A stretch of 64,000 nucleotides of DNA. Source: an uncultured Flavobacteriaceae bacterium. GTDB lineage: Bacteria > Bacteroidota > Bacteroidia > Flavobacteriales > Flavobacteriaceae. This document shows, one piece after another, positions 1-64,000 of the stretch. The stretch is from NCBI GenBank assembly GCA_937959395.1, contig CALGLR010000077.1:1-64000 (forward strand), in the 5' to 3' direction. The position numbers were made by a program, and so were the translations under genes. The stretch's first letter is position 1. Every line of letters begins with the position of its first letter. The notes beneath the pieces are model-generated. The model searched no databases and had not been told where the DNA came from. It saw only the letters and a program-made list of their open reading frames with translations.

Positions 1-152
1 GTTAAAAAAATCAGAGGAAAACCACAAATCAAAATAAACTTTGAAGAGGACTTATTTTCTGTGAAAAAACAGATATAACGCCTGTTTATAGTAGTTCAAA
101 AGCTAATTTAGATCGATCGGTAAAACTTTCGGACGGCAGTGCCATTTTATAA
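1..152 (+). pseudogene. 3' end of an unidentified gene, apparently frameshifted
   Basis: Frame 1 is open from the window edge and stops at 76-78. Frame 3 is open over the following stretch and ends at 150-152 with a protein-like tail (TPVYSSSKANLDRS, then KLSDGSAIL). The two frames would join smoothly if the run of six A at 64-69 had seven, giving VKKTDITPVY across the junction. Either a one-base deletion broke the gene or the base is a sequencing error. The tail converges with and overlaps the stop of the following minus-strand gene by 6 bp. The family is not recognised because only about 50 codons are visible. Confidence 0.35.
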
Positions 153-2849
153 TTTATAGGATAATTTTAATAAAACTATTCTCGGTAATATAAAGTTTTT
201 TTCATCTGATATAAGAATATTTGAAAATGAATTTTGCTGCTTAAATTTTACATTAAATAAATTTGTTCCGCTTAATTCAATCCCCCATGGACTATCTTCT
301 TTTTGATAAAATAATGATGTGTTAGCGATGTTAAAAATGTTAGAAATATTTTGAGAGGCGTTTGTGAAATTAATATTTGAATAATCCGCTTTTAATACAA
401 AATCTTTCCAAACATAATCCAAGTAACTCGAAAATGTAGTATTATAAAAATCGTTTTTAGAAATAGAAGTTCTAAAAAAAGAAGGCTCGTAAGCATATTC
501 TAACTCTATATTAGGCAAATTCTCAAAAGAAGTCTTAAATTTCACAATGGATGATAAATTTTTAGAGATGTTCAACGAAGTCACATTATTCAATAATTGA
601 TAAAATTCATTATAACTACCTCTACCCTCAAAACTAAATTTAATGTTTCCAATTCTTTTGCCTAAAACAAAGTTAGTTCTAATAGAATTCTCTGGTTCAT
701 TAAAAATTGTATATGTCACCAACTGTTCTATACCTTCTAAAGCTATCGCATTTTTAATGCTCTTAGATTTGTTAATGTAATTAATCCCTGCAATTAACCG
801 TTGCCCCTTTAATAAATTAAATTTAGAATAATTTAAAGAATAAGTATTATAAAGTCCGTAAGATATATTAGGATTTCCTCTAGCAATACTATTAAAAGAA
901 CGGAGTAAAAAATTTTCAATTAATTGTTCGCTTTTAGGAAAACGAGTACTCGCAACGAATTTAAATCGTAATTTTTCACTAGTATTAAATGTTGCTTCAG
1001 CATCAAATCTAGGCAATAATATATCTGTTTTATTACTAATAACAGTCTCTAATTGTTTGTTTTGCCATGTATATTTATGATAGCTAAGACTAGGCTTTAT
1101 AATAAAAACACCTGTTAAGAATTTATAGTCTAATCCTAAGAATAAATCATTGAAATCATAAGTTAAACTATTTCTAAAATTTAAAAGTGGTATTTCTCCA
1201 TTATTAATTAAACGTTGTTGCAAAGAAGAAGAATAATCCTCTTTAAATAACTTAAACCCTGTAGAGAAATAGATGTGGTTATAATTATTTAGCACCCAAT
1301 AATCTTTACCTATAAAATCAAAATTTAAACTTTTAATGTTTGTATTTTGAATGACACTAAAAACAGGGTTTTCCTCTAACAAAAGCGTGTTTTCTAGAAA
1401 GCGCGTATTAGAAAACAATTCTTTATTAGGTTCGTTTTCTTTATAACTTAAGATGCCTTCTAAACTAATAGTTTGAGCTCTAGAAAAACGTTTACTATAA
1501 GTCCCATTTTGTTTTAAAGAAAAACTTTCTAATTGGTTTAAACTATTAAAACTAGAGTTATTTAAATTACTATTCGTTTGTAAAAATCCATTAGTCTTAT
1601 TATTAGTAACTTTTATTAAGGAATTTACTGAAAGGTCTGAACTTGAAGACGCGTTATAATCTAAGGCTAGTTTGCCTATCACAAATTCATTATCTAAGCT
1701 GTTTGAGTGCGTTCGAGTTTCTTCAAAAGGTGCTGTATTATTAATAAATGTATTTAAATTATTAGTGAGCGTTTTTGTATTATTACTATTCCATATAACA
1801 TAATTAGTAAGGTCTAATTTTTTGGATAATGACTGTCGTAAATTAAAAGCTCCAAAACGGGTACTATTTTTTTTAAAATCATTACTACTTAGAAACTGCG
1901 AAAAATCATCCTTTGCTAAATCCCTATAACTTCCTGCATTATTTAATAATTTTCCAAAACCACCCTCAAATTCTATATAATCTGAGAAAGTAAACGATTT
2001 TGTTCCAATATTGTTTACATCACCTATAAAATTAACATTGGTTTTAGGACTGTAATAAAAAAGTGTCGGGTTTATTATATAATTATTTTCTACTCCCCCA
2101 CCAACTTCTATATCCCCAAAAACGAACTTCTTTTTATCTTTTTTTAGTTTTATATTTAAAGCCACATCATCACTTTCTTGCAAGCCTTTTAAAAATTCTA
2201 TTTCGTTATAATTTTCAAAAACTTGTACTTTATCCACAGCATTGGCGGGTATGTTATTTACTGCTAATTTACTATTACCTGTGAAAAATATTTTACCTTC
2301 AACAAGTACCTTGGTTATTTTTTTTCCTTTAGCGGTAACGTTACCTTCTCTATCGACATCTATTCCAGGAAGTTTTTTTAATACATCACGTAGCTTTCTT
2401 TCTTTACCATTAACAAACGCATCTGTATTATAAGTGGTTTCGTCTCCTTTAACCTGTATAGGGATTTTATAGGTAAGTTCTATTTCATCTAATGCATTTG
2501 GTTCAGATTTAAGAACAAAATTTTTAATTTCATTTTCTAAGGCATTATAACTGGTAGTTAATGTTTCGTATCCTAAATAACTAATAGTGATATCATAAGT
2601 AATATTTTTTTTTAGTTTTAAGCTATATTCTCCTTTTTCATTACTAATTGCAAAACTCGTTTTTGCAGCTTCACTATTTGGGAAAGCTAAAATATTAGCA
2701 TTAGATAATGGAGCTATTGAATCTAACACCATACCTGTTAATGTAATACTCTGCCCAAATAGCAAATGAGATAAAAACAAAAGTGTGATACTGATATAAA
2801 TTTTAAACAATGTAAAAGTATTAATTAAGTGCCTCAATTTACTCCCCAA
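147..2849 (-). CDS. TonB-dependent-receptor-like outer-membrane beta-barrel with carboxypeptidase regulatory-like domain
   Basis: A 900-residue protein with a signal sequence ending near residue 33 (LLFLSHLLFGQ). A CarboxypepD_reg-like beta-sandwich follows at about 36-115 (GMVLDSIAPLSNANI, ISYLGYETL), then a plug-like segment at about 125-250 (LRDVLKKLPGIDVDREG, KVLVEGKIFF), then a long alternating beta-barrel to the C-terminus. This is the layout of the Bacteroidota family of outer-membrane proteins related to SusC-type receptors, expected in the outer membrane. It lies 51 bp downstream of a GLPGLI-family gene on the same strand, a pairing frequently seen in flavobacteria, so the two are probably co-transcribed. 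The transported substrate cannot be inferred. Confidence 0.85.
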   Translation of the reverse strand: MGSKLRHLINTFTLFKIYISITLLFLSHLLFGQSITLTGMVLDSIAPLSNANILAFPNSEAAKTSFAISNEKGEYSLKLKKNITYDITISYLGYETLTTSYNALENEIKNFVLKSEPNALDEIELTYKIPIQVKGDETTYNTDAFVNGKERKLRDVLKKLPGIDVDREGNVTAKGKKITKVLVEGKIFFTGNSKLAVNNIPANAVDKVQVFENYNEIEFLKGLQESDDVALNIKLKKDKKKFVFGDIEVGGGVENNYIINPTLFYYSPKTNVNFIGDVNNIGTKSFTFSDYIEFEGGFGKLLNNAGSYRDLAKDDFSQFLSSNDFKKNSTRFGAFNLRQSLSKKLDLTNYVIWNSNNTKTLTNNLNTFINNTAPFEETRTHSNSLDNEFVIGKLALDYNASSSSDLSVNSLIKVTNNKTNGFLQTNSNLNNSSFNSLNQLESFSLKQNGTYSKRFSRAQTISLEGILSYKENEPNKELFSNTRFLENTLLLEENPVFSVIQNTNIKSLNFDFIGKDYWVLNNYNHIYFSTGFKLFKEDYSSSLQQRLINNGEIPLLNFRNSLTYDFNDLFLGLDYKFLTGVFIIKPSLSYHKYTWQNKQLETVISNKTDILLPRFDAEATFNTSEKLRFKFVASTRFPKSEQLIENFLLRSFNSIARGNPNISYGLYNTYSLNYSKFNLLKGQRLIAGINYINKSKSIKNAIALEGIEQLVTYTIFNEPENSIRTNFVLGKRIGNIKFSFEGRGSYNEFYQLLNNVTSLNISKNLSSIVKFKTSFENLPNIELEYAYEPSFFRTSISKNDFYNTTFSSYLDYVWKDFVLKADYSNINFTNASQNISNIFNIANTSLFYQKEDSPWGIELSGTNLFNVKFKQQNSFSNILISDEKNFILPRIVLLKLSYKL

Positions 2850-2900
2850 GGAATATTTAAAACATTAAGATTGGGGAAGTAATTGAAATAAATTTAATTC

Positions 2901-3629
2901 TTATTGTTTTAAATAAATTTCTGAACCAAGTTTTTTATACTCCTCTTTGGTTATCGTATTCGACTCAGAGGGCCAATCGATATCTATTTTCTTTTTAGGA
3001 TTCAATTTTATTTCTGAACAAGTATACTTTGTAAAAGTATCATCTAATTCCATTATCAATCCAGGAAGCATTCCAGCATATTCTTTAGGTCCAAACTGCA
3101 GTGGGATTTCCGGAGTGTACCATGCGGTTATCGATTGTTCTATCCCATCAAACATTATTTTTGTGCATTTTGCTTTATAACATAAAAAGTCTCCTATTTT
3201 CTTTTGTTCACTAGTAAGTTCCCATTTAATGTCTTCAATGTCTGAAAGCACATTATAAGTTTCTCCACCATTTTTTGTTTGTTTAATTTGCTTATTGCTC
3301 GATAAATTTGTAAAAATAACTCCTCCAGATGCCATTAATTTTACTAAATCAAACATATCCTGCATTTCTGGTCTTTCATGCACAACTAAACTTTTCTTTG
3401 TCCTGAAAACGGATATTTTGTTATTAAACAAAAGTTCAAGTTCAATATCTTTGGCCATATCGACTTCTAATTGAATCATATAGGATAGATTCGTATCTAT
3501 ATCTTTACCAACATTATCCATACTACCTTGATTATCAATTTTATAAATAATAACGCCCTTTTGCACTTGGGAACATACATTACTAATAATTAATAAAAAT
3601 AATATTGTAAAAACGCTTAATTTTTTCAT
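2901..3629 (-). CDS. GLPGLI family secreted protein
   Basis: A 242-residue protein with an N-terminal signal peptide (cleavage near VCSQ, residue 20). The family signature appears as LPGLI at residues 188-192, preceded by the typical AWYTPEIPLQFGP segment around 169-181. The GLPGLI family is periplasmic or secreted and of unknown function, often encoded beside a carboxypeptidase-domain barrel as here. It is probably the first gene of a two-gene operon with the downstream 900-residue barrel. Length is normal for the family. Confidence 0.88.
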   Translation of the reverse strand: MKKLSVFTILFLLIISNVCSQVQKGVIIYKIDNQGSMDNVGKDIDTNLSYMIQLEVDMAKDIELELLFNNKISVFRTKKSLVVHERPEMQDMFDLVKLMASGGVIFTNLSSNKQIKQTKNGGETYNVLSDIEDIKWELTSEQKKIGDFLCYKAKCTKIMFDGIEQSITAWYTPEIPLQFGPKEYAGMLPGLIMELDDTFTKYTCSEIKLNPKKKIDIDWPSESNTITKEEYKKLGSEIYLKQ

Positions 3630-3705
3630 GCTTTATATATTTTATGGATGCATTTAAAATATACTAAATAATAACGACCTATTAATTGATATATTATTAA
3701 AAAAT

Positions 3706-3751
3706 AATTATAATTCACTTAGAAGGTGTTTTTTCTAAGTGAATTATAATT
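3706..3751 (-). terminator. Perfect 19-bp inverted repeat, probable terminator of the small secreted protein gene
   Basis: Arms 3706-3724 and 3733-3751 are perfectly complementary over 19 bp with an 8-nt loop. On the minus strand the hairpin directly follows the stop at 3758 and is followed by a T-rich stretch (ATTTTTTAA), consistent with intrinsic termination. It is longer than most terminators, so another role is possible. Confidence 0.6.
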
Positions 3752-3757
3752 ATGACA

Positions 3758-3976
3758 TTATTGATTCCTCCTAACGCAAGCATCATAAGCTATTACAAAT
3801 GCTCTCCCTGCAGCAAAACTATCTCCATTAGTACGACGATAAATATAATCCGCAAATGAGTGAGCGTCAGCATCACAACCTCTGAAACTTTCATATTCAC
3901 TGTTACTTGGAGTAATTGCATTTGAAACTGAGCTAGACATAAGTGCTAAAGATAACACAAAAATGATTTTTTTCAT
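3758..3976 (-). CDS. Small secreted protein of unknown function
   Basis: A 72-residue ORF with a clean signal peptide (MKKIIFVLSLALMSSS, cleavage after SNA near residue 20), leaving a mature product of about 52 residues. The mature part has two cysteines (GCDADAH and DACVRRNQ) that could form one disulfide, and several aromatic and charged residues. No family is recognised. It has its own hairpin terminator and is divergent from a small XRE regulator 114 bp away, so that regulator may control it. Confidence 0.65.
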   Translation of the reverse strand: MKKIIFVLSLALMSSSVSNAITPSNSEYESFRGCDADAHSFADYIYRRTNGDSFAAGRAFVIAYDACVRRNQ

Positions 3977-4090
3977 AATAAAAAATTTTAGTTAATATAT
4001 GGATTAATAGACACGCAAGTTAAATCAAAATATATTATTAGTTGAAATATATTATAACTTTTTTGATTTAATTTTTAAGAATATGCCTAT

Positions 4091-4348
4091 GTGTTTGACG
4101 ACAAAGAAAAGGAAGCTAAATTACTTAAATCTTTAGGTAAAAAAATTAAGTCTATAAGGCTTAATAAAGGTTTGCGTCAAAACGAAATTGCTTATCGTTG
4201 TAATTTTGATAAGAGCAGTTATAACAATATTGAAGCTGGTAAAAGAAATATAACAATAATTACATTATATAAAATAGCTTTTGCCCTTGAAGAATCCATT
4301 GAAACTTTTTTCATTGAAAAAGAAATTAAGGTAGAAAATAATCAATAA
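4091..4348 (+). CDS. XRE-family helix-turn-helix transcriptional regulator
   Basis: An 85-residue single-domain DNA-binding protein. The HTH_3 fold spans about residues 10-68: IKSIRLNKGLRQNEIAYRC forms the first helices and DKSSYNNIEAGKRNITI the recognition region, followed by LYKIAFALEESIETFF. It starts with GTG at 4091; an in-frame stop at 4076 leaves no room for an earlier start, and the ATGs at 4083 and 4089 are in another frame. The divergent 72-residue secreted protein gene is a candidate target. A strong terminator follows, so it is monocistronic. Confidence 0.85.
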   Translation: MFDDKEKEAKLLKSLGKKIKSIRLNKGLRQNEIAYRCNFDKSSYNNIEAGKRNITIITLYKIAFALEESIETFFIEKEIKVENNQ

Positions 4349-4380
4349 CCTTCCAAAAAATCTAACAAAAAAACAAAAAA

Positions 4381-4413
4381 TCCAAACTCGCAATTTAGAG
4401 TTTGGATTTTTTT
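4381..4413 (+). terminator. Intrinsic terminator after the XRE gene
   Basis: Arms TCCAAACTC (4381-4389) and GAGTTTGGA (4398-4406) with an 8-nt loop are followed by seven T. This is a textbook rho-independent terminator. Confidence 0.85.
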
Positions 4414-4530
4414 CACTTTCATTTTCTCCTTTTTCATGTATTAATATCTATTGTTTTTTTCAACTGTTACAGAGAACATTCTTCATATTTTTTTTCTATA
4501 TATGACTATATTTCAATTATTAATGTTTCA

Positions 4531-7461
4531 CTATCTCTTTAAGGTAAAGTGCCCTTTATATTGTTCATTTTTACTAGGTCTATTTACTACAAACCAATAA
4601 TCGGAAGCAGGTAGTGGTTTATCATTATATGTACCGTCCCAACCTTTTGATTTTGGAGACAATTCTTTTAAAAGTTTGCCATACTTATCTAAAACCTTTA
4701 TCGTTATGTCTGATTCTGTATTTGCAAAATAAAGTTGCCATAGGTCATGATAACCATCTCCATTGGGTGTAAAATACTTAGGATAAAACAATACAAACAC
4801 TTTTTTATTTATAGTACCACATCCATTTTTATCTCTAATGTAAACGGTATAATCTCCAACCTTAAGATTAGTAAAAATGTTACTATCTTGATATAAAATA
4901 TCATCTATTGAATATTCATAATCTCCAATACCTTCAATAAGAATCGTTAACTCATTACTACCTAAGCTCCAATCTATTACTTCAATGTTTATTAATATGG
5001 CTTCATCAGACTCAATAACTTCAACTGTTTTTGAACTACTACATTTTACAAATGGTGCGGTATTATAATGCTTAGTTAAGGTGACTTCATAAAACCCAGT
5101 TTGGTTAACTGTTATCTCTTGAGTCGTTTCTCCTGTAGACCATAAATATTCATCGTAACCAAGATCTGCTGTTAGTGTTACTTCTTCATTAGAACAGATA
5201 TACAAGATATCATCCATCTGTATTTCTGGTTTTTCCATTACTTCAATGAAAAACGATCCTGTTTTAAAACAATCTTCGTTAACAGCATTTTCTAATCTAT
5301 AAAATACTTCTTGCGGATTTCTAATATTATTATAATTACCTATTATACTGTTAGTATTTAAAGTAGCATCATCTAAATTTTCATGATAAGTAATACGATA
5401 AGGAATTGTTACATTTTGCCCTATTTGGGTATCTCTTTGTGTTAAATCAAAAGACTCAACATTATCATTAGTAGCATCATCACATAAAAACAGATTATCA
5501 GCTTGACCAATTTCTATATAACCATCTATTTTTATATTAAATGTATTTGTATCATAACAATCTATATTATTTATATTCTCGATTCTTACATAAATAGGTT
5601 GAGGGTTATTTAATGTCTGAAAATCATCTGGTAAAGCTTGTATGTTATCATTTGCATTTAATTGACTTAAATGATAAGTAATATTAAAATCTGAATTAGA
5701 TTGTCCATTTAACACTTTGGCATCAAACTGACGCAGATTTACTAAATCAAGACCATCATTAGTAATATCATCACATAATATTAGATCTAAAATAGGGTTA
5801 GCTATAGGTTGTAAATCAACATATAATTTAAAACTAGTAATATCATAACATTCTCTATTTTGGTTATTATAAATTTTAACAAAGATTTCTTCTCCTTGAC
5901 TGCTATTCGCGTAATTCAAATTTAAAATTTCAGTATGGTCTATTCCATTTTGCATAGTCTTAAAATAAGCTACATCGAAATATGTGCTAGATTGCGTTCC
6001 TAGTACTTCATTATTTTTCAGTGAGAGATCGAAAACCTCAACTCCATCATTAGTGACATCATCACACAAATAATAATCATCAACATCACTGGCTATTGGT
6101 ATTTCACTAATGATAATATCTTTGCTTATATTTCTAACATCTGTTCCTGATGATACACTTACGGTTACCGTATATGTTCCAGGCAAACTATAATTATGAA
6201 TAGGATTTTCTAATATTGAAGTATTTCCGTCTCCAAAATTCCAAATTATAGAATCTATTAGATCACTTGAATTAACAGAAAACTGAGTGCTGTCACCAAA
6301 ACAAGTATCTTCTGTTTTTATTCCTACAGAAAAAAAGGATTGAATAAACGGAGGCAATCCAAAAATACATAATCTACCATTTAGAAAAAGGTCTCTATTA
6401 TTATAATTAGCAGTAGCACCAATATTGTTAGGATTATTAATCACGTCAACATACTCTGAATTACCATTAGCTAAATATATCTTTCCATCTATTGCTAATT
6501 GTAGTGCTGCAATAAAATCACTCCCATCATATATTATGTTATCAGAATTTATAATACTTATTTGATCATTAAGACTAATGTTAAACTGATGTATTTTAGA
6601 ACTACCAGAAATATTGGTGTCAGAAACATATAATAAATTACCATCAGGAGAAAATTCAATACCGTAAGCTCCAGCTGTATCTCCATTATAAAATACATTA
6701 TTAATTAAAATTGGATTACTCACTAATCCTGTAGTATCGTCAAAGTCTAAAACTTCAACAAAACTATTATTACTCCATTTAGCAATAGCAATCTTTTCCC
6801 CATTAGGAGACATTTTAAGATAACCTATTGAATTACTTGTTGATCCAGTATGAATACTTCCTACAGATGAAACTATTGGAATTGTATTTACACCTGTCTC
6901 TGTTATTTTATAAGATAAAAAGTCATTATTATTCCATGCATGAGTAACGACCCACAAATCGGTTCCATTTGCATGGCTTATTGCTGAAATTTTTTCTGTG
7001 ACTGGGCTCTTTAATAAAACATTTTTAATAGATGTTATATCTCCATTACCTCCATTAAGGTTTAAATCTAATTCAGAAAATCTTAGACCATTAGTTCCTG
7101 CTTCAACATCAACAGTGAAAATATAATATATGTCCGCGTTATTAGGTTTTGGAGTTATTATTGCAGATTGTGTACTACTTGGATCCCCTAGTAGACCACT
7201 ACCATTTGGCATTATATTATGGTTTTTATCCCATACAGTTATTCCATCTGTATAAAATAGTAGCTCACCGCTCTCATTAGAAATGCTAGCACAACCTTCA
7301 TTTGTATTTAGTTGCCCATTATTAATGACTACTGGGGTTCCACTATTAAAATCTAATCCGGCATTTTCTCCAAAATACCAAATAGCGGCTTCTTTTTGAG
7401 CATTAAGTGTTACACATGCAAATAATATTACTAATAGAAATAAGGTCTTAATATTCATCAT
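4531..7461 (-). CDS. T9SS type B sorting domain-containing surface protein (PKD repeat)
   Basis: A 976-residue secreted protein with a signal peptide (residues 1-21) and an N-terminal propeller-like region beginning EAAIWYFGENAGLDFNSG. A PKD domain follows at about 395-450 (IIWNFGDGNTSILE, PGTYTVTV), then three repeated units each opening with LCDD.TNDG-type motifs (DDYYLCDDVTNDG, LILCDDITNDG, NLFLCDDATND). The C-terminal gliding-motility-associated type-B sorting domain carries FTPNGDGYHDLWQL and WDGTYNDKPLPASDYWFVV. It should be exported by the type IX secretion system and displayed or released. A tandem paralog starts 39 bp upstream in transcription order and ends with the same 17 residues. 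Confidence 0.88.
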   Translation of the reverse strand: MMNIKTLFLLVILFACVTLNAQKEAAIWYFGENAGLDFNSGTPVVINNGQLNTNEGCASISNESGELLFYTDGITVWDKNHNIMPNGSGLLGDPSSTQSAIITPKPNNADIYYIFTVDVEAGTNGLRFSELDLNLNGGNGDITSIKNVLLKSPVTEKISAISHANGTDLWVVTHAWNNNDFLSYKITETGVNTIPIVSSVGSIHTGSTSNSIGYLKMSPNGEKIAIAKWSNNSFVEVLDFDDTTGLVSNPILINNVFYNGDTAGAYGIEFSPDGNLLYVSDTNISGSSKIHQFNISLNDQISIINSDNIIYDGSDFIAALQLAIDGKIYLANGNSEYVDVINNPNNIGATANYNNRDLFLNGRLCIFGLPPFIQSFFSVGIKTEDTCFGDSTQFSVNSSDLIDSIIWNFGDGNTSILENPIHNYSLPGTYTVTVSVSSGTDVRNISKDIIISEIPIASDVDDYYLCDDVTNDGVEVFDLSLKNNEVLGTQSSTYFDVAYFKTMQNGIDHTEILNLNYANSSQGEEIFVKIYNNQNRECYDITSFKLYVDLQPIANPILDLILCDDITNDGLDLVNLRQFDAKVLNGQSNSDFNITYHLSQLNANDNIQALPDDFQTLNNPQPIYVRIENINNIDCYDTNTFNIKIDGYIEIGQADNLFLCDDATNDNVESFDLTQRDTQIGQNVTIPYRITYHENLDDATLNTNSIIGNYNNIRNPQEVFYRLENAVNEDCFKTGSFFIEVMEKPEIQMDDILYICSNEEVTLTADLGYDEYLWSTGETTQEITVNQTGFYEVTLTKHYNTAPFVKCSSSKTVEVIESDEAILINIEVIDWSLGSNELTILIEGIGDYEYSIDDILYQDSNIFTNLKVGDYTVYIRDKNGCGTINKKVFVLFYPKYFTPNGDGYHDLWQLYFANTESDITIKVLDKYGKLLKELSPKSKGWDGTYNDKPLPASDYWFVVNRPSKNEQYKGHFTLKR

Positions 7462-7500
7462 AAAAGGGTCTTATTATTAATGGTTTCTTGCGTTAGTTTT

Positions 7501-10413
7501 CTATCTCTTTAAGGTAAAATGTCCTTTATATTGTTCATTTTTACTCGGTCTATTTACTACAAACCAATAATCGGAAGTAGGAAGTGGCAATCCATTTAAA
7601 GTACCATCCCATCCTTTAGATCTAGGATCTATATTTTTTATTAATTTTCCATAACGATCAAAAATTGAAACTTCAATATCTGGTTCTTGTTCTGAGAAAT
7701 AAAGTTGCCAATAATCATGATATCCATCTCCATTAGGTGTAAAAAACTTAGGATGAAATAATGCATATACAGAATCACTTGCTTTCCCACAGCCATTTTT
7801 ATCTCTTACAAAAACGGTATAATCTCCAGTTTTTAAACCTTCAAAGACATTACTATCTTGATAATCAAAATCATTTAATGAATATTCGTAATCACCATTT
7901 CCTTCAACAGATACTGTAAAACCATTATCGGTTTCTGACCAATCTTCTATTTCTATGTTAATAATCGTAGGCGCTTGAGATTCTATAACTTCAATTGTTT
8001 TACTATAATTACAATGAGTTATTGGTGTTGTTGGATGTCTTTTAGTTACTGTTACTTCGTAATTTCCTGGATCATTTACTACAATTTCTCTTGTTGTTTC
8101 CCCAGTAGACCATAAATAGTCATCATAACCTTCATCTGCAATTAGTGTAATTGAATTATTAGCACACTTATACCACGTTCTATTAATTTCTAATTTTTCA
8201 TATTCAAGAACTTCTACAAAGAAAGAACCTATACGATAGCAATTTATAGTCTCTGTATTTTCTATTCTGAAAAATAATTCTTGCCTATTATCTATATTTT
8301 CATACAATCCGTTAATTGCATTTGAGTTAACTTCTGCTTCTTCTTGAGATTCATAATAAGTTATAATATATGGTCCATTAAATCCATTAGCAATTTGATC
8401 ATCCTGCATCGTTAAATCAAAAAGCTCTGAACCATTATTTGAAGCTTCATCACATAAATACATATCATTTGGTTGATTTATATGCATATAATCGCTTATT
8501 GTAATTTCAAAACTTGTAGTATCATAACAATCAATAGCTGTATTATTATTACCAACTCTTATATAGATTAGTTGAGGATTACTTATTGTTTGAAAATTTT
8601 CAGGTAGAGCTCCTACTCCATTATTTGCGTCACTTTCTGTTAAGTGATAAGTAACATTATAATTTGAAGCTAGCTGTGTATCTAATACTAATGAGGTAAA
8701 CTGCGACAAATTAACAGTTTCACTTCCATCGTTTGAAACATCATCGCAAACGTTTACATTTTGAACTTGATAAGCTACGGCTGGTTTTTCAACTACTAAT
8801 TCAAAATTTACTGTATCAAAACAGTTTCTATTATTTGAATTAAAAACTTTTGCTATAATTTCTTGATTTGTAACAACATTAGAATAGATAGATGGAAGCA
8901 TATTTTCATGAGCAATCACGTCATCCATGTTTAAAAAATAACTAACATTATAGATACCACCAGATAATTCACCTAGTATTTCTTCGTTTTTTAATTCTAA
9001 ATTAAATAATTCTGTTCCATCTAAAGAGGCTTCATCACAAACGTAATAGTTAGATGCAGGACTTGCCTCTGGTGTACTAATAATTAATACTTCTTTCTCA
9101 AGACTTCTTGTACTTGTTCCAGATGTAATAATTGCTGTAACATTATAAATACCAGGATTACTATATCTATGACTAGGACTTTCATTTGTTGAAGTATTAC
9201 CATCTCCAAAATTCCAAGAAACAGAATCTACTGCAACACTAGAATTTAAAGAAAATTCAACTATTTCACCTTCACAGGCATTATTTGCTTTAATTCCGGC
9301 TAATAAATACGATTGTATAAAAGGTGGTAAACCTTGCTTACATAGTCTTCCATTAAGATCTACTCCTTCATTAACGTAATGACAATCTATACCACTTTTT
9401 TCGGGATCATTTATTACTCCTAAATAAGTTCTATCTGGTCGAGCATAATATATTTTCCCATCAATACCCAATTGAAGAGCGCCTCTCTTACTTCTTTCTT
9501 TATGAATTTCTACCTTAGAATTTTGAATATCTGGACTTGTTAAATCAAATTGTAGTAAACTAGTATCTGGGCTCGCAAACAAGCCTCCAGTAGAAACATA
9601 TACTTTTTCTGAACTTGGAGAAAATTCTGCACTATAGGAAGCATACTCTGTATCTAATGAAATTTCACCATCAAGTATCCCTGTAGAAGCATTAAAATTA
9701 TGAAGACATATATGTCTTTGGTTTTGGTTACACAATATGACTTTTGTAGCATCTGCTGAGATTTTTAAATAACCTCTACCATCGTAAGTACCACATTCAG
9801 AAAATGTTGTTTTAACAGCTGTGTTTATACCTAAATCATTAATTCTAAATGCATGAAAAGTATCATATCTACCTTCACTTCCTGTTACTCCAGCATAAGA
9901 CATTATCCAATAGCCATTATTATCATCTTCTATAGCTGCAATTTTTTCTGCGCTATGTTCTAGTAAATTTATATTTTTTTGAGAATTAATAATTGCTCCA
10001 TTTCCACCGTTTAATGTAAGGTCTAATACGCTATAGTATAATCCTCCACGATGACTAATCGCTTGAACCGTAAAAATATAATATTGATTTAAATTGGTTG
10101 GGTTTGGGACAATAACTGCAGATTGACTACTCGATGGATTTCCTTTTAATTCTGTACCATTTGGCATGATAGTATGATTTCTATCCCAAACTTTTGATCC
10201 ATCTGTGTAAAATAATAATTCACCATTTTCATCTGAAATGGTTGCACATCCTTCAACTGTGTCTAATTGTCCATTGGTTAATGCAGTAGGGTAACCAGAA
10301 TTAAAATCGATTCCAGCGTTTTCGCCAAAATACCAAATTGCTGCTTCACTTTGTGCAGAAACCATAACGTATGCGAATAGCAACACTAACGTAGGTAATA
10401 ACTTTAAGTTCAT
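7501..10413 (-). CDS. T9SS type B sorting domain-containing surface protein, tandem paralog
   Basis: A 970-residue paralog of the next gene downstream, with the same architecture: signal peptide (residues 1-20), SEAAIWYFGENAGIDFNSG start, PKD domain (SVSWNFGDGNTSTNE), three repeated LCDEAS/VCDDVSNDG units, and a type-B sorting domain (FTPNGDGYHDYWQL, WDGTLNGLPLPTSDYWFVV). The two share a near-identical C-terminus (NRPSKNEQYKGHFTLKR) but diverge in the middle, as expected after an older tandem duplication under different selection. The gene is probably first in a two-gene operon. The ligand is unknown; the repeats suggest adhesion or matrix binding. Confidence 0.88.
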   Translation of the reverse strand: MNLKLLPTLVLLFAYVMVSAQSEAAIWYFGENAGIDFNSGYPTALTNGQLDTVEGCATISDENGELLFYTDGSKVWDRNHTIMPNGTELKGNPSSSQSAVIVPNPTNLNQYYIFTVQAISHRGGLYYSVLDLTLNGGNGAIINSQKNINLLEHSAEKIAAIEDDNNGYWIMSYAGVTGSEGRYDTFHAFRINDLGINTAVKTTFSECGTYDGRGYLKISADATKVILCNQNQRHICLHNFNASTGILDGEISLDTEYASYSAEFSPSSEKVYVSTGGLFASPDTSLLQFDLTSPDIQNSKVEIHKERSKRGALQLGIDGKIYYARPDRTYLGVINDPEKSGIDCHYVNEGVDLNGRLCKQGLPPFIQSYLLAGIKANNACEGEIVEFSLNSSVAVDSVSWNFGDGNTSTNESPSHRYSNPGIYNVTAIITSGTSTRSLEKEVLIISTPEASPASNYYVCDEASLDGTELFNLELKNEEILGELSGGIYNVSYFLNMDDVIAHENMLPSIYSNVVTNQEIIAKVFNSNNRNCFDTVNFELVVEKPAVAYQVQNVNVCDDVSNDGSETVNLSQFTSLVLDTQLASNYNVTYHLTESDANNGVGALPENFQTISNPQLIYIRVGNNNTAIDCYDTTSFEITISDYMHINQPNDMYLCDEASNNGSELFDLTMQDDQIANGFNGPYIITYYESQEEAEVNSNAINGLYENIDNRQELFFRIENTETINCYRIGSFFVEVLEYEKLEINRTWYKCANNSITLIADEGYDDYLWSTGETTREIVVNDPGNYEVTVTKRHPTTPITHCNYSKTIEVIESQAPTIINIEIEDWSETDNGFTVSVEGNGDYEYSLNDFDYQDSNVFEGLKTGDYTVFVRDKNGCGKASDSVYALFHPKFFTPNGDGYHDYWQLYFSEQEPDIEVSIFDRYGKLIKNIDPRSKGWDGTLNGLPLPTSDYWFVVNRPSKNEQYKGHFTLKR

Positions 10414-10556
10414 TATAATGGGGGCTTATAATTAATTTAAAGCAAACATAATATAAATTTACCGTTTATCCTAATTATATGCGTTTTATCGATTAAATAT
10501 TATTTAATTAATTAATCTATATGGCATAATTTATGTAATAATAAAGTTAAGTTTAT

Positions 10557-10564
10557 TACTTTTG
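10557..10564 (+). promoter_or_regulatory. Bacteroidota -7 promoter element
   Basis: TACTTTTG matches TAnnTTTG. It places transcription initiation near 10571, on top of the first ATG of the following gene, so the second ATG at 10583 is the more likely start. No convincing -33 TTG is seen. Confidence 0.5.
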
Positions 10565-10582
10565 TGAACGATGAATATAGCT

Positions 10583-11362
10583 ATGAAGCATTTCTTAACC
10601 CTCTTTTTATTAATTATTGGAATTTTTACTTGTTTCTCGCAAAATGAAACTAAAGTAGAAGGTATCATAATTAATGCCACCAATGATGTACCTCTTGAGA
10701 GTGTAAACATTGTTAATCTAAATCAAGTTATAGGAACAACTACAAATAAAAAAGGTGAATTTAAACTTAATGCTAAAGTTAATGACACTTTACACTTATC
10801 TTACTTAGGTTTTAAATCTATAAAAGTAAGAGTAACTAATGACTGGTTAAAATATGGGAGTTCTACAATAACTCTAACAGAATTAGCTTTAGCTTTAGAA
10901 GAAGTTGTTATTAACGAACTAAAATTAACGGGGTATTTAGAAGTAGACATAAAACAAGTTGAATCCAATACAAATTATCGTTACAGCATTTCCGGTTTAC
11001 CAAACGGTTATGAAGCAGGTGGAAATAGATCGCCCAGCTCTATTACGAAAGTATTAGGTTCTATATTTAACCCCTTAGATTTTTTATATAATACTTTTGG
11101 AAAAAAAGGGAAAGAATTACGTAAGTTAAAACAAATGAAGAAAGATGATAAAATTAGAAATCTTCTAGCTTCACGCTTTGATAGGGAGATGCTTATGGTT
11201 TTACTTAAAGTAAACAAAGTAGATTTAGACGAGATCGTTAGCCAATGTAACTATTCTCCAGAATTTATAAACAAAGCTAATGATTTACAGGTTTTAGACG
11301 CTATAAGTCAATGTTATGAAGAATATAAAGTATTGAGTAGAAATAGACGTAGTCGTATTTAA
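10583..11362 (+). CDS. Carboxypeptidase-like regulatory domain-containing secreted protein
   Basis: A product of 259 residues from the ATG at 10583 (MKHFLTLFLLIIGIFTCFSQ is a clean signal peptide). An earlier in-frame ATG at 10571 adds four residues but coincides with the predicted transcription start. Residues about 25-105 form a CarboxypepD_reg-like domain (VEGIIINATNDVPLESVNI, GTTTNKKGEFKL, LSYLGFKSIKV). The C-terminal 150 residues are charged and predicted mostly helical, with no recognised domain. Unlike TonB receptors with this domain, there is no barrel. Probably periplasmic or outer-membrane associated; function unknown. Confidence 0.75.
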   Translation: MKHFLTLFLLIIGIFTCFSQNETKVEGIIINATNDVPLESVNIVNLNQVIGTTTNKKGEFKLNAKVNDTLHLSYLGFKSIKVRVTNDWLKYGSSTITLTELALALEEVVINELKLTGYLEVDIKQVESNTNYRYSISGLPNGYEAGGNRSPSSITKVLGSIFNPLDFLYNTFGKKGKELRKLKQMKKDDKIRNLLASRFDREMLMVLLKVNKVDLDEIVSQCNYSPEFINKANDLQVLDAISQCYEEYKVLSRNRRSRI

Positions 11363-11380
11363 CGAATTATTTTATTTATT

Positions 11381-11542
11381 GAACTCGTTTAAACTTTTTT
11401 AATTTGCTAAAAAATTGCCCTTTTGTATCTGATTTTAGTCTTTAATTTTCATTCCGTAGCGATGCTATGCAATTCAAAAAAGCCGTTAACCAAATCCAAA
11501 ATGACTAATTTTCGCTTAAATCCAAAAAGTTTAAACGAGTTC
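11381..11542 (+). repeat. Dispersed palindromic element, copy A (MITE-like)
   Basis: A 162-bp intergenic element bounded by terminal inverted repeats GAACTCGTTTAAACTTTTT and its complement. The arms stay partly complementary inward, and the centre is conserved as ATTCCGTAGCGATGCTATGC. Related copies lie at 19017-19175 (same orientation) and 61170-61330 (opposite orientation). No ORF and no clear target duplication are visible here. Confidence 0.8.
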
Positions 11543-11558
11543 ATTTTTTCAAACCTAT

Positions 11559-11618
11559 ATTTGCCTACAATAAGGAATGATTAGAATTATTTGCCTACAA
11601 TAAGGAATGATTAGAATT
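11559..11618. repeat. Exact 30-bp tandem duplication
   Basis: Two identical 30-bp units (11559-11588 and 11589-11618), each beginning ATTTGCCTACAATAAGG. The first copy, with its left flank, forms TATATTTG, a perfect -7 promoter box (TAnnTTTG). The second copy is preceded by AATT instead, which destroys the box. The duplication lies just upstream of the truncated BtuF-like gene and lengthens its leader. Confidence 0.8.
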
Positions 11619-11648
11619 TAGTACCTTTCTGAAAAACAATAACATATA

Positions 11649-12290
11649 ATGAAAATAATTCCCTCGATACTGCTAATTTTAATATTAGTTTCTTGCAATA
11701 CGTCTAAAAAACAAGACAATTCTTTACCCTTGCCAGAAGAAACTTTTACCTCAACTAAGAAGGATAATAAGTTTCCTAATTCAGAAATTGAAAATACTAA
11801 AATTAAATATGCTGAAGGATTTACAATTACCAATTACGGAAATTATAAATTATTAGAGATTAATAACGCTTTACCAAAACAAGATAAAGCACATCGCTAT
11901 GTTCTTTTAACAAAAGAACAATCTATGGTAGCGACTTTTAATAGAAGTGAATACGATGGTATTATTACAGTTCCTATAGAACGTATTGCTGCAAATTACA
12001 AAGAACATCTTGATATTCTTAAGGCTTTAAATGTTAGTCATTCAATTATTGAAAATAATGGTTCTAAAAACCCTAAGGAATTGCTAGAAAATAAACCAAA
12101 CTTAATTGTTACTCCCGGAATAAATGGAATTGATAATAAATTAGAAAACTTAAGAAAAGCTAATATCTCATTAATTTACACAGGAGGCTGGAACGAAAAA
12201 TCAAAATTAGCAAAAGCAGAATGGATAAAATTTTTTGCGGCTTTATATATGAAAGAGAATGATGCTAATTCAATCTTTAAAACGTATTAG
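11649..12290 (+). CDS. Truncated BtuF-like substrate-binding lipoprotein
   Basis: A 213-residue product with a lipoprotein signal (lipobox LVSC, Cys near residue 16). It aligns by eye with the first 210 or so residues of the complete 378-residue BtuF-like protein at 21230: IKYAEGFTITNYGNYK against IKYAKGFTITTYDDYK, GGWNEKSKLAKAEWIK against GAWTEQHPLGRAEWIK, and NDANSIFKT against EADSIFKT. It then stops at the next codon. Removing one G near 12285 restores a few matching codons (KTI), so a frameshift plus loss of about 165 C-terminal codons is likely. Without the second lobe it should not bind ligand in the usual clamp, although the retained lipobox allows a residual role. The downstream DUF71 gene starts 17 bp later. 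Confidence 0.8.
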   Translation: MKIIPSILLILILVSCNTSKKQDNSLPLPEETFTSTKKDNKFPNSEIENTKIKYAEGFTITNYGNYKLLEINNALPKQDKAHRYVLLTKEQSMVATFNRSEYDGIITVPIERIAANYKEHLDILKALNVSHSIIENNGSKNPKELLENKPNLIVTPGINGIDNKLENLRKANISLIYTGGWNEKSKLAKAEWIKFFAALYMKENDANSIFKTY

Positions 12291-12307
12291 ATTCCCAAAA
12301 ATAATAA

Positions 12308-13024
12308 ATGAAAAAACACAAAACGTATTTTAATTGGAGTACAGGAAAAGATTCAGCTTTGGCTCTTTACCATTTATTAAAAAACCCAGATTACAGCATA
12401 GATGAATTAATAACGACAGTAAATAGTCATTATAATAGAGTATCAATGCATGGTTTACGTAGAGAATTATTAGAAGCTCAAACTAAAGCATTAAATATAA
12501 ATGCTACAGTAATTGAGTTACCAGAACAACCTACAATGGCTGTTTATGAGACTAAAATGACTGAAACCATAAATACTCTTAAAGAAAAAGGGTTTACGCA
12601 TAGTGCTTTTGGAGATATTTTCCTTGAAGATTTAAAGAAATATAGAGAACAGAATTTAGAAAAATTAGATATTAAAACAATATTCCCGCTATGGAAAATA
12701 AACACGACTACTCTAATTAATGAGTTTATTGATTTAGGCTTTAAATCTATAATTGTTTGTGCCAATTCAACTTATTTTGATGATCAGTTTGTAGGAAAAA
12801 TAATAGATAAAAATTTTATTAAAAGCCTCCCAAAAGGAGTAGATCCTTGTGGAGAAAATGGAGAATTTCATACATTTTGTTTTGATGGTCCAATTTTTAA
12901 ATCTCCAATACCCTTTACAATAGGCGAAAAAGTGTATCGAGAATATAATTCGCCTAAAAAAGAAGATTCTATTTGCAAAAGCGAAAAATCAGGATTTTGG
13001 TATTGTGATTTAATACCCAACTAA
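12308..13024 (+). CDS. DUF71/COG2102 PP-loop ATPase (diphthine-ammonia-ligase related, B12-salvage subgroup)
   Basis: A 238-residue cytoplasmic protein. The PP-loop ATP-pyrophosphatase motif is at residues 8-16 (WSTGKDSAL), and the family signature GENGEFHTFCFDGPIF lies near 181-196. Eukaryotic relatives (Dph6) amidate diphthine, which bacteria lack. A bacterial subgroup of DUF71 has been linked by comparative genomics to B12 salvage. Here it is translationally close to a BtuF-like lipoprotein remnant and 7 kb from a full B12 locus, which supports the B12 subgroup, perhaps an amide-forming step on a corrinoid precursor. The substrate is inferred, not demonstrated. Confidence 0.82.
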   Translation: MKKHKTYFNWSTGKDSALALYHLLKNPDYSIDELITTVNSHYNRVSMHGLRRELLEAQTKALNINATVIELPEQPTMAVYETKMTETINTLKEKGFTHSAFGDIFLEDLKKYREQNLEKLDIKTIFPLWKINTTTLINEFIDLGFKSIIVCANSTYFDDQFVGKIIDKNFIKSLPKGVDPCGENGEFHTFCFDGPIFKSPIPFTIGEKVYREYNSPKKEDSICKSEKSGFWYCDLIPN

Positions 13025-13026
13025 AA

Positions 13027-13057
13027 AGAAGTTGCATTTTAATGCAACCTCTTTTTT
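13027..13057 (+). terminator. Intrinsic terminator after the DUF71 gene
   Basis: GTTGCATT (13031-13038) and AATGCAAC (13041-13048), extended by AGA/TCT pairs, are followed by TTTTTT. The A-run on the other side may let it also terminate the convergent metalloprotease transcript. Confidence 0.8.
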
Positions 13058-13103
13058 GTTTAATCCCTTTTTAAATTAAAATAACCTCTTCTTGTATTTA
13101 TTA

Positions 13104-15629
13104 TTAAAATTTAACAGGTCTGTATCTATTTTTAGAATCAAGAATTAAATTAATTCTTTCCACTGCATCCTGTAAATGATAGCTTGTCATTTTATCTGAA
13201 CTACGTGAAACCACTTTTTTGATACTTTTCTTCAAAACACCTAATTCTGCTCTAACTATGGATCGAATATCACTTTGTGATACATTCACATCCGTTCTTA
13301 CTATAAAACGACTAAATTCCTCAGGAATTGGCTCTTGATCATTAACCATTAAAAACTCTAACTGGTCTATGTAAGCACGCTGAAGATTACGTCTATAAAC
13401 ATCTATTTTTTTGCCATTTCTTAATTCGCTCCAAATATTTTCGCGTAATTCTACCATCATATCTAACAAACTATAGACGTTACTTGAATTAATAGATTCA
13501 TTTTCTATCAATCTAGCCATTCGACCATGATCCAATAAGGTGTTTAGGATTCTAACTTGATAAAATCGAATACGTTCTATATGTCCTGCTGATTCAATTT
13601 TATTAAAAATAGTCTGATCTAACAACCAATCTGGTGTGTTAAACAATTGTAATTTTAAAAAATGCATAGCACGCTTCTGATTTTCTTTAGAAACATGTGT
13701 GTATATATCGCCTTTTTGATCGTAGGTTTTGTTGTATTGATAAACCCCTCCTATATTAGAAACGACATGTCCCATATAACGGCTATATTGAGCCAAAACT
13801 TGCTTATACATGATTTCTAAATCATCATAATTTTTTCCATCTTCTGAAGTCCATTTTATTAAATTTGGAACAATTCTTTTAAGGTTTTCAATACCATAAG
13901 TACTTGCTTTTACAGCATCATCCCCAAGATCTTCAGTCTGAGAGCTTGGATCTATCACACCAAATTGCTGGGCACCAAATCGGTACATTGGATCATCCGA
14001 ATGCTTTAAAATCCAACTATCTAGTGTCTTTTTTTCTTCTTTGGCTGTTTTATATAGAATTGGTTTGTATCCCCATTGAACAGCATACTTATCATAAACA
14101 CCTATGTTTGGCATTAGTGCGACGTTTCCGTCTCCAGGTTGTGCAACATAATTAAAACGCGCATAATCCATAATTGAAGGTGCTGTACCATATTTTTTTG
14201 TGAATTCTGGATCGCGAAGAGATTCAACAGGGTAAGCCGAGCTACTTCCCATATTGTGTGGAAGACCTATTGTATGACCCACCTCATGTGAAGATACAAA
14301 TCGAATTAATCGTCCCATAATTTCATCTTTAAAAGCCACTCCTTGGGCTTCTGGATTAATTGCTGCTGTTTGCACAAAATACCAATTACGTAATAATGTC
14401 ATTACATTATGATACCAATTAATATCACTCTCTAAAATTTCTCCCGATCTTGGATCACTTACATGAGGGCCATTTGCATTAGGGATAGGTGAAGCTAAAT
14501 AACGAACCACTGAATATCTTACATCTTCGGGACTCCAATCAGGATCTTCTTCTATTGATGGAGGATCTTTTGCAATTATAGCGTCTTTAAAACCTGCTGC
14601 TTCAAAAGCAACTTGCCAGTCTTCAATACCTTGTTTTATATATTTCACCCATTTTTTAGGAGTCGCACGATCTACATAGTAAACTATTTGTTTTTTTGGT
14701 ACAACTAACTCTCCTCTTTTAAATTTATCAAGGTCTTCATCTCTAACTTCGAGCTTCCAACGATCCAAATATCTCACCGTTTTACTTTTCTGATCTTCTA
14801 ATCCATAATCTGTTTGACCACGTGCAAACCACCCTACTCGCTCATCAAAATAACGTCGTTTCATCGGGGTTTTAGGAAGTAATATTAATGAATTACTCAT
14901 TTCCATAGAAATAGATCCAGTACTACTATTAGAAGGTGGCTTTCCAGACAAATACGTTTTTACATGTCTCGCTTCAATATTTAACGGATAACTTCTAATA
15001 GAATCGATATAAGATCTATTTTCGTCTAGTTTTGAAATCTTATATTCTTCACGGCGAAATGCAGGAAAACCTAATGCTTTTACATCTTTTTTAAAAAGAT
15101 TAGTAACTTCTACAACTGTTGCATTTTTTGAGCTATTCAATGAATCTTTATGAAATGCTTTAATAGGAAAAGCATATAATATAGGTTCAAAATTAGAATT
15201 TACGACTGCTTCATGAATAGGTAGAGAATCAGAGGCAACGACTTGATGCGATACTATTCTTAACAAAACTTCTTTATTTTTTCTTTGCCATCTTAGTACT
15301 TGCGTATTTTGTTTACCACCTCCAAAGCCAATTCCTGAAGCCGTTTTAGAGATACGAGTTACCATTAACATTTCTCTATTAAATAGAGAATCTGGAATCT
15401 CATAAAAATATTTATCATCAAGATTGTGAACCGTAAAAAGTCCTTTATCGCTTTTAGCTTTATCTGTAATTACCTTTCCATATGGTTTGATAACATTTTT
15501 GCCTTTTTTATCTTTTAAAGAATCATTAACCGTTTTTTCTTTAGTTAATTTTCCTTTTTCTGTCCGAAAAATTGAGCATCCAGAGAGCATTGCTGTTAAC
15601 AGCAATAATAGTAAAGTGTGTTTTTTCAT
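13104..15629 (-). CDS. Zinc-dependent metalloprotease lipoprotein (DUF5117/DUF5118 type)
   Basis: An 841-residue lipoprotein (lipobox LSGC, Cys near 18). The catalytic metzincin-like motif HEVGHTIGLPH is at about residues 448-458 and supplies three zinc-binding His and the catalytic Glu. The N-terminal half (HNLDDKYFYEIPDSLFNREM, VTRISKTASGIGFGGGKQ) matches the flanking domains of the Bacteroidota zinc-dependent metalloprotease family. Further conserved text is DPRSGEILESDINWYHN before the active site and APSIMDYARFNYVAQPGDG after it, where a Met-turn is expected. Located in the periplasm or on the cell surface. It appears monocistronic. Confidence 0.88.
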   Translation of the reverse strand: MKKHTLLLLLLTAMLSGCSIFRTEKGKLTKEKTVNDSLKDKKGKNVIKPYGKVITDKAKSDKGLFTVHNLDDKYFYEIPDSLFNREMLMVTRISKTASGIGFGGGKQNTQVLRWQRKNKEVLLRIVSHQVVASDSLPIHEAVVNSNFEPILYAFPIKAFHKDSLNSSKNATVVEVTNLFKKDVKALGFPAFRREEYKISKLDENRSYIDSIRSYPLNIEARHVKTYLSGKPPSNSSTGSISMEMSNSLILLPKTPMKRRYFDERVGWFARGQTDYGLEDQKSKTVRYLDRWKLEVRDEDLDKFKRGELVVPKKQIVYYVDRATPKKWVKYIKQGIEDWQVAFEAAGFKDAIIAKDPPSIEEDPDWSPEDVRYSVVRYLASPIPNANGPHVSDPRSGEILESDINWYHNVMTLLRNWYFVQTAAINPEAQGVAFKDEIMGRLIRFVSSHEVGHTIGLPHNMGSSSAYPVESLRDPEFTKKYGTAPSIMDYARFNYVAQPGDGNVALMPNIGVYDKYAVQWGYKPILYKTAKEEKKTLDSWILKHSDDPMYRFGAQQFGVIDPSSQTEDLGDDAVKASTYGIENLKRIVPNLIKWTSEDGKNYDDLEIMYKQVLAQYSRYMGHVVSNIGGVYQYNKTYDQKGDIYTHVSKENQKRAMHFLKLQLFNTPDWLLDQTIFNKIESAGHIERIRFYQVRILNTLLDHGRMARLIENESINSSNVYSLLDMMVELRENIWSELRNGKKIDVYRRNLQRAYIDQLEFLMVNDQEPIPEEFSRFIVRTDVNVSQSDIRSIVRAELGVLKKSIKKVVSRSSDKMTSYHLQDAVERINLILDSKNRYRPVKF

Positions 15630-15763
15630 AGTTTTTTAGTCTAGTATAGCTAGGAATGTTTTTTAAGTTTAGCGAAATAATAAAAATTTAAGTTGCTAAA
15701 TAAACCCCTTTCTTAATAGTAAACAAGAAAAGTATCTCCAAATTCATGAATTCAGTGTATAAA

Positions 15764-15807
15764 AAAAATCCGTGAAACGTTGTAAATTATACAACCCACG
15801 GATTTTT
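15764..15807 (-). terminator. Terminator downstream of the btuB-btuG-like operon
   Basis: AAAAATCCGTG (15764-15774) pairs with CACGGATTTTT (15797-15807), with an inner GTTGT/ACAAC stem. On the minus strand it ends in a T-run and lies about 80 bp beyond the propeller-lipoprotein stop. Confidence 0.8.
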
Positions 15808-15888
15808 AGATATTTTTAGCTCTTTTTTATAAAAGAACCTGTTTGAAACTCTATTCAAAAGTTTTTAACAGATATTTTATCTTCTTTT

Positions 15889-16968
15889 TTAATTGAAATA
15901 AATTTTTGATGCTCCTAAGGCAACATCAAGAGTCTTAATCTTAATCATTAAATTTAGATCATAAATCAGTAATTCACTTTGCCCAGTAAAACTGGCATCG
16001 GTTACAAATAATCTATCATTTTTTACAGACATTCCGTACATAAATGGAGCAGTAGAAGTTGGATCTAAACTCAATAATGAAGTTGAAGGCAATGTGGTCT
16101 CTATATCTTGAAAACCATATAACTCATCATTTAAGATATAATAAATAGTTCCGTTTTCATAAGCCATTAAACTAGGGTGTGATCCAACTGGAAAAACAAG
16201 ATTAGATAGTATTGAATTATCGCTAACATTTATTTTAGTTATGGAAGCTTCAGTTTCAACAGGGGGCATTTCCCAAAATAAATTTTTCCCAGAACTTAAA
16301 ACAATTAAATTTCCAGAAGCATCAAAAATCATCTCATCTGGAGCATCATTAACAATAATAGTATTTACTGTATCATCGCTAACATTTATTACTGATATTT
16401 TATTATTAACGTTAAATCCACCTTTATGAGAGACATATAACTTCCCGTCTTTAGCTAAAACTTGTTCAGGGCCTTCATCAACAGGGATAATTGTTTCAAC
16501 TATATTAGAATTTAAATTAATCACAGCAATAAAATCATCTGTTGCAATGTTTGGATCACCCCAATTAGTTACATAGCCTCTATTTCCTGAAAAAGCGATA
16601 TATCTTGGAGTTACTAAACCTGTTGATATTATTTCTTGTTTTTCGAAAGTAGATCTGTTTACTATAACTATATTTCCGCTATCTACTACTAGATATGCTA
16701 AATCCCCATTAAAACCAATAGATTGGAAATAGTTTCCTAAAAGTTCATCATTAACATTAGAATACACCTCATTTTCTAAATTAGAAAGATCGTTTGATAA
16801 AAATGATACTGATCCTGATACTGAAGTTGATCCTTCCCCTGATATGAAAATTCCATTTTCATATGATTGTAAGGGTTCTTCTTGTTCTACAGCATCATCT
16901 ACACTTTCACAAGATGTAAAAATAGTTCCAATCAATAAGGCTAAAAAAGCCAATTTACTTAGTTTCAT
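15889..16968 (-). CDS. BtuG-like beta-propeller surface lipoprotein (DUF5074/YncE-like)
   Basis: A 359-residue lipoprotein with lipobox FTSC (Cys20) followed by acidic residues (ESVDD), consistent with a Bacteroidota surface-export signal. The rest is a repetitive propeller sequence: VAYLVVDSGNIVIV-type blades, YIAFSGNRGYVTNWG, PEQVLAKDGKLYVSH, PSLMAYENGTIYYIL. The gene begins 3 bp after the btuB-like gene and sits under the same cobalamin riboswitch. In gut Bacteroides, the BtuG propeller lipoprotein forms a lid complex with BtuB and binds cobalamin with very high affinity. Position and fold argue for the same role here; ligand binding is inferred. Confidence 0.78.
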   Translation of the reverse strand: MKLSKLAFLALLIGTIFTSCESVDDAVEQEEPLQSYENGIFISGEGSTSVSGSVSFLSNDLSNLENEVYSNVNDELLGNYFQSIGFNGDLAYLVVDSGNIVIVNRSTFEKQEIISTGLVTPRYIAFSGNRGYVTNWGDPNIATDDFIAVINLNSNIVETIIPVDEGPEQVLAKDGKLYVSHKGGFNVNNKISVINVSDDTVNTIIVNDAPDEMIFDASGNLIVLSSGKNLFWEMPPVETEASITKINVSDNSILSNLVFPVGSHPSLMAYENGTIYYILNDELYGFQDIETTLPSTSLLSLDPTSTAPFMYGMSVKNDRLFVTDASFTGQSELLIYDLNLMIKIKTLDVALGASKIYFN

Positions 16969-16971
16969 TGT

Positions 16972-18825
16972 TTAAAATTTAATTGTTAATTGTATTTGAT
17001 AATTTCTATTTGGCATTGGTCGCAATGCCACATTTTCGTAATATTTATTATATATATTGTTTGCCTCTAGCCCCAAACTATAGTTTGTATCTAAATTCGA
17101 TGCAAAAGTATAAGAAAAACCTAGATTTGCAACATCATAAGGGTCTAATGAGAAGAAACTACTGTTAATATTGTCTTCCGTAGTGAAAACACCTCCAATT
17201 ATATTGTGTTGATAATAAGCAGTAACTTTTTTATAGTTATATGTTAATGTAGTATTCCCTTTATGAAATGGAACATAAACGAGCTGTTTCCCAGTATCTA
17301 AATCTTTAGATACGGTATAACTATAGTTCGCTTTAAAATTAAAATAATGAGAAGCAAAATTATGTTTGGCCATGAATTCTAATTCTGTACCATAACTTTC
17401 GGCGTTATTAACATTAATTGGTGACCACAATCCAGAATCATTTGGTCTCCATTGTATCATATTACTCGTTCTTATATAATAAGCATTAAAAGTAAAAGTA
17501 GCTGCTCTTAAATCTAGTATTTGCCCTAAATCTCCTTGGTAAGACGTTTCTGGTTTTAAATCTAGATTACCTCCTGGTTGCCAATACAAATCATTAAATG
17601 TAGGCACTCTAAAATTTTTAGATCCATTTAATTTAATCGTATATTTTTTTGAAACATCGTATTTAGCATCTGCAGATAAGACTAAAGGACTTTTAAATTC
17701 AGTTGTATAATCTTTCCTAATATTAAATCCGTAATTAAGCTTATCACCAACTTTGTGATTCAAAATTAATGTCGCAGAAAAAGCGTCTCTTTTTGGTGAT
17801 CCAAAACTACTACCAATCCCTTTTATATTTGTATAATCCAATACAGACCTCACATTAATTACGTTAGAAAAAGTGTAATCAAAATCATGTTTTACTATTA
17901 AACTCCTTGCTTTACCAAAAGAAAATAGATTAGAATCTGTATTTGTAAAATACCTATAAGTTTCAGATAAATGTGCAATTTTAAGTTTAGAATTATAATT
18001 TTTAGATAAATAAGTCCATTCTAATAATGATCTCAAATTATCACTTTCATATTTCTCTCTCGATGCCGAAGCTATTGTTCCGGGTAAATTCCTATTTCCT
18101 GTATAACTATTATGGTATAATTTTAGAATATTATTTTCAGAAATAAAATACCCCAGATTAGCTGTTAGATTTACAGAATTAAACGCTCCATTTTCATTTC
18201 TTCTATCTGTCCCTAAAAATTTATAATCATTCTTAGAATCTAGATAAGACAATCCTATAGAAGTGGTCCATTTGGAATTTCCTGTAGATAATAAATAATT
18301 AATTTTTTCTGTATTAAAACTACCGTAAGCTATTCGCAAGTTGTTTTCAAAATGATTACTAAATTTAAGCGTATTATTTAAATGCACACTACCACCTATT
18401 GCTCCACTTCCATATTGTACACTCCCTCCTCCACTTCTAATTGCAATAGATGAGTAATTAGAAGCAATTTCATTATTAAAATCGGTTTGTCCATTTAATT
18501 GCGAATTAATATTTATACCATTCCACATTACAGCCGTTTGTGATGAATTGGTTCCTCGAAATGAAGGAGAGGATAGCATTCCAGAGCCAAATTCTTTAAA
18601 ATAAATATTAGAATTCAAAGCCAATAAACGGGTTAATGAGCTTGTGCTTTTATTAATTATAGAATCATTAAGTATGCTAACTTTAAAACCCGAATTATAT
18701 TTTTTAAGCTTAACATCACTTAAAGTAACCACATCTAATTTTTGAATAGAATCAGTCATAGTCGTTTGAGCTAAGCCACAAAAACTATTGATAATGATTA
18801 ATAATAAAAGACTGTTTTTCTTCAT
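16972..18825 (-). CDS. btuB: BtuB-like TonB-dependent cobalamin receptor
   Basis: A 617-residue outer-membrane receptor with signal peptide (residues 1-19, GLAQ) and a plug at about 40-150 (SPSFRGTNSSQTAVMWNGI, SIAIRSGGGSVQYGSGAIGG). A 22-strand-type barrel follows (PTFNDLYWQPGGNLDLKPE, ending NRNYQIQLTIKF with terminal Phe). There is no carboxypeptidase-like domain, and its length is close to that of classical BtuB. The cobalamin riboswitch in its leader identifies the substrate class. It is the first gene of a two-gene operon with the BtuG-like lipoprotein, and divergent from the cob/btu genes. Confidence 0.85.
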   Translation of the reverse strand: MKKNSLLLLIIINSFCGLAQTTMTDSIQKLDVVTLSDVKLKKYNSGFKVSILNDSIINKSTSSLTRLLALNSNIYFKEFGSGMLSSPSFRGTNSSQTAVMWNGININSQLNGQTDFNNEIASNYSSIAIRSGGGSVQYGSGAIGGSVHLNNTLKFSNHFENNLRIAYGSFNTEKINYLLSTGNSKWTTSIGLSYLDSKNDYKFLGTDRRNENGAFNSVNLTANLGYFISENNILKLYHNSYTGNRNLPGTIASASREKYESDNLRSLLEWTYLSKNYNSKLKIAHLSETYRYFTNTDSNLFSFGKARSLIVKHDFDYTFSNVINVRSVLDYTNIKGIGSSFGSPKRDAFSATLILNHKVGDKLNYGFNIRKDYTTEFKSPLVLSADAKYDVSKKYTIKLNGSKNFRVPTFNDLYWQPGGNLDLKPETSYQGDLGQILDLRAATFTFNAYYIRTSNMIQWRPNDSGLWSPINVNNAESYGTELEFMAKHNFASHYFNFKANYSYTVSKDLDTGKQLVYVPFHKGNTTLTYNYKKVTAYYQHNIIGGVFTTEDNINSSFFSLDPYDVANLGFSYTFASNLDTNYSLGLEANNIYNKYYENVALRPMPNRNYQIQLTIKF

Positions 18826-18870
18826 AATCCTTAAGACTCTTTACCCGAAAGTCGTTTTTGATGATAATAA

Positions 18871-19216
18871 TGGCAGGTCTCCTGGCTCTCGTCTTAATAT
18901 TTGCCTTCCCATTCTTATACTTTTAGAACAGTGACTTAAAGTTTAATATTAAGCATCACATAAATGTGACAAAGATTACAGTTGCGGGAACAGCACAAGA
19001 ATGAAGATTATATTGTGAGCACGTTTAAATTTTTCAATTTGCTAAAAAATTGCTCTTTTGTATCTAATTTTAGTCCTTTTTTCATTCCGTAGCGATGCTA
19101 TGCAATTCAAAAAAGCCTTCAACCAAATTCAAAATAACTAATTTTCGCCTAAATACAAAAAGCTTAAACGAGTTCAATGAATCTTTTTCACTTGATTCCC
19201 TTTTAATCAATACCAT
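18871..19216 (-). promoter_or_regulatory. Cobalamin riboswitch interrupted by a palindromic element
   Basis: Reading the minus strand 5'-3', GGTATTGATTAAAAGGGAATC (19214-19194) and AAGTGAAAAAG give the 5' half of the aptamer. Then comes the 159-bp dispersed element, then TTGTGCTGTTCCCGC, AACTGTAA, a GTCAC segment, CACTG, GGGAAGGC and the B12 box AGCCAGGAGACCTGCC (18887-18872). All signature blocks are present and in order; removing the insert leaves about 187 nt, a normal aptamer length. It precedes btuB by 45 nt. B12 excess is expected to repress the operon if the aptamer still folds. Confidence 0.85.
19017..19175 (+). repeat. Dispersed palindromic element, copy B, inside the riboswitch
   Basis: Same orientation as copy A. 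The right terminal repeat (AAGCTTAAACGAGTTC) is nearly intact; the left one has decayed (GAGCACGTTTAAATTTTTC). The internal block ATTCCGTAGCGATGCTATGC is identical to the other copies. The flanks contain a possible 6-bp direct repeat TTCATT (riboswitch sense) and complementary AAGATT/AATCTT, so the insert extends a peripheral hairpin. Confidence 0.8.
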
Positions 19217-19257
19217 TAGAACATATAACAACTAATAGTATCAAACCAAAATCGGCG

Positions 19258-19265
19258 CAAAGATA
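19258..19265 (-). promoter_or_regulatory. -7 promoter element for the riboswitch-btuB transcript
   Basis: The reverse complement reads TATCTTTG, a perfect TAnnTTTG box. It would start transcription near 19250, about 35 nt before the first conserved aptamer block. No clear -33 element is seen. Confidence 0.55.
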
Positions 19266-19345
19266 CTCTCTATTTTAGAAATAGGAGGCACATCATATGA
19301 ATTATTCTTAAATAATTTAGAATCTTTGCAAAAAAATTATCTTTC

Positions 19346-19846
19346 ATGATTTATTATATAACAGGTGGAGAACGCTCGGGCAAAAGCACTTATGCCCAAA
19401 ACCTTGCATTATCTTTATCTAACACTCCAAAATACGTAGCTACATCTCGTCATTGGGGAGGTGATCATGAAGATAGAATTGATAGACATAAAGCTGATAG
19501 AGATAACCGCTGGGTTAATGTCGAAGAAGAAAAAGAAATAGCTAATACTATAGATAGTGGTGAAGTTGCAGTAATAGACTGTGTTACACTATGGCTCACA
19601 AATTATTTTGTAGACACCAAAAATGATATTGAAATGAGTTTGAAATTAGCAAAAGCTGAATTCGATAAACTACGTTCTATTAATGCGACAATTATTATTA
19701 TTTCTAATGAAATAGGTATGGGCGTTCATGCTCAAACTGAAGTTGGTCGTAAATTTACCGAATTACAAGGTTGGATGAATCAGTACATTGCTAAACATGC
19801 AAACCATGCCGTTTTTATGGTTTCTGGCCTACCTCTAACGCTTTAA
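19346..19846 (+). CDS. cobU: Bifunctional adenosylcobinamide kinase / adenosylcobinamide-phosphate guanylyltransferase
   Basis: A 166-residue cytoplasmic enzyme that phosphorylates adenosylcobinamide and transfers GMP to give adenosylcobinamide-GDP. The P-loop GGERSGKS is at residues 6-13. RHKADRDNRW (about 50-59) carries the catalytic His region, and VAVIDCVTLWLTNYF is typical of CobU. It opens the plus-strand B12 operon, divergent from btuB, with only 11 bp to cobS. A near-consensus box (AATCTTTG) ends about 17 bp before the ATG. Confidence 0.93.
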   Translation: MIYYITGGERSGKSTYAQNLALSLSNTPKYVATSRHWGGDHEDRIDRHKADRDNRWVNVEEEKEIANTIDSGEVAVIDCVTLWLTNYFVDTKNDIEMSLKLAKAEFDKLRSINATIIIISNEIGMGVHAQTEVGRKFTELQGWMNQYIAKHANHAVFMVSGLPLTL

Positions 19847-19857
19847 CAAAATAACTA

Positions 19858-20619
19858 GTGAAAAGAGAATTACACATATTTCTTACAGCCGTCATGTTTT
19901 TTACAAGAATTCCTTGTCCGAAATGGGTAGATCATGATCCAGAGTATCTTAAAGAAAGTGCGCGTTATTTTTCTCTCGTAGGAATTCTTGTTGGTAGCAT
20001 AGGGGCTCTTGTATTTTTTGCTTCACATTTTATATTTCCTATTGAAATCGCCTTGCTTTTTAGTATGGTAGCAACTGTATATGCTACAGGAGCTTTTCAT
20101 GAAGATGGTTTTGCAGATGTTTGCGATGGTTTAGGTGGTGGTTGGACTAAAGAAAAGATTCTTCTTATAATGAAAGACTCTACATTAGGAACTTATGGTG
20201 TTATTGGGTTGGTATTATTGTTAGCTATTAAGTTTTCTAGCTTAAGAGAGATTTCAACTTACTATATTCCGTTAACTATTATCTCGGGACACAGTCTAAG
20301 TCGTTTTATTGCAACGACTTTAATTTACACACATCCCTATGTAAGAGATACTAATGACAGTAAAGCGAAACCTGCCGCAAAAAGCATTACACTAAGTACA
20401 CTTATAATTAGTGCTTTATTTGGTATTCTTCCTTTATTCTTCTTTAAAACGCCTTTAATATTTATCGCAATACTACCGATGTATGGTTCTAAACTATTTT
20501 TAGGTTATAAATTTAAAAAATGGCTAGGAGGGCAAACAGGAGATTGTGCAGGAGCTGTACAACAATTAAGTGAAGTCGTTTTTTATATAAGCCTAATCGT
20601 ATTATGGAAATTTATTTAA
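19858..20619 (+). CDS. cobS: Adenosylcobinamide-GDP ribazoletransferase
   Basis: A 253-residue integral membrane protein starting with GTG. It joins adenosylcobinamide-GDP to alpha-ribazole (phosphate) in the last step of B12 assembly. The family's acidic motif HEDGFADVCDGLGGGWT is near residues 81-97, and MKDSTLGTYGVIGL follows it. Several hydrophobic segments span the inner membrane. The last 16 bp overlap cobC. cobT, which activates dimethylbenzimidazole and is often found between cobU and cobS, is absent here. Confidence 0.93.
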   Translation: MKRELHIFLTAVMFFTRIPCPKWVDHDPEYLKESARYFSLVGILVGSIGALVFFASHFIFPIEIALLFSMVATVYATGAFHEDGFADVCDGLGGGWTKEKILLIMKDSTLGTYGVIGLVLLLAIKFSSLREISTYYIPLTIISGHSLSRFIATTLIYTHPYVRDTNDSKAKPAAKSITLSTLIISALFGILPLFFFKTPLIFIAILPMYGSKLFLGYKFKKWLGGQTGDCAGAVQQLSEVVFYISLIVLWKFI

Positions 20620-21179
20620 TTCGCCACACCACACCAAAAGTTGAAAAAGGAATCTGTTACGGCCAAACAGATTTAGACTTAGCAGAAAGCTACTCTGAAG
20701 AGTTTAATACCATTCATGAAACCCTACCAAAAGGAAACTATAAAGTATATAGCAGCCCTTTAAAACGGTGTGATGTATTGGCTAAAACATATAGCGATAC
20801 AATTACTTATGATGATCGCTTAAAAGAACTCAATTTTGGTGATTGGGAAATGCAACCTTGGGATAATATACCAAAACAGGATATAGAACCATGGATGGAA
20901 GATTTTGTTAATATTATAGTACCAAATGGAGAATCTTATACACAGTTATCCAAAAGAGTTAACGATTTCTTTTCAAGCTTAATTGAAAAAAACGAACATC
21001 AAAATAGTATAATAACAACCCATTCTGGGGTAATTAGAGCGTATTTAGCAAAATTATTAGGTATACCTTTAAAAGACTCTTTTAATATGACTATAAATTA
21101 TGGTGATGTCTTTAAATTAAAAAAAGAAGGAAATCAAATTAAAGTAGTTTCAGAAGTCAATTATAATGAAATGATTTAA
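20604..21179 (+). CDS. cobC: Alpha-ribazole phosphatase, histidine phosphatase family
   Basis: A 191-residue phosphoglycerate-mutase-fold enzyme. The catalytic phospho-His motif is LIRHT (residues 5-9) and the second His lies in THSGVIRAYL near 138-147. It removes phosphate from alpha-ribazole 5'-phosphate or from adenosylcobalamin phosphate. A 16-bp overlap with cobS implies translational coupling. Assignment to CobC rather than a generic histidine phosphatase rests on context and on GICYGQTDLDL near residue 18. Confidence 0.88.
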   Translation: MEIYLIRHTTPKVEKGICYGQTDLDLAESYSEEFNTIHETLPKGNYKVYSSPLKRCDVLAKTYSDTITYDDRLKELNFGDWEMQPWDNIPKQDIEPWMEDFVNIIVPNGESYTQLSKRVNDFFSSLIEKNEHQNSIITTHSGVIRAYLAKLLGIPLKDSFNMTINYGDVFKLKKEGNQIKVVSEVNYNEMI

Positions 21180-21229
21180 CCGTATGATATTGCAAAAAAA
21201 TAGCGAAATTTGAAACTTAATTAAAGTAC

Positions 21230-22366
21230 ATGCGTTTTCCCATATTTATAATGAGTTGTTTTTTAGTATTCTTATCCTGCAAAGGAGAGAAAACTAAAAT
21301 TCCTAGTATTAAAAAACAAAAAGAAAGTACTGAAATTAAGTATGCAAAAGGGTTTACGATTACAACCTACGACGATTATAAGGAAATTAAAGTGAGTTCT
21401 CCATGGCCTGAAAGTGATAAAACCTTTAATTATTTATTAGTAAAAAAAGGAGCAAAAATCCCAGAGCACAATAAAGAAGCTATTATCGTTAAAATACCCA
21501 TAGAAAAAGTTGTGGTAATGTCTACAACTAACATTCCTACTTTAGAATACTTAAATGTAGAGGATAAATTAGTAGGCTTCCCAAATACAAATTATATTTC
21601 TTCTGAAAAAACACTGGAAAACATAAAAAAAGGAAAAGTAAAAGATCTTAGTAGCGATCAAAACCTTAATATGGAGCTCCTTTTAGAATTAAATCCAGAA
21701 TTGGTTATTGGGTTTTCTGTAAACGGGAATAACAAAACATTAAATCAAATTGAAAAATTTGGTATTCCTGTTGTTTTAGACGGAGCCTGGACAGAACAAC
21801 ATCCTTTAGGTAGAGCAGAATGGATAAAATTAAAAGCTGTATTTTTTGATAAGGAAAAAGAAGCCGATTCTATTTTTAAAACTATTGAGTCTAATTATTT
21901 AAAAGCAAAAGAAATAGCCAATAAAACAAATAAAAAGCCTACGCTTATATCTGGTTCACTATTTAAAGATGTTTGGAATATTCCTGGAGGAAAAAGTTAT
22001 TTGGCTAAATATTTTGAGGATGCAAATACAAACTATTTATGGAAAGACACCAATAAAGCGGGAAGTTTAAAACTAAATTTTGAAAGTGTCTTAGAAAAAG
22101 GACAAAAAGCAGAACTTTGGATAGGATGTGGACGTTTTGATTCGAAGCAGGATATGTTATCAAAACACAATGGCTATTCTTTTTTTGAGGCTTATAAAAG
22201 CAATAAAATATATAGTTATACGAAACAAAAAGGACCAAACGGTGGGCTTTTATATTTTGAATTAGGGCCTTTACGTCCGGATCTTATTTTAAAAGATATT
22301 ATTAATATCGCACATCCTGAATTATTAACAGATTATGAACCTTTCTTTTTTAAAGCATTAAACTAA
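21230..22366 (+). CDS. btuF: Cobalamin ABC transporter substrate-binding lipoprotein (BtuF-like)
   Basis: A 378-residue lipoprotein (lipobox VFLSC, Cys17) of the class III/TroA-like periplasmic binding family. The first lobe contains VVVMSTTNIPTLEYLNVEDK and the ELLLELNPELVIGF helix; the second lobe contains NIPGGKSYLAKYFEDANTNYLW and LRPDLILKDI near the end. It delivers corrinoid to the BtuC-BtuD importer. Its stop abuts the TTG start of btuC. It is the intact homolog of the truncated protein at 11649. Confidence 0.9.
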   Translation: MRFPIFIMSCFLVFLSCKGEKTKIPSIKKQKESTEIKYAKGFTITTYDDYKEIKVSSPWPESDKTFNYLLVKKGAKIPEHNKEAIIVKIPIEKVVVMSTTNIPTLEYLNVEDKLVGFPNTNYISSEKTLENIKKGKVKDLSSDQNLNMELLLELNPELVIGFSVNGNNKTLNQIEKFGIPVVLDGAWTEQHPLGRAEWIKLKAVFFDKEKEADSIFKTIESNYLKAKEIANKTNKKPTLISGSLFKDVWNIPGGKSYLAKYFEDANTNYLWKDTNKAGSLKLNFESVLEKGQKAELWIGCGRFDSKQDMLSKHNGYSFFEAYKSNKIYSYTKQKGPNGGLLYFELGPLRPDLILKDIINIAHPELLTDYEPFFFKALN

Positions 22367-23395
22367 TTGGATAAAGCATCTACATATAAAAAGCCATTTA
22401 TAGTATTATCACTGCTTTTAATACTTTGTTTTTTTATAAATATTAGCTTAGGTTCTGTATATATTCCATTAAAGGCTGTCTTTAATAGTCTATTTGGAAA
22501 TGTAGAGAGTACCTCTTGGGAATATATTATTTTACATTATAGATTACCAAAAGCGTTTACTGCGATTTTAGTAGGCTCTGGTTTAGGTATTTCTGGTTTA
22601 TTAATGCAAACTTTATTTAGAAACCCTTTAGCTGGGCCTTTCGTTTTAGGAATAACCTCTGGAGCAAGTTTGGGAGTGGCTTTATTAATTATGGGATCTG
22701 CTCTAATAGGTGGTGTTTTTGCTACTTTTTTAATGTCAAAATGGAGTCTCGTTATTGCTGCCAGTTTAGGAAGTTTTTTGGTCTTATTAATCGTGTTAAT
22801 TGTATCATCTCGAGTTAGAGATACTATGGCCATTCTCATTATTGGGCTAATGTTTGGAAGTATTACTGCTGCAATTGTTAGTGTCCTTTCTTATTTTACT
22901 TCAGCTGAAGAGCTACAACAATATATTTTCTGGGGATTTGGAAGTCTTGGAAATCTATCGTGGCAGGAATTATTTATTTTTTTTGTTATTTACTGCTTAG
23001 GAATTACGATGAGTGTTATATCTATTAAGCCTTTAAATACCTTACTTTTAGGACAAAATTATGCCAGAAGTTTAGGTTTAAACATAAAAAAGAGTCGGTT
23101 ATTAATTATTATAGCTACTAGCCTATTAGCAGGAACCATCACGGCTTTTACAGGTCCAATTGCGTTTATTGGTCTCGCAATTCCACATATGACAAGACAA
23201 GTATTTAAAACTTCTAATCATAAAATATTATTACCTGCCGTTTTTCTATTTGGTGCCATAATACTATTAATTTGTGATAGCGTAGCGCAGCTACCAAATA
23301 CAGATTATACGCTTCCAATTAACGCCATTACCTCTTTAATTGGCGCGCCGGTAGTGATCTGGTTATTGGTAAGGAAACGTAAAATGATGTTTTGA
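22367..23395 (+). CDS. btuC: Cobalamin ABC transporter permease (FecCD/BtuC family)
   Basis: A 342-residue permease with about ten hydrophobic segments. Family landmarks are LPKAFTAILVGSGLGISGLLMQ, given here in part as RLPKAFTAILVGSGLGISG (about 62-80), then NPLAGPFVLGITSGASLG and AFTGPIAFIGLAIPHMTR. It starts with TTG immediately after the btuF stop, so translation is coupled. The stop is followed within 2 bp by a heptanucleotide tandem repeat that separates it from btuD. Confidence 0.92.
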   Translation: MDKASTYKKPFIVLSLLLILCFFINISLGSVYIPLKAVFNSLFGNVESTSWEYIILHYRLPKAFTAILVGSGLGISGLLMQTLFRNPLAGPFVLGITSGASLGVALLIMGSALIGGVFATFLMSKWSLVIAASLGSFLVLLIVLIVSSRVRDTMAILIIGLMFGSITAAIVSVLSYFTSAEELQQYIFWGFGSLGNLSWQELFIFFVIYCLGITMSVISIKPLNTLLLGQNYARSLGLNIKKSRLLIIIATSLLAGTITAFTGPIAFIGLAIPHMTRQVFKTSNHKILLPAVFLFGAIILLICDSVAQLPNTDYTLPINAITSLIGAPVVIWLLVRKRKMMF

Positions 23396-23396
23396 A

Positions 23397-23477
23397 TTGG
23401 CTGTTGGCTGTTGGCTGTTGGCTGTTGGCTGTTGGCTGTTGGCTGTTGGCTGTTGGCTGTTGGCTGTTGGCTGTTGG
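23397..23477 (+). repeat. Heptanucleotide tandem repeat (TTGGCTG), 11.6 units
   Basis: Eleven exact TTGGCTG units plus TTGG, directly after the btuC stop. Degenerate related sequence (GCCAAAGGCAAATAGCTAGAGG) follows at 23524-23545. The array is perfect, so it is young and probably variable in copy number. It lies between two genes of one transporter operon. Confidence 0.97.
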
Positions 23478-23561
23478 AAAATAAAAAAAATGTCCTGAAT
23501 AAAAAATAAAAAAAATATTAATTGCCAAAGGCAAATAGCTAGAGGCTAAAAGCAAAAAGAT

Positions 23562-24356
23562 ATAAAAACAAATAGCAATCATATCATCTTAAAAACTGAA
23601 AACTTATCCATTGGATATCAGTCAAAAAAAGAACAAACTGTTGTTACTTCTAATATTTCTATTGAATTAAATAAAGGAGAGTTAGTCGCATTAGTTGGCG
23701 CTAATGGTATTGGTAAATCTACTTTATTAAGAACATTAACAAAAGTTCAACCGCCTTTAGATGGCACTATTCTTATAAATAATACCGATTTAACCAATCT
23801 AGATAATTTAGAGCTTTCCAAAGCACTAAGCATTGTACTTACAGAACCAATTGCAGTAAAAAATCTTACAGTATTTGAATTAGTAGCGTTAGGAAGGCAG
23901 CCTTATACAAACTGGATAGGTGCTTTATATCAAAAGGACATTAATATTATAAATAATGCCATAACACTCACTAATCTTAACGATTTAAAATCGAAAAAGT
24001 GTTTCGAATTAAGCGATGGCCAGTTGCAAAAAGTAATGATATCTCGTGCTTTGGCACAAGACACGGCATTAATTATTTTAGACGAGCCTACCACTCATTT
24101 AGATATGTATCACAAAGCTTACGTATTAAAATTGCTTAAAAAATTAGCCAAAGACACGAATAAAACCATTCTATTTTCTTCTCACGAAATAGACTTAGCC
24201 ATTCAATTGTGTGATAAAATGATTGTCATGTCTAATGACGGAATTATTAGCGATACACCAAAAAACCTCATTCAAAAAGAGGTATTTAATTCCCTTTTCC
24301 CAAAAGACATGATTGTTTTCGATAAAGAGACTGGCGCTTTTAGAGTGCAGAAATAG
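23562..24356 (+). CDS. btuD: Cobalamin ABC transporter ATPase (BtuD-like), no canonical start codon
   Basis: The reading frame is open from 23550 to 24356 and encodes a complete ATPase: Walker A GANGIGKST (about 46-54), Q-loop region LTEPIAVKNLTVFELVALG, signature LSDGQ (about 150-154), Walker B LIILDEPT, D-loop HLD, and H-loop SSHE. No ATG, GTG or TTG occurs in frame before the TTG at 24015 and ATG at 24024, both beyond the signature motif. The natural N-terminus reads KTNSNHIILKTENLSIGY, and the codon before it is ATA at 23562, so an ATG-to-ATA change or use of a rare start is likely. An in-frame stop sits at 23547. Confidence 0.75.
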   Translation: MKTNSNHIILKTENLSIGYQSKKEQTVVTSNISIELNKGELVALVGANGIGKSTLLRTLTKVQPPLDGTILINNTDLTNLDNLELSKALSIVLTEPIAVKNLTVFELVALGRQPYTNWIGALYQKDINIINNAITLTNLNDLKSKKCFELSDGQLQKVMISRALAQDTALIILDEPTTHLDMYHKAYVLKLLKKLAKDTNKTILFSSHEIDLAIQLCDKMIVMSNDGIISDTPKNLIQKEVFNSLFPKDMIVFDKETGAFRVQK

Positions 24357-24368
24357 TTTTAGCTTTAT

Positions 24369-25121
24369 TTAACTCTCTCTAAATGGTTTTGGTTCTACAT
24401 TATGTGGCACTTTAGTAGGAAAAGGTTGTTTATCTATAAAACACATAATAGGTAAATATTGCTCACTAAATTTCATTTGATAAGAATTAAACCATTTAAC
24501 TTTAAATAATTCTTTGGGAATAATTTTTTTCCTATCTCCATTTGGGTAAAACAAATCTTCTACTAGTTCTTTTTTATAACCACATAAAACAAATTCTGGT
24601 GTTGAGTAATTAACTACATGTTGAATAGTTTTTTTACTTTCTTCTTTTCCTCCTGAAATTATTTCTTTTTTAGTAGAACTTCTTTTTTTGAGAATCTCTA
24701 ATTTTTTAGTTTTAAAATAAACTATATTTCCATATACATATTTCGGGTCTTTGTAACTTGAAACTTCTGTAATCAAACTAATTTTATCACTGTTTTCTAT
24801 TTTATAAATTGGTTTCTCTCCATCCATTCTAGCTATGAAAAATCTAGTATAATTTCTAAGCATAGATTCATAAACTATTACTTCTTTAAACTCACTCTTA
24901 TTATCATCAAAAAAGATACAAGTATACTTTATCCTTTCAGCTATTATTTTACCATTAGACGTATCTACAATTTTCTTTTTTTCATCTTCAAAAAACACTC
25001 CCTTTACCACCATAAATGGAGGTACAAGTTTTCCATCTCCTCGTATTTCTAAATCGTAAAGTAATGGATGTGTTTTAAAAGTTACTATTTCCCCTATTTC
25101 AAATTCGTTTTTCAAAATCAT
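24369..25121 (-). CDS. Hypothetical cytoplasmic protein divergent from the reverse transcriptase
   Basis: A 250-residue protein with no signal peptide or membrane segment. It is rich in Lys, Glu, Phe and Tyr and looks beta-rich (GEIVTFKTHPLLYDLEIRG, GVFFEDEKKKIVDTSNGK, IVYFKTKKLEIL). Repeated short beta motifs around IVTFKT and IVYFKT suggest two related small-barrel modules (about 10-75 and 125-210). No family is recognised. It is convergent with btuD (12 bp apart) and divergent from the RT across the 452-bp structured region. It may be part of the same accessory insertion, but no functional link can be shown. Confidence 0.65.
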   Translation of the reverse strand: MILKNEFEIGEIVTFKTHPLLYDLEIRGDGKLVPPFMVVKGVFFEDEKKKIVDTSNGKIIAERIKYTCIFFDDNKSEFKEVIVYESMLRNYTRFFIARMDGEKPIYKIENSDKISLITEVSSYKDPKYVYGNIVYFKTKKLEILKKRSSTKKEIISGGKEESKKTIQHVVNYSTPEFVLCGYKKELVEDLFYPNGDRKKIIPKELFKVKWFNSYQMKFSEQYLPIMCFIDKQPFPTKVPHNVEPKPFRES

Positions 25122-25573
25122 TATTATTCTTGATTAAAATGGTATATTTAATATATAAAATAAGGAAGTTCTTTAGTTAAAGAAATATAACATTTGTTGA
25201 ACTACTGTATTAATTTTATATAATTAATCACTTAATCCGACCTTTTTAAATATAGGGATAATAAATATGGAGATTAGGTAAAATGTAATTTAAGTTATTT
25301 AGATAATACCTACAAGAACTTTGCCATGAAACTTTCGAAAGTGTCATGCAAATTCTTGTCAGGATACTTATAATTCCTAAGTTAAGGGGTATATCTGTGG
25401 TTTCTAAGGCTGTAAAGACTATTAAAGAGATAATTGCTTTCATTAAGTATAAGTATTTATTTAGAATGTACAAGTGCAACGTGAGTCGAGAACTTGGCTA
25501 ATGGTTCAATCATTCAATGATGTAAGTTATATATTGTTATAAGTACGTGCGAGAACTTCCTTTTATTTAATTT
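25122..25573 (+). ncRNA. Candidate structured non-coding RNA upstream of the reverse transcriptase
   Basis: A 452-bp region without a plausible gene but dense in secondary structure. Four collinear, nested complementary blocks close it: 25162-25172 with 25552-25562 (11 bp), 25185-25191 with 25526-25532, 25197-25202 with 25504-25509, and 25230-25236 with 25442-25448. Inside, 25313-25358 folds into a hairpin of about 21 bp with two bulged C and one mismatch. A direct repeat CGAGAACTT occurs at 25487 and 25550. Known DRT2 and DRT9 reverse transcriptases use an RNA encoded just upstream as template, so this is the expected place for one. Boundaries and fold are by hand. Confidence 0.6.
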
Positions 25574-27085
25574 ATGAAGAAAGAAAAAGATTGGTTTAAA
25601 GACAGGGGTTATCCACATTTTTCTAATAAGACACCTTTGTCTATTAGAAAAAACATTGAACGTTATGTTACTAGTTCCCTAAAGGTATCCAAGCATTCTT
25701 TTTCTCCTCTTATATTTAAAGAAATAAAACAGAGGCGTTACAAATCTTCAGATTTTAATGGAAAAATAAGACGCTCTCATAGAAAACAAAAAAATGAAGC
25801 TATTATTTCTAATACTAAAGTTAGAAACATATTATACGCAACCCACATTGATGCCCATATTTACTCATATTACACGCAACAAATTATTACTCCTAAATAC
25901 GAATCTTATTTAAAACAAAAAACTTTACTTTCAGATTCTGTAACTGCTTATAGACAAATTGAAACAGATGATAAACTAAAGTTTAAAAACAATGTTCATT
26001 TCGCAAAAGACGTTTTTGAAGAAATAAAACGAAGAGAAAACTGTGTTGCTCTTGTGCTAGATATTGAGAATTTCTTCCCCAGTCTTAATCATAAACAATT
26101 AAAACTAGCTTGGGCAAAAATACTAGATCATAAATCATTACCAAAAGATCATTATAATCTGTTTAAAGCGACTACTCGATTTTCTTATGTAAAACTGAAA
26201 GACTTAAAAACTAAAAAAGGTCATTTTGATGAAAAAGAATTAGCTAAATATAAAAAAAAAGGTAAGCATACTTTTTTTGAAAGTATTCATGACCTTATAG
26301 AATCTGATATAATTATACATAAAAATCAAAAATTAGATGATTCAAAAACACTAATGGGAATACCACAAGGGCTTCCAATAAGTGCTTTACTAGCTAATAT
26401 TTACATGCTCTCTTTCGATGAAGCAATAGTCAATAGCCTTGTATTGGATCATGATGTATATTATAGACGGTATTCCGACGATATTGTTGTTTTATGCAAA
26501 GAAAACCAAATAGATTTAGTTCAAGACTTTATTATTAGTGAAATAGAAAAAATTAAATTAAAAATTTCAAAGGAGAAAACGGAAAAAACACTTTTTAAAA
26601 TAAACCAAAATCGTTTACAATCATATAACATTAGCAATGATGGAACTTTAAAAGAAAATATTCCTTTAAATTATTTAGGGTTTGAGTTTTATGGTTATCA
26701 AACATTAATTAAGTCTAAAAATTTAGCTAAGTTTTATAGAGAAATGAAGCAAACGATAAAGCGTAAGCATAAAAGAGTAGAAACAATTAAAGAAAAACAT
26801 CTGTTAGATGAAGCTCCCATATTTAAAAGAAAAATATATCGATTATTTAGTTATAAAGGAGTAAAAACTAGAGAAATTCAATCTAAAAGGACAGATTATA
26901 TAAATGGAAAAGCACATACTCAATATTTTAATAGAAAGTTCAGAGGAAATTATTTGAGATATGCATACAAAGCTTCAGAAGAATTAGAAGCCCCAGAAAT
27001 AAAAAGACAATTACGTAACCACTGGAAAATACTTCAAAAGGCAATGAAGAAATATGATTTTTCAAATGTTAAGAAAGACTCTTAA
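25574..27085 (+). CDS. Defence-associated-type reverse transcriptase (DRT2/UG2-like)
   Basis: A 503-residue RNA-directed DNA polymerase. Motif A is LDIENFF with catalytic Asp163, motif B IPQGLPISALLANIY (PQG 264-266), motif C YSDD (300-303), motif D LKISKEKTEK, and motif E LNYLGFEF. The N-terminus begins EKDWFKDRGYPHFS, and KVRNILYATHIDAHIYSYY with NNVHFAKDVFEEI resembles the unknown-group DRT2 family rather than group II intron RTs: there is no maturase X or HNH domain, and no intron RNA around it. The C-terminal 130 residues are basic and helical (thumb or RNA-binding). It is preceded by a structured region and sits between btuD and rmuC. Subtype is uncertain. Confidence 0.85.
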   Translation: MKKEKDWFKDRGYPHFSNKTPLSIRKNIERYVTSSLKVSKHSFSPLIFKEIKQRRYKSSDFNGKIRRSHRKQKNEAIISNTKVRNILYATHIDAHIYSYYTQQIITPKYESYLKQKTLLSDSVTAYRQIETDDKLKFKNNVHFAKDVFEEIKRRENCVALVLDIENFFPSLNHKQLKLAWAKILDHKSLPKDHYNLFKATTRFSYVKLKDLKTKKGHFDEKELAKYKKKGKHTFFESIHDLIESDIIIHKNQKLDDSKTLMGIPQGLPISALLANIYMLSFDEAIVNSLVLDHDVYYRRYSDDIVVLCKENQIDLVQDFIISEIEKIKLKISKEKTEKTLFKINQNRLQSYNISNDGTLKENIPLNYLGFEFYGYQTLIKSKNLAKFYREMKQTIKRKHKRVETIKEKHLLDEAPIFKRKIYRLFSYKGVKTREIQSKRTDYINGKAHTQYFNRKFRGNYLRYAYKASEELEAPEIKRQLRNHWKILQKAMKKYDFSNVKKDS

Positions 27086-27143
27086 GTAATAAATCATAAA
27101 CCTTTATAATTTATTACTTTTACATTATTATAAACAATTTCTT

Positions 27144-28529
27144 ATGACCGATAGCTTAATTCTTATTCTTGCCATTGTAATTTCGACTTTAATCGGAGCT
27201 CTTGTAGGCCTTACCTTTTCTAAACTTAAAAGTAAAAGTGAAAAAAGCACGCTTGAAGAACGTAATACCAACTTACAGCAACAATTAAATGAATTTAAAC
27301 AATTTTCTGAAGCAGAAAACACAAAACAAAATGAGAATTTTAATTTACAACTCTCAAGTCTAAAGGAAAACATTTCTAAAATTGAAGGCGAACGTGAAGA
27401 CATTCGAAGAGAAAAAGAATTTTTAAATACAGAACTCACTCGTAAAAATTCAGAATATGAAAATCTTCAATTACTAAATCAGAAAAAAGATGAAGAATTA
27501 GAAGAACGCCAAATGCAACTTCGCAAAGATTTTGAACTATTAGCAACTAAAATATTAGATGAAAAATCTGAAAAATTTACACTTCAAAATAAAGAAAACA
27601 TAAAAAACATATTAACACCATTACAAGAAAAGATTCAAGTTTTTGAGAAAAAAGTTGAAGACACTCAAAAAGAAAACATAAGCATACACTCCGCTTTAAA
27701 AGAACAACTTATTGGTTTAAAAGATTTAAATCAGCAAATGACAAAAGAAGCAACCAATTTAACTAAAGCCCTTAAAGGAGATAGTAAAATGCAAGGGAAT
27801 TGGGGAGAGCTTGTTTTAGAACGCGTCTTAGAAAAATCTGGATTAGAAAAAGATCGTGAATATTTTGTGCAACAAAGTTTTACTCTCGATGATGGTTCCC
27901 GTGTATTGCCCGATGTTGTTTTACATCTTCCAGATAACAAGAAAATGATTATTGATTCTAAAGTATCATTAACAGATTACGAACGTTTGGTTAATGCTGA
28001 AGATGAAAACCGAGAAGGCCATTTAAAATCACATATTAATTCAATTAGAAGGCACGTTGAACAATTATCTGATAAAAACTATCAAGACCTATATGATATT
28101 GAATCTCCAGATTTTGTCTTAATGTTTATTCCTATTGAACCTGCTTTTGCAGTGGCTATAAATGAAGACAATTCATTATATAATAAAGCTTTTGAGAAAA
28201 ACATCGTTATTGTAACACCTTCTACCCTACTCGCCACATTACGAACCATAGATACCATGTGGAATAACGAAAAACAACAACGTAATGCCATTGAGATTGC
28301 TAGGCAAGCAGGTGCTTTATACGATAAATTTGAAGGTTTAGTAAAAGACTTAACTGGTGTTGGTAAAAAAATAGATGCTGCAAAAACCGATTATTCTTCA
28401 GCAATGAATAAACTAGTAGAAGGTAAAGGAAACCTCATTACAAGTGTTGAAAAACTCAAGAAAATGGGAGCGAAAGCTAAAAAGTCACTTCCGGAAGCTG
28501 TAATAAAACGCGCAGAAGTCGAAGATTAA
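27144..28529 (+). CDS. rmuC: DNA recombination protein RmuC
   Basis: A 461-residue protein with an N-terminal membrane anchor (SLILILAIVISTLIGALVGL). A long coiled coil follows (about 28-135, and 150-200), then the RmuC nuclease-like domain (about 205-440): KMQGNWGELVLERVLEKSGL, DGSRVLPDVVLHLPDNKKM, IDSKVSLTDYERL. It is a housekeeping gene that limits inversions at repeats and has more recently been linked to replication-fork and phage-defence phenotypes. A fragment homologous to its 3' end is present at 29602-29716. A TACTTTTA promoter-like sequence lies about 20-30 bp upstream. Confidence 0.92.
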   Translation: MTDSLILILAIVISTLIGALVGLTFSKLKSKSEKSTLEERNTNLQQQLNEFKQFSEAENTKQNENFNLQLSSLKENISKIEGEREDIRREKEFLNTELTRKNSEYENLQLLNQKKDEELEERQMQLRKDFELLATKILDEKSEKFTLQNKENIKNILTPLQEKIQVFEKKVEDTQKENISIHSALKEQLIGLKDLNQQMTKEATNLTKALKGDSKMQGNWGELVLERVLEKSGLEKDREYFVQQSFTLDDGSRVLPDVVLHLPDNKKMIIDSKVSLTDYERLVNAEDENREGHLKSHINSIRRHVEQLSDKNYQDLYDIESPDFVLMFIPIEPAFAVAINEDNSLYNKAFEKNIVIVTPSTLLATLRTIDTMWNNEKQQRNAIEIARQAGALYDKFEGLVKDLTGVGKKIDAAKTDYSSAMNKLVEGKGNLITSVEKLKKMGAKAKKSLPEAVIKRAEVED

Positions 28530-28848
28530 AAGGCACACCCTCTTCCGTATCTATTAGAAAACCTTGATAGATGATTACTTATCTAAAATAATCTAATATA
28601 CAGTGATTCAAACTCCTTATTATATATAGGTTGTGCAATTCGCATGGTTTTATCGTAAATAACATCCTTAAGCTATAAAACGACTTGTAATGTGCGTAAA
28701 CAACTGATATGCAATCAGATTAAAAGTAAAAAAAATCGATTTCCGTAAGAAAAATTACAGGTAATAGTTTTTTTTCGGGGTTAAGCGAAAAAACGTGTTT
28801 TTTCTAACAATCCCTTCTATCTTTATAAAAAACAAACCCCAAATTGTT
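28530..28848. other. Intergenic region without recognisable feature
   Basis: 319 bp between rmuC and the ankyrin gene. It holds small AT-rich hairpins and a T-run followed by CGGGGTTAAGCG at 28768-28789, but no ORF, tRNA or clear terminator. It is probably the left part of the segment inserted after rmuC. Confidence 0.4.
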
Positions 28849-29451
28849 ATGAAAAATACTATCCTTACTTTAATTCTTATCTTATCTACAACATTAAGTT
28901 TTTCTCAAAAATTATATAGAGCCGTTGAAAAAGGTGATTTAGAAAAAGTGACGTCTTTAATTGTAAAAGGTCATGATGTTAATGAATTAACTAATGAAGG
29001 AAAATCTCCATTATGGAGAGCTGCTATAGATGGAAATATTGAAATTAGTCAATTATTAGTAGATAGTGGTGCTTCAATTAAAAGTAACTACGCACCCTTA
29101 AGAATTGCTGCTAGAAATGGAGATTTAGAAATCGTTAAACTATTAGTAGAAAACGGAGCAGAATTAGATTATAAAACAATGGATGGTTCTACAGCATTAG
29201 CACGTGCATCTTCAAGAGGTCATCAAGATATCGTTGCTTATTTAATTGAAAAAGGAGCAGATGTAAATACCGTAGATAGATTAGGTAACTCACCATTAGG
29301 AGAAGCTGCAATAGGTGGTTTTACAACTATAATTAAAACATTAATAGATAACGGTGCTAGATTAGATCATACAAACAAAAAAAACCAAACGATAGTTGAT
29401 AGAGCTGAATCTAAAGGAAAATATAAAGTAATACAACTATTAACGATCTAG
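28849..29451 (+). CDS. Secreted ankyrin-repeat protein
   Basis: From the ATG at 28849 the product is 200 residues with a good signal peptide (MKNTILTLILILSTTLSFSQ). The upstream GTG at 28795 would spoil it, so it is rejected. About five ankyrin repeats fill the rest: GDLEKVTSLIVKGHDVNELT, GKSPLWRAAIDGNIEISQLL, GDLEIVKLLVENGAELDYK, GSTALARASSRGHQDIVAYL, GNSPLGEAAIGGFTTIIKTL. Likely a periplasmic protein-binding scaffold. The gene is flanked by rmuC and a duplicated rmuC tail, implying insertion here. A second ankyrin gene lies at 34200. Confidence 0.85.
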   Translation: MKNTILTLILILSTTLSFSQKLYRAVEKGDLEKVTSLIVKGHDVNELTNEGKSPLWRAAIDGNIEISQLLVDSGASIKSNYAPLRIAARNGDLEIVKLLVENGAELDYKTMDGSTALARASSRGHQDIVAYLIEKGADVNTVDRLGNSPLGEAAIGGFTTIIKTLIDNGARLDHTNKKNQTIVDRAESKGKYKVIQLLTI

Positions 29452-29480
29452 TAGATCGTTTCAAATAAAAAACATAACAA

Positions 29481-29519
29481 AAAAATCGGTTTCTATATCA
29501 TATAGAAATCGATTTTTTG
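29481..29519 (+). terminator. Intrinsic terminator after the ankyrin gene
   Basis: TCGGTTTCTATAT pairs with ATATAGAAATCGA (13 pairs, one G-T), flanked by an A-run and followed by TTTTTT. Confidence 0.85.
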
Positions 29520-29538
29520 TATAAATATACTTTACGCA

Positions 29539-29588
29539 TACCATTTCTGAATAGAATTTACTACAATAAATTCTATTCAGAAATGGTA
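29539..29588. repeat. Perfect 22-bp inverted repeat
   Basis: Arms 29539-29560 and 29567-29588 are exactly complementary over 22 bp, with a 6-nt loop. There is no T-run on either side and a separate terminator lies 20 bp upstream, so it is not an ordinary terminator. It lies next to the rmuC fragment and may mark an insertion or recombination junction. Confidence 0.8.
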
Positions 29589-29601
29589 TTAGTTTATAAT
29601 A

Positions 29602-29716
29602 CTAACATTAGAAAAAAAATAGATGCAGCAAAAGGCCAATTATTCGTTAGCAATGAATAAATTAGTATAAGAGATAAAAGTCCTTATAATAAGGGGTTAA
29701 AAATTGACGATTAAAA
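29602..29716 (+). pseudogene. Duplicated fragment of the rmuC 3' end
   Basis: The stretch around 29611-29690 closely matches rmuC 28373-28450: AAAAAAATAGATGC, GCAAAA, ATTATTC, AGCAATGAATAAA and TTAGTA occur in the same order and spacing, and the end resembles the rmuC stop region (GACGATTAAAA against GAAGATTAAAA). In-frame stops and a missing stretch make it non-functional. It lies just before the thioesterase gene. Confidence 0.8.
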
Positions 29717-29723
29717 AATAAAA

Positions 29724-30278
29724 ATGAAAACATTTAGAACAGTAGACTCCTCTAAAATAAGTATATCAGAGTTAATGTTACCTTCTCATTCTAATTTTAG
29801 CGGAAAAATTCATGGTGGTTATATTCTACATCTAATGGATCAAATTGCTTTTGCATGTGCTTCAAAACACTCTAAAACCTATTGTGTTACTGCTTCAGTA
29901 AATACAGTAGACTTTTTGCAAGCTATTGAAGTTGGTGAATTGGTAACTATGAAAGCTTCTATTAATTACGTTGGAAGAAGTTCTATGGTTGTTGGAATTA
30001 GGGTAGAAGCCGAAAATATTCGATCAGGAAAAATAAAACATTGTAATTCGTCTTTCTTTACCATGATTGCTAAAAATGAAAAAGGGGAATCTATTCAAGT
30101 TCCTGGACTTATTTTAAACGATAAAACCGAGGTAAAACGTTTTTTGAAAGCAGTAAAACGTATTGAGATGAAAAAAGAAAGAACTGCTGAATTTGATCAT
30201 GACAATTTCTCTCACATGGATTATTTAAAAGAATTAAAAAGCTACAGGGTTAAAATAGACTTACCAGAAAACTACTAA
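29724..30278 (+). CDS. Acyl-CoA thioesterase, hotdog fold
   Basis: A 184-residue cytoplasmic protein of the YciA/BFIT-like hotdog family. NFSGKIHGGYILHLMDQIAF (about 24-43) forms the hot-dog helix with the catalytic acidic residue, preceded by the LMLPSHSNF strand; YVGRSSMVVGIRVEAENI follows. It hydrolyses acyl-CoA to free acid and CoA; chain preference cannot be read. It probably followed rmuC directly before the ankyrin insertion, since an rmuC tail remnant lies directly upstream. Confidence 0.85.
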   Translation: MKTFRTVDSSKISISELMLPSHSNFSGKIHGGYILHLMDQIAFACASKHSKTYCVTASVNTVDFLQAIEVGELVTMKASINYVGRSSMVVGIRVEAENIRSGKIKHCNSSFFTMIAKNEKGESIQVPGLILNDKTEVKRFLKAVKRIEMKKERTAEFDHDNFSHMDYLKELKSYRVKIDLPENY

Positions 30279-30494
30279 AAATGACATTAAATATTTAATT
30301 GGCTAATACAAGTGTATTCTTCCGTAATTCAATATTTTTCTCGATAAGTATATATATTATCTATAAAATTAGACGTGATGTACAGTTCTATCAAGGTACT
30401 TTTGATAGTATAATTGTATTTTAAAAATTAGTTTTGCTAAAGAGAAATAGTTATTTTAAAGTAATCAAATTAATTATTTAAAATTATTCAAAAA

Positions 30495-30884
30495 ATGAAG
30501 AAAATTAAATGGCCCTTAATCCTTGTAAGTATTTTACTTATATCTTATTTAGGTTACAATTACATCTATCAAGATCATAGAGACATAGAAACAGAAGCTG
30601 CACAATTTGCAATGACCACCAAATCCTTAATACAAGAATTTAAAGAAAATACAGCTAAAGCAGAAACTAAATATTTAAACAAAACGATCGAAATTTCTGG
30701 AAACATCTCAGAAATAAATTTAAAAGACTTAACCTTAGATGGTTACATTTTTAGCAGTTTTAATTCTGAATTAAATCGTAATGAATTAAAAATTAATAAG
30801 ACTATAACCATTAAAGGGCGTTGTATTGGATATGACGATTTATTAGAACAAGTAAAACTAGATCAATGCACAATAAAAAATTAA
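30495..30884 (+). CDS. Membrane-anchored OB-fold (tRNA_anti-like) protein
   Basis: A 129-residue protein with an N-terminal membrane anchor (WPLILVSILLISYLGYNYI). A compact beta domain follows (KYLNKTIEISGNISEIN, TITIKGRCIGYDDLLEQ) resembling the tRNA_anti-like OB-fold family common in Bacteroidota. It is the first gene of a run of four closely spaced envelope genes (OB-fold, DUF5777 barrel, cytochrome c, YceI), suggesting a shared periplasmic redox-related role. Exact function is unknown. Confidence 0.7.
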   Translation: MKKIKWPLILVSILLISYLGYNYIYQDHRDIETEAAQFAMTTKSLIQEFKENTAKAETKYLNKTIEISGNISEINLKDLTLDGYIFSSFNSELNRNELKINKTITIKGRCIGYDDLLEQVKLDQCTIKN

Positions 30885-30892
30885 CCTTACCT

Positions 30893-31741
30893 ATGAAATT
30901 TCTTTATCTATTAATTTTATGTTTCCCTCTAATCACCTTTTCCCAAGATGACTTATTAGATGAGATAGATAGTAACCCTGTTGAAGATACTTATGCTACA
31001 GCTGCGTTTAAAGGTCTAAAAGTTGTAAATTTTGAATCGACTAAACTTGTTGCAAAAAAAGAACTCACTTTTGTTGTTGCTCACCGATTTGGAACATTAA
31101 AAAATGGATTTGATACTTTTTTAGGTTTAGATGATGCCGTAACGCGATTAAATTTCATTTACGGAATTAGCGATAATTTTAACGTAAGTATTTCCAGAAG
31201 CTCATTTCAAAAAATTTATGAAAGTGCCATAAAATATAAAATTACAAAACAAAAAAATAATGGTTTTCCTGTAACTATTGTTGGGTACAACTCCATATTA
31301 CTAAATACAGCTTTAGACGAAGCTAATTTACCCAAATTAGAATTTAAAAATCGTCTGGGGTATACCACGCAATTACTAATTGCAAGAAAAATAAATAAAA
31401 AGCTATCTTTAGAATTAGCGCCTACTTTCTTTCATGATAATTTTGTTGTAGATAATAATCAAGACAATTCACAGTTTGCGCTTGGTCTTGGTGGCCGCTT
31501 TAAACTAACAAAACGTTGGTCTATAAATACAGATTATGGTTTACACCTAAATAGATCTAGTACATCTCCTTTTAAAAACCCATTATCTATTGGTTTTGAT
31601 TTAGAAACTGGAGGTCATGTTTTTCAATTACATTTCACAAATGCACAAGCCATGAATACCAATGGATATCTAGGACAAGCCACTGGAGATTGGGCAGATG
31701 GAGATGTGTTTTTTGGTTTTAATTTAAGTCGCGTATTTTAA
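30893..31741 (+). CDS. DUF5777-family beta-barrel protein
   Basis: 282 residues from the ATG at 30893, which gives the signal peptide MKFLYLLILCFPLITFSQ; the ATG at 30866 would overlap the previous gene and spoil the signal. The sequence is beta-rich with barrel-like strands: ELTFVVAHRFGTLKNGFDT, FLGLDDAVTRLNFIYGIS, FQLHFTNAQAMNTNGYLGQ, and terminal GFNLSRVF. The family is found in Bacteroidota beside cytochrome c and YceI genes, as here. Expected in the outer membrane. Confidence 0.78.
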   Translation: MKFLYLLILCFPLITFSQDDLLDEIDSNPVEDTYATAAFKGLKVVNFESTKLVAKKELTFVVAHRFGTLKNGFDTFLGLDDAVTRLNFIYGISDNFNVSISRSSFQKIYESAIKYKITKQKNNGFPVTIVGYNSILLNTALDEANLPKLEFKNRLGYTTQLLIARKINKKLSLELAPTFFHDNFVVDNNQDNSQFALGLGGRFKLTKRWSINTDYGLHLNRSSTSPFKNPLSIGFDLETGGHVFQLHFTNAQAMNTNGYLGQATGDWADGDVFFGFNLSRVF

Positions 31742-31749
31742 AAAAAGTT

Positions 31750-32124
31750 ATGAAAAAAATTATATATACATTAGGATTTACTCTAATAACATTATTAGGG
31801 TGCGCAAATGATAGCGAAGAAGATTTAATAGAAGTCCTTCCTCCCATACCTGAAGGAGAGAAAGTAACTTATGACGTTAATATTAAATCAATATTAGATA
31901 ACAATTGTGTGTTTTGTCATGCTAACCCACCTGTAAATGGTGCAAATACCCCATTAAACACCTTTGAAGACGCTGTAAATGGTATTAACAATAATAATTT
32001 ATTTGCAAGAATTTCTAGACAAGCTGGTGAAGGTGGTGCAATGCCACTAGGAGGACCACGCTTGCCACAAAATTTAATTGATTTAGTAGAACAATGGAGA
32101 ACCGATGGGTTATTAGAAAACTAA
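31750..32124 (+). CDS. c-type cytochrome-like lipoprotein
   Basis: A 124-residue lipoprotein (lipobox LLGC, Cys18) with a single haem-attachment motif CVFCH at residues 53-57. A later Met-containing stretch (GGAMPLGGPRLPQNLIDLVE) may give the axial ligand. VTYDVNIKSILDNNC is typical of the domain used in Bacteroidota surface or periplasmic cytochromes. It starts 8 bp after the DUF5777 gene, so the two are probably an operon. Electron partner unknown. Confidence 0.85.
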   Translation: MKKIIYTLGFTLITLLGCANDSEEDLIEVLPPIPEGEKVTYDVNIKSILDNNCVFCHANPPVNGANTPLNTFEDAVNGINNNNLFARISRQAGEGGAMPLGGPRLPQNLIDLVEQWRTDGLLEN

Positions 32125-32199
32125 AAACACATCAGGCACACTCTTTGATATATTTTATATAAAGATTTCCTATTACAGGGGAATAAAAACACATTTTTT

Positions 32200-32751
32200 A
32201 TGAAAAAAGTAATCACAGTATTAATTATTTTATTAGTTAATTTAACCTTTTCGCAAGAAAAGTATATCACTAAAACTGGAACTGTCATTTTTGAAGCTTC
32301 TGTTCCTTCGTTTGAAGAAGTAAAAGCAAAAAACGAAGCAACAACAGCCATATTAAATACGACTAATGGTGAATTTGCCGCATTAGTTTTAATAAAAGGA
32401 TTCCGATTTAAAAATGCATTAATGGAAGAGCATTTTAATGAAAATTACGCTGAATCTGACGATTATCCTAAAGCAACCTTTAAAGGTAAATTAGTAGATT
32501 TTTCAAAAGACGATTTAAACGAAAATGAAAAAGTATATAAGTACGAAGGCATTTTAAGTTTTCACGGAAAAACAAAAGAGCTTAAAGATGTAGAGTTAAA
32601 TCTTTCTAAAAACGAAGATGGTTCTGTTTCTATAAACGGAGATCTTAATTTAAATGTAGATGATTTTGATATAGAAATACCTAAAGTTGTAAGTAAAAAA
32701 CTTTCTAAGGAAGTAAAAGTCAAACTCGATTTGAATCTTAAAAAGAAATAA
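32200..32751 (+). CDS. YceI family periplasmic protein
   Basis: 183 residues with signal peptide (cleavage near LTFSQ). It has a lipocalin-like YceI barrel: TKTGTVIFEASVPSFEEVKA, LVLIKGFRFKNALMEEHFNE, YPKATFKGKLVDF, VYKYEGILSFHGKTKEL. YceI proteins bind isoprenoid quinones or other lipids in the periplasm. Placement 75 bp after the cytochrome fits a lipid or quinone role. A terminator follows. Confidence 0.88.
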   Translation: MKKVITVLIILLVNLTFSQEKYITKTGTVIFEASVPSFEEVKAKNEATTAILNTTNGEFAALVLIKGFRFKNALMEEHFNENYAESDDYPKATFKGKLVDFSKDDLNENEKVYKYEGILSFHGKTKELKDVELNLSKNEDGSVSINGDLNLNVDDFDIEIPKVVSKKLSKEVKVKLDLNLKKK

Positions 32752-32755
32752 TAAA

Positions 32756-32786
32756 AGAGGCTGTCTGAAAAGGCAGTCTTTTTTTG
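32756..32786 (+). terminator. Intrinsic terminator after yceI
   Basis: AGGCTGTCT (32758-32766) and AGGCAGTCT (32771-32779) pair over 9 bp with two G-U wobbles around a GAAA loop, followed by a T-run. Confidence 0.75.
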
Positions 32787-32787
32787 T

Positions 32788-33040
32788 TTGTAAACGTTTA
32801 GTAACAGATTTTGCTTTCTTCTTGAGAAGATATTCTCACCAAATACAATCCACTATTCCAGTTAGAAACATTAATAGAAGATTCAAATTTGTTTATATTC
32901 TCTTTAATTAGTTTCTTACCAAGTACATCATAAATTTCTATAGTAATCCCCGTATAGTGTTACATTTAATTAATCTTAAGCAGGGTTAGGAAATATAGAA
33001 ATACTATTTGATGCATCATTCATTTCAGGGGTATCAATTA
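32788..33040 (-). pseudogene. Decayed T9SS type A sorting domain
   Basis: Read on the minus strand this encodes EIYDVLGKKLIKENINKFE, then SSINVSNWNSGLYLVRIS. It closely matches the C-terminal sorting domain of the intact gene at 33414, but the end is frameshifted (SKICY then stop, where the intact copy has SVTKRFVKL) and the upstream part has a stop (GTTACATTTAATT region). Only about 80 codons remain. It looks like the relic of a duplicated T9SS cargo gene. Confidence 0.85.
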
Positions 33041-33354
33041 AATTCAATAGATTAATGGTTTTCTTTCTTGACTTTCTACCAGAATATAAGTAAATGTGCT
33101 TGTTTATTCTTTTTATTATCATATTTTCAATCACTTCGGAATCGCATTATGATGAGAACCTGAAACGAGTTTAGTTTGACGATTATAATTATTATAGACT
33201 ATAGATATCCAAAAAATATGCTCAATAAGTAAGATGCAACAATGGCGTTACTTAACGTCATTTCGAATTTATTTATGAATCGCATTACGCTAATAAATAA
33301 TGATTTATAATGGAAAACTTGAAACAAGTTCTATTCGACATTTCAAGATTATAT
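33041..33354. other. Gene-free region with degenerate repeats
   Basis: AT-rich DNA with two loosely similar stretches, GAATCGCATTATGATGAGAA with CTGAAACGAGTTTAG (33141-33177) and GAATCGCATTACGCTAATAA with CTTGAAACAAGTTC (33279-33333). They look like decayed copies of an intergenic repeat family. No ORF of note. Confidence 0.45.
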
Positions 33355-33395
33355 AAAAAACAAAAACGACTTCCAAAATATGGAAGCCGTTTTTT
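33355..33395 (-). terminator. Terminator of the DOMON-like gene
   Basis: CGACTTCCA (33367-33375) and TGGAAGCCG (33381-33389) pair on the minus-strand transcript with a G-U wobble, followed by T-runs on that strand. It lies about 20 bp after the stop at 33414. Confidence 0.75.
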
Positions 33396-33413
33396 TAGTT
33401 TGTAATCGTTTGT

Positions 33414-34196
33414 TTATAATTTCACAAAACGTTTAGTAACAGATGTGTTGTCTTCTTGAGATGATATTCTCACCAAATATAATCCACTGTTCCAACTAGA
33501 AACATTAATAGAAGATTTAAATTGATTTATATTTTCTCCAATAACTTTCTTTCCTAATACGTCATAAACTTCAATAGTTAATTCTTTATTAACTATAGAT
33601 TCTGGTAATCTTACATTTAAATTATCTGATGCTGGATTAGGAATTATAGAGATACTACTTAATGCTGTTTCAAATTCAGTAGTACCTAAAGTAACATTTA
33701 CTACTGTTCCTCCATATTGTCCACCTCCATGATAACCTAAAGCTAGTGTGCCACCTTTAGCATATATAATAGGAAAAGCAGTTGCAGTAGTAGGGAAAAC
33801 AAAATCTTCTGCATCACCTGTATCAATAGCTCTTGTAGCGATTACTTGTCTTTGTCCTCCTGCTGTAGTATCAGAAGTAAGTGACCAGTCTTGACTAGCG
33901 TCTAAAGGAGGAAAACCTGTTCCTGCAGGCATATTTCTGTCTTCAAGTCCGTTAGAACTATATACAATTGCATCATCATCTAAATTTCCCATACCCATAC
34001 CCAAAGTTATACCTGGTCCAATTCCAAACCATGTAGATTCTGGAAAAACCATAGTCATAGTTACTAAGTTAGTACTTTGATCTGCATCAAATTGAACTGA
34101 ACGATTAGGTTCTAATTGAACAACTCCCGATGTCCATGTTTGAGAAATACCGTAATTAACAGTAAGTAAAAAAAAGAATAATGTAATTTTTTTCAT
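33414..34196 (-). CDS. DOMON-like secreted protein with T9SS type A sorting domain
   Basis: 260 residues: signal peptide (1-19), a DOMON-like beta-sandwich (about 20-175; WFGIGPGITLGMGMGNLDDD, DAIVYSSNG, ATRAIDTGDAEDFVF, ALGYHGGGQYGG), then a type A sorting domain (SISIIPNPASDNLNV, VYDVLGKKVIGE, NSGLYLVRIS, terminal TKRFVKL). DOMON domains bind haem or sugar in other proteins. T9SS should take it to the surface. The stop of an ankyrin gene lies 3 bp upstream, so the two form an operon. A decayed copy of its sorting domain lies 370 bp downstream. Confidence 0.8.
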   Translation of the reverse strand: MKKITLFFFLLTVNYGISQTWTSGVVQLEPNRSVQFDADQSTNLVTMTMVFPESTWFGIGPGITLGMGMGNLDDDAIVYSSNGLEDRNMPAGTGFPPLDASQDWSLTSDTTAGGQRQVIATRAIDTGDAEDFVFPTTATAFPIIYAKGGTLALGYHGGGQYGGTVVNVTLGTTEFETALSSISIIPNPASDNLNVRLPESIVNKELTIEVYDVLGKKVIGENINQFKSSINVSSWNSGLYLVRISSQEDNTSVTKRFVKL

Positions 34197-34199
34197 AAT

Positions 34200-34727
34200 T
34201 TATAATTTTAATAATTCATTAATTTTATCATCTTTAAACATAATTGCATAATCTAAAGGTGACTTATCATTTTGATCTTTAACATTAAAATCTGCTTTTG
34301 CTTCAACTAATAATTTTATAATGTCATAATTTTTAAACATCACTGCGTAATGAGCAGCAGTTGTACCTTTATTATCTTTTATATTTGGGTTAGCCTTGTT
34401 TTTAAGTAAAAGATGTGTAATTTCTTTATTTCCTTTTACTACAGCAGCCATTAATGGTGTCCCAAATTTACTATTCCCATCTATAGTTTCAACTTTGTCT
34501 ATTAAAAATTCAACTATAGGTGTGTTTCCATTGTAGCATGCCAATGTAAGAGGAGAATAGCCTTCTTCGTTTGTGGTATTAATAACAGACGGATTGGCTT
34601 TGTATAATTTATTAATAGCTTCTAATGTTCCTTTACGGCTAATATCAAAAACATCGTTTTGGGCAGTTAAATTACATACACTTACCAACGCAAATAGTAG
34701 TAATGGGATAATTTTTTTAGCTATCAT
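34200..34727 (-). CDS. Secreted ankyrin-repeat protein
   Basis: From the ATG at 34727 the product is 175 residues, beginning MIAKKIIPLLLFALVSVCNL with cleavage near TAQ. The longer ORF start at 34784 would bury this signal peptide. Four or more ankyrin repeats follow: GTLEAINKLYKANPSVINTT, GYSPLTLACYNGNTPIVEFL, GTPLMAAVVKGNKEITHLLL, GTTAAHYAVMFKNYDIIKLL. It is likely periplasmic and co-transcribed with the DOMON-like protein 3 bp downstream. It is a paralog in type, not in detail, of the ankyrin gene at 28849. Confidence 0.83.
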   Translation of the reverse strand: MIAKKIIPLLLFALVSVCNLTAQNDVFDISRKGTLEAINKLYKANPSVINTTNEEGYSPLTLACYNGNTPIVEFLIDKVETIDGNSKFGTPLMAAVVKGNKEITHLLLKNKANPNIKDNKGTTAAHYAVMFKNYDIIKLLVEAKADFNVKDQNDKSPLDYAIMFKDDKINELLKL

Positions 34728-34834
34728 ATTTTTAGATAAAACAATAAATATTAAATTTAAATTATATTGCAATTTACGAATCAATTAAAGAAAAAGACCA
34801 TTCAATAATGATATTAATATCAATTTAACAAAAA

Positions 34835-37687
34835 TTATTTACTCAAATACATTTTACGTCTAGAGTATAAATTGTAGAATTCATCATCTTTTAAATCATC
34901 AATGAATAAGATACTTTCTCCAGTACTTTTCATTTCTGGCCCTAATTGTTTATTCACATTATGAAATTTATTAAAAGAAAATACAGGTTGCTTTATAGCA
35001 TAACCCTCTAATTTTGGATTAAAATCGAAATCGGTAACCTTTTTTTCTCCTAACATTACTTTAGTAGCATAATTCACATAAGGTTCTCCATAAGCCTTTG
35101 CAATAAAAGGTACTGTTCTAGAAGCTCTAGGATTGGCTTCAATAATGTAAACCATATCGTCTTTAATGGCAAATTGAATATTAATTAAACCCACAGTATT
35201 TAATGCTAAAGCGATCTTTTTTGTGTGATCCTTTATTTGCTGCATGACCAAATTTCCTAAGTTAAAAGGCGGTAATGTGGCATTACTATCTCCAGAGTGA
35301 ATACCACAAGGCTCAATATGTTCCATTATACCAATAATTTGAACATTTTCACCATCGCATATTGCATCGGCTTCTGCTTCTATGGCACCATCTAAATAAT
35401 GGTCTAATAGTAACTGGTTTCCTGGCATTCTACCTAATAAATCAACCACATGCTTTTCTAATTCTTCTTTGTTAATTACAATCTTCATGCCTTGTCCACC
35501 AAGTACATAAGATGGTCTAACTAAAATAGGAAAATCTAAAACATCGGCAATTGCTGAAGCTTCATCGGCAGTAGTCGCAATATCAAACTCTGGGTACGGA
35601 ATGTTATTTTCTTTAAGAAGATTTGAAAAACGACCTCTGTCTTCAGCTAAATCTAAAGATTTAAAACTAGAACCTAGTATTTTAATACCGTAACGTTCTA
35701 ATTTCTCAGCTAACTTTAAAGCGGTTTGACCTCCAAGTTGTACAATAACGCCTTCTGGTTTTTCATGCTTTATAATATCGTATATATGTTCCCAGAATAC
35801 AGGTTCAAAATAGAGTTTATCTGCAGTATCAAAATCGGTTGAAACGGTTTCAGGATTACAGTTAATCATAATGGTTTCGTAACCACATTCAGCTGCAGCT
35901 AAAATACCGTGAACACAACAGTAATCAAACTCAATACCTTGCCCAATTCTGTTTGGCCCAGAACCTAAAACAATTACTTTTTTCTTATCTGTAACAATAC
36001 TTTCATTATCAACATAACGCTTACCATCTACTGTTTCTACATCATTTTCAAAAGTTGAATAATAATATGGTGTTTTAGCTTTAAATTCAGCAGCACAAGT
36101 ATCTACTAATTTATAAACTCTATTAATATTAAGCTCCTCTCTTTTATTATACACTTCACTTTCAAGACAACCTAGCATGTGTGCTATTTGTCTGTCTCCA
36201 TATCCTTTTTGTTTAGCTTCTAGTAATAGATCTCTTTGAATAGTTTCTATTTTAAAAGTTGATATTTCTTTTTCTAAGAAATATAACTCTTCATATTGTT
36301 TTAAAAACCACATGTCTATTCTCGTTATTTCGAAAATACGACTTAACGGAATACCTATTTGTATGGCATCATAAATAGCAAAAACACGATCCCAACTTGC
36401 ATTGGTTAACTTTTCTATAATTTGATCGTAATTTTTATATCCTTTACCATCTGCTCCCAATCCGTTACGTTTAATTTCAAGCGACTGTGTTGCTTTATGC
36501 AATGCTTCTTGAAACGAACGGCCAATACCCATGACTTCTCCAACCGATTTCATTTGCAAACCTAATGTTCTATCTGAACCTTCAAATTTGTCAAAATTCC
36601 AACGCGGTATTTTTACAATAACGTAATCCAACGTTGGCTCGAATAAAGCTGAAGTAGATTTTGTAATCTGGTTTTGTAATTCATCTAAATGATAACCTAA
36701 AGCTAATTTAGCTGCTATTTTTGCAATAGGATAACCTGTTGCTTTACTTGCTAATGCAGAAGAACGTGAAACACGTGGGTTAATTTCTATAGCAATAATA
36801 TCTTCTTTTTCATCTGGACTTATTGCAAATTGCACATTACATCCTCCTGCAAAATCACCAATATTTCGCATCATATGTATGGCCATATCACGCATTTTTT
36901 GGTAGGTTTTATCACTTAAAGTCATTGCTGGTGCAACCGTAATAGAATCTCCTGTGTGAATTCCAATAGGATCCATGTTCTCTATAGAGCAAATAATAAC
37001 AACATTATCATTTGAATCTCTAAGTAATTCTAACTCATACTCCTTCCATCCTATCAAAGCCTTATCAATCATAACTTCATGAATAGGAGATATTTCCAAT
37101 CCTCGAGTTAGTAGCTCATCAAAATCTTCTTCTTTGTGTACAAATGAAGCTCCTGCCCCACCTAAAGTAAAAGAAGCTCTAATTATTAAAGGAAAACCAA
37201 ATTCTTGAGCTATTTCTTTACCTTTTAAATATGAAGTCGCTGTGGCTTGAGGTGCCATTGGAATTCCAATTTTAAGCATTAGCTCTCTAAATTTCTCACG
37301 ATCTTCAGTAATATTAATAGCATCGATATTTACACCAATAATTTCAACACCAAAATCTTCCCATATTCCTTTTTCATCGGCTTCAATACATAGATTTAAT
37401 GCCGTTTGCCCTCCCATTGTAGGAAGCACGGCATCGATATGCGGATGTTCCTTTAAAATCTTAATTATAGATTTTGTATTTAATGGCAATAAATAAACAT
37501 GATCAGCCATAGAAGGATCAGTCATTATTGTTGCAGGGTTAGAATTTATTAAGATGGTTTCTATCCCATCTTCTCTTAACGACCGTAAAGCTTGTGTTCC
37601 TGAATAATCAAATTCACAGGCTTGACCAATCACTATTGGTCCAGATCCAATAATTAGTATAGACTTTAATTTTGAATTTTTTGGCAT
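34835..37687 (-). CDS. carB: Carbamoyl-phosphate synthase large subunit
   Basis: 950 residues with two ATP-grasp halves: SGPIVIGQACEFDYSGTQAL at about 13-32 and its counterpart GSGPNRIGQGIEFDYCCVHG near 575. The metal/ATP-binding segments EINPRVSRSSALASKATGYP and EANPRASRTVPFIAKAYGEP are present. It makes carbamoyl phosphate for pyrimidines and arginine with CarA, which is not in this window. The protein ends soon after the second synthetase half and lacks the C-terminal MGS-like allosteric domain of the roughly 1070-residue E. coli enzyme, so UMP/ornithine control of that type is absent. Confidence 0.97.
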   Translation of the reverse strand: MPKNSKLKSILIIGSGPIVIGQACEFDYSGTQALRSLREDGIETILINSNPATIMTDPSMADHVYLLPLNTKSIIKILKEHPHIDAVLPTMGGQTALNLCIEADEKGIWEDFGVEIIGVNIDAINITEDREKFRELMLKIGIPMAPQATATSYLKGKEIAQEFGFPLIIRASFTLGGAGASFVHKEEDFDELLTRGLEISPIHEVMIDKALIGWKEYELELLRDSNDNVVIICSIENMDPIGIHTGDSITVAPAMTLSDKTYQKMRDMAIHMMRNIGDFAGGCNVQFAISPDEKEDIIAIEINPRVSRSSALASKATGYPIAKIAAKLALGYHLDELQNQITKSTSALFEPTLDYVIVKIPRWNFDKFEGSDRTLGLQMKSVGEVMGIGRSFQEALHKATQSLEIKRNGLGADGKGYKNYDQIIEKLTNASWDRVFAIYDAIQIGIPLSRIFEITRIDMWFLKQYEELYFLEKEISTFKIETIQRDLLLEAKQKGYGDRQIAHMLGCLESEVYNKREELNINRVYKLVDTCAAEFKAKTPYYYSTFENDVETVDGKRYVDNESIVTDKKKVIVLGSGPNRIGQGIEFDYCCVHGILAAAECGYETIMINCNPETVSTDFDTADKLYFEPVFWEHIYDIIKHEKPEGVIVQLGGQTALKLAEKLERYGIKILGSSFKSLDLAEDRGRFSNLLKENNIPYPEFDIATTADEASAIADVLDFPILVRPSYVLGGQGMKIVINKEELEKHVVDLLGRMPGNQLLLDHYLDGAIEAEADAICDGENVQIIGIMEHIEPCGIHSGDSNATLPPFNLGNLVMQQIKDHTKKIALALNTVGLINIQFAIKDDMVYIIEANPRASRTVPFIAKAYGEPYVNYATKVMLGEKKVTDFDFNPKLEGYAIKQPVFSFNKFHNVNKQLGPEMKSTGESILFIDDLKDDEFYNLYSRRKMYLSK

Positions 37688-37712
37688 TTTTATATGTGTA
37701 ATTATAGTGGTA

Positions 37713-37720
37713 CAAAAATA
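37713..37720 (-). promoter_or_regulatory. -7 promoter element for carB
   Basis: The reverse complement is TATTTTTG, matching TAnnTTTG, 25 bp before the carB start codon. It lies between the rpmH terminator and carB, so carB has its own promoter. Confidence 0.5.
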
Positions 37721-37734
37721 GTCAATCTTAGATA

Positions 37735-37768
37735 CAAAAAAAGGCGTTACACCTAAGTAACGCCCTTA
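37735..37768 (-). terminator. Intrinsic terminator of rpmH
   Basis: GGCGTTAC (37743-37750) and GTAACGCC (37757-37764) with a 6-nt loop, followed on the minus strand by seven or more T. Confidence 0.9.
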
Positions 37769-37790
37769 ATATATTAACAATTGTTAATCA

Positions 37791-37952
37791 TTATCTCTTA
37801 TGTCTAGTTTCTGTTGAAACTGATATTTTCTTTCTTCCTTTTGCTCTTCTACGAGCTAACACCTTTCTACCGTTAGCAGAAGCCATTCTTTCTCTGAAAC
37901 CATGTTTATTTCTTCTCTTTCTTTTCGATGGCTGAAACGTTCTTTTTGGCAT
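37791..37952 (-). CDS. rpmH: 50S ribosomal protein L34
   Basis: A 53-residue, highly basic protein: [20 protein letters not shown], then [20 protein letters not shown], ending TETRHKR. This is the full L34 sequence pattern and length, with the flavobacterial C-terminal extension. It has a consensus promoter 67 bp upstream and its own terminator. dnaA and rnpA, neighbours of rpmH in many bacteria, are not here, as usual for Bacteroidota. Confidence 0.97.
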
Positions 37953-38018
37953 TGTCTTATATTTTTAAAATCTGAATAGTAATTGTTTTTTGCTTTAGCA
38001 TCTCTCTAAAACTGGGCG

Positions 38019-38049
38019 CAAATATAATGTATCTTTTTTATTTGCCAAA
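38019..38049 (-). promoter_or_regulatory. Consensus Bacteroidota promoter for rpmH
   Basis: On the minus strand TTTG (38049-38046) is followed after exactly 19 bp by TATATTTG (38026-38019), the full TTTG-N19-TAnnTTTG promoter of the Bacteroidota housekeeping sigma factor. It is the best promoter in the window. Confidence 0.85.
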
Positions 38050-38361
38050 CCTAAATTGAAACTTTTTTTCTAATTTTTTAATAGTGGAAATATACAATAA
38101 ATAGCAAAACGATTAAAAACAACTTTTTATCTATTTATATCTTATTATTTAAAATATAACATTTTAGGTTTTCCTAGTTTCTATATCCCAGTATTTTACA
38201 TCTTATTAACGCTTTTGTTATGGTTCAATTCATTAAATTTTAGTTTCTTTGCAATCTTAAAATAACATATTATATGTTTTACAAACCACATTTTAATCTC
38301 CAAATTGTTAATTAATTTAACTAATTGTGATTTTAACATACAGATTACTAAATAGATAAAC
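38050..38361. other. AT-rich intergenic region
   Basis: 312 bp between the rpmH promoter and the next plus-strand gene. Very AT-rich, with no ORF, RNA or repeat recognised. Confidence 0.4.
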
Positions 38362-38940
38362 ATGTTCAATAAAAACATAAAATTAATAATTGCTGGTTTA
38401 ATTATAGCTACTGCTGTATGGCAATTTATAGAAGGAGGAATAGGAAATGGAATCATGCTTATTATGCTTTCTCTTATTTTTGTATTCCTTTATTTTAAAA
38501 ATGAAATAATACTACTTGCTTTTTTATGGTTACGTAAACAGGATTTTGATGGCGCAAAAAAATGGTTAAGTAAAATTAAAAACCCAGAAGCTGCTTTAAT
38601 TACTAAACAACAAGGGTATTTTCATTATTTACATGGCATTATGGTTTCTCAATCTAATATGAATGAAGCTGAAACACGATTTAAAAAAGCCATTTCTTTA
38701 GGTTTATCTATGGATCATGATTTAGCAATGGCTAAATTAAATTTAGCTGGAATCGCTTTTTCTAAACGTCGTAAGCTTGAAGCTCAAAATTTATTAGCTG
38801 AAGCTCAAAAATTAGATAAACAAGGTATGCTAAAAGATCAAATTAAGATGATGAAAGATAACATGAAGAAGGCACAAATGCCAAAGCAGCATTATGGAGC
38901 TGGAGGGTCTGTTAGACAACAAAAAAGAAGAAGTAAATAA
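38362..38940 (+). CDS. Membrane protein with TPR-like helical repeats
   Basis: 192 residues. Two membrane helices near the N-terminus (LIIAGLIIATAVWQFI and IMLIMLSLIFVFLYF) are followed by a cytoplasmic or periplasmic helical domain with TPR character (AKKWLSKIKNPEAALITKQ, GYFHYLHGIMVSQSNMNEAE, AMAKLNLAGIAFSKRRKLEA). The tail is basic, Met/Lys-rich (MMKDNMKKAQ) and ends QQKRRSK. A conserved flavobacterial protein of unknown function, probably a scaffold. An octanucleotide repeat begins right after its stop. Confidence 0.65.
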   Translation: MFNKNIKLIIAGLIIATAVWQFIEGGIGNGIMLIMLSLIFVFLYFKNEIILLAFLWLRKQDFDGAKKWLSKIKNPEAALITKQQGYFHYLHGIMVSQSNMNEAETRFKKAISLGLSMDHDLAMAKLNLAGIAFSKRRKLEAQNLLAEAQKLDKQGMLKDQIKMMKDNMKKAQMPKQHYGAGGSVRQQKRRSK

Positions 38941-38972
38941 TAGTTGGATAGTTGGATAGTTGGATAGTTGGA
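38941..38972 (+). repeat. Octanucleotide tandem repeat (TAGTTGGA) x 4
   Basis: Four exact TAGTTGGA units immediately after the stop codon. Like the 7-bp array at 23397 it starts at a gene end and has a TTGG core. Confidence 0.95.
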
Positions 38973-39088
38973 TGATAACTAATTGAAAAATTAAACTAAT
39001 CTTTAATTCATTCGTTGTTTTAATAAGTTAACTCTATTACTCTAGGCTAAAGATCTAACCAATCGAAAAATCGAAATACATCTTGCAG

Positions 39089-39475
39089 TTATTTACTAAA
39101 AAACATTTTAATAGCGACTATTAATAGAATGATACTAAATATTTTTTTTAATACTGCTTGATTAATTGAGAGTGCTATTTTTGAACCAAAATACCCCCCT
39201 ACTACAAAAAATAGAGCGATTACTATTGAATATTTCCAATTTACAACATCTTCACCAGATTTGTAATACGTGTAAGCAGCTACAAAAGTTACTGGCACTG
39301 CCAATACTGCTAAACTCGTTCCTTGGGCTTGGTGTTGGGTATAACCTAATAGAAAAAGCAATAGAGGCACCATAACAACACCGCCACCAACTCCAAACAT
39401 TCCACTCAAAATCCCTGCTAAAAGCCCTATGACAATCAAAATTAATATAATTGATAAACTCATTTTTGTATTCAT
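39089..39475 (-). CDS. Half-size TauE/SafE (TSUP) family permease
   Basis: 128 residues with about four membrane helices and the family motif GILSGMFGVGGGVVMVPLLL (about 21-40), plus HQAQGTSLAVLAVPVTFVAA. Full-length TSUP exporters have two such repeats (about 250 residues); this has one, so it would need to dimerise. Single-repeat versions are known in Bacteroidota, so it need not be broken. Substrate (sulfite, sulfonate or other anion) unknown. Confidence 0.82.
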   Translation of the reverse strand: MNTKMSLSIILILIVIGLLAGILSGMFGVGGGVVMVPLLLFLLGYTQHQAQGTSLAVLAVPVTFVAAYTYYKSGEDVVNWKYSIVIALFFVVGGYFGSKIALSINQAVLKKIFSIILLIVAIKMFFSK

Positions 39476-39559
39476 TTAAATTAGCATATAAAAAAGCACT
39501 AACTATCAATGAATTAGCGCTTATTTTTTGGTTTATATTATTTAGGTGTTTTATATTTA

Positions 39560-40495
39560 CTATGGTTTAGTATCATAATAGCCCTTTTCTGGAATATCTA
39601 AATAATACTGTTTTCCTGAAGTATTATTAAGTTGTTTCTCTCTAAGCCAAGGATTATGAATTTTTAAGATCTTATAATTAATTCCAAAACCTTTAGCAAA
39701 ACTAGAAAAATCTGTTACTGCAGAATCTACAAGAACTTTATAAGACGGAATAGGCGTATACAAGTCTTTATCTCTAAAATTAAAGCCATATTTATTGGGG
39801 TTAGATAATATTTCCTTTAATGCTACTATTCTAAATACGTAACGCCCTGTTTCTTCTCCCAATAATAAATCATAATAAGTAGTAACGTTTTGAGCCTTTA
39901 ATCGTCTTGAAACACCTGCATTTCCTGCATTATATGCTGCTGCTGCTAAAGTCCATGAACCTAAACGCTCTTTAGATTTTAGCAAATATTTACATGCAAC
40001 TTCAGTTGCTTTTTCTAAATGATAACGCTCATCTACGTTTGAATTTACTTCAAGTCCGTTTTCTTTTCCTGTGGCTTTCATTATTTGCCAAAACCCAGAT
40101 GCTCCAGCTGGAGATCTTGCGTTGGTTAAACCACTTTCAATCACTGCTAAGTATTTAAAATCATTTGGAATACCATGTTTTTCTAATATTGGCTCTATAA
40201 TAGGAAAGTATTTTTTGGCTCTTTTAAACATTAACAATCCATTAGATTGCCAATAGGTATTTACCAATAACTCCTTATCCATTCGTTCTAAAATATCTGG
40301 ATTTTGAAGTGGTACTTGTTCTCCAGAAAAGTCTAGATAACCTGGGACTTGTATTGCATAAACATTATAATCATTTACTGTTTTTTTTTCAAAGTTCTCA
40401 TCGGTAGGAGCATCTTGAAGCGCATTTATTGAGATAGCTCCAATTACAAATAAGCCAACTACTGCTAAAGCATTTTTTACAATTTTCATCTTCAT
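39560..40495 (-). CDS. Lytic transglycosylase (SLT domain, MltD-like)
   Basis: 311 residues with an N-terminal signal or anchor (NALAVVGLFVIGAISINAL). The goose-lysozyme-like SLT domain spans about 95-245: EKHGIPNDFKYLAVIESGL with the catalytic Glu, ARSPAGASGFWQIMKATGKE, and AAAAYNAGNAGVSRRL. It cleaves peptidoglycan glycan strands to anhydro-muropeptides. The C-terminal part (about 250-311) has no obvious LysM repeats, unlike many MltD proteins. Monocistronic. Confidence 0.9.
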   Translation of the reverse strand: MKMKIVKNALAVVGLFVIGAISINALQDAPTDENFEKKTVNDYNVYAIQVPGYLDFSGEQVPLQNPDILERMDKELLVNTYWQSNGLLMFKRAKKYFPIIEPILEKHGIPNDFKYLAVIESGLTNARSPAGASGFWQIMKATGKENGLEVNSNVDERYHLEKATEVACKYLLKSKERLGSWTLAAAAYNAGNAGVSRRLKAQNVTTYYDLLLGEETGRYVFRIVALKEILSNPNKYGFNFRDKDLYTPIPSYKVLVDSAVTDFSSFAKGFGINYKILKIHNPWLREKQLNNTSGKQYYLDIPEKGYYDTKP

Positions 40496-40540
40496 CTGTT
40501 TTGTCTAAATTTAGATAATATTAGGCAATTATCATGCCTT

Positions 40541-41203
40541 TTAATTCAAAATTAACCTTGGCAAATTTTCATTAAACCACTTGTATTTGTTTATTATCAT
40601 TATATGAGTACCGTTTTTCACTGTAATACAATCTCCTAAACAAGAATGTGGAAAAACAGAATCTTTCTCTCCATGTATGTGAATGGCTTCAGGAAGGGCT
40701 TTTTCTTGATCCCAGCAAACTATTTGCTCGATTGCCCAATCTAAATAACTTTTATCATTAACGGAAAGGTATTTTTGGTACAACTCAATTCGTTTTACTA
40801 TCGTTTCTCCAAAAGCATATTTTGCTAAAACATCAATACTACTCACCAATTGGGTTGGTAATAATTTATAAGCTTTCGTTTTTCTTGCTAGTTTCATTTT
40901 CTTGGGTAATTCATGTTTAGTTTTTACACTTGAAACCACCAATAATTTTTTTAATTTAATATGCTTACTCATTTCCTGAACCAAAATACCTCCAAAGGAA
41001 ACTCCCAGTAATACAGGGTTCTTATGAGTTATTTTTAATGTCATTCGTTTTGCGTAATCACTTAACAGCTCATCCTTTAAGGGGATTAACCATTCTAATA
41101 AGTGAATTGCGAATTGATCTTTTGGCAATTCTATATTTTCAAAAATAGAAGGGTTTGCTGCCATTCCTGGCATCATATAAACATGTATTAATATCTGACT
41201 CAT
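40541..41203 (-). CDS. Alpha/beta hydrolase
   Basis: 220 residues with an alpha/beta-hydrolase fold: oxyanion region YMMPGMAANPSIFE, nucleophile elbow GVSFGG (about 67-72), Asp/His region IHIHGEKDSVFPHSCLGD, and catalytic His in KNGTHIMII. No lid domain of note. Cytoplasmic; substrate unknown. Divergent from the GNAT-like gene. Confidence 0.85.
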   Translation of the reverse strand: MSQILIHVYMMPGMAANPSIFENIELPKDQFAIHLLEWLIPLKDELLSDYAKRMTLKITHKNPVLLGVSFGGILVQEMSKHIKLKKLLVVSSVKTKHELPKKMKLARKTKAYKLLPTQLVSSIDVLAKYAFGETIVKRIELYQKYLSVNDKSYLDWAIEQIVCWDQEKALPEAIHIHGEKDSVFPHSCLGDCITVKNGTHIMIINKYKWFNENLPRLILN

Positions 41204-41247
41204 AAGTATTTAACTTTAAACCTAATACGTTAACCAATTATTTTTCG

Positions 41248-41255
41248 TACTTTTG
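41248..41255 (+). promoter_or_regulatory. -7 promoter element that decides the start of the GNAT-like gene
   Basis: TACTTTTG matches TAnnTTTG. The candidate TTG start at 41253 overlaps it, so translation must begin downstream, at the ATG at 41301. Confidence 0.65.
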
Positions 41256-41300
41256 CAAAGTGTAAATTTAAAAAAATTAATCCACCTAAAAACATTTGCC

Positions 41301-41597
41301 ATGATTGATGCTGCTGAAATAGTTGACAATGAATTTTTACGTCAGTTTGAACTAAAGATTGACTCTCACTTCGCCAAGATCGAATATTCCCTCCAAGATC
41401 GTAAGATTTTTTTAACTAAATTAATTATTCCTGAAAAGGTTGAAGACGAAGAATTTAAAAATCAATTTTTAAGATTAGTTTTTGAAAATATTAAAGAAAG
41501 AAATCTTAGTGTTGTTCCTACAAGTCCTGAAATAGCTAGATTTATTAGAAAAAATAGACAATTTAAAAGCTTATTACCTGTTGGTTTAAGAATTTGA
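41301..41597 (+). CDS. Small GNAT-like N-acetyltransferase (YjdJ type)
   Basis: 98 residues from the ATG at 41301 (MIDAAEIVDNEFLRQFEL). The pattern IDSHFAKIEYSLQDRKIFL, TKLIIPEKVEDEEFKNQFLR, and VVPTSPEIARFIRKNRQF is that of the compact GCN5-related acetyltransferase family found as a stand-alone domain. The last segment normally contacts acetyl-CoA (YVRKH-like, here FIRKN). Substrate unknown. The terminator is shared with the convergent lipoprotein gene. Confidence 0.75.
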   Translation: MIDAAEIVDNEFLRQFELKIDSHFAKIEYSLQDRKIFLTKLIIPEKVEDEEFKNQFLRLVFENIKERNLSVVPTSPEIARFIRKNRQFKSLLPVGLRI

Positions 41598-41613
41598 TTG
41601 AAAAACAATATAA

Positions 41614-41642
41614 AATCTGAATATTACATTCAGATTTTTTTG
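41614..41642. terminator. Bidirectional intrinsic terminator
   Basis: AATCTGAAT (41614-41622) and ATTCAGATT (41628-41636) with T-run after and A-run before. It lies between two convergent genes. Confidence 0.82.
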
Positions 41643-41648
41643 TTTAGT

Positions 41649-42182
41649 TTAATTCTTAGTATAAGTGAATTTCAAATCCTCTTCAATTAAAACACTATTA
41701 TCGTCAGATTTTTTAACCATTAATGCATTGTCGGAAACGAATGAAAACTGATTGTTATTAACTGGTAATACCTGCGTGTCTGCATCTACATTATCAATAA
41801 TTATAATATTACTCCCATCAGTAGACCAGTTAAAACTAATTAAACTTTCTTCACTTATACAACCAGCAGCATAATTATAGCTATTTGTAGTTCCTGGTAT
41901 TAACATCGCAATTATTTCTGTGTAAGATGTGTTTTTTGAAATTGCGGTATTGTCTGGATTAAAAATAATTGTTTCGTTTAGATAGCAATTCACTTCAAGC
42001 ATTAAATTATTAGTAGCCTCTCCATCGTTATTAAAATCGTGTAGATTAATAGATTCTAGTCTTGTTAATTGCCACTCCCCTTCTACATCAGAAGCAAAAT
42101 TTGTCTCATCGTCATTATTGGTACAAGACATCATAAAAAAGAGCCCTATTCCAACAAATAAATAGAAATTTAAATTTTTCAT
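41649..42182 (-). CDS. Lipocalin-like domain lipoprotein
   Basis: 177-residue lipoprotein (lipobox MMSC, Cys20) followed by acidic residues (TNNDDE). The lipocalin-like barrel starts GEWQLTRLESINLHDFNNDG and continues NCYLNETIIFNPDNTAISKN. It is paralogous to the gene just upstream (same spacing of the two Cys in EVNCYLNETI and AAGCISEE). Probably an outer-membrane or surface lipoprotein; ligand unknown. Confidence 0.8.
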   Translation of the reverse strand: MKNLNFYLFVGIGLFFMMSCTNNDDETNFASDVEGEWQLTRLESINLHDFNNDGEATNNLMLEVNCYLNETIIFNPDNTAISKNTSYTEIIAMLIPGTTNSYNYAAGCISEESLISFNWSTDGSNIIIIDNVDADTQVLPVNNNQFSFVSDNALMVKKSDDNSVLIEEDLKFTYTKN

Positions 42183-42207
42183 TTTAAGTCCGTTTTTAAT
42201 TACTTCA

Positions 42208-42244
42208 AAACACCTAGAGTTTTCATACTGATTTCTAGGTGTTT
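42208..42244 (-). terminator. Hairpin terminator between the two lipocalin-like genes
   Basis: AAACACCTAGA (42208-42218) and TCTAGGTGTTT (42234-42244) form an 11-bp stem after the upstream gene's stop. The T-run is short, so termination may be partial. Confidence 0.6.
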
Positions 42245-42275
42245 AAATAAATGAATCTGAAATAAATATTCAAAT

Positions 42276-42839
42276 TTATTGTTTCGTATAAATCATTGTA
42301 AAATCTTCATCAGACACCACTGTAACTCCACTATCTGGATCCTCTACAGAGAAAGCATCTTCGAAAGTAACTATAAGTTCATTATCACTATTTAAAGAAA
42401 GTGAATAAGTACTTAAATCTTCGTTTACAATTGTTACTGTGTCACTATTTTTAGACCAGGTAAAATTAGTGTCCTCAATTTCATCTATGCACTCTGAACT
42501 ATAAGTATAACTATCTGTTGTTCCTATTTCTAAAACAGCATCAATATTTGCATAACTCGTTACTTTTGTTACACCTGTACTGTCTGCATTAAAAACAATG
42601 GTTTCATTAGTATAACAATTCGCTTCCGCTATAATATTAGCTTCAGCCACACCATCACCATTAAGATCTAAAGGCGTTGTTGTATTAAAACTTGTTAATT
42701 TCCAAGTTCCATCAATGGTAAATGCTACTTGCCCATCGTTATTTGGAGAGCTATCTACAGAATCGTCGTCTTTAGAACATGAAGTGAATAGTGATAATGC
42801 CGCGAATACGACAAGGGAATAAGTCTTAACTTTTTTCAT
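42276..42839 (-). CDS. Lipocalin-like domain lipoprotein, paralog
   Basis: 187-residue lipoprotein (lipobox FTSC, Cys21; SKDDDSVD follows, an acidic surface-export-like signal). The barrel begins GTWKLTSFNTTTPLDLNGDG, then NCYTNETIVFNADSTGVTKV and ECIDEIEDTNFTWSKNSDT. The two lipoproteins share the WxLTxF/L start, the NGDG calcium-like loop and both cysteines, indicating tandem duplication. Confidence 0.82.
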   Translation of the reverse strand: MKKVKTYSLVVFAALSLFTSCSKDDDSVDSSPNNDGQVAFTIDGTWKLTSFNTTTPLDLNGDGVAEANIIAEANCYTNETIVFNADSTGVTKVTSYANIDAVLEIGTTDSYTYSSECIDEIEDTNFTWSKNSDTVTIVNEDLSTYSLSLNSDNELIVTFEDAFSVEDPDSGVTVVSDEDFTMIYTKQ

Positions 42840-42903
42840 TTTAAGTAGGTGTTTAATTAAATTTGGTAAGCAAATATAACTTAATTACCTAAAAAACAAA
42901 ACT

Positions 42904-44217
42904 TTAATCAACAAAATCAAACCTTACTAAACCATCGTCGTCTATTTCAGTGAGCTCTATTTTTTGTAATGTATTCGCTAATTCTGGATTCCATGGGGCT
43001 TTTACTTTTACATAATTCTCTGTAAAACCTTGTATATAACCGGATCTATTATCGGCTTCAAATAGAACCGTTCTTACACTTCCTAATTGACTTTCATAAA
43101 AAGCACGGCGCTTTTTAACACTTAAACCTCGTAACATTTTACTGCGCTTAGCTCTTACGTTTTTAGGAATTGTATTATCCATAGTAGCCGCTAAAGTATT
43201 ATCTCTTTCAGAATATGTAAAAACATGAAGATATGAGATATCTAATTCACTTAAAAAATTATAGGTATCTAAAAAATGATCATCGGTTTCTCCAGGAAAA
43301 CCAACAATTACATCGACTCCAATGCATGCATGCGGCATTGTATCTTTTATTTTTAAAACTCTTTCAACATACAATTCCCTTTGGTAACGACGTCTCATTA
43401 ACTTTAATAACTCATTACTACCACTTTGAAGAGGTATATGAAAATGTGGGACAAATGTTCTACTATTAGAAACGAAGTTTATAGTCTCATTTTTAAGTAA
43501 GTTAGGTTCAATCGACGAAATTCTTAAACGTTCAATACCTTCAACTTTATCTAAAGCCTGAACTAATTCATAAAATGTGTGTTCATGTGTTTTATTACCA
43601 TACTCACCTTTACCATAATCCCCAATATTAACACCCGTTAATACAATTTCTTTTATATTTTTTTCTGAAATTTCTTTAGCGTTCTTTAAAACATTCTCTA
43701 ATGTATCACTTCTAGAAATACCACGAGCTAATGGTATTGTACAATAGGTACATTTATAGTCACAACCATCTTGCACTTTTAAAAAAGCTCTGGTACGATC
43801 ACCAACAGAATAACTCCCTACATAAAAATCGGCTTCTTCTATTTCGCAAGAATGCACTTCTCCAAAATCATTTTTAGAAAGATCATTTAAATAATCGGTG
43901 ATTTTAAATTTTTCGGTAGCTCCTAAAACTAAATCTACACCATTTACATCTGCCAATTCTTGGGGCTTAAGTTGCGCATAACAGCCTAAAGCTGCGATAA
44001 AAGCATCAGGACTCGCTTTTTGAGCTTGTTTTACAATCGTTTTAAAGCGTTTATCTGCATTCTCGGTTACAGAACAGGTATTAATAACATAAATGTCTGC
44101 TTTTTCAGAAAAATCGACACGATCAAAACCTTCATCTTGAAAATTTCTTGCTATTGTTGATGTTTCAGAAAAATTAAGCTTGCAACCAAGCGTATAAAAT
44201 GCGACCTTTTTTTTCAT
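42904..44217 (-). CDS. mtaB: tRNA t6A37 methylthiotransferase
   Basis: 437 residues. The N-terminal UPF0004 domain carries three cluster cysteines (GCKLNFSETS, NTCSVTENAD, GCYAQLKP). The radical-SAM core has CDYKCTYC (about 152-159), VLTGVNIGDYG and IPLQSGSNELLKLMRRRY. A TRAM-like domain closes the protein. It adds methylthio to t6A at position 37 of ANN-decoding tRNAs. Its -7 promoter box is at 44286-44293. Confidence 0.93.
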   Translation of the reverse strand: MKKKVAFYTLGCKLNFSETSTIARNFQDEGFDRVDFSEKADIYVINTCSVTENADKRFKTIVKQAQKASPDAFIAALGCYAQLKPQELADVNGVDLVLGATEKFKITDYLNDLSKNDFGEVHSCEIEEADFYVGSYSVGDRTRAFLKVQDGCDYKCTYCTIPLARGISRSDTLENVLKNAKEISEKNIKEIVLTGVNIGDYGKGEYGNKTHEHTFYELVQALDKVEGIERLRISSIEPNLLKNETINFVSNSRTFVPHFHIPLQSGSNELLKLMRRRYQRELYVERVLKIKDTMPHACIGVDVIVGFPGETDDHFLDTYNFLSELDISYLHVFTYSERDNTLAATMDNTIPKNVRAKRSKMLRGLSVKKRRAFYESQLGSVRTVLFEADNRSGYIQGFTENYVKVKAPWNPELANTLQKIELTEIDDDGLVRFDFVD

Positions 44218-44285
44218 AAATGAGTTGTAATTTCCGTGTCCTGAGAAATCTCTTTATATTTACTTTCTACCTTTTAAAGAAGGTG

Positions 44286-44293
44286 CAAATTTA
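44286..44293 (-). promoter_or_regulatory. -7 promoter element for mtaB
   Basis: The reverse complement TAAATTTG fits TAnnTTTG and would start transcription about 62 nt before the mtaB ATG. Confidence 0.5.
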
Positions 44294-44308
44294 CAACTAA
44301 TTAATGAT

Positions 44309-45940
44309 ATGATAAAACAGCTTAATACGCATTTTTCACAAACAATCTTCTATTTATCAATTAGTTGCGTTATTTTTAATTTACAGTCGTGTACAAAAGT
44401 TTCTGATGACTCTAAAAATCATCTCGTTTTTAGATACAACGAACATAAGAATATTGGCTCTTTAGATCCTGCCTTTGCAAAGGACAATGCAGATATTTGG
44501 GCCGCCAATCAATTATTTAACGGTTTGGTTCAAATGAATGAAAATTTAAATGTTGAACCGTGTATTGCTAAAAATTGGTCTATATCTGAAGACGCGCTTA
44601 CGTATTCCTTTACACTTAGAAACGATACTTATTTTCATAAACATAAATTATTTGGCAAAGATTCTACAAGAATTGTAAAAGCTTCAGATTTCGAATATAG
44701 TTTTAATAGATTATTAGATAAAAGAGTCGCTTCTCCTGGGAGATGGGTTTTAAATAAAGTTAAATCATTTTCAGCTAAAAATGATAGTGTTTTTTCTATA
44801 AAATTAAAACAACCTTTTCCTACGTTTTTAGGACTATTAACTATGAAATATTGCTCTGTAGTTCCTAAAGAAATAGTTGGTAGTACAGTAGATTTTAGAT
44901 CGAACCCTATTGGTACTGGGCCATTTAAATTTAAACGTTGGGAAGAAAATATAAAATTGGTCTTAAGACGTAATTCTTCTTATTTCGAAAAAGATAGTAA
45001 CGGCAAGTCGTTACCTTATCTTGAAGCCGTAGCGATTACTTTTCTTCCTGATAAACAAAGTGAGTTTTTACAATTTGCGCAAGGAAATATTGATTTTGTT
45101 TCTGGTTTAGATGCTTCATATAAAGACGAAATATTAACCGCAAAGGGCGACTTAAGAGATAAATATTCTAAATCGGTTAACATGATTCGTGGCCCATATT
45201 TAAATACAGAATATCTGGCTTTTTATTTAGACACAAAAAATAGTAATATTCAATCTAAATTATTGAGAACAGCTATAAATTATGGGTTTAACCGAAAAAA
45301 GATGATTACTTACTTAAGAAATGGCATTGGTATTCCTGCTAATGGTGGTTTTATACCTAAAGGGCTTCCTGGCTATAATGCATCTATTGGTTATAATTAC
45401 AATCCTGAGAAAGCCAAACAACTTATAAAACAATACAAAACCGAAACTGGAGACACAAACCCAGAAATTACGATTACCACTACTAGTAATTATTTAAGTT
45501 TTTGTGAATACATACAAAGAGAACTTCAAAAATTAGGACTAATCGTAAATGTAGAAGTTATTCCTGCAGCGACATTAAAATCGGCTAAAGCAAATGGCAA
45601 ATTAGATATTTTTAGAGCCAGTTGGGTTGCAGATTATCCAGATGCTGAAAATTATCTCTCTTTATATTTTAGTGAGAATTTCGCACCAAAAGGTCCCAAT
45701 TATACTCATTTTAAAAATGAATTATTTGACCGTTATTATGAAGCTTCTTTCAATGAAACCAATGTAAAAAATAGAGAACAGCTCTATTCAAAAATGGATT
45801 CACTAGTGATGGAAGAAGCTCCAATAGTTCCTCTTTTTTATGATGAAGTTGTTCGTTTTACTCGAAAAGAAGTTTCCGGATTAGGCATTAACCCAATCAA
45901 TTTGTTAGATTTAAAAAGAGTAAAAAAAACTAATCGTTAG
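44309..45940 (+). CDS. Peptide/oligopeptide ABC transporter substrate-binding lipoprotein (SBP family 5)
   Basis: 543 residues, lipoprotein (lipobox LQSC, Cys28). Family 5 binding-protein text: SLDPAFAKDNADIWAANQLF, GLVQMNENLNVEPCIAKNWS, NPIGTGPFKFKRWEENIKL, and LRTAINYGFNRKKMI. It binds peptides or similar solutes. No permease or ATPase genes follow, so partner components are elsewhere. The 3' end overlaps a convergent gene by 11 bp. Confidence 0.9.
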   Translation: MIKQLNTHFSQTIFYLSISCVIFNLQSCTKVSDDSKNHLVFRYNEHKNIGSLDPAFAKDNADIWAANQLFNGLVQMNENLNVEPCIAKNWSISEDALTYSFTLRNDTYFHKHKLFGKDSTRIVKASDFEYSFNRLLDKRVASPGRWVLNKVKSFSAKNDSVFSIKLKQPFPTFLGLLTMKYCSVVPKEIVGSTVDFRSNPIGTGPFKFKRWEENIKLVLRRNSSYFEKDSNGKSLPYLEAVAITFLPDKQSEFLQFAQGNIDFVSGLDASYKDEILTAKGDLRDKYSKSVNMIRGPYLNTEYLAFYLDTKNSNIQSKLLRTAINYGFNRKKMITYLRNGIGIPANGGFIPKGLPGYNASIGYNYNPEKAKQLIKQYKTETGDTNPEITITTTSNYLSFCEYIQRELQKLGLIVNVEVIPAATLKSAKANGKLDIFRASWVADYPDAENYLSLYFSENFAPKGPNYTHFKNELFDRYYEASFNETNVKNREQLYSKMDSLVMEEAPIVPLFYDEVVRFTRKEVSGLGINPINLLDLKRVKKTNR

Positions 45941-46868
45941 ACACCAAAGAAGGATCAGCTTTCACTTTAGTTATAGAAAAGTAATACAAATCGTCATCGC
46001 CTTTACCATTTGGCCGTCTTGAAGAAAAATAGCCTTCTTTTTTTGTTTCATCAATAACATAGCAAAAATCGTCATATTTACTATTCACAGGACCAGGTAA
46101 TAATTTAGCTTGATGAAAACCTTTTATTTTATTTTTATCAGCTTTATAAATATCCAACCCTCCTACTCCATTTGCTCTGTCTGAAGAAAAATATAGCACT
46201 CCTTTATCACTTATAAAAGGAAACATTTCTTTTCTAACCGAATTTACTAATTCGCCTAGATTTACAGGTTTACCATAAACAGTTTCATCTGAAATGGATA
46301 CTTTAAAAATATCTGTAGGTCCTTTTGCACTTGGAATGTTAGAAACAAAATACAATGTTTTTCCATCTGGGCTTAATGCAGGATGCCCGTAAGAATAATT
46401 AGGATCGCAAAAGCTTAAACGCTCAAAGTTTGTCCAACCTTTACCTTCTACAAATTCTCCACGTTCAATAAATAGATTATAACTCTTTCCTCCTTTTTTA
46501 TAAGTCTTGCTTTTCGAAGTATTATTAGCAGTTGTATATATATATTTACCATTAGGACTAATAACAGCATTAGATCTATTTAAATGCTCATTTTTAGATA
46601 TACTTACTTTAGTAATATTATCTATTTGTCCATTTGATTTTTTATTCGCTTCAAAAAGACTGTAAATTAAATTCTTGCCCTGCTTTTTTCTATTTAAATT
46701 AACGCTATTAAGCTCTGGAGAAGAAAAATAAACTTTATTATTAAGTGATAACGTAAGCCCATAATGGCTATTATTCGTATTCATATCCAGATTAACAATA
46801 GTATAAGCTTCATTTTGAGATAAAGAAGAAACAGTCACTAATAGTAACAGAAAAGCTATTTTATTCAT
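45930..46868 (-). CDS. Secreted WD40-like/PD40 beta-propeller protein
   Basis: 312 residues with signal peptide (cleavage near VSSLSQ). Propeller blades with PD40 motifs: AVISPNGKYIYTTANNTSK, HPALSPDGKTLYFVSNIP, FPFISDKGVLYFSSDRANG, GYFSSRRPNGKGDDDLYYF. Similar to the propeller part of the OmpA-linked proteins of Bacteroidota, but without an OmpA domain. Probably periplasmic or surface associated; function unknown. Confidence 0.8.
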   Translation of the reverse strand: MNKIAFLLLLVTVSSLSQNEAYTIVNLDMNTNNSHYGLTLSLNNKVYFSSPELNSVNLNRKKQGKNLIYSLFEANKKSNGQIDNITKVSISKNEHLNRSNAVISPNGKYIYTTANNTSKSKTYKKGGKSYNLFIERGEFVEGKGWTNFERLSFCDPNYSYGHPALSPDGKTLYFVSNIPSAKGPTDIFKVSISDETVYGKPVNLGELVNSVRKEMFPFISDKGVLYFSSDRANGVGGLDIYKADKNKIKGFHQAKLLPGPVNSKYDDFCYVIDETKKEGYFSSRRPNGKGDDDLYYFSITKVKADPSLVSND

Positions 46869-47106
46869 AACGTATTGATTTAATAATAATTAATAATACT
46901 ATTACATTTGTTAATAACTCATATCATTATTAACAAATTAAAGAATTAAAAAGTAAGGCACAAAAACCTCATAATCAGTATTAAAATTACATTAAATAAA
47001 GATTGAAAAAACCATTTAGTTTATAATTACTAACAGGTTATTAACAATTAAAAAATATTATAGTGTTGATAAGTGTTGTTGAGGGTTAAAAAAACAGATG
47101 ATTTTT

Positions 47107-47811
47107 TTATTCTTGTTTTGTTTTCTTTAGTTCGGGGTTATGTTCTAAAACTATCCCTACTACAATAAGATATTGAGAAATACCATAAAATAACATTATC
47201 GTAATTTGATGATATCCAAAATCTTTATCGTAAAAAGCTTGCAATACAGAAATACTATCTGAAACTATTGAGAAAAAGACACCAGTTAAAACCATCCAGA
47301 AACTTTTTCTTAATACAACATTACGGCGCAAATAAGCAAATTGAGAAACAATTAAAGACGTAAATAAATAAATTAAAACGGGTATAAAGTAATCTCCTAG
47401 ATTATCTTGAATAAAAAACATAATAATAGTCATGTAAGCAAACAAAACTAGTAGAGAAGGTATTAATTCTCTAAATTTAAAATCTTGATTGTTTGTAAAC
47501 CTTAATGCATAAGCAATTTTTCCTAAGATGAAAAAGAGAATGCCTAAACCAAAATAAAGAGCATTTTCGTGAAAAATAAAAAATAAATCTCCACATATAA
47601 AAAATAGCAAAGCAATAATTATAACATATCGCTTCTTTTTTAGAACCTCTCTATTGTTGATTAGGTAAAAAATAAGCAGCAAAACTATTAAACTTGTTTT
47701 AGTTATAACTCGATATAGAATTTCGCCGCTAACATTTTTTACTACGATATCTAAAACGAGTAATAAGAAAAAAATAATTAAAAATAATATGTTATCTCTA
47801 AACAGTTTCAC
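47107..47811 (-). CDS. YhhN-family (lysoplasmalogenase-like) membrane protein, array copy 1
   Basis: 234 residues, about eight membrane helices. YhhN/TMEM86 landmarks are in order: the RVITKTSL start of helix 2, FICGDLFFIF (acidic residue about 75), GKIAYALRF, FSIVSDSISVLQAFY (acidic residue about 185), and YGISQYLIVVG. Both conserved acids (GD and SD) are present, so this copy could be catalytically competent if the family assignment holds. Known family members cleave the vinyl-ether bond of lysoplasmalogen. It is the last gene of the seven-gene minus-strand array. Confidence 0.78.
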   Translation of the reverse strand: MKLFRDNILFLIIFFLLLVLDIVVKNVSGEILYRVITKTSLIVLLLIFYLINNREVLKKKRYVIIIALLFFICGDLFFIFHENALYFGLGILFFILGKIAYALRFTNNQDFKFRELIPSLLVLFAYMTIIMFFIQDNLGDYFIPVLIYLFTSLIVSQFAYLRRNVVLRKSFWMVLTGVFFSIVSDSISVLQAFYDKDFGYHQITIMLFYGISQYLIVVGIVLEHNPELKKTKQE

Positions 47812-47855
47812 TTAAATAAATTTAGTTTTTAATGTATATTAAACATTATTAATTA

Positions 47856-48581
47856 CTAAGTAGCTTTCTTTTTTTCAATTAGAATTCCTGTAACTATTAA
47901 AAATTGAGATACCCCATAAAAAGCCATAACAACCATACTTAACCTCGTTATTAATAATTGATTATAAAAGGCCTGAATTATAGCAACACTATCTGAAACA
48001 AAAGACAATAGCACTCCTATAAAAACGAGTAAAAAACTTTTCTTGTCTACTTCATATTGCCTTAGAAAAGCAAATAAGCCTACAATCATAGTCAGAAAAA
48101 AGTAAAACAATACTGGAAAAAAATAGACTCCTAAACTAATATATAAAAAATTCATTAAGAACAACATATAGCAAAAACACAATATAATGTATGGTATAAT
48201 TTTCACGATATTAAATTCTCTTTTATTTGAAAACCGAATACAGTATAATAACTTTCCAATTATAAAAAAGAAGATGCCCAAATTAAAGAATAAAATATTT
48301 TTTAAAAATATTAAGGAAATATCACCTAACCAATAAGCAATCAATCCAAACAACATTAATTTAAAAGGTTTTGATTTTTTATCTTCAGAATTTATATAGA
48401 AAAAAAGAATTAACGATATTAAAAACCATGGCTTGCTTATTATTGAAGTAATAAACATATCGATATCTGTTAACTTTAAAAGTATATGTATAATTAACAA
48501 TGTAAAATATAATATACTAAAAGTCTTAACGTCCCTAAAGACATTAAACTTACTTAAGTTTTTGATTATATTTTTAATCAT
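47856..48581 (-). CDS. YhhN-family membrane protein, array copy 2
   Basis: 241 residues, eight helices. It keeps both conserved acids: WLGDISLIFL and SFVSDSVAIIQAFYN. Very close to copy 3 (shared FLRQYEVDKKSFLLVFIGVL against FLRQYEVDRRSFLLVFIGVL), so these two are the youngest duplicates. The start ATG overlaps the stop of copy 3 by one base (TAATG), giving translational coupling. Confidence 0.78.
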   Translation of the reverse strand: MIKNIIKNLSKFNVFRDVKTFSILYFTLLIIHILLKLTDIDMFITSIISKPWFLISLILFFYINSEDKKSKPFKLMLFGLIAYWLGDISLIFLKNILFFNLGIFFFIIGKLLYCIRFSNKREFNIVKIIPYIILCFCYMLFLMNFLYISLGVYFFPVLFYFFLTMIVGLFAFLRQYEVDKKSFLLVFIGVLLSFVSDSVAIIQAFYNQLLITRLSMVVMAFYGVSQFLIVTGILIEKKKAT

Positions 48582-49333
48582 TAAATGGTATTGTCATTTT
48601 TAAAATCATTATCCATGTTCTTTTTTTCAAATAGAATTCCTAAAACAATTAAATACTGAGAAAGACTATAAAATATCATAACTACATTAAATTTAGTAAT
48701 AAAAAGCTGATTGTAAAAAGCTTGTATTATTGATACACTATCTGAAACAAAAGAACACAATACACCTATAAAAACCAATAAGAAACTTCTCCTATCTACT
48801 TCATATTGTCTTAAAAAGGCAAATAAGCCAACAATCATTGAAAGAAATAAATAAAACAACACTGGAAAAAAATAATCACCTAAGCTTAAATGTAAAAAAT
48901 TCATTAAGAATATCATGTAAAAAAAACACAAAAGCATAAATGGAATGATTTTTATTAAACGAAAATCTTTCGTATTTGCAAAACGCATACTATAAATCAA
49001 TTTTCCAATTATAAAAAAAAGAATTCCTAAGTTAAAAAACAATTTATTCTCAACAAATATAAGTGCCATGTCACCTAACCAAAACGCAAACAGCGCTAGT
49101 AACATTAACCTAAAATCTCTAGTGTTTTTAAACTCTGCATTAATAATATAAAAAACTATTAAAAAGAGAAGAAACCACGGTTTACTAATTAGAGAAGCGA
49201 CAAAAGGATCTAAGTTTAGATTCTTTAGCAAAATATGTATTAATAATAATGTAAAATAAAATACACTAAAGAGCTTTATTCCTTTAAAAAAAGAAAGCTT
49301 ACTTAATGTTTTATGTATACTTTTAAGTATCAT
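48581..49333 (-). CDS. YhhN-family membrane protein, array copy 3
   Basis: 250 residues. Both acids present (WLGDMALIFVE, SFVSDSVSIIQAFYN), with SLSQYLIVLG near the end. It carries a short polar tail (NMDNDFKNDNTI) lacking in copy 2. Its start overlaps the stop of copy 4 by four bases (ATGA). Nearest relative is copy 2. Confidence 0.78.
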   Translation of the reverse strand: MILKSIHKTLSKLSFFKGIKLFSVFYFTLLLIHILLKNLNLDPFVASLISKPWFLLFLIVFYIINAEFKNTRDFRLMLLALFAFWLGDMALIFVENKLFFNLGILFFIIGKLIYSMRFANTKDFRLIKIIPFMLLCFFYMIFLMNFLHLSLGDYFFPVLFYLFLSMIVGLFAFLRQYEVDRRSFLLVFIGVLCSFVSDSVSIIQAFYNQLFITKFNVVMIFYSLSQYLIVLGILFEKKNMDNDFKNDNTI

Positions 49334-50040
49334 GATAAATTTTTATCTTGCTTTAATAGACTTTTATTGTTTTCATACAAAAGACCAATTATTATAAAAT
49401 ACTGAGATAAACCATAAAAAAACATTATTGTATAATGATTGTATAAAACTTTTGGATCATGAAATTGTTTTAGTAATGTAATACTATCTGAAAACATTGA
49501 TAATAAAACACCTATTAAAACTAACCAAAAACTTTTTATATTCACTTCTTTTTTTCTTAAAAAAGCAAACTGGGCTAACATCATTACAATAAATAAATAA
49601 AGTAATGCAGGTGCAAAATAATCTCCTAAATTATCATAAACCATCAACATTATTCCACACATATATGCAAAGCCAAAAACTAAAAAAGGCCATAGTTTTA
49701 AAACGTCGAAATCTTGTTTATTTGAAAAACGAATAGCATATAATACTTTCGCAATAGCAAATAAAAGCACTCCAACACCAAATCTAATTTTTGTAGTACC
49801 ACCAATTAAAAATAAATCTCCAGCTATAAAACATAACAAAGCAATAATGACTATTCCTCTCTTTCTTTTTTCATCTTTATTATTTATAATATAAAATAAT
49901 AACAAGATTAAAATTAAAAATGTTTTAGTAATGTATCTATAAGGAAAAGCCACTACATTTACTTTGACGTAAGTATCAATTACAAACGCTATTAAATAGA
50001 GGATTGAAAAGGAAGTTAAGTTTTTAAATCGTTTATGCAT
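49330..50040 (-). CDS. YhhN-family membrane protein, array copy 4
   Basis: 236 residues. Both acids are retained (IAGDLFLIGG, SMFSDSITLLKQFHD), with GKVLYAIRF-like spacing (here AKVLYAIRF) and YGLSQYFIIIG. It is the first of three overlapping genes (copies 4, 3, 2), which should form a coupled unit. A 47-bp gap separates it from copy 5. Confidence 0.78.
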   Translation of the reverse strand: MHKRFKNLTSFSILYLIAFVIDTYVKVNVVAFPYRYITKTFLILILLLFYIINNKDEKRKRGIVIIALLCFIAGDLFLIGGTTKIRFGVGVLLFAIAKVLYAIRFSNKQDFDVLKLWPFLVFGFAYMCGIMLMVYDNLGDYFAPALLYLFIVMMLAQFAFLRKKEVNIKSFWLVLIGVLLSMFSDSITLLKQFHDPKVLYNHYTIMFFYGLSQYFIIIGLLYENNKSLLKQDKNLS

Positions 50041-50087
50041 ATAATTTTGGGGAATTATAATAACGTAATTTATGCTTTTTTTTTTAA

Positions 50088-50774
50088 TTATTTAATTTTA
50101 TACTCTAATAATAAACCAGTTACAATAAGATATTGGGCGACCCCATAAGTAAACATTACAAGAAAGTCTTGAAAAATTATTTCATGATAAAATGTTTTTA
50201 ATACCATAACGGTTTCAGATACTAAAAAAAATAATATCCCTAAAAAAACCATTCTGTAACTATCTACATTAGTTGCATTCTTTCTTAAAAAACTAAATAA
50301 AGCAAGAAGTAATGAAACGAAAAAATAAATTAATACTGGTATAAAATAATCTCCTAAATTTTCATAAATGAGTCTAAATATAAATACCATGAATATGAAA
50401 CAGATGATTAAAAAAGGAATTAATCTATTCACATTAAAATCTTCAAAGTTTGTAAATTTTAAACAATAAAATAGTTTTCCCAAAGAAAATAATAACATTG
50501 AAACAATGAAGAACACTTGAGTAGAATAGTCTATGACGAAGATATCACCAATTAAAAAGCTTAATAACCCAAGTAAAACATACAGGGACTTTTTTTTATT
50601 AGTTTCCTTATTATTAACCAAATAGAAACCTATTAGAAGAGATAAAACTATGGGCTTAGAAATATATCTATACGGAAAATCTTCTAAGTAAATCTTTACT
50701 GCTATATCTATAAATAAGACCGCAGCGAAAAGCACTGAAAAGTATATTTTATTCTTAAACAAACTAATCATCAA
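50088..50774 (-). CDS. YhhN-family membrane protein, array copy 5
   Basis: 228 residues. The first acid is conserved (LIGDIFVIDY) but the second is Glu instead of Asp (FFLVSETVMVLKTFY). YGVAQYLIVTG closes the family pattern. A 261-bp gene-free gap upstream (50775-51035) probably contains the promoter of copies 5 to 1. Confidence 0.76.
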   Translation of the reverse strand: MMISLFKNKIYFSVLFAAVLFIDIAVKIYLEDFPYRYISKPIVLSLLIGFYLVNNKETNKKKSLYVLLGLLSFLIGDIFVIDYSTQVFFIVSMLLFSLGKLFYCLKFTNFEDFNVNRLIPFLIICFIFMVFIFRLIYENLGDYFIPVLIYFFVSLLLALFSFLRKNATNVDSYRMVFLGILFFLVSETVMVLKTFYHEIIFQDFLVMFTYGVAQYLIVTGLLLEYKIK

Positions 50775-51035
50775 TTAGGTTTTGGCAGTTTTTTCAATTC
50801 ATTAAAGGATTACAACTACACAAAATTGTAAAAACAATTAAAAATGTTATTGAAAAAAAACATTAATACACATTTACAAAATTTGATTTTACTATTACAA
50901 AACCAAATTTAATTTTACTTTCACTTCTTCTTTTGCTATACTCAAAAGAATCAAACACTAGAGAGAAGCAAATCCTATTTTAAATACTAACGCAACAGTT
51001 TTTATATTATGCAAGCACTATTGGCAAATAAATGA
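50775..51035. other. Gap inside the YhhN array, probable promoter region
   Basis: Very AT-rich. It has direct short repeats of TTACAAAATT type and no ORF. It divides the array into a five-gene block and two upstream single genes. Confidence 0.35.
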
Positions 51036-51734
51036 TCATTCAACTTTTATTAATTCTTGTTTTTCTCTAACTAATCCAGTAATAATTAAATACTGAGATA
51101 AAGCATAAATAAAAATTAACACCTCTTGAGGGATGTATTGGTTATTTAAATAGAAATATTTTAAAGCAGCTAAACTATCTACCATAATAAAAGTAGTCAT
51201 ACCAATTGTAACTAATATAAAACTTTCTTTATTGACTTCATCTTTTCTCATTAATGCATATTGACACATAAAAACTGAAGCAAACAAATAAATTAAAACA
51301 GGCACCATATAAGCCTCTAAATTATTAAAAACCAAACTCATAACTACAATTATAAGTACAAATATAATAAGAAGATATATTTTTAATAGCTTAGAATTGA
51401 ATTCTCTTTCATTAGAAAACGAGGCACAAAAAAGAAACTTACCTACAGAGTAAAACAATATCCCTGCAGATGATAAACTTATTCGTTCTTTATAAGAAAA
51501 AAATAATTCACCTACGAAAAAGAAAAGCATTGCGATAATAACTAAAAATCTTATTTTTTTCCTAGTTTCTTTACTATTTTGAAAATAATATATAATTAAA
51601 GGAATAAGTGTTAAAGGCCTAAACATGTACATATAATCTGTATCATTAGCTAGCAACCTTAGAAATAAACAAATTATTACTATTGCAAAGTAGATGATTG
51701 AAAAAGAAGAAACATTTCTAAACAGACTGGTCAT
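51036..51734 (-). CDS. YhhN-family membrane protein, array copy 6, diverged
   Basis: 232 residues with the same eight-helix layout. The first motif has Glu (FVGELFFSYK) and the second reads TFIMVDSLAALKYFY, keeping Asp but losing the preceding Ser. YALSQYLIITG is intact. It is flanked by gaps of 261 and 178 bp, so it may be transcribed alone. Catalytic competence is doubtful. Confidence 0.74.
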   Translation of the reverse strand: MTSLFRNVSSFSIIYFAIVIICLFLRLLANDTDYMYMFRPLTLIPLIIYYFQNSKETRKKIRFLVIIAMLFFFVGELFFSYKERISLSSAGILFYSVGKFLFCASFSNEREFNSKLLKIYLLIIFVLIIVVMSLVFNNLEAYMVPVLIYLFASVFMCQYALMRKDEVNKESFILVTIGMTTFIMVDSLAALKYFYLNNQYIPQEVLIFIYALSQYLIITGLVREKQELIKVE

Positions 51735-51912
51735 AAGTCTTTATTAATAGATTTTGGGTTACAGGTAAATTTATATAAAAATATCTTAATAGAAGTGTTT
51801 TGTTTAAACTTTTTAGCTCCAGTTATAACAAACACAAGATCTAAAACCATCTTAAGAGTATCTATAACAAGGTTTTTTTATCTTATTTATAAACAAATAC
51901 AGAAATTAAAAC

Positions 51913-52617
51913 TTAAACAATCTCTGGGTTTTCTTTTTTCTTTTCTTCTTTTGTAATACCTATGACCGTTAAACAATGAGAAATAGCAAATACAACAACA
52001 ATTATTGCATCGTTTATATAAGAATTATTAAAGTAAAAAAACTTCAATGCTGGTAGACAATCACCTATAACCATTATCATCATTCCATAAAATACTAATA
52101 GATAACTAGAATCATTAACATCATTTTTACGCATTAATGTAAATTGAAGAAGGATAACACTAACAAATAAATAGATTAATATTGGCAAAAACATATTTCC
52201 TAAGTTTTCATAGATTAAACTCATAATGCCAATAATGAGTATAAAAATAAAAATGAGAAAAAAGATTAGTCTTTTAATATTAAACTCTTTCTGATTAGAA
52301 AAATGTGCTATAAGAAGTACTTTCCCTGCCATATAACAAAAGATACTTTCTGAAGACAATCCTATAGATTCATAGATGGCAATAAATAACTCTCCGAGAA
52401 AAAAACAAACTAAAGCTCCTATTACAAATATTTTTCTCAAAAGCTTATTTTCCTTGTTATTAATAATATAAAACATTAATAATGGCAAAATAATAAGCGG
52501 TCTTGAAAAGAGGGTATAATGCTCTGGAAAACCAAATAATCGTATAGAAAGATCTATACAAACTATAATAAAATAGAATATAGAAAAATATCTAAAATTT
52601 CTTAAAAGTTTTACCAT
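51913..52617 (-). CDS. YhhN-family membrane protein, array copy 7, diverged
   Basis: 234 residues. First motif FLGELFIAIY (Glu for Asp); second MVIGDCLPALKFFYF (Asp kept, Gly for Ser); the terminal motif is altered to FAISHCLTVIG, with His in place of the usual Gln. Closest to copy 6. It is the most upstream member, 57 bp from the preceding GlmU-like gene's stop at 52675. Confidence 0.74.
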   Translation of the reverse strand: MVKLLRNFRYFSIFYFIIVCIDLSIRLFGFPEHYTLFSRPLIILPLLMFYIINNKENKLLRKIFVIGALVCFFLGELFIAIYESIGLSSESIFCYMAGKVLLIAHFSNQKEFNIKRLIFFLIFIFILIIGIMSLIYENLGNMFLPILIYLFVSVILLQFTLMRKNDVNDSSYLLVFYGMMIMVIGDCLPALKFFYFNNSYINDAIIVVVFAISHCLTVIGITKEEKKKENPEIV

Positions 52618-52674
52618 TAACTCTATGTTAAATAGATTTTGAGCTAATTAAATGTATTAAAAAAATAAAGTAAG

Positions 52675-53850
52675 CTATTCGCGCCTATACTTCTTTGTTT
52701 CTTCAAAAACATGCTCTAAAATCGCTTCATCTTCTGCTGTAAATTCAACCTTTCTTCTTTTCATAACCACATTTGCAACCTCAAATGCTTTTTTTGTAAG
52801 ATATGTTGTAAAACCAGAGTTTCCACCCCAACTATAACTTGGTATAAAATTTCTAGGAAAACCACTACCAAAAACATTAGCATTAACACCTACTATTGTA
52901 CCTGTATTAAACATCGTATTTATACCACATTTACTATGATCCCCCATCATTAACCCACAAAACTGTAAGCCTGTTTTCGCAAAACGCTCTGTTTCATAAT
53001 TCCAAAGTTTAACTTCGGCATAATTATTTTTTAAATTAGAAGTATTAGTATCTGCACCAAGATTACACCATTCTCCAATTACCGAATTCCCTAAAAAACC
53101 ATCATGTCCTTTATTTGAATATCCAAATAGCACACAATTATTAACTTCTCCACCTACTTTAGAAAATGGACCTATCGTTGTTGGTCCATATATCTTCGCT
53201 CCAAGTTTTATCGTTGCATTATCACAGAGCGCTAAAGGCCCCCTAATAATTGCTCCTTCCATTATTTCGGCATTAGACCCAATATAAATTGGTCCGCTAC
53301 TAGCATTCAATGTTACAAATTCTAACTTTGCACCTTCTTCTATAAAAATGTTTTCAGGAGCTATAATATTATTAGAACTGGAAATTGCTTGAGATATTTT
53401 ACCTTTTTTCAATAATTCAAAATCTTGGCTAATAGCTTCCCCATTTTTAGAAAATATATCCCACGTGTTTTCAATCTTTAAAATAGGTCCATTATACTCA
53501 ATAGCATCAAACGTATTTAAATCTATATCATCCTGATAATCTTTACTATAAAAGGCTAAAACTTGATCATCATCAAAAATCGCTTCATTATCGTTTAAAT
53601 TGTTAATTAAAGCTACTAATTCAGGATTTGGAAAGTAAGTACTATTAATTAAAATATTGTCTTCTAACTCAACCATTGGATACTTATCAGATAAATAATC
53701 TTCTGTAATAGTAGTCGTGGTAGTTCCTAAATATTTTTCCCACTTTTCTCTAATGGTCAAAATCCCTACCCTAATATCTGCTACTGGTCTTGTATATGTA
53801 AATGGAAGTAATTGATTACGAAAAGAGCCATCAAAAAGAATGTAATTCAT
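52675..53850 (-). CDS. GlmU-family sugar nucleotidyltransferase-like protein
   Basis: 391 residues. The N-terminal nucleotidyltransferase-like region (MNYILFDGSFRNQLLPFTYT, RPVADIRVGILTIREKW) is followed by a left-handed beta-helix (about 185-340: EIMEGAIIRGPLALCDNATI, GAKIYGPTTIGPFSKVGGEV, LGADTNTSNLKNNYAEVKLW). This is the Bacteroidota GlmU-like family, distinct from true GlmU because the canonical pyrophosphorylase loop is not recognisable. It probably activates a sugar phosphate; the neighbouring rpmE2 is often adjacent in flavobacteria. Confidence 0.85.
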   Translation of the reverse strand: MNYILFDGSFRNQLLPFTYTRPVADIRVGILTIREKWEKYLGTTTTTITEDYLSDKYPMVELEDNILINSTYFPNPELVALINNLNDNEAIFDDDQVLAFYSKDYQDDIDLNTFDAIEYNGPILKIENTWDIFSKNGEAISQDFELLKKGKISQAISSSNNIIAPENIFIEEGAKLEFVTLNASSGPIYIGSNAEIMEGAIIRGPLALCDNATIKLGAKIYGPTTIGPFSKVGGEVNNCVLFGYSNKGHDGFLGNSVIGEWCNLGADTNTSNLKNNYAEVKLWNYETERFAKTGLQFCGLMMGDHSKCGINTMFNTGTIVGVNANVFGSGFPRNFIPSYSWGGNSGFTTYLTKKAFEVANVVMKRRKVEFTAEDEAILEHVFEETKKYRRE

Positions 53851-53944
53851 TTTTAGAATATTTAATTTAAAGTTTAAAGATAAAGTCCTTACTATTTTTA
53901 AACCAATCTGTTTTATCTAATCAAATGTAATTTAATTGTAGAAA

Positions 53945-53978
53945 ACAAAAAAGCCTTTCGATAATCGAAAGGCTTTAA
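53945..53978 (-). terminator. Intrinsic terminator of rpmE2
   Basis: AAGCCTTTCG and CGAAAGGCTT (53951-53960 and 53966-53975) around ATAAT, with six T on the minus strand. Confidence 0.88.
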
Positions 53979-53997
53979 ATATTATAAAAAACTAAAT

Positions 53998-54249
53998 TTA
54001 CTTTTTAAATTTAGCATATTTATTTTTGAATTTATCAATACGTCCTGCAGTATCAATAAGTTTAGATTTACCTGTATAAAAAGGATGAGACGTTCTTGAG
54101 ATTTCCATTTTTATTAATGGATACTCTGTTCCTTCAAATTCTAAAGTCTCACTTGTATTAGCTGTAGACTTAGTTATAAACACGTCATCATTTGACATAT
54201 CTTTAAATGCTACTAATCTATAATTTTCTGGATGTATATCTTTTCTCAT
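53998..54249 (-). CDS. rpmE2: 50S ribosomal protein L31 type B
   Basis: 83 residues from the ATG at 54249 (MRKDIHPENYRLVAFKDMSN). The longer start at 54288 adds 13 residues not found in L31 and lies over the promoter. Zinc-binding cysteines of type A L31 are absent, as in type B. Sequence continues SRTSHPFYTGKSKLIDTAGR and ends NKYAKFKK. Confidence 0.95.
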   Translation of the reverse strand: MRKDIHPENYRLVAFKDMSNDDVFITKSTANTSETLEFEGTEYPLIKMEISRTSHPFYTGKSKLIDTAGRIDKFKNKYAKFKK

Positions 54250-54285
54250 CGCTTTACGCTTTAAATGTATTCTATTTTCGAGGTG

Positions 54286-54317
54286 CAAATTTAATTAATT
54301 TTTACTAATCAACAATA
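54286..54317 (-). promoter_or_regulatory. Promoter of rpmE2
   Basis: The minus strand reads TTGTTG (54317-54312), an 18-bp spacer and TAAATTTG (54293-54286), matching the Bacteroidota promoter. It overlaps the alternative upstream start and supports initiation at 54249. Confidence 0.65.
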
Positions 54318-54440
54318 CTTTTTCAATATTTTTTTACATACTCTTTTCATATGGCTTCTTATCAAACTTCTAATTTAGAAGGTTTCTGCTTTCTTTTTAT
54401 AAGATTCTCACTTTCGTGAGAATAAAATGTAACGTTTTTC

Positions 54441-54448
54441 TATCTTTG
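54441..54448 (+). promoter_or_regulatory. -7 promoter element for the DUF4199 gene
   Basis: TATCTTTG, a perfect TAnnTTTG box 38 bp before the ATG. No strong -33 element is visible. Confidence 0.5.
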
Positions 54449-54486
54449 GATACTAACATACATAATTAACAAATAAATCAAAAATC

Positions 54487-54999
54487 ATGGAGACTTCAAA
54501 ACCAACCCCAGGCAAATTTGCAGTAAACTATGGTGTCATATTAGGCGCTATAATGATAGTTATAGCTGTAGTATTATATGCAACAGATATGCTTTTAGAA
54601 GGAAAACAATGGCCTATGTATTTATATTACATTCTTTTCCCTACAATAATAATTTTAGGAATTTCTGCTTTTAGAAAACACAATGGGGGGATTTTGAGCC
54701 TAAAACAAGCTATAAAAACTGGGTTATCAATCGCTCTTATTAGTGCATTAGTATATGCTGTTTATATTGTAATTTTTAATTATATTATTGATCCTGAATA
54801 TAATGAACAAATCATAAGAGTGACAGAAGATGCTTTATTAGAGACAGATACTCCACGAGAGATGATAGAGAAACAGATGGAATGGACGCGCAAATTATCT
54901 AGCCCAATATTAGGAAGTGTATTTTGGATTGCTATAAGCTTGTTTTTTGGGCTAATTTATTCTTTAATATCTGGTTTGGTAATGAAAAATGAAGAATAA
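54487..54999 (+). CDS. DUF4199 domain-containing membrane protein
   Basis: 170 residues, four membrane helices: YGVILGAIMIVIAVVLYATD, YYILFPTIIILGISAF, ISALVYAVYIVIFNYI and FWIAISLFFGLIYSLISGLV. KHNGGILSLKQAIKTGLSI between helices 2 and 3 is typical of DUF4199. In flavobacteria this gene is commonly followed directly by the dolichol-phosphate-mannosyltransferase-like gene found at 56070; here a Cys-rich lipoprotein gene lies between. Function unknown. Confidence 0.85.
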   Translation: METSKPTPGKFAVNYGVILGAIMIVIAVVLYATDMLLEGKQWPMYLYYILFPTIIILGISAFRKHNGGILSLKQAIKTGLSIALISALVYAVYIVIFNYIIDPEYNEQIIRVTEDALLETDTPREMIEKQMEWTRKLSSPILGSVFWIAISLFFGLIYSLISGLVMKNEE

Positions 55000-55042
55000 T
55001 TATATCTTTGATAAAATATTTCAAATAATAAAAAAATAGAAA

Positions 55043-56005
55043 ATGTTAAAAAAGAACAATGCAATTTTACTGCTAATAATGATTTTATCCGTTTTTTCTT
55101 GTAAAAAAGAAGATAATATAGATATTGAAAAACAAAACATAACAATTATTGAAAATAATCCAAATTATTTATCACTAGTATATAAAATAAACCAATTTGA
55201 ATTAAAATTTGACTCTAAAATTAAAAATCAAATAGTTGTTTCTAATTTTAGAATATTCAAAAAAAATGAGTTACTGATTGAAACAAAAAATAATATTGAT
55301 ACAAAAATCCCTTCTTATAAATTAATTACGCACAAAGGTATTATTGAACAAGCTAAAGTTCTAAAAATTCATTCAAATTTAGATTTAATAAATAACTCAA
55401 AGAAATTATTCGAATTATTTGCAGAAAAAATTCTATTTGACCAAAACCTTGATAGTTATTCAAATCTAGTTCAATCTATTTTTTATCACAATTCTATATT
55501 AGAAATCACAAAAAGAAGTTTTGAGAAAAAGGAAGATTGTGAATGCACTCCCCATCCTGGTTATTTTGTTGATAACAATTCATTTTGGTGTCAAGAAGAT
55601 TATTTAATAGATGTAAATAGATTTATTGATGTTATAGAAAACAATAACTCTGAAGATCTTATTGATAAAGAAAAAGTTCTTAGTTTCTTACAAAAGAAAA
55701 AAAATAGTTCTATTTCAATCGATAACATATCTGTGTTTATGGAGAGTAAACAATCTTTTATGAATAGAGTAGAATCAAGTTTTTCAAAAGCCAACAATAC
55801 AATTAAATCAATAAACCCTCCTGAAGAATGTGAAGATGGTCAAGGAACTGATCTAGGATGTTGTGGTAATTATTCTGGATGCTGTTGGGTTTGGAGTTAT
55901 TACTGTCTTGATCATGATATAAGATGTTACACATGTGCTCACTGGCACTGTGGTCCTTCTTGTGTTCCTGAAATAACTATATCTGATGATGCAGATGATA
56001 ATTGA
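55043..56005 (+). CDS. Cys-rich C-terminal lipoprotein of unknown function
   Basis: 320 residues with lipobox (VFSC, Cys20). A long helical, Asn/Lys-rich middle (residues 25-260) carries no recognised domain. The C-terminal 50 residues hold about twelve cysteines: DLGCCGNYSGCC, WVWSYYCLDHDIRC, YTCAHWHCGPSC. An earlier CECTPHPG lies near 172. The CLDHDIRC segment recalls the Cys-x-x-His-Asp core of secreted phospholipase A2, but with one extra residue and no clear calcium loop, so this is only a resemblance. Lower GC and Ile/Asn/Lys richness than neighbours suggest recent arrival. Confidence 0.65.
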   Translation: MLKKNNAILLLIMILSVFSCKKEDNIDIEKQNITIIENNPNYLSLVYKINQFELKFDSKIKNQIVVSNFRIFKKNELLIETKNNIDTKIPSYKLITHKGIIEQAKVLKIHSNLDLINNSKKLFELFAEKILFDQNLDSYSNLVQSIFYHNSILEITKRSFEKKEDCECTPHPGYFVDNNSFWCQEDYLIDVNRFIDVIENNNSEDLIDKEKVLSFLQKKKNSSISIDNISVFMESKQSFMNRVESSFSKANNTIKSINPPEECEDGQGTDLGCCGNYSGCCWVWSYYCLDHDIRCYTCAHWHCGPSCVPEITISDDADDN

Positions 56006-56069
56006 TTAAAAAAAGTAATTTATATTAAGTAGAGGTAATATTTAATAGCCTAGTAATTATAGTTAATGT

Positions 56070-57035
56070 ATGAATATATCAGTAGTTATACCACTACTTA
56101 ACGAACAAGAATCAATAAAAGAACTACATGATTGGATAGCTAATGTAATGCTATCCAATGATTTTTCTTATGAGATTATATTTATAGACGATGGTAGTAC
56201 AGATGAATCCTGGAATACCATCGCTCTTCTTTCTAAGAACAGCCCTAATGTAAAAGGCATTCGCTTTCTCAAAAACTTTGGTAAATCTCAAGCACTTCAT
56301 GCAGGGTTTGCTAAAGCTGAAGGCCAAGTTATTATTACAATGGATGCCGATTTACAAGACAATCCTGAAGAAATCCCTGAATTGTATACCATGATTGTAA
56401 ATCAAAATTACGATCTAGTATCAGGCTGGAAAAAAAAGCGTTACGATAATAAATTTACTAAAAACTTACCTTCTAAACTTTTTAATTGGGCAGCTAGAAA
56501 AACCTCAGGTGTTAAATTGAATGACTTTAACTGTGGTTTAAAAGCATATAGCAATATTGTTGTGAAAAACATAGATGTAAATGGAGAAATGCATCGCTAT
56601 ATTCCTGTTTTAGCAAAAAATGCAGGGTTTACTAAAATTGGAGAGAAAGTCGTTAAACATCAAGCTAGAAAATATGGTGAAACCAAATTTGGAATGGATC
56701 GCTTTATAAATGGTTTTTTAGATTTAATAACCATATGGTTTCTTTCTCGCTTTGGAAAAAGTCCTATGCATTTATTTGGAGCCCTAGGAGTTATTATGTT
56801 TGCTGTAGGTTTTGGATTCGCACTCTATCTAGGAATAGATAAATTATTATTAAACCAAAGTGGAAGATTAATTACACAACGCCCTCAATTTTACATTGCA
56901 TTAACTACTATGATTATTGGTACTCAATTTTTCGTTGCTGGTTTTTTAGGCGAAATTATTTTACGCTCTAAAGAAAACCGTAAACGTTATTTAATTAAAG
57001 ACGAGATTAACCTTGAAAACAGTAATACAAATTAA
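56070..57035 (+). CDS. Glycosyltransferase family 2 (polyprenyl-phosphate glycosyltransferase-like)
   Basis: 321 residues. GT-A catalytic domain: VVIPLLNEQESIKELHDWI, FIDDGSTDESW, MDADLQDNPEEI (DxD), NDFNCGLKAYS. Two C-terminal membrane helices follow (HLFGALGVIMFAVGFGFAL and FYIALTTMIIGTQFFVAGFL), as in GtrB/DPM1-like enzymes that load sugar onto a lipid carrier. Ends LRSKENRKRYLIKDE. It is followed by a phosphohexomutase that could supply its nucleotide-sugar precursor. Confidence 0.9.
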   Translation: MNISVVIPLLNEQESIKELHDWIANVMLSNDFSYEIIFIDDGSTDESWNTIALLSKNSPNVKGIRFLKNFGKSQALHAGFAKAEGQVIITMDADLQDNPEEIPELYTMIVNQNYDLVSGWKKKRYDNKFTKNLPSKLFNWAARKTSGVKLNDFNCGLKAYSNIVVKNIDVNGEMHRYIPVLAKNAGFTKIGEKVVKHQARKYGETKFGMDRFINGFLDLITIWFLSRFGKSPMHLFGALGVIMFAVGFGFALYLGIDKLLLNQSGRLITQRPQFYIALTTMIIGTQFFVAGFLGEIILRSKENRKRYLIKDEINLENSNTN

Positions 57036-57094
57036 CAAGACCTTAGCTTTAACAAGTTTTCTATTTACGTATTTTTACACGCTATAATTAAACT

Positions 57095-58825
57095 ATGATT
57101 TATATTGAACCACAACTTTTGGAACGAGTTAATACATGGCTAACTCCAACTTTTGATCAAGATACACAAGACAATATTAAAGACTTAATCGCTAATAACC
57201 CTAAAGCGCTAAAAGAAAGTTTTTACAAAAACTTAGAATTTGGAACAGGTGGCATGAGAGGTGTTATGGGTGTTGGCACTAATCGTATTAATAAATACAC
57301 ATTAGGAAAAAACACGCAAGGCATTAGTGATTATATGCATAAAATGTTTCCTAATGAAAAATTAAAGGTAGCAATAGCTTACGATTGTAGACATAATAGT
57401 AAATCATTAGCAAAAGTAGTAGCAAATGTATTTTCTGCTAACGATATTACTGTTTATTTATTCGAAGACTTACGTACTACTCCCGAATTATCTTTTGCAG
57501 TAAAACATTTAAATTGTCATTGCGGAATTGTTTTAACAGCTTCCCATAATCCACCTGAATACAATGGTTATAAAGTATATTGGCAAGATGGAGGACAATT
57601 AGTACCACCACAAGATGCTGAAATCATTACTATTATTAATACTATTGATTACAGCGATATTAAATTCACTCCAAATGAAGAATTAATAAATTATATAGGT
57701 GAAACCGTTGATGATGTATTTATAGAAGCTGCTGTAAAAAATGGAAGCTTTAATACTTCAAAAGAAGCAAAAGATAATTTGAATATTGTTTTTACCTCCC
57801 TGCATGGTACATCAATTACAACTATTCCCCAAACATTAGATAAGGCAGGTTATAATAACGTTCATATTGTTGAAGAACAAAGAGAACCAAATGGCGATTT
57901 CCCTACTGTAAAATCACCTAATCCAGAAGAGCCAGAAGCACTAAAAATGGCTATGGACTTAGCTGAAAAAGTAAATGCAGATATTGTTATAGGAACAGAT
58001 CCTGATAGTGATAGACTTGGTGTAGCTGTTCGTAATTTAGAAAATGAGCTTGTTATCCTTAATGGAAATCAAACAATGGTATTAATGACTGACTTTTTAA
58101 TGAAACAATGGCAGTTAAAAAACAAAATTAAAGGAAAAGAGTTTATTGGCACTACAATTGTCTCTACCCCAATGATGGAAAAACTAGCAAAAAGCTATAA
58201 TGTAGACTGTAAAATTGGATTAACAGGCTTTAAATGGATTGCTAAAATGATAGAAGACTATCCAAACTTAGATTTTATTGGCGGCGGTGAAGAAAGCTTT
58301 GGTTTTATGGTTGGTGATTTTGTAAGAGATAAAGACGCTGTTACCTCTACACTTCTAGCTTGTGAAATAGCTGCGCAAACAAAAGCTGAAGGCAAAACGC
58401 TTTATGAGAAACTTATTGATTTATATACACAACATGGTCTTTATAAAGAACGTTTAGTATCACTAACAAAAAAAGGCATTGAAGGTGCGCAAGAAATTAA
58501 ACAAATGATGATTGATGCTAGAGAAAACCCTTTAAAAATAGTTAATAATTCAAAAGTTATAAAAATAGAAGATTATCAATTATCTACATCTAAGGATACG
58601 ATTTCTGGAGAAACTTCTAAAATAGATATTCCAAAATCTAATGTACTAATATATTATACAGAAGATGGCAGTAAAATTGCATTAAGACCTAGCGGAACTG
58701 AACCTAAAATAAAATTCTACATAAGTGTAAATAACGATTTAGATCGTGCAGAGAGTTTTATGACTATGGAAAGACATTTAGAATCTAAAATTGATGCTAT
58801 TTTAAAAGATATGAAATTAGCTTAA
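57095..58825 (+). CDS. Phospho-sugar mutase (phosphoglucomutase/phosphomannomutase)
   Basis: 576 residues, alpha-D-phosphohexomutase family, PgcA-like length. Catalytic phosphoserine loop [15 protein letters not shown], metal loop [13 protein letters not shown], sugar-specificity loop [20 protein letters not shown] and phosphate-binding [12 protein letters not shown] are all intact. It interconverts hexose 1- and 6-phosphates. Promoter-like TATTTTTA lies about 30 bp upstream. Confidence 0.93.
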
Positions 58826-58897
58826 AAACGAATCAGAAGTAAATTCTGCTAAAATAAAAAAAAGCAGATTAATTAATAAAACAGGTAGACTAACCTA

Positions 58898-60727
58898 ATG
58901 AATTACTTAAAGAAAATTTTGGTTTATGCGTTACCATTTAAACGCTATGCTTTTTTAAATATATTTTTTAATATTTTATACGCTCTATTTGGAACATTAT
59001 CTTTTGTTGTACTTATTCCAATGCTTCAAGTCATTTTTCCTTCAAAAGGAGAAGTTACTATTACTAAAAAACCAATTTATACAACCTTAGACAACTTAAA
59101 AGATTTTTTAAGCGATAGTTTTACTTACCAAATACAATTAATAGCTCAAGACGATAAACTTAAAGCTTTAACTATTGTAATTATTCTAGTTATTGCGACC
59201 TTTTTATTCAAAAATATTTTCAATTATATCGCATTATATTTTGGAACCTACTTAAGAAACGGAATCTTAAAAAACCTAAGAGATACATTATATAAAAGAG
59301 TTTTAGATTTACCAGTGTCGTTTTTTTCAGAAAAAAGAAAAGGAGATATTATGGCACGAATTGCTAGCGATGTTGGCGAAGTTCAGAACTCATTCTTATC
59401 TGTTTTACAAATTATAGTGAGAGAGCCTCTTACTATAATTTTTTCGATAATTGCCATGTTAATTATAAGTCCTAAATTAACGATATTCATTTTTATCTTT
59501 CTTCCAGTTGCTGGTTTTATAATTGCTGCTATAGCCAAGCGTTTAAGACAACAATCTTCAGATGTTCAAGTAGAACAAGGCATATTTCTATCTCTAGTAG
59601 AAGAAACATTAAATGGCTTAAAAATAATTAAAGGTTTTAATGCTCAAAACATATTCTATAGGAAATTTAAAGAATCAACATCACGATTCTTTGAGTTTTC
59701 AAATAAAATGATGCATAGACAAAACATAGCGACGCCTCTAAGTGAGTTTTTAGGTATCGTAACTATAGCTTTTTTATTATGGTATGGAGGAAATATGGTT
59801 ATTTCTGAAACCATTAAAGCAGAATCTTTTTTAGCCTTTATGGGATTAGCATATAACATACTAACACCTATTAAATCTTTAAGTAAGGCAAATAATAGTG
59901 TGAAAAGAGGTGATGCAGCTGCAGAGCGTGTTCTAGAAATTATAGATTCTAAAGATTCATTAGAAGACAAAAAAGATGCAATTGTAAAAGACCAATTCGA
60001 TTCAGAAATAAAATTTGAAAACATTTCATTTAAATATCAAGATGACTATGTTTTAAAGAACTTCTCTTTAACAGTTCCAAAAGGAAAAACAGTTGCACTT
60101 GTAGGGCAATCTGGTAGTGGTAAATCTACTATAGCAAACTTAATAACACGTTTTTATGACGTTAATAAAGGCGCTATTTTATTAGATGGTTTAGATATTC
60201 GAGATTTAACAACAAATTCTTTGCGAAAACAATTAGGTATTGTAACTCAAGATGCGATTCTTTTTAATGAAAGCATAAAGAATAACATGAAGTTACTTGT
60301 TGATGAAAATGTTACTGACGAGGCAATTATTGAAGCACTAAAAATAGCAAATGCATGGGAATTTGTTAAAGATTTGCCTGAAGGTATAAATACCAACATT
60401 GGAGACGCAGGTAATAAACTATCTGGAGGCCAAAAACAACGTTTAAGTATTGCTAGAGCTGTTTTAAAGAATCCTCCAATTATGATACTGGATGAAGCAA
60501 CTTCAGCACTAGATACAGAAAGTGAACGTTTAGTTCAAGTTGCTCTTGAAAATATGATGAAAAATAGAACTTCAGTTGTTATTGCTCATCGATTATCTAC
60601 AATTCAAAATGCAGATCAGATTGTAGTAATGCAAAAAGGAGAAATTATAGAACAAGGAAAACATAATGAACTTATTGCTAAAAATGGCATGTACAGAAAA
60701 TTAGTAGAGATGCAAAGTTTTGAATAA
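58898..60727 (+). CDS. ABC exporter with fused permease and ATPase (MsbA-like)
   Basis: 609 residues: six-helix transmembrane domain (about 1-335) then nucleotide-binding domain (about 370-605) with Walker A GQSGSGKST, signature LSGGQKQRLSIARA, Walker B IMILDEATSALD and H-loop IAHRLST. A homodimeric type IV exporter, probably flipping lipid A precursor or other lipids. The preceding glycosyltransferase and mutase fit an envelope glycolipid context. Ends at a strong terminator. Confidence 0.92.
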   Translation: MNYLKKILVYALPFKRYAFLNIFFNILYALFGTLSFVVLIPMLQVIFPSKGEVTITKKPIYTTLDNLKDFLSDSFTYQIQLIAQDDKLKALTIVIILVIATFLFKNIFNYIALYFGTYLRNGILKNLRDTLYKRVLDLPVSFFSEKRKGDIMARIASDVGEVQNSFLSVLQIIVREPLTIIFSIIAMLIISPKLTIFIFIFLPVAGFIIAAIAKRLRQQSSDVQVEQGIFLSLVEETLNGLKIIKGFNAQNIFYRKFKESTSRFFEFSNKMMHRQNIATPLSEFLGIVTIAFLLWYGGNMVISETIKAESFLAFMGLAYNILTPIKSLSKANNSVKRGDAAAERVLEIIDSKDSLEDKKDAIVKDQFDSEIKFENISFKYQDDYVLKNFSLTVPKGKTVALVGQSGSGKSTIANLITRFYDVNKGAILLDGLDIRDLTTNSLRKQLGIVTQDAILFNESIKNNMKLLVDENVTDEAIIEALKIANAWEFVKDLPEGINTNIGDAGNKLSGGQKQRLSIARAVLKNPPIMILDEATSALDTESERLVQVALENMMKNRTSVVIAHRLSTIQNADQIVVMQKGEIIEQGKHNELIAKNGMYRKLVEMQSFE

Positions 60728-60751
60728 TAACGTAAAAAAAGGTTTTGAAGC

Positions 60752-60790
60752 AAAAAAAGGATCAACTTATTTAGTTGATCCTTTTTTTTG
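60752..60790 (+). terminator. Intrinsic terminator after the ABC exporter
   Basis: GGATCAAC (60759-60766) and GTTGATCC (60774-60781) with a 7-nt loop and eight T. Confidence 0.92.
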
Positions 60791-61169
60791 TTCTTGTTAG
60801 ATTTGGGGAAAACTAACAATAATTAAGTAGGTTTTATTTTTTAAATAGACTTGGGGCAAAAAAAGCTATTTAAGTTCGTTTCTATGGTGTAAATCTATAA
60901 TTAATATTCCTAACCTGCAAATTTTTTTTGCATTTCATCATTCGATTTATGTATTTCATCGAAAATATTAAACATAAAACACTGAATATCAGATGTTTAT
61001 TTTTTATAAAAAATTTAACAATATTAAAACAATAAAGAAATAATCTATACGCCTTATCGTTGAACTGATCAGGATAACTATTCAACCTTATTAAAATATA
61101 GCGTTTTGTATCAACACGCTATAACTTAAAAAGAAATAGAGACAGGAAGATATTTTAAGTTAAAATAAT
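60791..61169. other. Gene-free region before the third palindromic element
   Basis: 379 bp without a plausible gene. One small hairpin, ATAGCGT (61098-61104) with ACGCTAT (61116-61122), lies about 50 bp before the repeat. Nothing else recognised. Confidence 0.4.
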
Positions 61170-61330
61170 GAACTCGTTTAAACTTTTTAGATTTAAGCGA
61201 AAATTAGTCATTTTGGATTTGGTTGACGGCTTTTTTGAATTGCATAGCATCGCTACGGAATGAAAAGAAGGCTAAAACCAGATACAAAAGAACAATTTTT
61301 TAGCAAATTGAAAAAAGTTTAAACGAGTTC
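61170..61330 (-). repeat. Dispersed palindromic element, copy C (MITE-like)
   Basis: 161 bp with both terminal repeats intact (GAACTCGTTTAAACTTTTT-type ends), in the opposite orientation to copies A and B and very similar to copy A throughout. It lies upstream of the ECF sigma gene, whose promoter must therefore be between 61331 and 61422 or be the repeat itself. Confidence 0.85.
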
Positions 61331-61422
61331 AAAAAACCTATAGAAATCTAGAGTCTATTAATTATCAATGCAGATTAAACCTTTTTCTTAACTTAGAGTC
61401 AAATAAAGAAAAAAGAGCTTTT

Positions 61423-61965
61423 TTGACAGAAGAAAAACGATTAATAGAGCAATTACAATCTAATGAGAATAATAACACTGCCTTTAAGGAGCTAATTACA
61501 CTTTATAAAGAACGTTTATATTGGCATATTAGAAATATAGTAAAGTCTCATGATGACACAGATGATGTACTACAAAATACATTTATAAAAGTACATCGTA
61601 ACATTAAAAATTTTAAAGGAGATAGTAAGCTATATTCATGGCTGTACCGAATTGCAACAAATGAAGCAATTACACATATAAATAAAAATGCCAAACGCCT
61701 ACAAATAAGCAATGAAGAAGTTAAAAATTTAGCAATAAATAATTTAGTAGCCGATGTTTATTTTGAAGGAGAAGAAATACAATTAAAATTACAAAAAGCA
61801 CTTACTACATTACCAGAAAAGCAACAATTAGTTTTTAATATGAAATACTTTCAATATTTAAAATATAAAGAGATCTCAGAAATTTTAGAAACTAGTGAAG
61901 GCGCACTTAAAGCTTCATATCACATCGCAGTAAAGAAAATTGAAGCTTATTTAAAAGCAAATTAA
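61423..61965 (+). CDS. ECF-type RNA polymerase sigma-70 factor
   Basis: 180 residues. Region 2: DDTDDVLQNTFIKVHRNIKN, SKLYSWLYRIATNEAI. Region 4: LPEKQQLVFNMKYFQY, YKEISEILETSEGALKASYH. The start is TTG at 61423; an in-frame TAA shortly upstream limits other choices. It is followed by a membrane protein and a secreted Spy-like protein in the order typical of the Bacteroidota ECF cluster in which those two act as regulators or sensors. Confidence 0.92.
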   Translation: MTEEKRLIEQLQSNENNNTAFKELITLYKERLYWHIRNIVKSHDDTDDVLQNTFIKVHRNIKNFKGDSKLYSWLYRIATNEAITHINKNAKRLQISNEEVKNLAINNLVADVYFEGEEIQLKLQKALTTLPEKQQLVFNMKYFQYLKYKEISEILETSEGALKASYHIAVKKIEAYLKAN

Positions 61966-62007
61966 ACCTTTTAATACATATATAGTCTTATAAGAGAACA
62001 ATTTATA

Positions 62008-62508
62008 ATGAAAGAATTAAACCAAATAAAAAAATCGGGCTTTAAAACTCCTGAAAACTATTTTAACGATTTAGAAGATCATCTTTTAAGCAATATTAAA
62101 CTCAGTGAAAAAATTGAAGCGTCTGGTTTTAAAATACCAGAAAACTATTTAGAAACAATTGAAGATAATATTCTTAAAAAAACGCATAATACATCATCAA
62201 AAGTAATAGTCTTTAAAAGAAATTACTTGTATGCTATTTCTAGTATTGCTGCTGCTGTTTTATTATTAATTTCTCTAAACCTTTCTAAATCATCTACAAC
62301 AACTATAGATCTTGTAGACAACGAAGCAATAGAGAACTATATTCTAGAAGAATTTGAAACTGACGAATTAGCGAGTTTGTTTGATGACAATGAATTATTA
62401 GAAACCGATTTTATAAATTTTGAATTAACGAATACTTTAATAGAATCTACGATAGAAAACGGTGACGACCTTGAACTCTATAATTCTATTGATTTAAATA
62501 ATTTTTAA
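62008..62508 (+). CDS. Putative membrane anti-sigma-like protein of the ECF module
   Basis: 166 residues with one membrane helix (LYAISSIAAAVLLLISLNL, about 74-92). The cytoplasmic N-terminus contains a duplicated motif, SGFKTPENYFNDLEDHLL (about 10-27) and SGFKIPENYLETIEDNIL (about 38-55). The C-terminal part is acidic and extracytoplasmic. Position directly after the sigma gene and before the Spy-like gene suggests it holds or signals to the sigma factor. No zinc-binding anti-sigma motif. Confidence 0.72.
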   Translation: MKELNQIKKSGFKTPENYFNDLEDHLLSNIKLSEKIEASGFKIPENYLETIEDNILKKTHNTSSKVIVFKRNYLYAISSIAAAVLLLISLNLSKSSTTTIDLVDNEAIENYILEEFETDELASLFDDNELLETDFINFELTNTLIESTIENGDDLELYNSIDLNNF

Positions 62509-62520
62509 AACTTAAAGAAA

Positions 62521-63078
62521 ATGAAGAAGACACGTATCCTAATTATCGTAATTTTTATTTCTGCAACTGTTTTTGCTCAACATAAAAAACCTAATAGAGA
62601 AAAGATGGACGCTCTAAGAATTGCGCACATTACAAGTAATTTAGATTTAACACAAAGTGAAGCTCAAGCTTTTTGGCCTGTTTATAATGAAAATGAAAAT
62701 AATCGCAGGCAATTTAGAGAAGCGAAAAAGCTAAATCATGATGAAATTATTAATCTTACTGATGCCGAAGCCGAAATTCATTTAAAAAAAATGATGGCTC
62801 TTGAAGAGCAAAAAGAAAAACAAGAAAAACTCTATTTAAAAAAACTAATAAAAGTATTACCTGCTAAAAAGATACTATTATTAAAAAATTCAGACCATTC
62901 GTTTAGACGTAAGGTTTTAGAACAATTAAGACAAAGGCGAAATACAGAACGTAAAGAACGATCTGAAAAAATGAAAGACAAACGCAGCGAGATCGTTAAA
63001 GAACGAAAAGAAAAAATAGAAGAGCTAAAAAATAAAAGAAAAGAGAAAGTTGAAGAACTAAAAAAATCTAAGAAATAA
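62521..63078 (+). CDS. Spy/CpxP-like periplasmic protein (sensor of ECF-type sigma factor)
   Basis: 185 residues with signal peptide (cleavage near VFAQ, residue 20). Helical, very charged: NLDLTQSEAQAFWPVYNE matches the LTxxQ-type motif, and the C-terminal 60 residues are almost all Lys, Arg and Glu (RKEKIEELKNKRKEKVEELK in part). A long coiled coil is likely. Third gene of the ECF cluster; probably senses envelope stress or acts as a chaperone. Confidence 0.8.
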   Translation: MKKTRILIIVIFISATVFAQHKKPNREKMDALRIAHITSNLDLTQSEAQAFWPVYNENENNRRQFREAKKLNHDEIINLTDAEAEIHLKKMMALEEQKEKQEKLYLKKLIKVLPAKKILLLKNSDHSFRRKVLEQLRQRRNTERKERSEKMKDKRSEIVKERKEKIEELKNKRKEKVEELKKSKK

Positions 63079-63140
63079 TTAATCGCTCAATTATAAAATA
63101 AACAAGGGCTATTTTTTTTGTAGCCCTTACTTTATTTAAA

Positions 63141-64000
63141 TTATCTAAATACGAGTTTACTAATTCTTCCTTTTCCTGCAGCATAAGCACTACTATCATT
63201 AAGAAATCTTAAAGTATAGTAGCTTTCATCACTTAGATGATTCCAAGTTGCTCCTGAATCATTAGAAATATCAATTCCCTTAAAACCTATAGCGACTAAC
63301 GATTTCGCATTACTATTCGGAACATACTGTACACAACTTCTATAACCAGGGTTTTCATTTTCCGCAATCAATTGCCAAGTTTTACCGCCATCTCTAGTTC
63401 TTATTTTATTAGCTGTATTATCCTCTGGTTTGGTATAATCACCTCCAATAGCAAAACCATTTAATTCATCATAAAAATCAATAGAATATATTCCTGTTGT
63501 TGAGATTCCTTGTACAATGGGCGTCTCAAAAACTTTCCAGGTTTTACCTTTATCTGGTGAATATAATATTCTACTTGCCTTCCCTCCTGTTGCTACCCAA
63601 GTTTTATCTCCTATAATTTTAATATTAGTGTCACTAGCTGCAAAAGCCGCTTCTCCTTCTTTTGCTTTTGGTAAATCGTCGCAAGACAATTTATTCCAAG
63701 TATTACCACTATCTCGTGTAATTATTACACTCAAACAGTCATCAGTTGGGTCTCCAATAGCAATACCTTCTTGGTCGTTCCAAAATTCCATTGAATCGTA
63801 AAATGCTTTTGGATGATTTTCAGTATAAACGGGCACTACTCCAAAATCACTACTTTTAAATAAAAAAGCAGGAGCACCAATACTTAACAAAAAACCGGCT
63901 TTAGATGTTACTGCTACCGAACGAAAATTAGCTACAAAAGTATCAACCTTAACAGTGTATGGAGTAATCGATATTTCATTTTTTTTGTCTGACAAATTAG
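63141..64000 (-). CDS. BNR/YCF48-like beta-propeller protein, 5' end outside the window
   Basis: At least 284 residues. The frame stays open to the window edge, and the TTG at 63995 is not a convincing start, so the N-terminus (probably a signal or lipoprotein sequence) lies outside. Asp-box/BNR-like motifs recur: RDSGNTWNKL, SPDKGKTWKV, RDGGKTWQLIAE, NDSGATWNHL. This is the photosystem-II-assembly-factor-like (YCF48) or sialidase-type propeller found in secreted Bacteroidota proteins. Function unknown. Confidence 0.8.
   Translation of the reverse strand, partial: NLSDKKNEISITPYTVKVDTFVANFRSVAVTSKAGFLLSIGAPAFLFKSSDFGVVPVYTENHPKAFYDSMEFWNDQEGIAIGDPTDDCLSVIITRDSGNTWNKLSCDDLPKAKEGEAAFAASDTNIKIIGDKTWVATGGKASRILYSPDKGKTWKVFETPIVQGISTTGIYSIDFYDELNGFAIGGDYTKPEDNTANKIRTRDGGKTWQLIAENENPGYRSCVQYVPNSNAKSLVAIGFKGIDISNDSGATWNHLSDESYYTLRFLNDSSAYAAGKGRISKLVFR

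What the first reader, a model, noticed from the sequence alone, without database searches (positions are those of the whole stretch)
25574..27085. Stand-alone defence-type reverse transcriptase between btuD and rmuC
The protein has all RT motifs (Asp163, PQG 264-266, YSDD 300-303) but no maturase, HNH, integrase or retron-type accessory. Its N-terminus (KDWFKDRGYPHFS, HIDAHIYSYY, NNVHFAKDVFEEI) looks like the unknown-group RTs with antiviral function, nearest DRT2/UG2 by eye. DRT2 enzymes copy an upstream RNA into concatemeric cDNA. A flavobacterial member with a different RNA would be a useful new example.
Basis: partly seen in the sequence, partly recalled or inferred. Interest (0 to 1): 0.85.

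Follow-up and report, generated by a model that had tools for sequence, protein, structure and literature searches.

The report
Flavobacterial DRT2 with swappable toxin template
[quoted passage not shown] it belongs to a flavobacterial branch with an extra partner gene and a differently built RNA, and relatives appear to exchange the toxin-coding part.

Summary
It is not stand-alone. It is one part of a compact island between btuD and rmuC: a YodC-like gene (24369-25121, minus), a structured RNA of about 400 nt (about 25158-25567), and the RT. A YodC ORF sits upstream of the RT in 44 of 44 named loci of this RT clade with enough upstream DNA (one a remnant) and in none of 35 other DRT2 loci.

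The RNA is a new DRT2-type template. Two GUA motifs (25285-25287, 25468-25470) bound a 183-nt unit. Copied head to tail, its antisense strand is an endless frame of 61-residue repeats. Of 46 homologues (window included) 39 have a unit divisible by three, and all 39 are stop-free in antisense (0.6 expected from shuffles); seven break the rule. In 22 of those 39, but not in the window, the best Bacteroidota-type promoter lies at the junction (2.7 expected). Between relatives the template differs while RT and RNA scaffold stay alike, so Neo looks exchangeable.

Function is inferred from sequence and analogy; nothing was tested at the bench.

The parts
24369..25121 (-). YodC-like partner gene, 250 aa, modelled as two tandem small beta-barrel domains
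   Evidence: PADLOC RTasYodC 1.6e-89; upstream of the RT in 44 of 44 testable named clade loci; AlphaFold2 pLDDT 87.4
25143..25150 (+). TATATTTA, possible -7 box of the ncRNA promoter (Bacteroidota type, consensus recalled)
   Evidence: conserved TAnATTTa in the alignment of 46 loci; inferred
25158..25567 (+). structured ncRNA, ends approximate
   Evidence: conserved flanks; 34 pairs, 97.2% of cells paired, 182 both-side changes against at most 70 in shuffles; covariance model finds 18 of 19 held-out clade loci
25164..25172 (+). P1, 5' strand, pairs with 25552-25560 (joins the two ends of the RNA)
25199..25204 (+). P2, 5' strand, pairs with 25502-25507
25207..25229 (+). P3 hairpin
25231..25278 (+). 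P4 hairpin just before the template
25266..25269 (+). UAUG in the P4 loop, possible pseudoknot with UGUA 25467-25470 (counterpart of stem SL2 of KpnDRT2)
   Evidence: pairs kept in nearly all of 44 distinct sequences, but changes on one side only
25285..25287 (+). GUA-1, 5' edge of the template
25285..25467 (-). predicted template / Neo repeat unit: 183 nt, 61 codons, antisense to the ncRNA
   Evidence: open frame and length; sharp fall in conservation
25468..25470 (+). GUA-2, 3' edge of the template
25479..25483 (+). P6, 5' strand, pairs with 25544-25548
   Evidence: compensatory changes at two pairs
25484..25499 (+). P5 hairpin
25574..27085 (+). DRT2-lineage reverse transcriptase, 503 aa
24357..27143 (.). 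whole island between btuD and rmuC
   Evidence: a genome of the same genus has 112 nt between these two genes

Best explanation
It is an anti-phage module of the DRT2 kind made of YodC protein, ncRNA and RT. The RT binds the 5' and 3' scaffold of the ncRNA. On infection it copies the 183-nt template between the two GUA motifs; when it reaches GUA-1 the end of the cDNA re-anneals to GUA-2 and copying starts again, giving tandem repeats. Once double-stranded, the repeats are read on the strand antisense to the ncRNA as an endless frame of 61-residue hydrophobic, perhaps helical repeats, whose product stops growth. YodC is a non-enzymatic partner; my guess is that it binds the RT-RNA complex or its cDNA. 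Shown here from sequence: RT lineage, YodC co-occurrence, RNA pairing, unit length, open frame, repeated boundary motif. Inferred by analogy with published DRT2: RNA binding, template jumping, second strand, transcription, toxicity, defence, and the role of YodC.
For: RT: PADLOC Drt2 446.7 bits, tree. Units divisible by three in 39 of 46 loci, all 39 antisense-open, 0.6 expected from shuffles, sense strand open in 3. The same triplet at both edges in 35 of 45 loci (L052 left out), at most 10 at other offsets. RNA covariation. Best promoter-like site at the junction in 22 of 39 units, 2.7 expected. The same procedure recovers divisible, antisense-open units in 21 of 22 Pseudomonadota DRT2 loci. 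YodC with this RT clade and nowhere else among 299 genomes, bar one E 8.4e-4 match with five stops.
Against: Seven of 46 units are not divisible by three; L032, L033, L035 and L047 are unexplained. The window's own unit shows no promoter better than shuffles. Substitutions within Neo types are not enriched at third codon positions: 1353, 1155 and 1359 at positions 1, 2 and 3. NCBIfam Drt2 cut-off not reached. Relatedness of the loci inflates the counts. No data on cDNA, Neo or phage.
Confidence: 0.72

Rival explanations
1. The RT copies the RNA into single or repeated cDNA, but the cDNA itself, not a protein, is the effector; the open antisense frame is a by-product of composition or of folding.
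For: Neo sequence is poorly conserved and shows no third-position excess; the window has no clear junction promoter; DRT9 and DRT10 make DNA products that are not described as protein-coding in the abstracts seen.
Against: 39 of 39 divisible units are stop-free in antisense against 0.6 expected from shuffles, and the sense strand is open in 3; 39 of 46 lengths are divisible by three; repeats are more hydrophobic than shuffles, 0.77 against 0.23.
Confidence: 0.12
2. The module works as a DRT2, but YodC is an antidote that keeps Neo harmless until infection, not a partner of the RT-RNA complex.
For: YodC is a separate, strictly linked gene; with RT distance held constant YodC and Neo distances keep a weak correlation, r 0.19, none of 2000 permutations as high.
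Against: Without that correction YodC follows RT (r 0.59) and scaffold (0.58) more than Neo (0.35); pairs such as L044/L046 keep YodC at 85% identity with Neo at 5%. With RT held constant the scaffold gives a similar value, r 0.17, so the test does not decide.
Confidence: 0.2
3. YodC is a neighbour carried along in a shared defence hotspot, without a role in the system.
For: Many of these modules sit at one place: rmuC follows the RT in 25 of 41 loci L032-L072.
Against: YodC is also present in the 16 of those 41 loci without rmuC downstream, in either orientation (36 and 9 of 45), and the seven genomes with a sound YodC match are those with this RT clade.
Confidence: 0.06
4. The RT is a group II intron, retron or other mobile-element RT.
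For: Weak similarity to the TIGR04416 group II maturase, 68.6 bits, and to PADLOC retron models.
Against: 68.6 bits against a cut-off of 300; much higher DRT2 scores; place in the tree; no further Pfam domain over its cut-off.
Confidence: 0.02

Closest known systems
KpnDRT2 of Klebsiella pneumoniae (PMC11100668, PMC12039810)
   Same: RT of the same lineage; ncRNA upstream of the RT; template between two copies of a trinucleotide; unit divisible by three; endless antisense frame of hydrophobic repeats; in relatives of the window a promoter formed at the junction.
   Different: RT 503 against 425 aa; RNA about 400 against 280-281 nt with a long 5' part; unit 183 against 120 nt, 61 against 40 codons; GUA against ACA; Bacteroidota-type instead of sigma-70 promoter in relatives and none recognised in the window; an extra YodC gene. 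(KpnDRT2 figures.)
Other DRT2 branches without YodC (L002-L005, L008, L011, L014, L015, L017, L076-L081, L089)
   Same: DRT2 lineage; several RTs of similar length.
   Different: No YodC and no match to this RNA scaffold; their templates were not worked out here.
PADLOC 'RTasYodC' and 'RTasWYL-YodC' models
   Same: Show that an RT-associated YodC family was already known to curators in 2023; our gene matches the first at 1.6e-89.
   Different: The model carries no statement of RT clade, mechanism, RNA or Neo that I could see. That the names go back to Mestre et al. 2022 is recalled; that paper is not held.
DRT9, DRT10, DRT3
   Same: RT plus ncRNA making unusual DNA (abstracts listed).
   Different: RT scores for other DRT types are far lower (best Drt3a 62.9 bits); no endless protein-coding repeat is mentioned in the abstracts seen.

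Membership tests
DRT2 (UG2) | RT of the UG2/DRT2 lineage by profile and tree | tested here: met
   PADLOC Drt2 3.1e-134; DRT2 PDB chains are the only profile matches at 1e-10; groups with DRT2 in the tree
DRT2 (UG2) | score over the NCBIfam Drt2 equivalog cut-off (a naming threshold, narrower than the lineage) | tested here: not met
   358.4 against 390 bits; I therefore file it as a divergent DRT2-lineage member, not as that equivalog
DRT2 (UG2) | structured ncRNA directly upstream of the RT | tested here: met
DRT2 (UG2) | template between two copies of a short motif, length divisible by three, one stop-free antisense frame | tested here: met
   window 183 nt, GUA/GUA, one antisense frame open; 39 of 46 loci
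DRT2 (UG2) | the motif is ACA | tested here: not met
   the ACA pair nearest the edges in the window (25312, 25470) gives 158 nt, not divisible by three (counted); GUA fits instead
DRT2 (UG2) | promoter formed across the repeat junction | tested here: inconclusive
   not found in the window; best site at the junction in 22 of 39 units
DRT2 (UG2) | no further protein gene (as stated for DRT2 in PMC11100668) | tested here: not met
   conserved YodC gene
DRT2 (UG2) | concatemeric cDNA, phage-induced Neo, growth arrest, phage defence | not testable with these tools
   needs experiments
Group II intron / retron RT | RT scores over the curated cut-off of such a family | tested here: not met
   TIGR04416 68.6 against 300 bits; retron St85 54.1 against 235
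DUF2158 (YodC) domain, for the partner gene | Pfam DUF2158 match at the gathering score | tested here: inconclusive
   no match in the window protein; best E 0.0078, 11 of 33 members match weakly; PADLOC RTasYodC 1.6e-89

The most novel reading that the evidence does not exclude
This DRT2 clade is a constant chassis (YodC, ncRNA scaffold, RT) into which different endless-ORF cassettes are exchanged, like toxin cartridges: in relatives with RT 80-86% and scaffold 83-90% identical the Neo repeat can be as little as 5-26% identical. Some cassettes re-form a host housekeeping promoter at the junction. Others, the window's included, do not, and might be read from phage-specific promoters, which Wilkinson et al. 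predicted for diverse DRT2 systems.
Probability: 0.4. Interest if true: 0.87.

Novelty: new variant of a known kind. Interest (0 to 1): 0.72.

Why it matters
The first DRT2 preprint reports that Neo annotation was 'more challenging' in divergent DRT2 clades and raised the possibility of alternative mechanisms (PMC11100668). For one divergent clade this gives an exact, testable answer: template edges, repeat length, frame and a partner gene. If cassettes really are exchanged, the repeat proteins would be interchangeable toxins on a shared machine, and a set of natural swaps is at hand to ask what Neo proteins have in common and whether the promoter type sets which phages are stopped. The YodC link offers an accessory protein to test in a DRT2 system.

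Tried and rejected
ACA motifs as in KpnDRT2: the window's ACA pair at 25312 and 25470 gives 158 nt, not a multiple of three (counted by eye); dropped for GUA.

Other short repeats at the template edges: for the window several other pairs also give open units because the whole stretch is open (for example a 9-nt repeat giving 162 nt); I did not test whether relatives share them. For L032, L033, L035 and L047 no single alternative pair was seen that repairs all four; left unexplained.

Housekeeping promoter in the window's own unit: none better than shuffles. By eye, WIN, L037, L040, L043 and L050 have CTTG-N20-TAnnTTAC just before the junction; this matches 7 of 10 consensus letters and is not counted as evidence.

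Purifying selection on Neo by codon position: no third-position excess.

Viral contigs: 101 pattern matches, none a relative of the RT. Rfam: no family at gathering score in the island. PDB by sequence for YodC: three matches of E 0.26-0.34 only. PDB by fold for YodC: Foldseek best E 0.12; VIA best Z 4.4 over 58 residues, assorted ribosomal, Tudor and KOW-type barrels; no fold family is assigned and none excluded.

AlphaFold2 of a single Neo repeat: two helices, but pLDDT 66.7 and pTM 0.33; weak. The RNAalifold structure of the 3' part alone kept only P5; P6 was found by hand.

Literature: six searches listed no paper that I could recognise from title and abstract as describing a YodC gene with DRT2, or Neo in Bacteroidota. 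'YodC', 'Bacteroid' and 'Flavobacteri' give 0 hits each in the main texts of PMC12596737, PMC12039810 and PMC11100668. Supplements were not searched and many papers are not held.

Full report
THE GENE. The ORF at 25574-27085 codes for a 503-aa RT with D163, PQG 264-266 and YSDD 300-303, invariant in an alignment of 7 RTs. PADLOC gives Drt2 at 446.7 bits; the best family not called Drt2 has 87.2. NCBIfam Drt2 gives 358.4 bits, under its cut-off of 390. The only PDB sequences matched by a profile at 1e-10 are three distinct DRT2 chains. In a quick tree of 92 RTs, 42 YodC-linked RTs (window included) and L073 form one branch with SH-aLRT 100 inside DRT2, apart from 6 other RTs (several long branches elsewhere, and no bootstrap).

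THE PARTNER GENE. 24369-25121 (-) matches PADLOC RTasYodC. Of the 80 loci kept from the named-genome scan (84 found), 45 belong to the clade (L032-L075 and L110). 44 of them have a YodC ORF upstream of the RT; in L052 it is a remnant and in L071 its end looks cut short. The one without, L073, has only 485 nt of upstream DNA. None of the 35 other DRT2 loci has one in the DNA held. In 299 genomes of the family the YodC model was found in 8: seven are the genomes that carry this DRT2 clade, each next to the RT; the eighth is a match of E 8.4e-4 with five stops. Sixteen of the 299 genomes hold 17 strong DRT2 places in all (E 2.8e-130 or better), so nine genomes have DRT2 without YodC. YodC lies on the strand opposite to the RT in 36 and on the same strand in 9 of 45 loci, window included. 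A same-genus genome has btuD and rmuC 112 nt apart. rmuC follows the RT in 25 of the 41 loci L032-L072 and was not found in 16 (counted), so the module stays whole at different sites. The AlphaFold2 model (pLDDT 87.4) reads as two similar sets of strands, which I take as two small beta barrels; fold searches give only weak barrel matches, and Pfam DUF2158 matches weakly in 11 of 33 members. I take it for a non-enzymatic binding protein; its ligand is a guess.

THE RNA. The stretch between the genes aligns in 46 loci as conserved-variable-conserved. With the variable part left out, 34 pairs are formed in 97.2% of cells over 44 distinct sequences; 182 cells are changed on both sides, against a mean of 54 and a maximum of 70 in 300 shuffles, and 11-46 when the pairs are slid (L052 left out; the structure was derived from these same sequences, which favours it). 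P1 joins the two ends. P6 adds compensatory changes (U-A 26, G-C 18 at one pair; A-U 21, G-C 11, G-U 6, U-A 6 at another), with seven mismatched sequences at each of two neighbouring pairs. The loop of P4 can pair with the right-hand motif; this is conserved but varies on one side only. A covariance model of the 3' part, built from 27 sequences, found 18 of 19 held-out clade loci (not L052; L067 repeats L066), none of 44 other DRT2 loci, and one place in the own genome. The scaffold is specific to this clade among the loci searched.

THE TEMPLATE. The alignment suggested GTA at both edges of the variable part. From GTA-1 to the base before GTA-2 the window has 183 nt. Over 46 loci, 39 units are divisible by three and all 39 are stop-free in one antisense frame across the junction; the sense strand is open in 3; dinucleotide shuffles give 0.6. 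Lengths among the 39 are 171, 174, 183, 186, 189 and 192. The boundary triplets are identical in 35 of 45 loci (L052 left out), at most 10 at any other offset from -12 to +12, including GTT/GTT and GTC/GTC once each. In 107 pairs with similar RT and different Neo, identity is 0.28-0.47 from 25294 to 25463, 0.57-0.94 from 25164 to 25283 and 0.67-0.87 from 25464 to 25563 (window coordinates, ten-base bins). As a positive control the same procedure with ACA on 22 Pseudomonadota DRT2 loci gave 21 with divisible, antisense-open units of 105-132 nt; the sense strand was open in 4. Published units are 111-129 nt. The predicted repeat is hydrophobic (mean 0.77, shuffles 0.23), and a single repeat is modelled with low confidence as two helices.

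RESULTS AGAINST. Seven loci break the rule. L052 has a shortened YodC ORF within 30 nt of the RT and no match to the scaffold model. L051 and L073 have 172 and 170 nt with longest open runs of 43 of 57 and 46 of 56 codons. L032, L033, L035 and L047 have 182, 181, 181 and 185 nt with open runs of 52-59 codons; with these edges the frame changes at each junction. I cannot explain them. Differences within Neo types fall 1353, 1155 and 1359 on codon positions 1, 2 and 3: no third-position excess, a modest lack at the second. The window has no recognisable junction promoter.

PROMOTER. With TTTG-N17-23-TAnnTTTG as the Bacteroidota consensus (recalled), the best site of the antisense concatemer lies at the junction (-3 to +2) in 22 of 39 units, 2.7 expected; four are perfect (L038, L045, L046, L110), with the two boxes in neighbouring repeats. 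One search, unlike, sets no minimum for the -7 box; the loci are related, so the 22 are not independent. This mirrors the sigma-70 promoter of KpnDRT2 in the host's own type.

CASSETTE EXCHANGE. In the 36 loci with full RT and a divisible unit, RT and scaffold distances agree (r 0.85) but Neo agrees poorly with RT (0.35). 25 pairs have RT 80-86%, scaffold 83-90% and Neo 5-26% identical, for example L044/L046: RT 84, scaffold 87, YodC 85, Neo 5. The window against L036 gives RT 78, scaffold 84, YodC 72, Neo 10. Replacement by recombination is my inference; fast divergence of the template alone is not excluded, and some low-identity pairs may still share an origin (compare). YodC follows RT (0.59) and scaffold (0.58) more than Neo (0.35); with RT held constant it keeps weak correlations with both scaffold (0.17) and Neo (0.19), so this does not tell partner from antidote.

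LITERATURE. I read parts 1-4 of 8 of PMC11100668, parts 1-3 of 10 of PMC12039810, and passages by term of both and of PMC12596737. The first says that DRT2 systems lack further protein genes and that Neo was hard to annotate in divergent clades; the second predicts phage-specific promoters in diverse DRT2. I cannot tell whether this clade is among those in the first paper's supplement. That PADLOC holds an RT-associated YodC model shows that the link of YodC with some RT was already noted.

JUDGEMENT. Ordinary part: another DRT2-lineage RT. Not ordinary: a clade-specific partner gene, a rebuilt RNA, a larger endless ORF with edges predicted to the base, and signs that the toxin-coding part is exchanged.

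Noticed in passing
window 18878-19026 (-): Cobalamin riboswitch (Rfam RF00174, 34.9 bits), upstream on the other side of the BtuFCD-like transporter genes.
   Followed up: no
window 23397-23477: Perfect heptanucleotide tandem repeat TTGGCTG, 11.6 copies, between the permease and ATPase genes of the transporter.
   Followed up: no
window 11558-11618 and 38940-38973: Two further perfect tandem repeats: a 30-base unit twice, and an 8-base unit 4.2 times.
   Followed up: no
L052 3532-4001: Tenacibaculum dicentrarchi locus with a shortened YodC ORF directly before the RT and no match to the ncRNA scaffold model: looks like a deletion that removed the ncRNA.
   Followed up: partly
L032, L033, L035, L047 upstream of the RT: Four loci with one cassette type keep a long antisense open run but a unit of 181, 182 or 185 nt that is not divisible by three.
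   Followed up: partly
G054 contig C2, 34059-35753 and 82167-83705 (L009): One genome carries two DRT2 RTs about 46 kb apart; the YodC match lies next to only one of them.
   Followed up: no
L002-L005, L008, L011, L014, L015, L017, L076-L080: Further DRT2 branches (Flavobacteriaceae, other Bacteroidota, Psychrobacter) with ORFs of about 490-540 aa, no YodC and no match to this scaffold; their templates were not worked out.
   Followed up: no
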